From a virus, in IMG/VR virus record IMGVR_UViG_3300017706_000327, positions 1 to 25,173 of that record: a stretch of DNA of 25,173 nt. The stretch is one strand, 5' to 3'. Under the pieces are notes generated by a model. That model was not told where the DNA came from and ran no database searches. It saw only the letters and a program-made list of their open reading frames with translations. Positions 1 to 25,173 of this stretch are shown piece by piece. A program made the position numbers and the translations under genes. Numbering within the stretch: position 1 is the stretch's first letter; each line of letters starts with the position of its first letter.

Positions 1-2
1 AA

Positions 3-1595
3 AAGTCTGGTATCGAGGGGAAGATGCTTGGTGATAAGAGGGCAAACGCACTGGTCAACATGGCTAGGTCGGGCGCATCTTCTCAAGAGATGTTCAACGA
101 GATGATGAAGTCTCTTGATGTTTCGAAGGAAACATCAGGCCATGCTACGATGATGAAGAAGAACTTCGGGAAACGGGCCGAGGCTATAGCCAACGCGCTG
201 TACGATACGAAAGGATTTAGAGAACTTCCTTCAGAAGACAACATTCGTCACGCGCAGGGTTCGTTTAATGCTGTGCAGCGTCAGCCGATTGATGGGTTCA
301 GCCCACTCTATAACGGCAAGACTACATCAAAGTGGCTGCGGTCTATCAACGGCGTAACCTTACTGTCGTTCACAACCCTTACTTCATTGGGCGACTTGGT
401 ATTGCCGCTGGTGAACAGCGGCGACTTCAAGTCATCCTTTAACGGTATCCGTAAATTTACCCAGTCAGGCACAGGAGGCGAAGAGTATCGCGATATGATA
501 CGCGGCGTAGGAGCGGCTGTAGAAAACATCGTACACCAACGCATGACAACTGCATTCGGTGTCGAGGCTACACAGTTTAGTTCGGGCTTCTTTAACCTGT
601 CGCTGCTTACGCCTTGGACGGATACTATGCGGGATATCTCTGCTGCTACGGGCTTTGAGCATTTCAAGGCGCAGCAGAAAATTGCGCAGCGTTATCCGAA
701 AACAAAGAAGGGACGCATAGCACAGCAAATCTTGGCGGAGTACGGGCTTGCGGATCTTGCGGATGTTAAGGCTCCTCCAGTCGAACAAATAATGAAACAG
801 TCGCCGCTGGGTCAAACGCACGACATGTACGATAAGGTTGCTTCGTCCGTAATTAAATTTACGAACCAGTCTATCTTTACGCCGAACCCGAACGACATAC
901 ACCTTTGGGGTCAGACACCCATTGGCGCTATGTTGTACCAGCTAAAATCATTCCCAATGATGATGGCGCGGCTTGGTGGTCGTAACATCCGCAAAGCTAA
1001 GGACGGAAATTGGAAGCCGCTTGCATATATGGCTACGGTAATGCCAGCAATGGGTTACGGTGCGGCATCAATCAAAGACGTTGTGCAGGGCAGAGGCGGC
1101 GAGGAGAACAGAGAGTTCGCCTCACGCGACCGCAAGCTCACAGACAGCTACGCAAGTGCGGAAGGCATGGTTAACAGGGTGTCTGACGACTTGGGCATAG
1201 ATGCTGACAGATATCTTGGCATGTATCACGATGGTCTTATGATGTCGGGTGGCCTTGGCTTCGTCGGAGAAATGCTAGTAGACATAGCCAACCAAACTGA
1301 CAACGGCTACTACGGCATGTGGCGTACAGCCACGGCAATCGGTGGCCCATCAGTATCACTGGGCGGTAGAGCGGTCAGAGTTCTTGGTGGAGTGCAGGAT
1401 GCGGCCTTCGATGCAATGGGATTCGAAAGCACCAACTACAAAGAGCGTGACGCCTTCGACGCATCATTCGGATTAGTTCCGTTTGTGGGACAGATGCCAG
1501 CCGTAAAAGAAAATCTAAAGGATATGTTGTTAGGCGAGAGTTCTACAAAGAGCCGGTCTTCGGATCAAGCATTTGGACTTGATTTTGATCTCTAG
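3..1595 (+). CDS. Large virion-associated protein, C-terminal part (5' end outside window)
   Basis: The reading frame is open from base 3, before the first ATG at 24, with no stop and no Shine-Dalgarno at that ATG. This is therefore most likely the C-terminal ~530 residues of a much larger protein. The visible part is Ala/Gly/Met-rich and mostly helical. It has hydrophobic stretches around the LWGQTPIGAMLYQLKSFPMM and AYMATVMPAMGYGAASIKDV segments, then a Gly-rich stretch (AIGGPSVSLGGRAVRVLGG) and a final LVPFVGQMP motif. Such C-termini are typical of the very long internal virion or polyvalent proteins of podovirus-like phages, which travel in the capsid and are ejected with the DNA. The family assignment is from memory of that general pattern, not from a catalytic motif. 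The last 53 bases overlap the convergent DUF3310 gene. Confidence 0.6.
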   Translation, partial: KSGIEGKMLGDKRANALVNMARSGASSQEMFNEMMKSLDVSKETSGHATMMKKNFGKRAEAIANALYDTKGFRELPSEDNIRHAQGSFNAVQRQPIDGFSPLYNGKTTSKWLRSINGVTLLSFTTLTSLGDLVLPLVNSGDFKSSFNGIRKFTQSGTGGEEYRDMIRGVGAAVENIVHQRMTTAFGVEATQFSSGFFNLSLLTPWTDTMRDISAATGFEHFKAQQKIAQRYPKTKKGRIAQQILAEYGLADLADVKAPPVEQIMKQSPLGQTHDMYDKVASSVIKFTNQSIFTPNPNDIHLWGQTPIGAMLYQLKSFPMMMARLGGRNIRKAKDGNWKPLAYMATVMPAMGYGAASIKDVVQGRGGEENREFASRDRKLTDSYASAEGMVNRVSDDLGIDADRYLGMYHDGLMMSGGLGFVGEMLVDIANQTDNGYYGMWRTATAIGGPSVSLGGRAVRVLGGVQDAAFDAMGFESTNYKERDAFDASFGLVPFVGQMPAVKENLKDMLLGESSTKSRSSDQAFGLDFDL

Positions 1596-1794
1596 TTTCT
1601 AGCTCGATGAGCATGTCAAGATAGTGTTGGGCTTTCCGCAAGTCGGAGAGCCCACCTTTATCACGCCACCGTATGACGTATTTAATTACGTTAGCCTCGG
1701 CAAAAGGAATTTCGTTACGGATGATAAATTCTGTAGGCTGGATCGCGTATTTACGATAGTGATCCCCGTCCACTTGCTTTTCTAATGCGCTCAT
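1543..1794 (-). CDS. DUF3310 family small phage protein
   Basis: This 83-residue protein has the DUF3310 signature near its N-terminus: DGDHYRKYAIQPTEFI, then an acidic/aromatic helix and VIKYVIRWRDKGGLSDLRKAQHYLDMLIE. The family is common in tailed phages, often annotated as nucleotide-kinase-like, but its biochemical role is not established. It is the last gene of the leftward recombination operon. Its ATG overlaps the stop of the upstream gene by four bases (ATGA), which suggests translational coupling. The C-terminal ~17 residues lie antisense to the end of the large virion protein gene. This convergent overlap leaves no room for a separate terminator between the two transcripts. Confidence 0.85.
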   Translation of the reverse strand: MSALEKQVDGDHYRKYAIQPTEFIIRNEIPFAEANVIKYVIRWRDKGGLSDLRKAQHYLDMLIELETRDQNQVQMLDPKTGSL

Positions 1795-2060
1795 TTTTGC
1801 ACGTAATCCAATTTGGTTATCTCAGTTTCGACTTCGATCAGCTCACACCGTAAGCTAGTCACTCTGTTTTTTTCGAAACGTAATTTCATTTTAGCTTTGT
1901 GAAGATCGTCTTTCTGTTGGTCTATATGCTCAGGCATATCGACTTCACTTGCTATCCGTTCTTTGATTTCTTCAACGCGAGTAATGAGACTATCTATGTC
2001 ACCTTCTTTGCGCACTATTTCTTGCAATAATTCGGATCTGTTATTGAGTAAGTTAATCAT
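1791..2060 (-). CDS. Small coiled-coil protein, function unknown
   Basis: This 89-residue protein is almost entirely charged helix. Heptad-like hydrophobic spacing runs from about residue 3 to 85 (LLNNRSELLQEIVRKEG through CELIEVETEITKLDYVQK), so a coiled coil or helical hairpin is likely. I see no catalytic motif. The gene overlaps its neighbours by four bases on both sides (ATGA junctions), which places it firmly in the recombination operon. A role as an accessory or inhibitor protein of the recombination machinery would be guesswork; only the fold type and operon membership are supported. Confidence 0.7.
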   Translation of the reverse strand: MINLLNNRSELLQEIVRKEGDIDSLITRVEEIKERIASEVDMPEHIDQQKDDLHKAKMKLRFEKNRVTSLRCELIEVETEITKLDYVQK

Positions 2061-2878
2061 GTGGGCCTCAGTAATTTAAATTTATCGCAAGGCGTTACGG
2101 CCTTGCTTCCATCTAAATCACAGAGCCAATCTCCATCCTTTGACGGTGATGCATTCTCGCAAAATCTGCACTTCGGATCTACCTTCGGGACGCTCCAACA
2201 AGCGCTTCGTTTGAAGCAGCCTTTGCATCTGTAGTCATTATCCGTGTTCGCAATCCTGTCAGCCCTACCGTCCAGCGCGGCTTGGATTAACGAGAACATA
2301 CCCAACCATTCTTCTTCATCGTACTCAACAATCTCGGCGTGATATTGAGATGTGTTTTTGCAGTACGAAATAAAGAAGCTACGCTTTATTCCTGACATAG
2401 CCATCATCATTGTCATCTGACGATAGTAGTGGCGGTGCGAAACCTTTACCCCATGACGACTAAACTTCTTAAAGTTTGCATCGTTCATTGATTTGATTTC
2501 GAGTATCGCTCTGGGCGAACCATCCTCAAAGTCTACCATGCCATCCGTATTGCAGACGACATGACCGCCCAACCATTCGTAACGGAATTGCTTACCAGTC
2601 CACTCGTCCTTTTCGTAGACAAGCAGATCAGCTTTTTGTTTGAGGTCTTTGACCACCATGTTTTCGATACCGTGACCGGCGCGAAAAATTCTTTTTAACT
2701 TTGGTGGAATAGGATCTTCGGGAAACCCACGAAGCGATAGCTGCATCTTAGCCGTACAATCCGTACCGGCCATCGACGCACCAATGTACGACCTAGCCTC
2801 GCCGCGATCCTCTGCGGCGAAGCCTTCGTCTATATCACTGACAATTTTCGCAGCGAGATCAGAAAGGGATTTCGTCAT
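2057..2878 (-). CDS. Cas4/RecB-like PD-(D/E)XK nuclease
   Basis: This 273-residue protein looks like a phage exonuclease of the RecB/Cas4 superfamily. The motifs are in order: GHGIE at residues 68-72 (motif I glutamate), NTDGMVDF with D112, LEIKS with E127 and K129 (the ExK pair), and QMTMMM with Q154 (the RecB-type glutamine). One cysteine near the N-terminus (C41) and a C-terminal group C218, C221 and C227 match the four-cysteine arrangement that holds the 4Fe-4S cluster in Cas4 and AddB. Four more cysteines (C237, C240, C253, C264) form an extra tail cluster. The gene lies after the SSB gene and the Sak4-like ATPase gene, so DNA end resection for single-strand annealing recombination is the likely role. 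Its ATG lies inside the last codons of the SSB gene. Confidence 0.85.
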   Translation of the reverse strand: MTKSLSDLAAKIVSDIDEGFAAEDRGEARSYIGASMAGTDCTAKMQLSLRGFPEDPIPPKLKRIFRAGHGIENMVVKDLKQKADLLVYEKDEWTGKQFRYEWLGGHVVCNTDGMVDFEDGSPRAILEIKSMNDANFKKFSRHGVKVSHRHYYRQMTMMMAMSGIKRSFFISYCKNTSQYHAEIVEYDEEEWLGMFSLIQAALDGRADRIANTDNDYRCKGCFKRSACWSVPKVDPKCRFCENASPSKDGDWLCDLDGSKAVTPCDKFKLLRPT

Positions 2879-3323
2879 CCAGTGGTTTCCCTGCTGCTGG
2901 AGCTTGGCTGTCTGCGGCTTTCAACGCCGTGGATTTCACAGGCATAGTATAGTTTACTTCGTCTCTCGCCTGTCCATCTTTCTTGCTGATCTTGTTGACA
3001 ACATTGATCGTGACTGGGATTCCACGGATTGTTTCAATGGGCGGAGTAACTGTGCTATCCATGCCTAGCGAGCTTAGAATTTTTGCAAAGCGTTCACGGC
3101 CCCATTTTTGGAAGTCGGGGTTGTCTGATACCCAAGTTATCCACTGACGGATTTGACCATCAGCATTGGCGTACTTCAATTCAATCTGTACGTCGGTGTT
3201 CGACTTTACGTTAACCTTACTCTCAGTAATCGTTACGTCATGCCTACCCGCGTTGAAGATAGGAGCCATGCCATTTGTTTCTATTTCGGGCAACGCTTGC
3301 CCGTCGAATCTAAATTCACTCAT
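2859..3323 (-). CDS. DUF669-like single-stranded DNA-binding protein
   Basis: This 154-residue protein has a beta-rich body (residues ~20-130, with an aromatic stretch QIRQWITWVSDNPDFQKWG). A Pro/Ala-rich linker follows, then the acidic C-terminal tip DDEIPF. That tip is the hallmark of phage and bacterial SSBs, which use it to recruit partner proteins. In phages DUF669 proteins act as SSBs and are commonly found next to Sak4-type ATPases and exonucleases, as here. The gene starts inside the end of the ATPase gene and its last codons contain the start of the nuclease gene. All three are probably translated as a coupled unit. The SSB role is well supported by tail and context; the exact family name is less certain. 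Confidence 0.75.
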   Translation of the reverse strand: MSEFRFDGQALPEIETNGMAPIFNAGRHDVTITESKVNVKSNTDVQIELKYANADGQIRQWITWVSDNPDFQKWGRERFAKILSSLGMDSTVTPPIETIRGIPVTINVVNKISKKDGQARDEVNYTMPVKSTALKAADSQAPAAGKPLDDEIPF

Positions 3324-4095
3324 TGTTCATTTGACCTTTCATGTCTGCTACTCGCTTCATTAATATTGTTACATCGCTCTCGTTCTCGACGCTGCGAAGT
3401 ACGCGCTTTGGGTCACGTACTTTGCCGTGCCAACCCTTAACGTTGTCGGTAATTAAGTATCGGCTCACTACCATCTTGTTGTCTTGCTCTGATGTTTTGC
3501 GCACCAAGCAGAATACAAAATCAAAGTTGGCTCCAAAGTTTTTCTGTACCTTTTTCTGATCGAGCATGGGCCAATACTCGGTTGACCCGTTGTCGTTAGT
3601 TTCTTCTGCCGCAAGGCAGATGGTGAGCGAGGGCACTTCTAAGCTGCGTATCCAGTCCTCATAGTTGTGTAGACGCGACTGATACTGAGAGAATACATCC
3701 CATCCAGTAAACTGAGCCTTGCACTCTTCCATGATTAAAGAGGACAACGCTGTCATGCTGTCGATACCCACCCACTTGTACTTAGACTTAAAGTCAGCAG
3801 AGGTGCAGTAGTTCATCAAGTCACGGAAGCGGATGTGGCGGCGGCGAGACTTGTTTCCTTCGTCATCGACAACATCATACGTTTCGGTTTCGTAAGCGGT
3901 GAACTCATACGCATCAATGTCAACATCAGCGATAGAGCTTAGACCTTTCTCGCCTGATAGGATTAGTCCCTTGCCGTATGCTTTTTCCATGTTAGCGAGG
4001 TTAGTAGATTTACCAACCCCACTGTGTCCGACGAGCAATGCGCGCATGCTCGCCATCGTATCCTTGGTTGAGAAGGGTGCTGGTAATTTAACCAT
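3316..4095 (-). CDS. Sak4-like RecA-fold ATPase (phage recombinase)
   Basis: From the ATG at 4095 this is a 259-residue P-loop ATPase. Walker A is GHSGVGKST (residues 23-31) and a Walker B-like strand YKWVGIDSMTAL contains D112. It fits the AAA_24/Sak4 group, single-domain RecA-like proteins that promote single-strand annealing in phage recombination. I chose 4095 rather than the longer upstream frame because a strong AGGTGG lies nine bases before it and the extra 54 residues would lie inside the upstream gene. The start overlaps the preceding stop by eight bases (ATGGTTAA). Adjacent SSB and nuclease genes complete the usual three-part recombination set. DNA substrate and partners are inferred from family and context. 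Confidence 0.85.
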   Translation of the reverse strand: MVKLPAPFSTKDTMASMRALLVGHSGVGKSTNLANMEKAYGKGLILSGEKGLSSIADVDIDAYEFTAYETETYDVVDDEGNKSRRRHIRFRDLMNYCTSADFKSKYKWVGIDSMTALSSLIMEECKAQFTGWDVFSQYQSRLHNYEDWIRSLEVPSLTICLAAEETNDNGSTEYWPMLDQKKVQKNFGANFDFVFCLVRKTSEQDNKMVVSRYLITDNVKGWHGKVRDPKRVLRSVENESDVTILMKRVADMKGQMNNE

Positions 4096-4522
4096 CAGTA
4101 TTAACCACCTTAAATTGTGTTGTTCCGCGTTTGATTGTGAGTGCGTCGGAGAGAACAGCTCTCGCCTCGGCTGTGGCGCTATCGAAGTCGCGCTTTGCGA
4201 TGGACAAAGAGTTAGTAACAACGTCTCTGTATTCATCGATCTCAGAAGCTCCGACAATTTCTGCCAGCCTCTCCTTGTCCCAGTCGTATTTCTGGGGCGT
4301 CTTAATCACAAGCTGCGTATCGACTGCGATGCTGACTGTGTGTTCTTCAAAGTCTTCTGGCAGATCCGAGAGGACGATTTCCTTAAGATCGGTGATCTCT
4401 TCCTTGATACCTTCCGACCGCTTCATCAACTCAGCCAGTCTCTCCGCGTTGTCGGTTAACCGCATTTCTTTCGTTCTGTTGGTTAAGTAATTTACATCAT
4501 GCTCGTGAATTTGAATTGTCAT
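4088..4522 (-). CDS. Hypothetical protein, first gene of the recombination operon
   Basis: This 144-residue protein is not recognised. Residues ~1-50 form a charged helix with coiled-coil character (RLAELMKRSEGIKEEITDLKEIVL). A more compact mixed segment follows (residues 55-100), then an Ala-rich helix and a short C-terminal strand (GTTQFKVVNTDG). It is the first gene of the leftward operon, with GAGG eight bases before its ATG, and its stop overlaps the Sak4-like ATPase start. Small helical proteins in this position of phage recombination operons are often host-nuclease inhibitors or recombinase partners. No motif here proves either. Expression probably depends on the control region 4523-4621. 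Confidence 0.75.
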   Translation of the reverse strand: MTIQIHEHDVNYLTNRTKEMRLTDNAERLAELMKRSEGIKEEITDLKEIVLSDLPEDFEEHTVSIAVDTQLVIKTPQKYDWDKERLAEIVGASEIDEYRDVVTNSLSIAKRDFDSATAEARAVLSDALTIKRGTTQFKVVNTDG

Positions 4523-4621
4523 TAGTTTACCTCATTATATTTAAAAGCACTTGTGTAAGTTGTTTAAGTTGTCTAATACGCAAACTATAGAAGTGCAAGT
4601 CCAAAAAGAAAGAAATTGAAA
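4523..4621. promoter_or_regulatory. Divergent promoter/operator region between recombination operon and Cro-like gene
   Basis: This is 99 bases between divergent genes. The heptamer TAAGTTG occurs in tandem at 4556-4562 and 4565-4571. On the plus strand TTGTGT (4551-4556) and TAATAC (4574-4579) are 17 bases apart, a plausible but weak sigma70-like pair. Bases 4560-4591 are nearly repeated at 18404-18435, upstream of the CobS-like gene: TTGTTTA, AGTTG, AATACGCAA, CTA and AGA are conserved in order with two single-base gaps. On the minus strand a perfect TATAAT (4534-4539) sits too close to the gene start at 4522 to leave room for the Shine-Dalgarno. Which boxes are really used is not settled. 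Confidence 0.5.
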
Positions 4622-4861
4622 ATGAAGTTAAACATCGAGCAACTTGTCGAAGATTTGGGGGGCTGCAAAGAGATATCCAACAAACTGAGCATTGAGAAAT
4701 CCATCCCTTACGGATGGCTGAGACGGGACTTCCTAAGCTCAGATTATTTAAGCCTCATCAAGAAGGCGTACCCGACAATAAAAATCGACAACTACTTTAA
4801 TAAAAAAGAGGAAATAAAAAAACATGGACAAAAGGGATATGCTGTTAAACGCAGCACTTGA
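4622..4861 (+). CDS. Cro/YdaS-like helix-turn-helix protein
   Basis: From the ATG at 4622 this is a 79-residue basic protein. Residues ~5-45 (QLVEDLGGCKEISNKLSI, then SIPYGWLRRDFLSSDYLSLI) read as a Cro/YdaS-type helix-turn-helix: helix, a short turn with the expected small residues, then a recognition helix and a closing helix. The C-terminus is Lys-rich. The longer TTG start at 4616 adds only two residues and is not needed. The gene lies beside the divergent control region and overlaps the primase gene by 38 bases in another frame. This is the position of an early phage regulator, so it may bind the repeated block at 4560-4591 and 18404-18435. That binding is inference. Confidence 0.65.
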   Translation: MKLNIEQLVEDLGGCKEISNKLSIEKSIPYGWLRRDFLSSDYLSLIKKAYPTIKIDNYFNKKEEIKKHGQKGYAVKRST

Positions 4862-6776
4862 GTACCTTGATCGAGGCTGGCTACCAATACCTATCAAGCA
4901 AGGGGAGAAAGCACCGTCAGTAAAGTGGGGCCACTACGTCGATAACTCTGTGCTTCCGACTGAGGATGAAGTCATCAACTGGTGGACGCAGTGGCCCGAC
5001 GCCAGGATAGCACTGGTAACATCACGCCTAACCAACCTCGTAGTCGTGGACTGTGATAGCCCCGAAGCAATGAAGCAAGCCGCTGATTTGGGCATCACCC
5101 ACACGCCTGTCGCAGTCAAGACCAAGCGGGGCCACCACTTCTATTTCGAGCATGGAGATTTCGATTGGCACAAAAATGCAGTGGGCAGTAGCGCCAACGG
5201 TATAGATTGGCCGAAGGTTGACGGCCTCGATTTCCGTGGGAGCAAGGGCTACGTCATCGCTCCGCCTTCTAACAATTACGAATGGAAGATCGGGGCGGGG
5301 GCAGACGTAGACGACATGCCCGAATGGTTGCCTCAAAAGTTCACCCAATCAAATGTCGTAAGCATTGACCCAAACAAACCCTTCGTGTTCGAAGGTACTG
5401 ACCTCTCTATGTTCAAAGTTAAAACTATCTGGGAAGAAACGCAGGAAAAGGTTGACGCTCTGGGCCATAAGCTACCGGATGGCGGCGAGAACGGCAGGGA
5501 TCATCGCCTGTGGCTGTGTATATCGGAAGCAGCCGCCCAGAAAGAGGGTGCCAAAGGTCTGAGGGGTGACGAACTATTCGACAACGCCTGTCTGTTTATG
5601 CAGACGTTTTTCCAGAACGACATTGACCACCAAAAAGTTTGGCAGATGTGCGAGCGCGTGAGCGCAACGGATGATCGTAACCACCCAGACGTTGAGCCCA
5701 CAACTCAGAAGGACGATGTGCCGACTAAGAAGATTATCAAGCCTATCACAACAGGTGACATCGACAGACTTTCGGCAGAGGATGGGCAGAAAGAGTTCTT
5801 CATCGAGCCTTGGCTGGTCAAGTCAGGAACTATCGTACAAGTCCACGGTTTTTCTGGGCACGGCAAGTCCATGATAACGCGCCACGCTTTGTACGCAGCC
5901 GCCGCAGGGCAGCGCAAGTTTGGGCCGTGGGATATTAACGCTCGTCCAAGAGTTCTTTATCTCGACCACGAAAACTCTCGTAGCAACGTGATCTCCTTTC
6001 TGTCGCAAGCCAAGAAAATGTACGGCGATGCGGGAGAGAACTTTATGTTGTGGTGTCCGTTCGATGACACCGAAGACATGAACCTAAAGACGAAGGCTGG
6101 CGTCGATAAGATGCAGACTTGGATCAACGCATGCAAGCCAGATGTAGTCGTGATAGACACGATACGTTCGGCCTATCTTGGACTGTCTGAGAACAATTCG
6201 GAGGAGTGGTCGCTTATAAACTCTATGGCTATGCAGCTTCGAAACAATCGTATCAGCGTAGTGATGCTGCACCACAGCAACAAGCCACAAGAAGGTTCTG
6301 TATCTGGGCGTGAAGCTGGATCATCTAACCAGTTATCCGCACTCGAAACCCAGATTAAGATTACGCAAGTGTTTGCTGACGAAGAGACAGCGCAAGTCCG
6401 TGCTGCAATCCACAGCCCTGACATATGGGAAAATCTAGGCCGAGGTCTTGGGACAGGCGAGAGATTGCAAATGGTAATTGAAGCTCGCTACGGCAAGACG
6501 AGAGAGTGGACTGATGTGCATGAGCCTGTGCATCAGATTGGGTTTGCATCGAATGATGCAGAGGACATGCGAGTAGTGGCCCAGAAGTCTACGAAGCAAC
6601 GGGTTACTAGCTGGGCTGATGAGTGGGAAGACGCGCACGGAAACATGCGCCCTGCGCTGACAGATGCTGAGATCCAAGATAGAATTGGTGGGGTGAAACC
6701 TCTTAGCGTAATCAGAAAGTGGACGATGCCAATACGTTCGCTCAAGCACGTTCAAGGATTACTAGCTGCTAAGTAA
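4824..6776 (+). CDS. Bifunctional primase-polymerase / RepA-like helicase
   Basis: This 650-residue protein has two domains. Residues ~1-175 are an archaeo-eukaryotic-type primase-polymerase (PrimPol). They show NLVVVDCD with D76 and D78 as metal ligands, KTKRGHHFYF with the catalytic histidine region at 104-105, and LDFRGSKGYVIAPPS at 135-149. Residues ~315-560 are a RecA-fold helicase like RepA of RSF1010 (AAA_25). They show Walker A GFSGHGKS (342-349), Walker B VVVID (441-445) and an HHSNKP sensor-like motif (483-488). A middle helical segment joins the two. The protein should prime and unwind DNA at the replication fork. No replicative DNA polymerase is seen in this window. The ATG at 4824 lies inside the end of the Cro-like gene. 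Confidence 0.93.
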   Translation: MDKRDMLLNAALEYLDRGWLPIPIKQGEKAPSVKWGHYVDNSVLPTEDEVINWWTQWPDARIALVTSRLTNLVVVDCDSPEAMKQAADLGITHTPVAVKTKRGHHFYFEHGDFDWHKNAVGSSANGIDWPKVDGLDFRGSKGYVIAPPSNNYEWKIGAGADVDDMPEWLPQKFTQSNVVSIDPNKPFVFEGTDLSMFKVKTIWEETQEKVDALGHKLPDGGENGRDHRLWLCISEAAAQKEGAKGLRGDELFDNACLFMQTFFQNDIDHQKVWQMCERVSATDDRNHPDVEPTTQKDDVPTKKIIKPITTGDIDRLSAEDGQKEFFIEPWLVKSGTIVQVHGFSGHGKSMITRHALYAAAAGQRKFGPWDINARPRVLYLDHENSRSNVISFLSQAKKMYGDAGENFMLWCPFDDTEDMNLKTKAGVDKMQTWINACKPDVVVIDTIRSAYLGLSENNSEEWSLINSMAMQLRNNRISVVMLHHSNKPQEGSVSGREAGSSNQLSALETQIKITQVFADEETAQVRAAIHSPDIWENLGRGLGTGERLQMVIEARYGKTREWTDVHEPVHQIGFASNDAEDMRVVAQKSTKQRVTSWADEWEDAHGNMRPALTDAEIQDRIGGVKPLSVIRKWTMPIRSLKHVQGLLAAK

Positions 6777-6782
6777 AAAGAA

Positions 6783-6824
6783 GCCGACTACGAATAGGGA
6801 GGAAACAAAACTTTCGTAGTCGGC
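6783..6824 (+). other. Perfect 12-bp stem-loop after the primase-helicase gene
   Basis: GCCGACTACGAA (6783-6794) pairs exactly with TTCGTAGTCGGC (6813-6824) around an 18-base loop. The hairpin begins six bases after the primase-helicase stop. There is no T-run after it, so it is not a standard intrinsic terminator. The loop contains AGGGAGGAAA, repeated at 6851-6860 outside the hairpin. A weaker stem, CCACA (6831-6835) with TGTGG (6845-6849), lies just downstream. Possible roles are an RNase III or processing site, an mRNA end stabiliser, or part of a small RNA. Confidence 0.6.
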
Positions 6825-6874
6825 CAGTAACCACACATGAGGAATGTGGCAGGGAGGAAAACAACAACACAGCG

Positions 6875-6973
6875 AAATCGCGGCTTATCTCTAATCGTTA
6901 AACGATCATCGAACGCAAAACCCATAAGGGTTTTTCGTTTAAGCTCTGAATTCGCTTAATCGCACCGCGATTT
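6875..6973 (+). ncRNA. Candidate structured non-coding RNA or DNA element (multi-helix junction)
   Basis: AAATCGCGG (6875-6883) and CCGCGATTT (6965-6973) are exact inverted repeats that could close a junction of about 99 bases. Inside it are three further stems. ATCGT/ACGAT sits at 6894-6906. AACGCAAAACCC (6912-6923) pairs with GGGTTTTTCGTT (6928-6939), 11 of 12 positions, around an ATAA loop. TAAGC/GCTTA sits at 6940-6958. Together they predict a four-way-junction-like fold. It does not resemble a tRNA. The long AAAACCC stem could act as a weak terminator, but there is no separate T-run. Strand is assumed from the flanking genes. A replication origin is the main alternative. No member of a known RNA family is recognised. 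Confidence 0.35.
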
Positions 6974-7018
6974 TAGGCCTGTCTGTCGGAAAAGTAAACC
7001 CCTAAGACTATTAATAGT

Positions 7019-7047
7019 TTGCTTATTTAATATGTAAGTTGTATATA
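7019..7047 (+). promoter_or_regulatory. Sigma70-like promoter for the HTH/zinc-ribbon gene
   Basis: TTGCTT (7019-7024) and TATATA (7042-7047) are separated by exactly 17 bases. The spacer ends in TAAGTTG, the heptamer found in tandem at 4556-4571. The palindrome CTATTAATAG lies just upstream. The predicted start of transcription, near 7053, leaves a short leader with AGGGGG before the ATG at 7081. The 13-mer AGTTTGCTTATTT, which includes the -35 box, recurs at 10574-10586 upstream of the LuxR-type gene. Confidence 0.55.
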
Positions 7048-7080
7048 GTCGCCCATCAGACACAACATCTAGGGGGTCAC

Positions 7081-7422
7081 ATGGGCAAGAAGCTAAGTTT
7101 GTCAGCAGATGACATAAACTGGCTTACTGATAACCATGAAAAGCTTTCTCTACGCGCATTAGCCAGCAAGTATAATTGCTGCGTAGACACAATCAAGCGC
7201 ATACTTATGAGATACGATTTGCAGTATTTCGAGGGCGCAAAATACCAGTTTAAAATACCAGAAAAAACTTGGAGCCGTGCATGCATAAGCTGCGGCTGCG
7301 AGAAGTCTCGACCAAAATTTCAGTACAAGTGCAGTCGATGTACATCGCGTGACAATCAGTGCCGCGTAAGCAACGACGATCCGAAACCAATCTCACTAGC
7401 AACTTTAGAAGGTATCGTATGA
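7081..7422 (+). CDS. HTH and zinc-ribbon DNA-binding protein
   Basis: This is a 113-residue protein starting at the ATG at 7081, preceded by AGGGGG. An upstream in-frame TTG at 7039 would lie within the promoter and is rejected. Residues ~20-47 (KLSLRALASKYNCCVDTIKR) form a helix-turn-helix like those of recombination-directionality factors and small phage regulators. Residues ~68-86 hold two CxxC-type pairs (ACISCGCE then CSRC), a zinc-ribbon pattern. Both parts point to DNA or RNA binding, probably early in infection. The stop overlaps the start of the resolvase gene (ATGA), so the two are made together. The target is unknown. Confidence 0.75.
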   Translation: MGKKLSLSADDINWLTDNHEKLSLRALASKYNCCVDTIKRILMRYDLQYFEGAKYQFKIPEKTWSRACISCGCEKSRPKFQYKCSRCTSRDNQCRVSNDDPKPISLATLEGIV

Positions 7423-7823
7423 CTACTCCTCAGAAAAACAAAGGCGACAACTACGAACGTGAACTCGCAAAGTATCTGAACGAAACAGTGTATGGGCAAG
7501 ATGTCTGTGCGCGTGCGCCTTTATCGGGCGGCGGTACTATTGGGCAGAGTGGCGGAGCAGATTTAATAAACACCGAAGGTTTGTTCGTAGAAGCCAAGCG
7601 CGTCGAGCGTCTGAACTTCCGTGATGCAGTCGCGCAGTCGGAGCGTAATATGGGCAAGAGAAAGCTCAAGGAAACTCCCATCGTAATCACGCGCCGTAAT
7701 CGCGAAACGATGGAGAATAGTCTGTGCGTCCTTAGACTTAAAGACTTCATAGAATTTTATCGTGCATGGCTACAGAGTAACGGATCATCCCCTTTGGGGG
7801 GGATGCCCGCGAGGGACGACTAA
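7419..7823 (+). CDS. Hjc-like PD-(D/E)XK Holliday junction resolvase
   Basis: From the ATG at 7419 this is a 134-residue protein. It has KGDNYERELAKYL (E13/E15, first helix), SGGADLI with D48, and FVEAKRVERLNF with E58 and K60, followed by a helix containing Q73. This D...ExK arrangement with an early glutamate is the Hjc-type nuclease core common in phages. The expected job is cutting branched DNA at the end of replication or before packaging. The C-terminal strand (TPIVITRRNR) also fits the fold. The gene is coupled to the HTH/zinc-ribbon gene by an ATGA overlap. CATCCCC (7786-7792) can pair with GGGGATG (7799-7805) near its end, but there is no T-run. Confidence 0.85.
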   Translation: MTTPQKNKGDNYERELAKYLNETVYGQDVCARAPLSGGGTIGQSGGADLINTEGLFVEAKRVERLNFRDAVAQSERNMGKRKLKETPIVITRRNRETMENSLCVLRLKDFIEFYRAWLQSNGSSPLGGMPARDD

Positions 7824-7901
7824 CGAATGCCCGATGAGTAGACTGTAACCGTAACTATTAAAATCACTCTCATAATACCAATTCCTTATGGGAGAATACC
7901 C

Positions 7902-8378
7902 TTGTTAGCTGAAACACTAGCCTTAGTAAGCGCCGCCAATGCGGCGTTTTCAACTGTAAAAAAGTTCACGGAGAACGGTAAAGAGATAGCTGACATGGCT
8001 GGCGCTCTCGGAAAAATTATGAGCGCCGAAGAAGCACTAAAGGCGCAAGGCAATTCGAAAGAAAAATCCCTATGGCGTAAAGCCTTTGGCAAGTCTGCGA
8101 ACGGTATCGATGAGTTTATGCAGCTAGAAAAGATCGAGCAGCAAAAAAAAGAATTGAAGTCGATCATGCAGCTTTACGGCAGACCAGGGCTTCATAACGA
8201 CTGGGTAATTTGGCAAGGCAAAGAGCGCGTTCGTAAGAAGAAAGAAGCCGAAGAAAAAGAGAAGGCTCGCATGGCAATCGTCAACGGCTTGAGTTGGACA
8301 GCCGCCGCCTTCGCATTCGGTGGTCTAATGTATCTCTTCGTGATGTGGGCGTTGGAAAACCGTGGGATTTTCTCGTGA
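7902..8378 (+). CDS. Hypothetical membrane-anchored protein at head of the lysis cassette
   Basis: This 158-residue protein probably starts at the TTG at 7902, with GGGAG six bases before it; the nearby ATG at 7889 runs into a stop at once. Residues 1-35 are Ala-rich helix. Residues ~90-125 are strongly charged and helical (many Lys/Glu, including ERVRKKKEAEEKEKARM). Residues ~130-152 are a single membrane span (AAAFAFGGLMYLFVMWAL), with a short outer tail. I do not recognise the family. Its place immediately before another small membrane protein and the endolysin suggests a lysis or late-assembly role. The stop shares one base with the next start. Confidence 0.65.
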   Translation: MLAETLALVSAANAAFSTVKKFTENGKEIADMAGALGKIMSAEEALKAQGNSKEKSLWRKAFGKSANGIDEFMQLEKIEQQKKELKSIMQLYGRPGLHNDWVIWQGKERVRKKKEAEEKEKARMAIVNGLSWTAAAFAFGGLMYLFVMWALENRGIFS

Positions 8379-8605
8379 TGCTGGAACACATTAATGAGAT
8401 TATGCGGTGGGTAGTTGCCCCTGTCGCCGCATTCGTCTGGTACATTTACATGCGCCAACAAAAGCACAACACCGACATCGCCGTTATCAAGAGTGAGCTA
8501 TCCTCTTACCGAATGTCAAACGACAGAGAGATAAAAGAGATGCGCGAAACTGTGCGCGCCATTTTCTCTAAACTAGATTCGATAGAGCAATCCTTGCGCA
8601 AGTGA
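8378..8605 (+). CDS. Small TM plus coiled-coil protein, possible holin or lysis accessory
   Basis: From the ATG at 8378 (TGATG junction) this is a 75-residue protein. Residues ~9-25 form one membrane span (MRWVVAPVAAFVWYIYM), followed by positively charged residues. From about residue 30 to the end it is a long charged coiled coil (IKSELSSYRMSNDREIKEM and onward). N-terminal span plus coiled coil is seen in several phage proteins found next to endolysins, and in some holin-like families. No holin signature is specific enough to be sure. The next gene starts within its stop (GTGA). The membrane topology is well supported; the pore role is inference. Confidence 0.65.
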   Translation: MLEHINEIMRWVVAPVAAFVWYIYMRQQKHNTDIAVIKSELSSYRMSNDREIKEMRETVRAIFSKLDSIEQSLRK

Positions 8606-8985
8606 ACCGTAACATTCACATAGGTAGGCAAGGCGAGCTGTTAGCCGCAAGCATCCTCGAAAGCTACGACATACGAACCACGCACGTAGACATAGAGCGT
8701 GACGACCTCTGGACTAAGACGCCTTCGAACAAGTTCTTTCCCGTACAAGTTAAGGCTGCTTCTTTCGCGCTGCTACACAGCTCGCATCACACTCTCAAAA
8801 GGTACAGCTTCTCTCTTCACGAGGCGCAAAACTTCACTGGCGTATTCATCTTCGTCGCCCTCGACATCAAAATGATTTTGGCCCGACTAGGGACGACCGT
8901 ATCCACAAAGACGCTTAAAATAAAGCCAAGCGACTTTACGCAACAAGCTCAAGATCAAACTGTAAGCGAGGCATTTCAGCTATGA
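8602..8985 (+). CDS. Putative PD-(D/E)XK-type nuclease-like protein in the lysis cassette
   Basis: This 127-residue protein starts with GTG at 8602, overlapping the upstream stop. Its N-terminal half has the restriction-endonuclease-like layout: GRQGELLAASILESYDI with E12, HVDIERDDLW with candidate aspartates, then FFPVQVKAAS with K51. The usual glutamate of ExK is replaced by glutamine (QVK), which occurs in some active family members. The rest is beta-rich (FTGVFIFVALDIKMILARL). Its location between a putative holin and the endolysin is unusual for a nuclease, and the two flanking four-base overlaps show that it is co-translated with them. The substrate cannot be read from the sequence. Confidence 0.55.
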   Translation: MNRNIHIGRQGELLAASILESYDIRTTHVDIERDDLWTKTPSNKFFPVQVKAASFALLHSSHHTLKRYSFSLHEAQNFTGVFIFVALDIKMILARLGTTVSTKTLKIKPSDFTQQAQDQTVSEAFQL

Positions 8986-9647
8986 GAAAGATTAAACGCA
9001 TCATCATCCATTGTTCGGCCACCCGCCCTGATTGGATGGAAGACGATACGATAGACGAGCGCATCGCAGAAATTAAACGCTGGCATTTAGACAGAGATTT
9101 TTCAGACATCGGTTATCATCTGATCATTTCCCAAAGCGGAATGGTTGGTGAAGGACGCCCTATCGAAATCGCTGGGGCTCACTCCAAAGGAAATAACTCC
9201 GACAGCATTGGCATCTGCCTGCTCGGTGGTTTCGGCGGCGACGCAACCGACCGCGCACTTGAACACTTTACTCTGTCCCAGCTTTCATCTCTTTGGGATC
9301 TTATAGGCAAGTTGAAAAAAGAATACGGCAAGCACGTAACCGTACACGGACATAACGAATTTAGTTCCAAGGCGTGCCCCTCATTCAACGTAGCACGATG
9401 GATGGCTGGGCAAACAATCACCGAAACCAACGCCAATAAACCCGTCCGTAAAAATCCTGTGCAATCCAAAACCGTAAAGGCATCTGCCGTATCCGTAGCC
9501 GCATCGGCTGGCTCTGCTGCATCCGTACTCGGCGGCATGGATCAATACGCGCAGTACATGATCCTTGGCTTTTGCGGCCTGACTATTTTGCTTGGCATCT
9601 ACATCATGCGCGAGCGAGTTAAGTCTTGGGCAGAGGGTTGGAGATAG
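8982..9647 (+). CDS. T7-lysozyme-like N-acetylmuramoyl-L-alanine amidase with C-terminal membrane anchor
   Basis: Residues 1-145 closely match T7 lysozyme (Amidase_2). IIIHCSAT has zinc ligand H10, DIGYHLII has Y45, VHGHNEF has H122, and KACPSF has K130 and zinc ligand C132. These correspond to the T7 zinc site and catalytic tyrosine/lysine. The enzyme should cut the amide bond between muramic acid and the peptide stem. Unlike the ~150-residue T7 enzyme, it continues with an Ala/Ser/Val linker (residues ~150-188) and one membrane span (MILGFCGLTILLGIYIM, 193-209) with a basic tail. A membrane-held endolysin is therefore likely. The ATG overlaps the upstream stop. T7 lysozyme also inhibits T7 RNA polymerase; no such polymerase is seen here. 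Confidence 0.93.
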   Translation: MRKIKRIIIHCSATRPDWMEDDTIDERIAEIKRWHLDRDFSDIGYHLIISQSGMVGEGRPIEIAGAHSKGNNSDSIGICLLGGFGGDATDRALEHFTLSQLSSLWDLIGKLKKEYGKHVTVHGHNEFSSKACPSFNVARWMAGQTITETNANKPVRKNPVQSKTVKASAVSVAASAGSAASVLGGMDQYAQYMILGFCGLTILLGIYIMRERVKSWAEGWR

Positions 9648-9650
9648 TAC

Positions 9651-9881
9651 ATGGCGCGCATCCAACTATTCGCGCTCATCTGCGCGGCCTTCGTGCTTGG
9701 AATAATCGGCGTATATTCTGCTGGTATCGCACGCGGCCAAGATAAAATTAGACGTAAACTAGACAAGAAGCTGATCGACAACATGCGAACAGCAAAGGAA
9801 GTAGACGATGAAATCTCTGAGCTTAACGACACTAGCCTTGCTGACCGTGCTAACAAGTGGGTGCGCAAGGATAACCGCTGA
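9651..9881 (+). CDS. Rz-like inner-membrane spanin
   Basis: This 76-residue protein begins three bases after the amidase stop. Residues 5-25 (QLFALICAAFVLGIIGVYSAG) form an N-terminal signal anchor. The rest is a charged helix with Lys/Asp/Glu repeats, expected to sit in the periplasm. This is the layout of an i-spanin, which joins an outer-membrane lipoprotein to fuse the two membranes in the last step of lysis of a Gram-negative host. The o-spanin gene starts inside it in another frame, the classic nested Rz/Rz1 arrangement. The call rests on topology plus position, since Rz sequences are poorly conserved. Confidence 0.8.
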   Translation: MARIQLFALICAAFVLGIIGVYSAGIARGQDKIRRKLDKKLIDNMRTAKEVDDEISELNDTSLADRANKWVRKDNR

Positions 9882-10020
9882 CACTTACTGCGATGTCGCA
9901 TCACCAATATACTTCACCGGCCCTGAGAGCATCGACTTATTAATGCGCGAAGACAAAGACCTTCTCGTTGACGTGATGATACATAACGAAACACACGAAA
10001 GAATTTGTGGCGGTATTTAA
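9808..10020 (+). CDS. Rz1-like outer-membrane spanin lipoprotein
   Basis: This 70-residue protein begins within the i-spanin gene in a different frame and overlaps it by 74 bases. Residues 1-19 are a lipoprotein signal (MKSLSLTTLALLTVLTSGC) with the lipobox cysteine at C19. The mature part contains TYCDVASPIYF and ends in a short region with a second cysteine pair (HERICGG). The YCxxxxPIY motif is seen in many small phage o-spanins of this type. It should be lipidated, sorted to the outer membrane and bind the Rz-like partner. The next gene starts at its stop codon. Confidence 0.82.
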   Translation: MKSLSLTTLALLTVLTSGCARITADTYCDVASPIYFTGPESIDLLMREDKDLLVDVMIHNETHERICGGI

Positions 10021-10217
10021 TGTGGGTGATGGTGCTAGTAATGTTCTCTGGCGTTGGCAGCTTTAAGGTTGCCAGCGACCAAAGACTTTACGCTAGTTGG
10101 GAACTCTGCAACGGCGCACGGATTCAACTTCATGCAAGCCTAGAGCGTAGCAAGCCAAACCCTGACGCCGTAATCATGTCCACTTGCACGGACGTTTCCG
10201 AACAAGACAGCGCCTAA
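10020..10217 (+). CDS. Small exported protein after the spanins, function unknown
   Basis: From the ATG at 10020, which shares its first base with the o-spanin stop, this is a 65-residue protein. It begins with a hydrophobic segment (MWVMVLVMFSGVGSF), likely a signal peptide or membrane anchor. The body is short and mixed, with two cysteines (WELCNG and MSTCTD) that could form a disulfide in the periplasm. I do not recognise it. A longer TTG start at 10005 would extend into the o-spanin gene and is less likely. Its stop overlaps the convergent gene by three bases. Confidence 0.6.
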   Translation: MWVMVLVMFSGVGSFKVASDQRLYASWELCNGARIQLHASLERSKPNPDAVIMSTCTDVSEQDSA

Positions 10218-10522
10218 ACAAAACTCATTGACGTAAGGTCAGCTTTTCTTTTCTCGTCATCCAAAGTTGCTATTAATTTTGCCAACTCTAAACCGACTTG
10301 GCACAACTTTACATTCTCATTTCTTAACTGAACAACAGCCATAAGTATTGGCTTAACCATTTCTGCGGTTAGTATCATATCCGTTCTCTTGCCTCGTAAG
10401 AGTGCGCTTTCTACTACATCTATGTACTGATCCGTCATCTCGTCTATAAAGAAATGAGATGTTATATCATCACTTAATTTTTTCTTGACCACTGGTTTTC
10501 TCCCGTTAATGTCTTTGACCAT
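10214..10522 (-). CDS. Hypothetical protein, isolated minus-strand gene
   Basis: From the ATG at 10522 this is a 102-residue protein. The region is mainly helical (DEMTDQYIDVVESALLRG, then MILTAEMVKPILMAVVQLRN and VKLCQVGLELAKLIATLDDE), with no recognised motif. An in-frame TTG at 10591 would add 23 residues but has no Shine-Dalgarno. A good promoter pair (TTTACA at 10558-10563, TATACT at 10536-10541, 16-base spacer) predicts transcription starting only about seven bases before the ATG at 10522. That start would be nearly leaderless. It is the only leftward gene between the lysis cassette and the integrase. A lone gene facing the others often acts in lysogeny or immunity, but this is only context. 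Confidence 0.55.
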   Translation of the reverse strand: MVKDINGRKPVVKKKLSDDITSHFFIDEMTDQYIDVVESALLRGKRTDMILTAEMVKPILMAVVQLRNENVKLCQVGLELAKLIATLDDEKRKADLTSMSFV

Positions 10523-10535
10523 TATCGTATTCGAA

Positions 10536-10563
10536 AGTATACCAACCGATAAGGTGCTGTAAA
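10536..10563 (-). promoter_or_regulatory. Promoter of the isolated minus-strand gene
   Basis: On the minus strand TTTACA (10558-10563) and TATACT (10536-10541) are 16 bases apart, a close match to sigma70 boxes. The predicted transcript start near 10529 lies about seven bases before the ATG at 10522. A leaderless or near-leaderless mRNA is therefore implied if this promoter is used. Confidence 0.45.
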
Positions 10564-10616
10564 GACTACCAAAAGTTTGCTTATTTGACAACTAATAATA
10601 AATTTGGAGGAAGATC

Positions 10617-11168
10617 TTGACAAAACGTTTGCGAATAGGCAACTTAAGTAGCACACCACAAAGAAATGGTGCAAATCTTAACAACGAGGAAACAACTATG
10701 AGTAATATTAATTTGGCCCTAGAAATAGCGAGGCTTGAAGCAAAGGTAGATGTTCTCATTAACTTAGTAACGAACATTTCAACTGCAAACCCGCAAGCCG
10801 CGCCACAAACAGTGGATCAATCATTACAACTGAACGCTTCGCAAGTAGGTGTAATGCGGGACATGTCTCCCCGCCAACACGCAGCACTACAGTTGCTGAT
10901 CCAAGGCTGGCAGAACAAAGACATGTCCGAACTAATGGGCGTCACAGAAAGCACAGTTAAGATGCATGTAAAAAAAGTCTGTGATCGTTTCGGAGTGAAA
11001 ACAAGGGGGCAAGCAGCGATGCTTGGACAGGAGATAATTAACCTGATGCCCAAAGAAGACTACACTAGATACTCCGGTGGGTTCCCGCCCGATTGGGGAG
11101 CATCGCTGTCTTCCACTGACAGCAGCGACGATGCTTACTACCAACTTTACAAACCAAGTAGGGTGTAA
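10617..11168 (+). CDS. LuxR-type HTH transcription regulator
   Basis: Residues ~83-137 form a LuxR/GerE-type DNA-binding domain: MSPRQHAALQLLIQGWQNKD, then SELMGVTESTVKMHVKKV and RFGVKTRGQA. This matches the family pattern of LTxRE-like start, NKxIA-like turn, and the TVKxH recognition helix. No receiver or autoinducer domain is present. Residues 29-53 form a short coiled coil (ALEIARLEAKVDVLINLV), probably for dimerisation. The C-terminus is Ser/Asp/Tyr-rich. Two starts are possible: TTG at 10617 with GGAGG six bases upstream, or ATG at 10698 with GAGGA. I report the longer one because its Shine-Dalgarno is stronger. It may control the integrase or late genes nearby. Confidence 0.85.
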   Translation: MTKRLRIGNLSSTPQRNGANLNNEETTMSNINLALEIARLEAKVDVLINLVTNISTANPQAAPQTVDQSLQLNASQVGVMRDMSPRQHAALQLLIQGWQNKDMSELMGVTESTVKMHVKKVCDRFGVKTRGQAAMLGQEIINLMPKEDYTRYSGGFPPDWGASLSSTDSSDDAYYQLYKPSRV

Positions 11169-11171
11169 CCT

Positions 11172-11339
11172 ATGAAAGAGAATTCAAATTACACATGGTC
11201 GTACATGTTGAAAAAGTACGGCAAAGCGGTGAGGAAAGAGCAGTCAACTCTGTCTCACAAATCAAATGTTGTTTGCCTATATTGGGTTGATCGTCCGTGG
11301 TGTATCGGATGCTCCCCTATGGCCCCGCCCTCAACTTAA
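11172..11339 (+). CDS. Small hypothetical protein (55 residues) between regulator and integrase
   Basis: An ATG four bases after the LuxR-type regulator stop opens a 55-codon frame ending in TAA at 11337-11339. It starts MKENSNYTWSYMLKKYGKAV and is basic. It later has CLYWVDRPWCIGC, three cysteines with aromatic residues that could bind metal or form a disulfide. Spacing to the upstream gene fits an operon. A clear Shine-Dalgarno is not visible, but coupling to the upstream stop could supply ribosomes. There is no other feature in the 204 bases between the regulator and the integrase, which supports it being real. Confidence 0.45.
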   Translation: MKENSNYTWSYMLKKYGKAVRKEQSTLSHKSNVVCLYWVDRPWCIGCSPMAPPST

Positions 11340-11372
11340 TTACAACATAAACTTTAACAGAGAGAAAAGGAC

Positions 11373-12356
11373 ATGCTTACATTAACTAAAAAAGGAAAGA
11401 ACTTCCAACTGGAAGGCACCATAGCAGGACGCAGGATACGTGAGAGTACACACACATCTGACAAGCATATTGCTAATCTAAAAAAAGCCGAAGTTGAACT
11501 TGCCATAATCAACGGCACTTACGAATGGAAGTCTAGCGGCAAGCTCACGAAAACTTTCTCTGATGTAGCAGATGAGTACATGCTATCTCGACGTACTGGC
11601 AAAACTCGTAGCCATTACTTGAAAGTTGAATACCTTCGGGAATACTTCCAACACATGCCAGTCAACGAAATAACTGGTGCGGTTGTGGATCGCTACATCA
11701 ACGAGCGTTGCGCACACTTAACTAATAATTCTGTTCGCAGTTATCTAACAGTTCTAACTGCCATACTGAATTATGCACACGCTGCTGAATACTGCAAGAA
11801 ACCCAAGATCAGTAGACCCACGGAAGAAGAGAGCAACGCAAGCGCCATTGAGGACAGCGCACTCGATTCCATCATGGGCTTAATCGACAGTGCATATATC
11901 CCCGTACTAACCTTTATGAAGTACACAGGATGCAGACCTTCGGAAGCATTCAATCTAACCTACGGTCAGATCGATTACGACAACAAGCTGGTCAAACTTA
12001 TTAGCATCAAGGGGAAAGGTGGCGCTCGTCCACGGACGTTACCAATTCACGAAAATGTTTTTAAACTCCTTCCACCTAAAGGAGACAAGCAGAAGGGTTC
12101 CCGCGTATTCGGTGACGTCAATCTAACTGGGCTACAATATCGTTGGAAGGTAGCTCGCAGAAAAGCAAACGTAGTAGAAGGGAGCTACACTAATACACTG
12201 TACTCAATCCGACACAGGTTCGGCACAAAGCTTGGTCGCGAGGGCGTACCAGTCGTCGTCATCAAGGATCTCATGGGTCACGCTTCGCTTGACATGACGA
12301 TGAGATACGTGTCAACTCAACTCACCGATCACCAACTGGCGATTGGCAAACTTTAG
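11373..12356 (+). CDS. int: Tyrosine recombinase (phage integrase)
   Basis: This 327-residue protein has the full integrase layout. Residues ~1-55 are a small beta-type arm-binding domain and ~60-150 a SAM-like core-binding domain (FSDVADEYMLSRR and onward). The catalytic domain covers ~155-327. Catalytic residues visible are R188 (TGCRPSEAFNL), a lysine in the beta-hairpin (SIKGKGG, K213 or K215), R280 (YSIRHRFGT), H303 (LMGHASLDMT) and the nucleophile Y312 (MRYVSTQ). The first histidine of the usual HxxR box is tyrosine (Y277). The enzyme would insert and excise the phage genome at an att site. The region after the gene carries several inverted repeats and may contain attP. Confidence 0.93.
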   Translation: MLTLTKKGKNFQLEGTIAGRRIRESTHTSDKHIANLKKAEVELAIINGTYEWKSSGKLTKTFSDVADEYMLSRRTGKTRSHYLKVEYLREYFQHMPVNEITGAVVDRYINERCAHLTNNSVRSYLTVLTAILNYAHAAEYCKKPKISRPTEEESNASAIEDSALDSIMGLIDSAYIPVLTFMKYTGCRPSEAFNLTYGQIDYDNKLVKLISIKGKGGARPRTLPIHENVFKLLPPKGDKQKGSRVFGDVNLTGLQYRWKVARRKANVVEGSYTNTLYSIRHRFGTKLGREGVPVVVIKDLMGHASLDMTMRYVSTQLTDHQLAIGKL

Positions 12357-12569
12357 GCAAAGTATCTTTATACGTCTTTCGTTTTACATATAAAAACAAA
12401 GACTTAGCTAACCTACATACCCTTTACGAGTTTCACTGAGAAACTCGATAAGCACAAGTTAGCACAAAATACTGGTCTAAAGTTTTACTTAAATAGCCAA
12501 CTGGTAAGTCAAAGATGTATCCATACCGTCCTTGACTTACTAGCTTGGCAAACAACTAAGGTAAGACTT
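12357..12569. other. Repeat-rich region after the integrase, possible attP or regulatory site
   Basis: This is 213 AT-rich bases with no convincing gene. An imperfect hairpin joins GTCTTTCGTTTT (12374-12385) to AAAACAAAGAC (12393-12403), 11 pairs with one bulge. The palindrome TTAGCTAA follows at 12404-12411. A perfect 8-bp stem CGAGTTTC/GAAACTCG spans 12427-12447. GTAAGTCAA (12504-12512) and TTGACTTAC (12532-12540) form a 9-bp inverted repeat before the next gene. Phage attP sites often lie beside int and are AT-rich with arm-site repeats, so this is a good candidate. No tRNA end or duplicated core is visible within the window. The last repeat could instead be an operator. Confidence 0.35.
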
Positions 12570-12974
12570 ATGGAAAACACACACGATAACAACGACGAAC
12601 AGAACAACGAACCAACAACCAGTGCTTCGTCAGTCGAGCAACTAAAAGTGTTGGTTGATAATCCAACGCTGCACTCCGAGGTCATAGACTACAAGTCTTT
12701 GGATAAACCTAGCTTGCGTGAAGTCCTTATCGCTATACTTGAGGACAACCCTGCCACTGTCTTGATGTGCTATGCAGACATAACCGGCACAACTACTGTG
12801 GGCAGTAAGGAAGAGGCGGTGTTCATGTGCGCCGTGGAAGACGAACTCGTGGACATGTTCGCAGACAGGATAGTGGCGGCGTCTTTCATTAAGGGAGACA
12901 TCGCAGGGGCACCCTACACTCACATTGTGTACGGCTACTCACCTCAACAACTCTTTGACGCAACTCTTGGATAG
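12570..12974 (+). CDS. Hypothetical acidic protein downstream of integrase
   Basis: This 134-residue protein starts at an ATG with AAGG eight bases upstream. The first ~22 residues are Asn/Asp/Glu/Thr-rich and probably disordered (HDNNDEQNNEPTTSASS). The rest looks like a compact alpha/beta domain (SLREVLIAILEDNPATVLMC, then EEAVFMCAVEDELVDMFADR and TRANS-type strand HIVYGYSP). I do not recognise the family. It is probably transcribed from the region after the integrase, where a 9-bp inverted repeat lies just upstream. The next small frame starts nine bases after its stop. Confidence 0.7.
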   Translation: MENTHDNNDEQNNEPTTSASSVEQLKVLVDNPTLHSEVIDYKSLDKPSLREVLIAILEDNPATVLMCYADITGTTTVGSKEEAVFMCAVEDELVDMFADRIVAASFIKGDIAGAPYTHIVYGYSPQQLFDATLG

Positions 12975-12983
12975 TCGGCTGGT

Positions 12984-13139
12984 ATGACGAGACAACCTTT
13001 GGACTGTGAAAAGGAATTTGGTTTAAAAGTTAAGCCGATAAATCCAAATCAAAAGAAACAAAGTGCTATGAAAATGCGAACCATAGCCAAGAGCCGGCGC
13101 GAGAAGATCAAGTCTTCTCACGCTGCGAAAGCTCCATAA
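12984..13139 (+). CDS. Possible small basic protein (51 residues)
   Basis: An ATG nine bases after the preceding stop opens a 51-residue frame, very rich in Lys and Arg (for example KRTIAKSRREKIKS-like composition in its second half), ending at 13139. It overlaps the end of the convergent gene by 32 bases. No Shine-Dalgarno is clear. The overlap region contains GAGAAGA/TCTTCTC (13101-13119), a 7-bp stem that might serve as a weak bidirectional transcription stop. Short basic frames can arise by chance, so this call is tentative. Confidence 0.3.
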   Translation: MTRQPLDCEKEFGLKVKPINPNQKKQSAMKMRTIAKSRREKIKSSHAAKAP

Positions 13140-13377
13140 TCTTGCGAACGCGCTCAATGTTATCTTCAATTCCATCGAAGTGACTGCGAGCGCGTTCGAT
13201 TACTTTCGCCTTCCACTCCTCATTACGAAGCGCAAGCATCATGCCGCACACCAACAGGTCTGCGTCACTTAGCTTGGCGCTCATTGCTGCCCTCACATAG
13301 CCATCATCTTCGATAGCTATGCAGGGCACATTAGACGCAACACAAAGATCGCGCCTTACATAATCAAGGGCACTCAT
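13108..13377 (-). CDS. Hypothetical helical protein, last gene of the CobS/CobT-like operon
   Basis: This 89-residue protein is not recognised. Its first third contains SNVPCIAIEDDGYVRAAM, a beta-like segment. The rest is helical (DADLLVCGMMLALRNEEWKA and KVIERARSHFDGIEDNIERV), ending in a basic tail. It starts one base after the stop of the upstream winged-helix-like gene, so it belongs to the same leftward transcript. It is the last gene before convergent transcription from the integrase side. No promoter of its own is seen. The operon seems to end near a 7-bp stem at 13101-13119. Confidence 0.65.
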   Translation of the reverse strand: MSALDYVRRDLCVASNVPCIAIEDDGYVRAAMSAKLSDADLLVCGMMLALRNEEWKAKVIERARSHFDGIEDNIERVRKIMELSQREKT

Positions 13378-13378
13378 C

Positions 13379-13765
13379 TTACGCCTCTTTAACCAAGGCG
13401 TAAGTCTCTACCTTCTTGCCTGACTTGATGTACACGCAGGGCTTCTTACCGTTGGAGTAAATCAGCTTTGTCAGATACCCTTCCTGCACCATCCGATTTA
13501 GATAGTTTGCCGCTGCATTCCTGTGAAGGTGTGGCATTTCCCTAGATACGTCCACGCAATCGAACGCTATTCCATCACCAAAGTTCGAGCAGATATCAAT
13601 AAAAATATCCTGTCGTATCGCTGCGCGCTCATCGAAGATTGGTTCTGGTGGCCTTCTGTCGCATGGAAGGGGTGGCCGAAGCATCCCCGATCCACTTGGG
13701 TTGGGTGTCTTTGCGTAAGTTCTTTCGAGCTTTAGCATCAGCTCTCCTAATCTCTGCTCGTTCAT
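13379..13765 (-). CDS. Putative winged-helix DNA-binding protein
   Basis: From the ATG at 13765, preceded by GAGGAGA, this is a 128-residue protein. The frame could extend to 13813, but that would overlap the small gene upstream, whose stop is coupled to 13765 (ATGA). The N-terminal ~45 residues are polar and Pro-rich. Residues ~50-125 look like a winged helix: a helix (RQDIFIDICSNF), then VDVSREMPHLHRNAAANYLN as helix-turn-helix, NRMVQEGYLTKLIYSNG, and a two-strand wing (KPCVYIKSGKKVETYALV). It is probably a regulator or replication-linked DNA binder. The target is unknown. Confidence 0.65.
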   Translation of the reverse strand: MNEQRLGELMLKLERTYAKTPNPSGSGMLRPPLPCDRRPPEPIFDERAAIRQDIFIDICSNFGDGIAFDCVDVSREMPHLHRNAAANYLNRMVQEGYLTKLIYSNGKKPCVYIKSGKKVETYALVKEA

Positions 13766-13923
13766 GCTAATCTCTCCTCTATCCACGCCATCGCTGTGCA
13801 TATGTCGTCCCAAATTTCATCGTACTGCTCATCCCCTTCGGGAATTAAATCTTCACGGTAGGCGTGGAGTGCATCCCATACTGTCTCCAGCCATGTGTCC
13901 CAGTCGTTTGATTTCAATTCCAT
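13762..13923 (-). CDS. Small acidic Trp-rich protein (53 residues)
   Basis: This 53-codon frame runs from the ATG at 13923 to a TGA that overlaps the start of the winged-helix gene (ATGA). Its own ATG shares one base with the upstream stop, and GAGGAGA lies seven bases upstream. The protein is acidic and aromatic, with five tryptophans and repeated Trp-Asp pairs (SNDWDTWLETVWDALHAY, then YDEIWDDICTAMAWIEERL). It probably forms one or two helices. The two tight overlaps and the Shine-Dalgarno make it a real gene although it is short. Function unknown. Confidence 0.7.
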   Translation of the reverse strand: MELKSNDWDTWLETVWDALHAYREDLIPEGDEQYDEIWDDICTAMAWIEERLA

Positions 13924-14111
13924 CACGCGTTCTCCTCTGTGGTTTCTATGACTTCAAAAGTGCCATCGTAAAACGACCAGTCGGGGTCGTCGCATAAGTC
14001 GACTGATTGGCCTTGCTCAAATGCCCAATCGTGCGCTTCGTCTTCGTTCGCAAACTTCCTCTTGGTTTTGTATATTTTCGTATTGGATAAGATTATTTCG
14101 TAGCTTTTCAT
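13923..14111 (-). CDS. Small acidic protein, DpnD/PcfM-like layout
   Basis: This 62-residue protein has a strand (KSYEIILSNTKIYKTKRKF), a helix with the ANEDEAHDWAFEQG pattern, an acidic turn (LCDDPDW) and a closing strand (GTFEVIETTE). This strand-helix-strand order with an E-D-E-A helix resembles the small DpnD/PcfM-like phage proteins, whose role is unknown. The ATG overlaps the stop of the SleB-type gene (ATGA), so it is translationally coupled. The similarity is from layout only and may not reflect true homology. Confidence 0.65.
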   Translation of the reverse strand: MKSYEIILSNTKIYKTKRKFANEDEAHDWAFEQGQSVDLCDDPDWSFYDGTFEVIETTEENA

Positions 14112-14515
14112 GTCTTGCTCCTATAAAAAATGTGCCGACCAATCTTCGCAACCTTGCGATAGCTTGCCGCCCAGTACGGGCGAACATAGTCAGCGTGATA
14201 GTGGGTGCTGCCTTGCGTGGAGCGCAGCGTTACTCCGTCCATGAGCGCGTACCGCGCAACATGTATTGCTTGATCCCAAGCGAGAATGTCCTTGGGCTCG
14301 TCACTTTTGCCATCGCAATACCAACTGAACTGACAGCCGTTCTTGCTCGTCTGCTTCACCACTCCGCATATCGTGTTCGGGTAGCTCGTAGACTTCACTC
14401 TGTTTAACGTGACCTCTGCCACGGCGAGCTGTCCTCTCACGCCTTCCGAACGCGCTTCGTGATACAAGTTCAAGGCGAGGCAAGTCATCGGGATAGATAG
14501 AGATAGGCTTAACAT
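14108..14515 (-). CDS. SleB/CwlJ-type cell wall hydrolase (Hydrolase_2)
   Basis: This 135-residue protein carries the family signature almost from its start: LALNLYHEARSEGVRGQLAV with the likely catalytic glutamate E20, then AEVTLNRVKSTSYPNTICGV, QFSWYCDG and a following Trp/Ala helix (ILAWDQAIHVARYALM). SleB-like enzymes cleave peptidoglycan glycan strands. Family members are used in spore germination and also occur in many phages of Proteobacteria. No clear signal peptide is seen beyond a short hydrophobic start. It lies in the CobS/CobT-like operon rather than the lysis cassette, so it is a second wall-cutting enzyme. Its first ~215 bases overlap the upstream frame. Confidence 0.88.
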   Translation of the reverse strand: MLSLSLSIPMTCLALNLYHEARSEGVRGQLAVAEVTLNRVKSTSYPNTICGVVKQTSKNGCQFSWYCDGKSDEPKDILAWDQAIHVARYALMDGVTLRSTQGSTHYHADYVRPYWAASYRKVAKIGRHIFYRSKT

Positions 14516-14720
14516 GTACTCGTTCCTTCATGTTGGGAAAGGCGGCATCTATCTCCGCACAAATTTCCTGTATTTTTTCGTGATTGTTGTGCCGCACCCG
14601 TCGAACCTTCACGACGTATGCAACGTGCCACCAGAACGAGAGTGGTCTGCGCTCCCATAGGCGCAGCCACTCCTTCTTTGTTGTGGGCTGAATGTTGTAA
14701 TGAAACTTAGGCAGATGCAT
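14301..14720 (-). CDS. Hypothetical basic protein overlapping the SleB-type gene
   Basis: This 139-residue frame has an ATG 14 bases before the CobT-like stop, with GGAG seven bases upstream. The N-terminal ~70 residues are unique to this frame and look like protein: FHYNIQPTTKKEWLRLWERR, a Trp-rich stretch (SFWWHVAYVVKV) and a helix (EKIQEICAEIDAAFP). The remaining ~70 residues overlap the SleB-type gene in another frame and are highly charged, probably an unstructured tail. Without this gene, 190 bases of a dense operon would be empty. I do not recognise the family. Confidence 0.6.
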   Translation of the reverse strand: MHLPKFHYNIQPTTKKEWLRLWERRPLSFWWHVAYVVKVRRVRHNNHEKIQEICAEIDAAFPNMKERVHVKPISIYPDDLPRLELVSRSAFGRRERTARRGRGHVKQSEVYELPEHDMRSGEADEQERLSVQLVLRWQK

Positions 14721-16719
14721 GCTCTAGCTCCATTCGCAAAAGCATGTCGCCAAGGTGCTGTATCATTCTGCTCTGAGCATCAAAGACGCTGCGGTACATC
14801 AGCTTGTGGGTGAACATGTCGCTGGCATAATTTGCCTGATCGCCGAAACCGATGCCGATAACTTCGACACCTTCCGCTTCCAACGCACGCGAAACCGTAC
14901 GGACGTGTTCGTGCGGTACGTCCCTGGTTTCCATGTCAGATACGAACAGCATGATGCGCCGTGCGTATTGCTGCTTTGAGATACGATACGCTGCCGCATT
15001 GAGTGCTGCTGCCATTGGCGTGTCAGTGCCGTGAAAGACTTTGTATCCAGCAATCTTTTCGCGAGCTTGATCTTTACGATCATGCACTTGCTTGAGTATG
15101 ACGTTGCCCTCTCGCGACCACGCGCTGAACTCATAATCAATACCGCTACGCTGCAACAATTCGTTGAGCATCATGCCAAGCTTGCACGTACCTTCTGCAC
15201 ACATACTGGATGACGCATCCATCATCACACTCACGAGCGTTCGCTTGGTGCGTAGCACTTGCGTCTTGCGGAAGATGTCTGTCCGTCCTGCAATCAATGA
15301 GCTTAGGCGCTTGCTATCAACCCTACCCTCAGTAAGACCCGACAGCTTGCGGCGTTCCTCTCTTGCAAGAAACAATCTGGACAGTCGCATGATCTGTGAG
15401 ATCTGCGTGACATCTATCACGGTTTCCCTTGCGATCCTCTTGCGCAACCTGTTCAGCTTCTTTCGGTCTGCCGCAAACTTGCGATACTTTTCGCCATGCC
15501 TTCGGTAAGGTACGATTGATCCGTTGCCCCATGCTTTTGGTGTACCAGCGTAGAACTCTCCCTTGTCGAGCCACTCTTCCAAGCTCTCCGACTGCTTGGA
15601 TATCGAGAGGCTACCGCCTTCTAGTCCAGTCGGATTGTACGAGTGTGATATGCGCTGGGCTGCTTGTAGCATTTCGTCTGAGGATGGCGTCCATGCTAGT
15701 GCATCTTTGAGCGCTTCTCCCTGTCCACTTTCGGCTTGACTGCGATCGTTGCCATGATCGTCTTGTTGAGTAGCTCCGCTTCCATCGATATCTCCCTTGT
15801 CAGGCTCGACATCATCTCCAGCTCGTATGTTTGAAACATCTCCGCCATCGTCATCATCATTGCCTTGGTGTGTTCCGCCTCCATCGACTTCGCTATCTCG
15901 TTGAGCGACTGAATTTCCGTCAACGTTATGACCATCGTTCCCATCACCGATGTCAGTGTCTCCCGACCCTGTTCCAGAGCATCCATCTTCTCCTGCTCGG
16001 TCATGTCCTCCTCGTGCATTATCTGTGTCTTGATTACCATTTGCGTCAGCCTCCAATGCCTTATCATTTTGGGTGTTTTGTTTGTGCTGGTCGTCCTTTT
16101 CGTCCATCCAATCGCAAAGCCTGCGAGCCTGCACCAACGTACTTTCTGTGCTGTCACAGCCATTGATGACAGTGGCCCAGAAGTGCGCTTCCTGCGCTGT
16201 CTCATCGGGCAAACCATCCAGATATTTCTGCAACTCTGCCGATCTGTTACCCATCCACTTGCGCTGTATCTGCAACGCTGCGTAGTGAACTTCTGTCCAC
16301 CATTTTTCGCAGCGTCCACCCTCAGCAATCTCTGCGTTGTTTCCCCCGATCACCACATCCGTGACGTTCGATATGTGACGCAAGAACGATGGATATTCTG
16401 GAATACTCTTGCGTTCGATCACCGCATCTTCGAGGCAGTTCCAAATACTTCGCAGCCTGTCGCTGCAAATCGTAGCTGCCCACAACTCCATGTCCGTGTG
16501 CCTGATGTGGGCTACCTCATGGATGTGATAGCCACGATAGACTGACTGCTCGACGTTGGATAACTTTGCTTCCAGAGGCAGCGCGGGCAGGAAGATATTC
16601 TTCCCATCCGTAGCGCCGCCACTGCCCTTAAATTCTGTGTGAATGTCGCTGTTACCCATGATGCGACTGATGCGGCGCAGCTCCTCGCGCAACGCCAACG
16701 GGTTTTCATTACTAAACAT
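14707..16719 (-). CDS. cobT-like: CobT-like protein: HExxH zincin-like and VWA domains joined by acidic linker
   Basis: This 670-residue protein has three parts. Residues ~1-200 hold YHIHEVAHIRHT with an HEVAH zincin motif (67-71) and NCLEDAVIERK (94-104), a possible third zinc ligand region that also resembles the ALEQARVE motif of CobT. Residues ~205-340 are a very acidic Gly/Asp/Asn linker. Residues ~490-670 are a VWA domain with MIDAS motif DASSS (501-505), GTDTPMA (T567) and FVSDMETRD (D595). CobT is the VWA partner of the AAA+ protein CobS in cobalt chelation. CobN and other cobalamin genes are absent, so a ring-type ATPase/VWA module with another client is more likely. It starts 11 bases after the CobS-like gene. 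Confidence 0.85.
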   Translation of the reverse strand: MFSNENPLALREELRRISRIMGNSDIHTEFKGSGGATDGKNIFLPALPLEAKLSNVEQSVYRGYHIHEVAHIRHTDMELWAATICSDRLRSIWNCLEDAVIERKSIPEYPSFLRHISNVTDVVIGGNNAEIAEGGRCEKWWTEVHYAALQIQRKWMGNRSAELQKYLDGLPDETAQEAHFWATVINGCDSTESTLVQARRLCDWMDEKDDQHKQNTQNDKALEADANGNQDTDNARGGHDRAGEDGCSGTGSGDTDIGDGNDGHNVDGNSVAQRDSEVDGGGTHQGNDDDDGGDVSNIRAGDDVEPDKGDIDGSGATQQDDHGNDRSQAESGQGEALKDALAWTPSSDEMLQAAQRISHSYNPTGLEGGSLSISKQSESLEEWLDKGEFYAGTPKAWGNGSIVPYRRHGEKYRKFAADRKKLNRLRKRIARETVIDVTQISQIMRLSRLFLAREERRKLSGLTEGRVDSKRLSSLIAGRTDIFRKTQVLRTKRTLVSVMMDASSSMCAEGTCKLGMMLNELLQRSGIDYEFSAWSREGNVILKQVHDRKDQAREKIAGYKVFHGTDTPMAAALNAAAYRISKQQYARRIMLFVSDMETRDVPHEHVRTVSRALEAEGVEVIGIGFGDQANYASDMFTHKLMYRSVFDAQSRMIQHLGDMLLRMELEHASA

Positions 16720-16730
16720 TGTTGTTTCTC

Positions 16731-18389
16731 CTAAGTTGTCACGCGGTCGCCAAGACCAACGATCACTGCTCGTTGCTGCTCATCGACGCGATTGGTTAAG
16801 TTGAATGTGACTGCTCGCTCGAACGCTAAGTCCAAGCCAACGTGCGGCTCCCATTTGTGGATCAGGTTCGCCAATACGAACGTGTTCCTTGGGCTGAGAG
16901 GCTCTTGTATTTCGCCTGTCTTGAAAGCTGCCCGATACTTGCTGATGAAATCCTTGAGCCTGTCAGCCGCAGGCTTCGTAAGTTCGTGTGTCTTGCAGAT
17001 CAGCTTAACTTCTGCATGCGCAGACAGGTATTCCATCTTGATAAAGACGTCGTACCTGTTGCGTGTCGCTGCCGACTGCGACTGCACTGCACTGGCGTAA
17101 AGCCCCGACATGTCACCCGAACCCGCACTGTTCGCAGTCGATACGATACGAAAGTTCGGATGCGGTACGATGGTACGGCCACCATCTTCGAGCAGTCGTA
17201 AGCATCCGTGTTCCAGTACCGGCTGCAAGACATACGCAATGTCCGGTCGTATCGCATCCGCTTCGTCCAACAACAAAGTCGATGGCTGCTGCATTGCTCT
17301 GGGCAAAACCCCGTCAACAAACTTGGTAACTTGTTTGCCTTCCTCAATTACGACAGCGTGCGTACCTACGAACTCGGTACGAGTGATGTCCGTATCGAAG
17401 TTGACACGATGGTTCATCGTACCAGTACGGGCATCGACTTGCTGTGCGAACGTAGACTTACCGCAGCCTGTGTCGCCGTGTATCCAGCAGTTAAGATTGT
17501 CCTCTCGTGCTTGCAGATATGTAGCTAAGTCGCTGTCCACGAATACGTGATGCGGATCGATGACCGGAACGAATGGGTTCGGGCTGTCCCAGTTCCAACA
17601 GGTAATCTCTCTGGGTAAGAACTTGCTCTTGTTGTTCGGGAACAAGTCGCTTGTTCGCATCTTAACCAAGCGGCCCTTGGGTATGTCATCCGAAGGCTCG
17701 ATGACGTTGGCTGTCTTGCCAAGCTCGTCTATCTGAGCCCGTAACTGTTGGATGTAACCCGCTTGGCTGTCATGCGACTTGAGCAGCGTGTCTAGGTTGT
17801 CATGCTTGCCGTATGTCGCTTGGCTCAACGCACTGTTGGCGATGGGCAGCAAGTCTTTGTTGAGCGCAATCGCCTCTACCTTGGGCTCTTGTACAACTTC
17901 TTGTACAACTTTGGTGGTCGGCTCGTCGATAACCTTGGGCGAAAGATCGTACTCGCGTTTCAGCCCGTCCGAAACAAGATCATCGATGTCCATACCCATG
18001 ATGTCTTCGAATGTTTCGGCTGATGCAGTCACCATAGCTTCTGTCATGGGCCAGTAGTACGGATTGATCTGGTCGAAATCTGATTTGGTATTGAAGCCTT
18101 CGATCATTGAGCCGTGTATCATCCGTAGTGCGGATGGGTTGCTTGCCACTGGTAGGATCACAGCCAACAGTTCTGGGCGTAGGTTGCGCAGGAACCCCGA
18201 CTTACTGAATGAAGTAGTCTTCTTGTACTTCGGGCAGTCGCTGTTGGTTGTTAGTTCGCTCGTGCGAAACGCCTCGACCAAATCTTTGAAGCTCAACGGG
18301 TCGTACCCGTTAAGGTTCAGACACTTGGTAAGGAACGTCGCCCGGTTTACTGGCGTTAGTTGTTCTAGTATCATCTTAGTTGTTAGCAT
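16731..18389 (-). CDS. cobS-like: CobS-like MoxR-class AAA+ ATPase
   Basis: Residues ~275-550 of this 552-residue protein match CobS/MoxR ATPases. Walker A is HGDTGCGKST (304-313), followed by a region like the CobS segment (RTEFVGTHAVVIEEGKQVTK), then GVLPRAMQQP, Walker B TLLLDEAD (371-378), FRIVSTAN (sensor 1, N420) and RNRYDVFIKMEYL. The N-terminal ~230 residues are not part of CobS and contain NPSALRMIHGSMIEGF (84-99), a motif also found in the zinc-finger protein at 19854-21596. CobS and CobT form rings that drive metal insertion by CobN. Without CobN, remodelling of another target is more likely. A good promoter lies just upstream. Confidence 0.9.
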   Translation of the reverse strand: MLTTKMILEQLTPVNRATFLTKCLNLNGYDPLSFKDLVEAFRTSELTTNSDCPKYKKTTSFSKSGFLRNLRPELLAVILPVASNPSALRMIHGSMIEGFNTKSDFDQINPYYWPMTEAMVTASAETFEDIMGMDIDDLVSDGLKREYDLSPKVIDEPTTKVVQEVVQEPKVEAIALNKDLLPIANSALSQATYGKHDNLDTLLKSHDSQAGYIQQLRAQIDELGKTANVIEPSDDIPKGRLVKMRTSDLFPNNKSKFLPREITCWNWDSPNPFVPVIDPHHVFVDSDLATYLQAREDNLNCWIHGDTGCGKSTFAQQVDARTGTMNHRVNFDTDITRTEFVGTHAVVIEEGKQVTKFVDGVLPRAMQQPSTLLLDEADAIRPDIAYVLQPVLEHGCLRLLEDGGRTIVPHPNFRIVSTANSAGSGDMSGLYASAVQSQSAATRNRYDVFIKMEYLSAHAEVKLICKTHELTKPAADRLKDFISKYRAAFKTGEIQEPLSPRNTFVLANLIHKWEPHVGLDLAFERAVTFNLTNRVDEQQRAVIVGLGDRVTT

Positions 18390-18417
18390 TGTTGCTTCCT
18401 CGTTTGTTTATAGTTGG

Positions 18418-18446
18418 TGAATACGCAACTAAAGATGCGTTGTCAA
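18418..18446 (-). promoter_or_regulatory. Promoter of the CobS/CobT-like operon with operator in the spacer
   Basis: On the minus strand TTGACA (18441-18446) and TATTCA (18418-18423) are exactly 17 bases apart. The spacer is filled by an imperfect 18-base palindrome at 18423-18440 (plus strand ACGCAACTAAAGATGCGT; 7 of 9 pairs). This is a typical place for a repressor to block RNA polymerase. The predicted transcript starts near 18411, and GAGG lies before the ATG at 18389. Confidence 0.65.
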
Positions 18447-18503
18447 ATAAAACACACAAAAAAACCGCCCTTAAGGCGGCTGACGTACATCTTTAGTTGC
18501 GTA
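18422..18503. repeat. 16-bp inverted repeat flanking a terminator
   Basis: TACGCAACTAAAGATG (18422-18437) is repeated exactly in inverted orientation as CATCTTTAGTTGCGTA (18488-18503). The left copy lies inside the CobS-like promoter. The right copy lies between the terminator and the end of the next leftward gene. Two operator copies that bind a repressor and loop the DNA would fit. A long-range hairpin that brackets the terminator is the alternative. Confidence 0.7.
18458..18480 (-). terminator. Intrinsic terminator of the peptidase/zinc-finger operon
   Basis: On the minus strand GCCGCC, a TTAA-type loop and GGCGG are followed directly by seven T residues. The stem is five to six GC-rich pairs. 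It ends the leftward transcript that contains the genes at 18513-22249 and insulates the CobS-like promoter immediately beyond it. Confidence 0.85.
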
Positions 18504-18512
18504 AGGGTTTGG

Positions 18513-18686
18513 TTATGGTTGCTTCATAACCTTAGTGAAAGCATCTCTGACGATGCTATCTATATCCCGCCAATTCGTGCAGTCTTCGCCTAACATTGGC
18601 TCAGGAATTTGCGGGAATGTTTTCTCAAGCCAAGGCTTCTGCTTATCCAGTAGCTTTTGCTTGTCGTTTGTGGTCGCTCGTATCAT
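18513..18686 (-). CDS. Small hypothetical protein (57 residues)
   Basis: From the ATG at 18686, which overlaps the M20-like stop (ATGA) and has GGAG seven bases upstream, this is a 57-residue protein. The frame could extend to 18710 inside the upstream gene, but the coupled start is better supported. It is charged and probably helical, with a Pro-rich turn (KTFPQIPEPMLGEDC) and a final helix (DIDSIVRDAFTKVMKQ). I do not recognise it. It is the last gene of its unit, immediately before the terminator. Confidence 0.65.
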   Translation of the reverse strand: MIRATTNDKQKLLDKQKPWLEKTFPQIPEPMLGEDCTNWRDIDSIVRDAFTKVMKQP

Positions 18687-19849
18687 TTCTTGCTCCCTTT
18701 GTTGCTCCAAGCATCCATGTCCGCTTCGTAATATGCTTGGTCAAAATCGTATGCGTGGTTGTATCTGTATGGTGACGATTGATCGTCCTCTGTGTCTCCT
18801 TTCGTTGGCATAAGGTTTACAATTTCTTCTGCGATCTCCTCCACGTTGTAGCCGCACTGCTCTAGGAACTCAGCGATTTCTTCGTGGTGGTCGTACACAA
18901 GGTCAGCCATCGTTGCTTGGTAAGCGCCCCCACTACCTCGTGCGGAGGACGACCAGTGATATAAGTCTTCGGGGTTGCGCTCTATCGTGAGCGCATTGAA
19001 GCTACCGCTACACAAATTCTGTCGCAGCTTCTCAGCAAAGTCTAAGTCCTGTCGCTCCATGCTCGTATGCTGATCGAAGTAACCGACACTGACGTTGGTA
19101 CACTCTGGGACAACGTACTTGTACTCGTTGCTGTCCGTGTACGAACCGCCGTTGTCGCACTCCATGTCGAGCCCGATTGCATCTGACAGGCTGTACGCAA
19201 ACTCATCGCTGCATGTACGTTGGCCCGACTGGTGGGTGATGATGCTCTTGTAGCCCTTGCGGTCGAACGAGATAGCAGCGTCGATATGTTGGAGCCAGTC
19301 AGGATTGCGAGCGACTAGCTTGCGCGAACCGTTGCATCCCGTTTCTTCTTCTGCATGTATGACGTACACACCCTCGATACCGGCTTGGATCATGCACAGC
19401 ATGAGCCACATGCCTGTCGCACAGTCAGCGCCAAGGCATCCTTGCCGATTGGATTTGTGAAGCTGGGCATGCAAGAACGCACTCTCGACTTTGACTGTCT
19501 TGTACGTGTGGTTCAGAAAGCTTGGCGTGTAGCTGTTGTAGAACTTACCAACGTAAGATTTTGTTGGCGCTGGCTTCGTAGACTTCACGATCTTATCTTC
19601 TGCGTAGCCTCGCATGACGTTAACTTTTTGCATGCCATCGGTGCGATGCACGCTGTCGTGATGCGACATCCACGCTACTCTGGGCTTGTCACCGATAATC
19701 TTGATGTAGTTGCCATCGTCATCGGGCTGTCCGAATACGGGCACCAAGTAACGATTGACGAAATTAATGTGAGATTGACTGCCGTGGAAACGCTTGTAGC
19801 CAAGCATGTCTACGAGAGTGGTGATCGTTAATGTGTTTTGTAGTGTCAT
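18683..19849 (-). CDS. M20-like di-zinc exopeptidase/deacylase
   Basis: This 388-residue protein has the metal-site order of M20-type peptidases. SHHDSV (62-67) gives the HxDxV box with H63 and D65. GADCATG has D142. AEEETG (166-171) gives the catalytic and ligand glutamates E168/E169. SFDRKGY has D196. YFDQHTSMERQ has H261. SYTDSNEY (236-243) fits the region before the last ligand. Such enzymes remove single amino acids or acyl groups from small peptides and amides. The C-terminal ~60 residues are acidic and helical. It starts four bases after the zinc-finger gene and overlaps the following small gene. The substrate is unknown; M28 is the nearest alternative family. Confidence 0.82.
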   Translation of the reverse strand: MTLQNTLTITTLVDMLGYKRFHGSQSHINFVNRYLVPVFGQPDDDGNYIKIIGDKPRVAWMSHHDSVHRTDGMQKVNVMRGYAEDKIVKSTKPAPTKSYVGKFYNSYTPSFLNHTYKTVKVESAFLHAQLHKSNRQGCLGADCATGMWLMLCMIQAGIEGVYVIHAEEETGCNGSRKLVARNPDWLQHIDAAISFDRKGYKSIITHQSGQRTCSDEFAYSLSDAIGLDMECDNGGSYTDSNEYKYVVPECTNVSVGYFDQHTSMERQDLDFAEKLRQNLCSGSFNALTIERNPEDLYHWSSSARGSGGAYQATMADLVYDHHEEIAEFLEQCGYNVEEIAEEIVNLMPTKGDTEDDQSSPYRYNHAYDFDQAYYEADMDAWSNKGSKK

Positions 19850-19853
19850 GTTA

Positions 19854-21596
19854 CTAACCTTCCAGTTCGTTCTTCATTTGTTCTGATAGTGATTTGAGCA
19901 GAGCATCAAAGTCTGCGTCTACGTCGATCATAATGAGGACGTTTGTGCGGCAATGCGTAAGCGTGGGCAAAATGAGCGTGGTGTCTTCGTGATCGCCTTC
20001 AAAGTCGATGGTTGGAGTGTTGCTGTGTGGATTTTGATACAGCACATCCATCATGCGCGCTTTTTCGGTGTTGTTGAGCGACCTCATCTGCATGGTGTGG
20101 TTTTCGCTTGATCGGCGTCGTGCCTCGCGAATGTGCATTGGCTCAGTACAGATTTGTGCAGTCACTGGGTTTTTGCGTATGGCTATGATCGGAATTTGTA
20201 AACTGTACCACTCACCATCAACGCAGTATGCTTCGTCCGAGACGTGATCTTCGTGGTAGTAATTAAACGTAGTCTCGTAATCATATGGGCTATGATGATC
20301 GTGTTCACGACGGCTAAAGGGTACATAAATGTGATTTACTTCAATCGCATCTTCGCGAAGAACTTCCCAATCGCTTGCTTCGCATGTCACGTAGCGATCG
20401 TTGTAACACTCGTCACAATAGCTGTATCCATCGTCATCTGTGCGATAGTCATCGCCCCTAAGATTTTCTTCGCAACTCTCACAGTGATGCGAAGGCTCAG
20501 TGTCCATGAAGCCGCTTGTACTGCTCGCGCCTTCATAATCTGTGCCTTGGACGAAACAACTCTCTCCGCCTTTGGTAGCGTCAGTGAAGCGCCTGATGCT
20601 CATGTCCAGATATGGCATGAACACTGAGCTACTGTCTTGGCTGTGGTCTACGCGGCGAACCGTAAAGTTGGGCCAGTCGCTTCTATCAAGACTTGGACGA
20701 TAGCCGTTCTCCTTGAAGAACTCGTCTATTATGAACACAGACTTCATGCTCGTACCGTAGATTGAACTACACACATTGTCGGTCGGCGAGTAACAAGCGC
20801 GAGAAGAAACGCGCTTCTTCTCGTCTAGTGTGTACGCAATGTGCATGTACTCGCAGTTGGTTGCGAATATTTCGGCTGGGTGCATACCTTGACGCTGCCA
20901 CCTAACACCAACTTCATCTTCCCACCATCGCATGCAACTGTTCGATAGGGCTTTCGACTGGTTGCGGCTTGGCAACTCCATGTGAGATATGTCTGTCTCA
21001 GGCGTGAAGTTGTTGTCTGTAGCGTAAGCCTTGCGAAAGTGTTCGGCAGTGCAACCGTGGATAAGCGTAAATGCCATCGGGTTGTAAGCTGTGTTGTACA
21101 TGCGGAAGAAATCCTCCACTTGCTCATCGCGCAACGGAAACAATTTGCGGATGATCTTGGCGGGCTTGCCTCGGACACGACGATCACGCCCTTCGGCCAT
21201 GACGTCTGGTATGTACGACAGTTGCATCGGGTCTACAGTTGATGGGCGAAGATCGTGAAGTATGCAGATGGACAGCATGTCTTCGAGCAGATCTGACCAC
21301 TCGTCGTAACGCGCGCCAACTCTCGATTGGATGTAATCCAGGTCGCATGACTTGCGAACCATGCGAAAGATCTCAACGTTGAGCTTGATCCTACCGTCTG
21401 GGCAGTCCGACATGGGCTTGTTGCTGCGCAGAAGCATCCGCTCTCTGGTGTAATGCTCGTCTGGCCTTTCCGAATAACCGAGCGCAATGTACGCATCATC
21501 TAGCTTGTTGATGACGTTTCTGATGCGCTCGTCGGTGACGTCGCTTTCCTCTGTCTTCAAGAACGCATTCGTGCGTGTTGTAAGTAACTCTCCCAT
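19854..21596 (-). CDS. Multi-domain zinc-finger protein, function unknown
   Basis: From the ATG at 21596 (AGGAG seven bases upstream, start sharing a base with the upstream stop) this is a 580-residue protein. Residues ~1-180 are helical and contain NPMAFTLIHGCTAEHF, similar to NPSALRMIHGSMIEGF in the CobS-like protein. A middle region of ~200 residues follows. Residues ~360-410 hold HHCESCEENL, YSYCDECYND and YVTCEASDWE, a LIM-like zinc-ribbon pair. After it are acidic/His-rich turns (REHDHHSPYDY) and a C-terminal domain that ends in an acidic helix. Similar zinc-ribbon proteins occur in large phage genomes without known function. The shared motif suggests interaction or common origin with the CobS-like protein. 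Confidence 0.72.
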   Translation of the reverse strand: MGELLTTRTNAFLKTEESDVTDERIRNVINKLDDAYIALGYSERPDEHYTRERMLLRSNKPMSDCPDGRIKLNVEIFRMVRKSCDLDYIQSRVGARYDEWSDLLEDMLSICILHDLRPSTVDPMQLSYIPDVMAEGRDRRVRGKPAKIIRKLFPLRDEQVEDFFRMYNTAYNPMAFTLIHGCTAEHFRKAYATDNNFTPETDISHMELPSRNQSKALSNSCMRWWEDEVGVRWQRQGMHPAEIFATNCEYMHIAYTLDEKKRVSSRACYSPTDNVCSSIYGTSMKSVFIIDEFFKENGYRPSLDRSDWPNFTVRRVDHSQDSSSVFMPYLDMSIRRFTDATKGGESCFVQGTDYEGASSTSGFMDTEPSHHCESCEENLRGDDYRTDDDGYSYCDECYNDRYVTCEASDWEVLREDAIEVNHIYVPFSRREHDHHSPYDYETTFNYYHEDHVSDEAYCVDGEWYSLQIPIIAIRKNPVTAQICTEPMHIREARRRSSENHTMQMRSLNNTEKARMMDVLYQNPHSNTPTIDFEGDHEDTTLILPTLTHCRTNVLIMIDVDADFDALLKSLSEQMKNELEG

Positions 21597-21820
21597 TACC
21601 ATTCTCCTCTTTGTTGTGTGTGTGGGAAGTGCCAGCACTCGCCGGTTTGCCATTGGCCGTTGGGCATGTACTGAATTTCACCGCAGCCAAGGAACGCGTT
21701 GACCGCGACCCAGAAAATGAAAGCTGCTGTAGTGGTGATCGTTAAGACCCATAGAATTGCGTTGGTTACGCGCAAACGGGTATTGTCCACGGCAAGATGC
21801 CGCGCAAATGCTGTACGCAT
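21596..21820 (-). CDS. Small single-span membrane protein
   Basis: This 74-residue protein has AGGAG seven bases before its ATG. Residues ~1-20 are basic and polar, residues ~21-44 are a membrane span (AILWVLTITTTAAFIFWVAV), and the tail has two cysteines (LGCGEIQYM and TGECWHF) that could form a disulfide outside the cytoplasm. The stop shares a base with the start of the zinc-finger gene. A basic N-terminus with an outside C-terminus is the expected topology. The function is unknown; superinfection exclusion or a membrane tether for the neighbouring proteins are possibilities only. Confidence 0.7.
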   Translation of the reverse strand: MRTAFARHLAVDNTRLRVTNAILWVLTITTTAAFIFWVAVNAFLGCGEIQYMPNGQWQTGECWHFPHTQQRGEW

Positions 21821-21847
21821 TGTAGTCTCCTGTTATGTTGGGGTTGT

Positions 21848-21888
21848 CATGCAGAAGCTGCATGGGATCGGGCAGTTGTTAGCTGCCC
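21848..21888 (-). other. Two tandem hairpins in the operon leader
   Basis: CATGCAG/CTGCATG (21848-21864, 7-bp stem, 3-base loop) and GGGCAG/CTGCCC (21870-21888, 6-bp stem) lie between the genes at 21917 and 21820. Neither is followed by a T-run, so they are not clear terminators. They may mark an RNA processing or stability site within the operon. Confidence 0.45.
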
Positions 21889-21916
21889 TCACCGATGAAG
21901 CCTCAATGTGCGCATT

Positions 21917-22249
21917 TCATGTGTGCATGTTACGCTCATGCAACTCCGACATCGTGTGCCAAAGCTCGACGTCGGTGGCTTTGTTGATTTGGGTGTGGAG
22001 CCAATCGCCTGTGCGACTGTGTTCGTACAATCCCTTCTCCCTGCGGTCGAACATAAGATCGGCTGCCATGTACAAGCGCTCCTCGTATGTGTTGAACGTG
22101 TCTCCGTTGATGCGCAGTTGGTGCTGCGTGATCTCGTCAACGGTGTCGTAAAAGTCTCCCACGCCAAACGTGCTTAACGCCTTGAGTACGAACGTGATCG
22201 GGGTCTTGTCGTAATCGCCTGTGTGACGTGGGTTGGGTAGTGTCAGCAT
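21917..22249 (-). CDS. Hypothetical protein, first gene of the peptidase/zinc-finger operon
   Basis: From the ATG at 22249, with GGAG five to six bases upstream, this is a 110-residue protein. A longer frame to 22303 would run through the leader and lacks a Shine-Dalgarno. The protein is mixed alpha/beta with several His and Asp residues (PNPRHTGDYDKTPITFVLKA, then DFYDTVDEITQHQLRINGD, and EERLYMAADLMFDRREKGLY). No motif is recognised. It follows the terminator of the Ala-rich gene and is followed by the tandem hairpins. It probably forms one unit with the membrane protein, zinc-finger and M20-like genes. Confidence 0.68.
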   Translation of the reverse strand: MLTLPNPRHTGDYDKTPITFVLKALSTFGVGDFYDTVDEITQHQLRINGDTFNTYEERLYMAADLMFDRREKGLYEHSRTGDWLHTQINKATDVELWHTMSELHERNMHT

Positions 22250-22315
22250 GATGTCTCCTATTCTGCTGGGCTGGTTGTCGGCTGATACGCTCGATAAGCG
22301 CATGAGACGAAAACC

Positions 22316-22344
22316 AAAAAAAAAGGCGCCCCCGAAGGGACGCC
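22316..22344 (-). terminator. Intrinsic terminator of the Ala-rich protein gene
   Basis: On the minus strand GGCGTCCC and GGGGCGCC form an eight-position stem with one mismatch around a TTCG tetraloop, followed by nine T residues. This is a textbook Rho-independent terminator. It separates the Ala-rich gene from the operon that begins at 22249. Confidence 0.93.
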
Positions 22345-22354
22345 GTTTGTGCGA

Positions 22355-22810
22355 TCATGCGTTGCGCGACTGCATGAACGCTGCGATCACGCTTGCAAGG
22401 CCAGTCGCGAAGTCCTCTTGCGCAGGCGCAGCCGCCTCCGCAGGAGCAGGAGCAGGAGCCGCAGGAGCCTTCGTGGGCATCTGCGTGATCGCGCCTGAAC
22501 TCAGGCCCGCGAGAAGCTCCGCTTGCGTCATGGCCTTGGCCTTGGGCGCAGCCTTGGGCGCGAGAGCCGCGAACGCATCCTTGCGCTTGTCAGCGTCCTT
22601 GATGGCGAAAGCCTTCACATGCGCGATCTTGCCATCGCGGATGTACTCGCTCAAGCGCGCCCACGTCTTGCGCTCGGACGCAGCGGCCTTTTGCGCGATT
22701 GCGGCTGCGAGCGCGGTTGCGATCTCAGGGGTCTTTGCGGTTGCGTATGAGTGCGCCCAATCGCGTGAAGTGGGTGCGGGTGAAGTCGTTTGTGTGTTTG
22801 TGCGTGCCAT
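22355..22810 (-). CDS. Ala/Pro/Lys-rich protein, function unknown
   Basis: From the ATG at 22810, with GGAGG five bases upstream, this is a 151-residue protein. The frame could extend to 22858 but without a Shine-Dalgarno. Residues ~15-85 form a helical domain (SRDWAHSYATAKTPEIATAL, KTWARLSEYIRDGKIAHVKA). The rest alternates Ala/Lys (LAPKAAPKAKAMTQAE) and an Ala/Pro linker built on a short GCAGGA-type DNA repeat, before a last helix (GLASVIAAFMQS). The composition recalls DNA-coating or scaffold-type proteins. It is a single-gene unit between its own promoter region and a strong terminator, which suggests high expression. The codons are visibly more GC-rich than those of its neighbours. Confidence 0.7.
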   Translation of the reverse strand: MARTNTQTTSPAPTSRDWAHSYATAKTPEIATALAAAIAQKAAASERKTWARLSEYIRDGKIAHVKAFAIKDADKRKDAFAALAPKAAPKAKAMTQAELLAGLSSGAITQMPTKAPAAPAPAPAEAAAPAQEDFATGLASVIAAFMQSRNA

Positions 22811-23176
22811 GCTGGCCTCCGTTTGTGAACATAGGCCCAGCCTTCCTTGGCTGGACAACTGTTAATTCCCAGAACGAAGTTCGTCGGTCGTGGACGACCA
22901 CGCACTCACGCGCATGTAAGATGCTGAAATGATTACCACGCACCCATGTTCCAACGCGCTCGAAGCAAGTTTGAAAACGTTTTTCGGCCCTCACATGCGA
23001 TCCACTTCCTGCATAGAAACAGGTTTTTCAATGAAATCAATGGTTTATGCCCCTGAAATTGCACAATCCGTGCATGGGGGGGGCTACCCCCGACCCCCAA
23101 AGCCGGTTTTCGACAATCGCCATTTCCGACCCCGCGACTAATCTGAGCAAAATTGAAAATTTAGGAGTTAAATTTA
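22811..23176. promoter_or_regulatory. Divergent intergenic region upstream of terS, non-coding
   Basis: This is 366 bases with no convincing gene. Toward the Ala-rich gene, minus-strand TTGTCC (22853-22858) and CCTATG (22830-22835) are 17 bases apart, and the spacer holds the inverted repeat CCAGCC/GGCTGG (22837-22854). That is a possible promoter with an operator. Further right are CGTGG/CCACG near 22890-22910, a perfect palindrome AAAACGTTTT (22974-22983) and the tandem hairpins at 23060-23091. AGGAG lies before the terS ATG. No strong plus-strand promoter stands out. Confidence 0.45.
23060..23091 (+). other. Tandem hairpins with G8/C5 run, candidate cos/pac signal
   Basis: TGCAC/GTGCA (23060-23074, 5-bp stem) is followed by a run of eight G residues (23076-23083), CTA and five C residues (23087-23091), which fold into a GC-only stem. 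A second C5 run lies at 23094-23098. Packaging start sites are often directly upstream of terS. The sequence shows the structure only; the packaging role is inference. Confidence 0.35.
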
Positions 23177-23515
23177 ATGCCAAATAATCCAAAGGGCCGA
23201 CTAAGCCCACACAACGGCAAAAAGCTTACACCAATGCAGGTCGCGAATATGCGCTCTGGGCTATACAAACGTGTAGAGTTCCAAATAGACGAGGCTCACG
23301 CCGTAGTTATGGGCGAGAAGGACTGGACGCCGACACAAGCTCGCGTTTTCTCAGCCCTACTAAACAAGGTAATGCCCGACCTCACCGCACAATTCGTACA
23401 ACACGAACACACGGTACAAGAAAGCCCAGACAAGATGTCTCGTGAGGAGCTTGAGCGCATCGCTTCGGGCGTGAACCAGATCATAGACGCTGACACTGTG
23501 GAAGCCGACACATGA
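23177..23515 (+). CDS. terS: Terminase small subunit-like protein
   Basis: This 112-residue protein is preceded by AGGAG and overlaps terL by four bases. The N-terminus (residues 1-20) is basic and polar. A central helical region (ANMRSGLYKRVEFQIDEAHA) is followed by DWTPTQARVFSALLNKVMPD, a pattern common in the C-terminal helices of short phage small terminases. The end is acidic (REELERIASGVNQIIDADTV). The small subunit recognises the packaging signal on phage DNA and loads the large subunit. Position directly before terL is the strongest evidence. It lacks an obvious N-terminal helix-turn-helix, so the DNA-binding part may be atypical. Confidence 0.78.
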   Translation: MPNNPKGRLSPHNGKKLTPMQVANMRSGLYKRVEFQIDEAHAVVMGEKDWTPTQARVFSALLNKVMPDLTAQFVQHEHTVQESPDKMSREELERIASGVNQIIDADTVEADT

Positions 23516-25149
23516 GCCTCACCCCGCAAGCTGCTGCGCGTCACCTCTTAGCCTTGCGCAAGGCGGAGGAGAGCTTCGAAGGCTTTGTTAAGCTGCATAA
23601 CCCCACTTGGAAAATTCCGCTATTCCACAAGACGATGATTAGGGCGCTAGACGCTTTGGAGAGGAACACCCTCACCAACCAATTCAACACGCCCGCTACA
23701 GAAAGACACAAGTCAACCGCAATTCCTGTGCGAAACTTGCTCATTACTATGCCCCCTCGCCACGGCAAATCTACATTCGGTTCGGTCTTGTTCCCATCCT
23801 ACTTTATGGCACGCAAGCCCAGCCGCTTTCTCATGTCCACCTCTTACAACTCCCAGCTCGCCACAGACTTCGGTCGGCAAGTCCGAGAACTCGTAAACGA
23901 CCCCCTGACGGGGCAAGCCTACTCAGACTTTGAGATGTCCGCTGACAGCCGCGCAGTTGACCAGTGGCGCACGACAAGCGGCGGAGCCGCGTACTTCATC
24001 GGTATCGGCGGAACCACCTCTGGGCGGGCCGCAAATCTGCTCTTATTCGATGACCCTTTCAAATCACGCGAGGACGCGGAATCCGCCACTCAGCGCAACA
24101 AGGTTTGGAACTACTATGTCTCCGCGCTTTCCACCCGCCTACAGCCTGACATAGACGGAGTGCCCCCAGCTCAGATCGTCATCTTAACTCGTTGGCATCC
24201 CGACGACCTAGCTGGACGCCTCATGCAAAGTGACGACTGGAACGAGGGGCGGTGGCATCATATTAACTTCCCTGCCATCGAAACTAAGCGCACGGCAGAC
24301 AAGAAAAGCCGTGCATCTCTACCAAAAGACGACCCAGAATACATGTCTGGCACGGATTTACAGAAGGTTAGCCCTGCAAAACGCTACATTCACAGCACAA
24401 AGAAGCAAGCATTGTGGCCCGAACGCTTCTCTTTGGAGGATTTAGAGCGCAGAGAACGCCTAAACCCACGCGAATTTGCCTCATTATACCAGCAAACGCC
24501 CTATATTGTGGGCGGAAACATGATAAAAGCGCATTGGTGGCGTACATTTCCGTCTGATTTAAAGCCAGAAACCTTCTCAACCCTCGTAATATCCGCCGAT
24601 ACAGCCTTCAAAGCTAAAACTACGTCCGATTATTCGGTGATGTGCGTCCTTGGAATGGACACAACTGGCGATATTTACCTTGTTGACGTCATCCGCGAGC
24701 GGTTTGAGTTCCCAGAACTAAAGCGGCGCATGATAATGCTGAACAATAAGTGGCGCGGCAAGGGATTGCGCGGCATTTACATCGAAGACAAAGCCAGTGG
24801 GCAGTCCCTTATCCAAGAACTCAAGCGCGAGAGCGGCGTATCTGTCATTCCTTACAAAGTATCGGGCGATAAAGTCTCACGCCTCAACGCGGTTCTCCCA
24901 CTCATAGAAGGCGGTCGCGTATTCCTGCCAGAGAACGCGCCGTGGATAGATACCTTCTACGAAGAGTGCCAGACTTTCCCATCGGGCACGCACGACGACC
25001 AAGTAGACGCTCTGTCTATTGGGCTGGATGTCCTAGCCAGAACGCCTAGCTCTGGCGATTACTTTGCGCCAGCCGCCATCAACCAGCTTGACTCAAGTTC
25101 TTGGCTGACAGGCGCATCCAAAACCGAGTGGAGAAACTGGGGTGAGTAG
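23512..25149 (+). CDS. terL: Terminase large subunit
   Basis: This 545-residue packaging motor has both domains. The ATPase part has Walker A MPPRHGKST (80-88), the conserved SYNSQLATDFGR segment (111-122), GIGGTTSGRAANLLLFDDP with Walker B D180-D181, and ILTRWHPDDLAGRL (224-237), a coupling motif. The nuclease part has ISADTAFK (D362), GIYIEDKASGQSLI (E425/D426) and HDDQVDALS (D495/D496), the RNase H-like metal site. It cuts concatemers and pumps DNA into the procapsid. The second Walker B residue is Asp rather than the more usual Glu, which is seen in some families. The start overlaps terS (ATGA). Confidence 0.97.
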   Translation: MSLTPQAAARHLLALRKAEESFEGFVKLHNPTWKIPLFHKTMIRALDALERNTLTNQFNTPATERHKSTAIPVRNLLITMPPRHGKSTFGSVLFPSYFMARKPSRFLMSTSYNSQLATDFGRQVRELVNDPLTGQAYSDFEMSADSRAVDQWRTTSGGAAYFIGIGGTTSGRAANLLLFDDPFKSREDAESATQRNKVWNYYVSALSTRLQPDIDGVPPAQIVILTRWHPDDLAGRLMQSDDWNEGRWHHINFPAIETKRTADKKSRASLPKDDPEYMSGTDLQKVSPAKRYIHSTKKQALWPERFSLEDLERRERLNPREFASLYQQTPYIVGGNMIKAHWWRTFPSDLKPETFSTLVISADTAFKAKTTSDYSVMCVLGMDTTGDIYLVDVIRERFEFPELKRRMIMLNNKWRGKGLRGIYIEDKASGQSLIQELKRESGVSVIPYKVSGDKVSRLNAVLPLIEGGRVFLPENAPWIDTFYEECQTFPSGTHDDQVDALSIGLDVLARTPSSGDYFAPAAINQLDSSSWLTGASKTEWRNWGE

Positions 25150-25173
25150 GGACGACTTGCTAACCGCAAAGAT
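25142..25173 (+). CDS. Start of the next gene (possibly portal), truncated by window end
   Basis: A GTG at 25142 opens a frame in another phase that overlaps the terL stop by eight bases and stays open to the window end (about ten codons, beginning SRDDLLTAK after the start). A gene tightly coupled after terL is expected in this phage layout and is often the portal. The visible part is too short to identify. Confidence 0.35.
   Translation, partial: MSRDDLLTAK

Follow-up and report, generated by a model that had tools for sequence, protein, structure and literature searches.

A predicted minus-strand promoter whose -10 region forms one arm of a conserved inverted repeat beside the primase-helicase gene of CRP-810-type marine phages

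The non-coding region that follows the primase-helicase gene in the window (the whole 25-kb virus record analyzed here, 25,173 nucleotides) contains an element that is a predicted promoter whose -10 arm is preserved while its letters change, and this holds across a family of marine phages. In the branch of the family to which the window belongs, the element is on balance best regarded as a minus-strand small-RNA gene, which would yield a structured RNA of ~190 nt. We likewise lean toward the view that the region as a whole is a minus-strand transcription unit set between divergent promoters and adjoining the primase-helicase gene, and not a 3'UTR of the primase. The coordinates of the features are given in Table 1.

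Table 1. Predicted features of the element and its flanking genes in the window.
Feature	Position	Strand	Remark
Prim-Pol/AAA_25 primase-helicase	4824-6776	+	Always upstream of the element
Predicted small RNA, ~189 nt (about 190)	6775-6963	-	Putative start ~6963, terminator U-run ~6775
Terminator U-run TTCTTTTTA	6774-6782	-	TTTTTTT in three relatives
Intrinsic terminator hairpin	6783-6824	-	12-bp stem, GCCGACTACGAA (6783-6794) with TTCGTAGTCGGC (6813-6824); loop with UUUCCUCCCU copy 2; invariant GTTTCCTCCC in the window clade
Weak variable hairpin	6831-6849	-	
UUUCCUCCCU, anti-Shine-Dalgarno-like motif, copy 1	6851-6860	-	Outside any loop; less well kept in the clade
Left arm (arm 2), AAATCGCGG	6875-6883		Inverted copy of the promoter -10 region
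Small interior hairpin ATCGTT..AACGAT	6894-6906	-	Fold and window-clade alignment
Central hairpin	6912-6939	-	7-bp upper stem, 1x1 mismatch, lower stem, 4-nt loop; form conserved across lineages
Interior hairpin TTAAGC/GCTTAA	6939-6959	-	Almost invariant in the window clade
Right arm (arm 1), CCGCGATTT	6965-6973		In relatives spans promoter positions about -15 to -4
-10 box TAAAAT	6970-6975	-	Overlaps the right arm
-35 box TTTACT	6993-6998	-	Relatives mostly TTGAC[A/T]
Candidate divergent promoter of the HTH gene, TTGCTT-17-TATATA	7019-7047	+	Sequence inspection, consensus match only
HTH plus Zn-ribbon protein	7081-7422	+	Always directly downstream of the element; weak Pfam HTH_28 match

The order of the replication genes, the Prim-Pol/AAA_25, YqaJ and AAA_24 genes and a cobS/cobT-like pair match the window to Roseobacter phage CRP-810, the type of a marine phage family that is widespread in the ocean and has marine alphaproteobacteria as hosts (PMC11288001). 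Pfam matches in the window were Prim-Pol with PF09250 and AAA_25, a YqaJ nuclease, an AAA_24 ATPase and an integrase. The cobS/cobT pair had no Pfam match and was assigned by order, as an AAA_5 gene followed by a long gene like cobS/cobT of CRP-810; with this assignment the window has the gene content of the CRP-810-type family. Four contigs were near relatives, with primases 94-96% identical, and in many distant relatives the primase was about 40-52% identical. Across about 90 related loci the element was conserved in structure and not in sequence, within the conserved gene order primase, element, HTH/Zn-ribbon gene, resolvase. The word "noncoding" was not found in a text search of the CRP-810 paper (PMC11288001). 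In the CRP-810 record itself (locus L052, 8407-8697; record about 14026-14316), neither the conserved HTH/Zn-ribbon gene nor a minus-strand ORF of 105 aa that lies between primase and element is annotated.

In every main lineage, a sigma70-like promoter TTGACN-16/17-TANNNN, recognized by sequence match, faces left, with the HTH/Zn-ribbon gene behind it. The extended -10 of this promoter (about -15 to -4) forms one arm of a 12-bp inverted repeat; the second arm lies 60-110 nt downstream of the first, with a mismatched hairpin between them. The original prediction had described a 9-bp closing pair that encloses three hairpins, and all of these were recovered in the window, while the minus-strand promoter, which shares bases with the right arm of that pair, had been overlooked. 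The window promoter, TTTACT-17-TAAAAT, is a modest match (9/12), and its 9-bp arm is among the shortest. Because this arm begins two bases into the -10, the window was not caught by the strict promoter-plus-repeat scan.

In 65 of 79 distinct regions the right arm contained the -10 of the best minus promoter, compared with 5 of 79 after shuffling, and several of the misses had the same layout with a weaker -10 score. The mean best repeat score of the 79 regions was 21.0 versus 13.9 in shuffled sequences, whose maximum was 18.8. When 706 kb of loci were scanned, the promoter-plus-repeat architecture was found in 78 of 93 elements and 9 times elsewhere, with 4 of these 9 being the same element seen from the other side. 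Moreover, the element was the only strong match to the pattern in the whole CRP-810 genome. One branch (L140, L141, L147, L156, and L158) fits the promoter-arm rule poorly; its members have ~1.2 kb between the primase and the HTH gene and carry a different AT-rich inverted repeat.

The pairing of the arms was followed through the relatives. Five core arm positions were Watson-Crick in all 27 distinct arm sequences (0 G.T in 135), where the 27, like the 51 below, are not independent events, as sequences within a lineage are related, though the arms differ widely between groups. Between promoter positions of about -15 and -4, at least 20 of the 27 were paired, and pairing dropped at once outside. 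Among 51 distinct sequences, the arms were 94% Watson-Crick versus 56% with the 3' letters redealt, and the central hairpin 85% versus 32% in shuffles, both controls ignoring kinship. G.T pairs were rare, with 14 of 612 in the arms and 8 in the central hairpin. In close relatives, CG, UA, and AU interchange and CG swaps with GC in the central hairpin, and AU is swapped for GC in the terminator stem, with pairing kept in both. In distant relatives no sequence similarity is left, but a mismatched hairpin flanked by the arms of a long inverted repeat still occupies the same place. A lack of covariation had been named beforehand among the results that would speak against a structured element; instead, the stems change sequence and keep their pairing. 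These comparisons show that the predicted structure is kept by compensatory change, with a fixed promoter/inverted-repeat geometry. Concerted double changes with hardly any intermediates are also what template switching during replication between inverted repeats would leave, in which case the arms would match only through homogenization and pairing would have no function. However, the boundaries fixed at about -15 to -4 across lineages and the independently conserved central hairpin argue for selection, and we consider homogenization alone a very improbable account.

On either strand the region folded more stably than every one of 200 dinucleotide shuffles (z -4.5 for plus, -5.5 for minus), which bears out its description as strongly structured, and in 23 of 27 sequences the minus strand of the element had the more stable fold of the two. 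The minus strand is most likely the functional one, because it has the better fold in those 23 of 27, the terminator occurs only on it, the promoter points along it, and a minus-strand gene stands between the element and the primase in several relatives. An element of the plus-strand mRNA, acting as a processing site, as the 3'UTR or terminator of the primase, or as a 5' leader of the HTH gene, would suit the gene order of the window, and the plus strand also folds well. But no U-run follows any plus stem except a weak GGGTTTTTCG in the window, the minus strand is the more stable in most sequences, many relatives have a minus-strand gene lying between primase and element, and the conserved promoter points the opposite way; we therefore hold a plus-strand element to be quite unlikely. 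The original prediction had read the plus strand and placed the structure after the primase; the comparison favors the minus strand instead, with a unit predicted to be independent of the primase mRNA because in several relatives a gene on the opposite strand intervenes.

The 12-bp stem of the original prediction was found as described. What had been overlooked is that its minus strand runs directly into TTCTTTTTAC, and the stem is therefore a predicted terminator on that strand. A promoter (6998-6970) and an intrinsic terminator (6824-6775) on the minus strand are thus strongly suggested by the sequence, and the two sequence marks of an intrinsically terminated phage small-RNA gene, a promoter upstream and a Rho-independent terminator on the same strand, are both present. 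The predicted transcript has a fold z of -6.3. The terminator, with its 12-bp stem and U-run, occurs in the window and in L053-L055, and equivalents occur in most gene-less relatives. Because arm 1 is upstream of the putative start, a transcript of this promoter would lack it, and the closing stem, although real in the DNA, was rejected as a helix of own-promoter RNA, where it cannot form.

The repeat AGGGAGGAAA, reported earlier at 6796 and 6851, is present at both places and reads UUUCCUCCCU on the minus strand. After arm 2, CUCCC or CCUCCC is found in all gene-less groups inspected except L100-L105/L122, often in a hairpin loop; this one group has neither the CUCCC motif nor a clear U-run. 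A conserved CCUCCC-type motif in a hairpin loop is a mark of anti-Shine-Dalgarno loop sRNAs. In alphaproteobacteria and others, sRNAs use loops of this kind as anti-Shine-Dalgarno sites, and the alphaproteobacterial SmelA075/SmelA099 have CCUCCC-type hairpin loops (PMC3927594). The predicted RNA shares these loops, and CRP-810-type phages infect marine alphaproteobacteria; it differs in that the motif usually occurs once or twice, alongside a separate 5' domain that is long and structured, and in matching no Rfam model. By this analogy, target repression via the CCUCCC loop is a likely, putative action of the small RNA. Host RNA polymerase would make the RNA early, and the exposed UUUCCUCCCU loop or loops would reduce the translation of target mRNAs by pairing with their Shine-Dalgarno sequences. 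No perfect GGGAGG site was found at the mRNA starts of the window phage, and a duplex scan of 30 window gene starts gave no credible target for the motif, so the targets would be host mRNAs or lie outside the 25-kb piece. Near the end of the minus unit in L056, L090-L101, L092-L095, and L100-L105, a hairpin was observed with a shared loop form, GCTAGGTNNNNNACTACG, on differing stems; this loop is perhaps a binding site.

A tRNA/tmRNA search of the region returned nothing, as the original prediction had expected. In Rfam, no family reached its gathering score in the region, and the best sub-threshold match was ctRNA_pT181 (24.9 bits vs 56). A distant DNA search of phage records with the region gave no match. 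An exact 15-base pattern had 45 matches, a 22-base pattern matched only four close relatives, and a genome scan with the primase alignment gave one distant match. The conserved 21-mer was absent from the bacterial genomes searched, so there is no sign of an attachment site or a host gene copy. An invertible DNA switch between the arms found no support, the interior being in one orientation in the relatives inspected, and for the retron, intron, CRISPR, and attC readings that were considered, no accompanying genes or motifs were seen.

The OOP RNA of phage lambda, which ends in an intrinsic terminator, and the predicted RNA are both short leftward transcripts beside replication genes. OOP is antisense to cII, whereas the RNA of the window clade is longer, hardly antisense to any gene and carries the CCUCCC loop. 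We know of no inverted repeat of OOP's -10. The pO promoter drives this leftward transcript beside the lambda replication genes, and its activity matters for ori-lambda replication (PMC3985674). A non-coding RNA is also expressed at the replication locus of cluster A mycobacteriophages, in their RNA-based prophage origins (PMC7157519), at the same kind of locus as the RNA predicted here; no RepA-like gene accompanies the mycobacteriophage origin, whereas a Prim-Pol/helicase gene always adjoins the present element.

Between the two divergent promoters (6999-7080, and the same region in relatives), the words AGGTGTTG and AACACCTAAAG recur, are common in relatives, and overlap or flank the -35 boxes of both promoters. 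They are likely a common operator for a phage regulator. Elsewhere in the window, in the stretch 18424-18505, the arms of a perfect 16-bp inverted repeat, TACGCAACTAAAGATG/CATCTTTAGTTGCGTA, flank a minus-strand terminator, a TTGACA-17-TATTCA promoter leads into the cobS-like gene, and a CAACTAAAG motif resembles the repeats between the divergent promoters at the HTH gene.

The gene-less loci on the window's side formed one branch of the primase tree (SH-aLRT 100; labels assigned by us, midpoint root). Most groups of this branch have a strong minus-strand intrinsic terminator 90-180 nt after arm 2. In the sister branch, which includes CRP-810, a small minus-strand ORF replaces the terminator part, and these ORFs are of several unrelated kinds. 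The promoter-repeat module thus appears independent of what is transcribed, and the repeat independent of the small RNA, because the sister branch keeps it before small protein genes. The common protein family after the module is NRxKYPE; L068, L117, and L125 have instead a RuvC-like protein, a small Zn-finger protein and a small putative membrane protein. The original prediction had offered three roles. A phage small RNA fits the window's own branch best, given the minus promoter, structured body, intrinsic terminator, and CUCCC motif, while an mRNA control element fits the sister branch, in which this promoter and leader stand ahead of a small ORF on the minus strand; the window's branch has no such ORF.

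In the fold-back inhibition of IS10 and IS50, one arm lies in the promoter region and the other near the start codon, and only external transcripts fold. The sister branch often resembles this, with one arm in the promoter region and arm 2 overlapping the ribosome-binding region of the downstream ORF; in contrast, the repeat here persists through the whole branch of the window, which has no downstream ORF. A read-through gate of this type would let RNAs started upstream carry arm 1, fold onto arm 2 beside the start codon and block the small ORF, while RNAs from the own promoter were translated. This agrees with the absence of arm 1 from own-promoter RNA, with arm 2 ending 2-40 nt before the start codon in many gene-bearing relatives, and with arm 2 being unpaired for 41% in own-promoter RNA versus 9% in read-through RNA. 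But the arms are equally kept in the window's branch, and the near-absence of G.U together with the lack of decay in any lineage is more than occasional read-through RNA demands. We regard the gate as unlikely.

Strict Watson-Crick pairing, exact promoter boundaries, and persistence without a downstream ORF favor a role at the level of DNA. An inverted repeat of the promoter's own -10 would act on DNA by forming a hairpin or cruciform that includes or excludes the promoter. Such folding would tie transcription to the state of the DNA, for example to replication starting beside the primase gene. The repeat and the mismatched hairpin might accordingly fold on single-stranded DNA or as a cruciform at a replication origin, where RNA polymerase would prime DNA synthesis at the folded, double-stranded extended -10, or Prim-Pol would do so at the hairpin, with the minus transcript as origin transcription, much as at lambda pO or at single-strand promoters. 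In favor of this reading, the element always has the Prim-Pol/helicase gene on one side and the HTH/resolvase genes on the other; the arm coincides with the extended -10 and stops short of the start site; the near-absence of G.T in arms and central hairpin is unusual for a helix selected only as RNA; the repeat is kept with or without a minus gene; and, folded as DNA, the window's element reaches z values of about -4.5 to -4.8 on either strand. However, the check that had been proposed for an origin turned out negative, with no GC-skew switch or extremum at the element in the window nor at 14439-14552 of the CRP-810 record. The conserved -35 means that the promoter would also work on duplex DNA, and no initiator-binding array has been demonstrated. 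An origin is possible, although we would not call it probable.

A parallel is offered by the Frpo/ssi single-stranded DNA promoters, which PMC11541004 (citing Masai and Arai, 1997) describes as having the promoter element in a DNA stem of inverted repeats, with both boxes and their complements folded. A promoter element in the stem of inverted repeats and a conserved structure are common to both systems. The difference is that only the extended -10 is in the fold here, with the -35 kept outside it as duplex sequence; pairing ends at about -15, so the two boxes do not share the stem, and this also counts against an origin of the Frpo kind.

For the promoter-arm repeat, an origin-linked single-strand or cruciform structure, read-through gating and RNA-promoter pairing are candidate roles. 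As a tentative proposal, which we think has a modest chance of being right, the element may represent a new class of phage control element, in which the extended -10 is an arm of a strictly kept inverted repeat and DNA folding and promoter opening exclude or enable each other, coupling transcription of the small RNA or leader to replication beside the primase. No described system in the literature searched matched the co-evolution of a -10 with its inverted copy. Such co-evolution, seen across 27 distinct sequences, is an unusual evolutionary signature, and co-change of the arms lineage by lineage, if true, would mean selection for pairing of the promoter DNA and not for promoter sequence. The element may thus be a handle on how CRP-810-type phages start replication or time early gene expression, and it adds a candidate regulatory RNA that, by analogy, has a likely ribosome-binding-site target.
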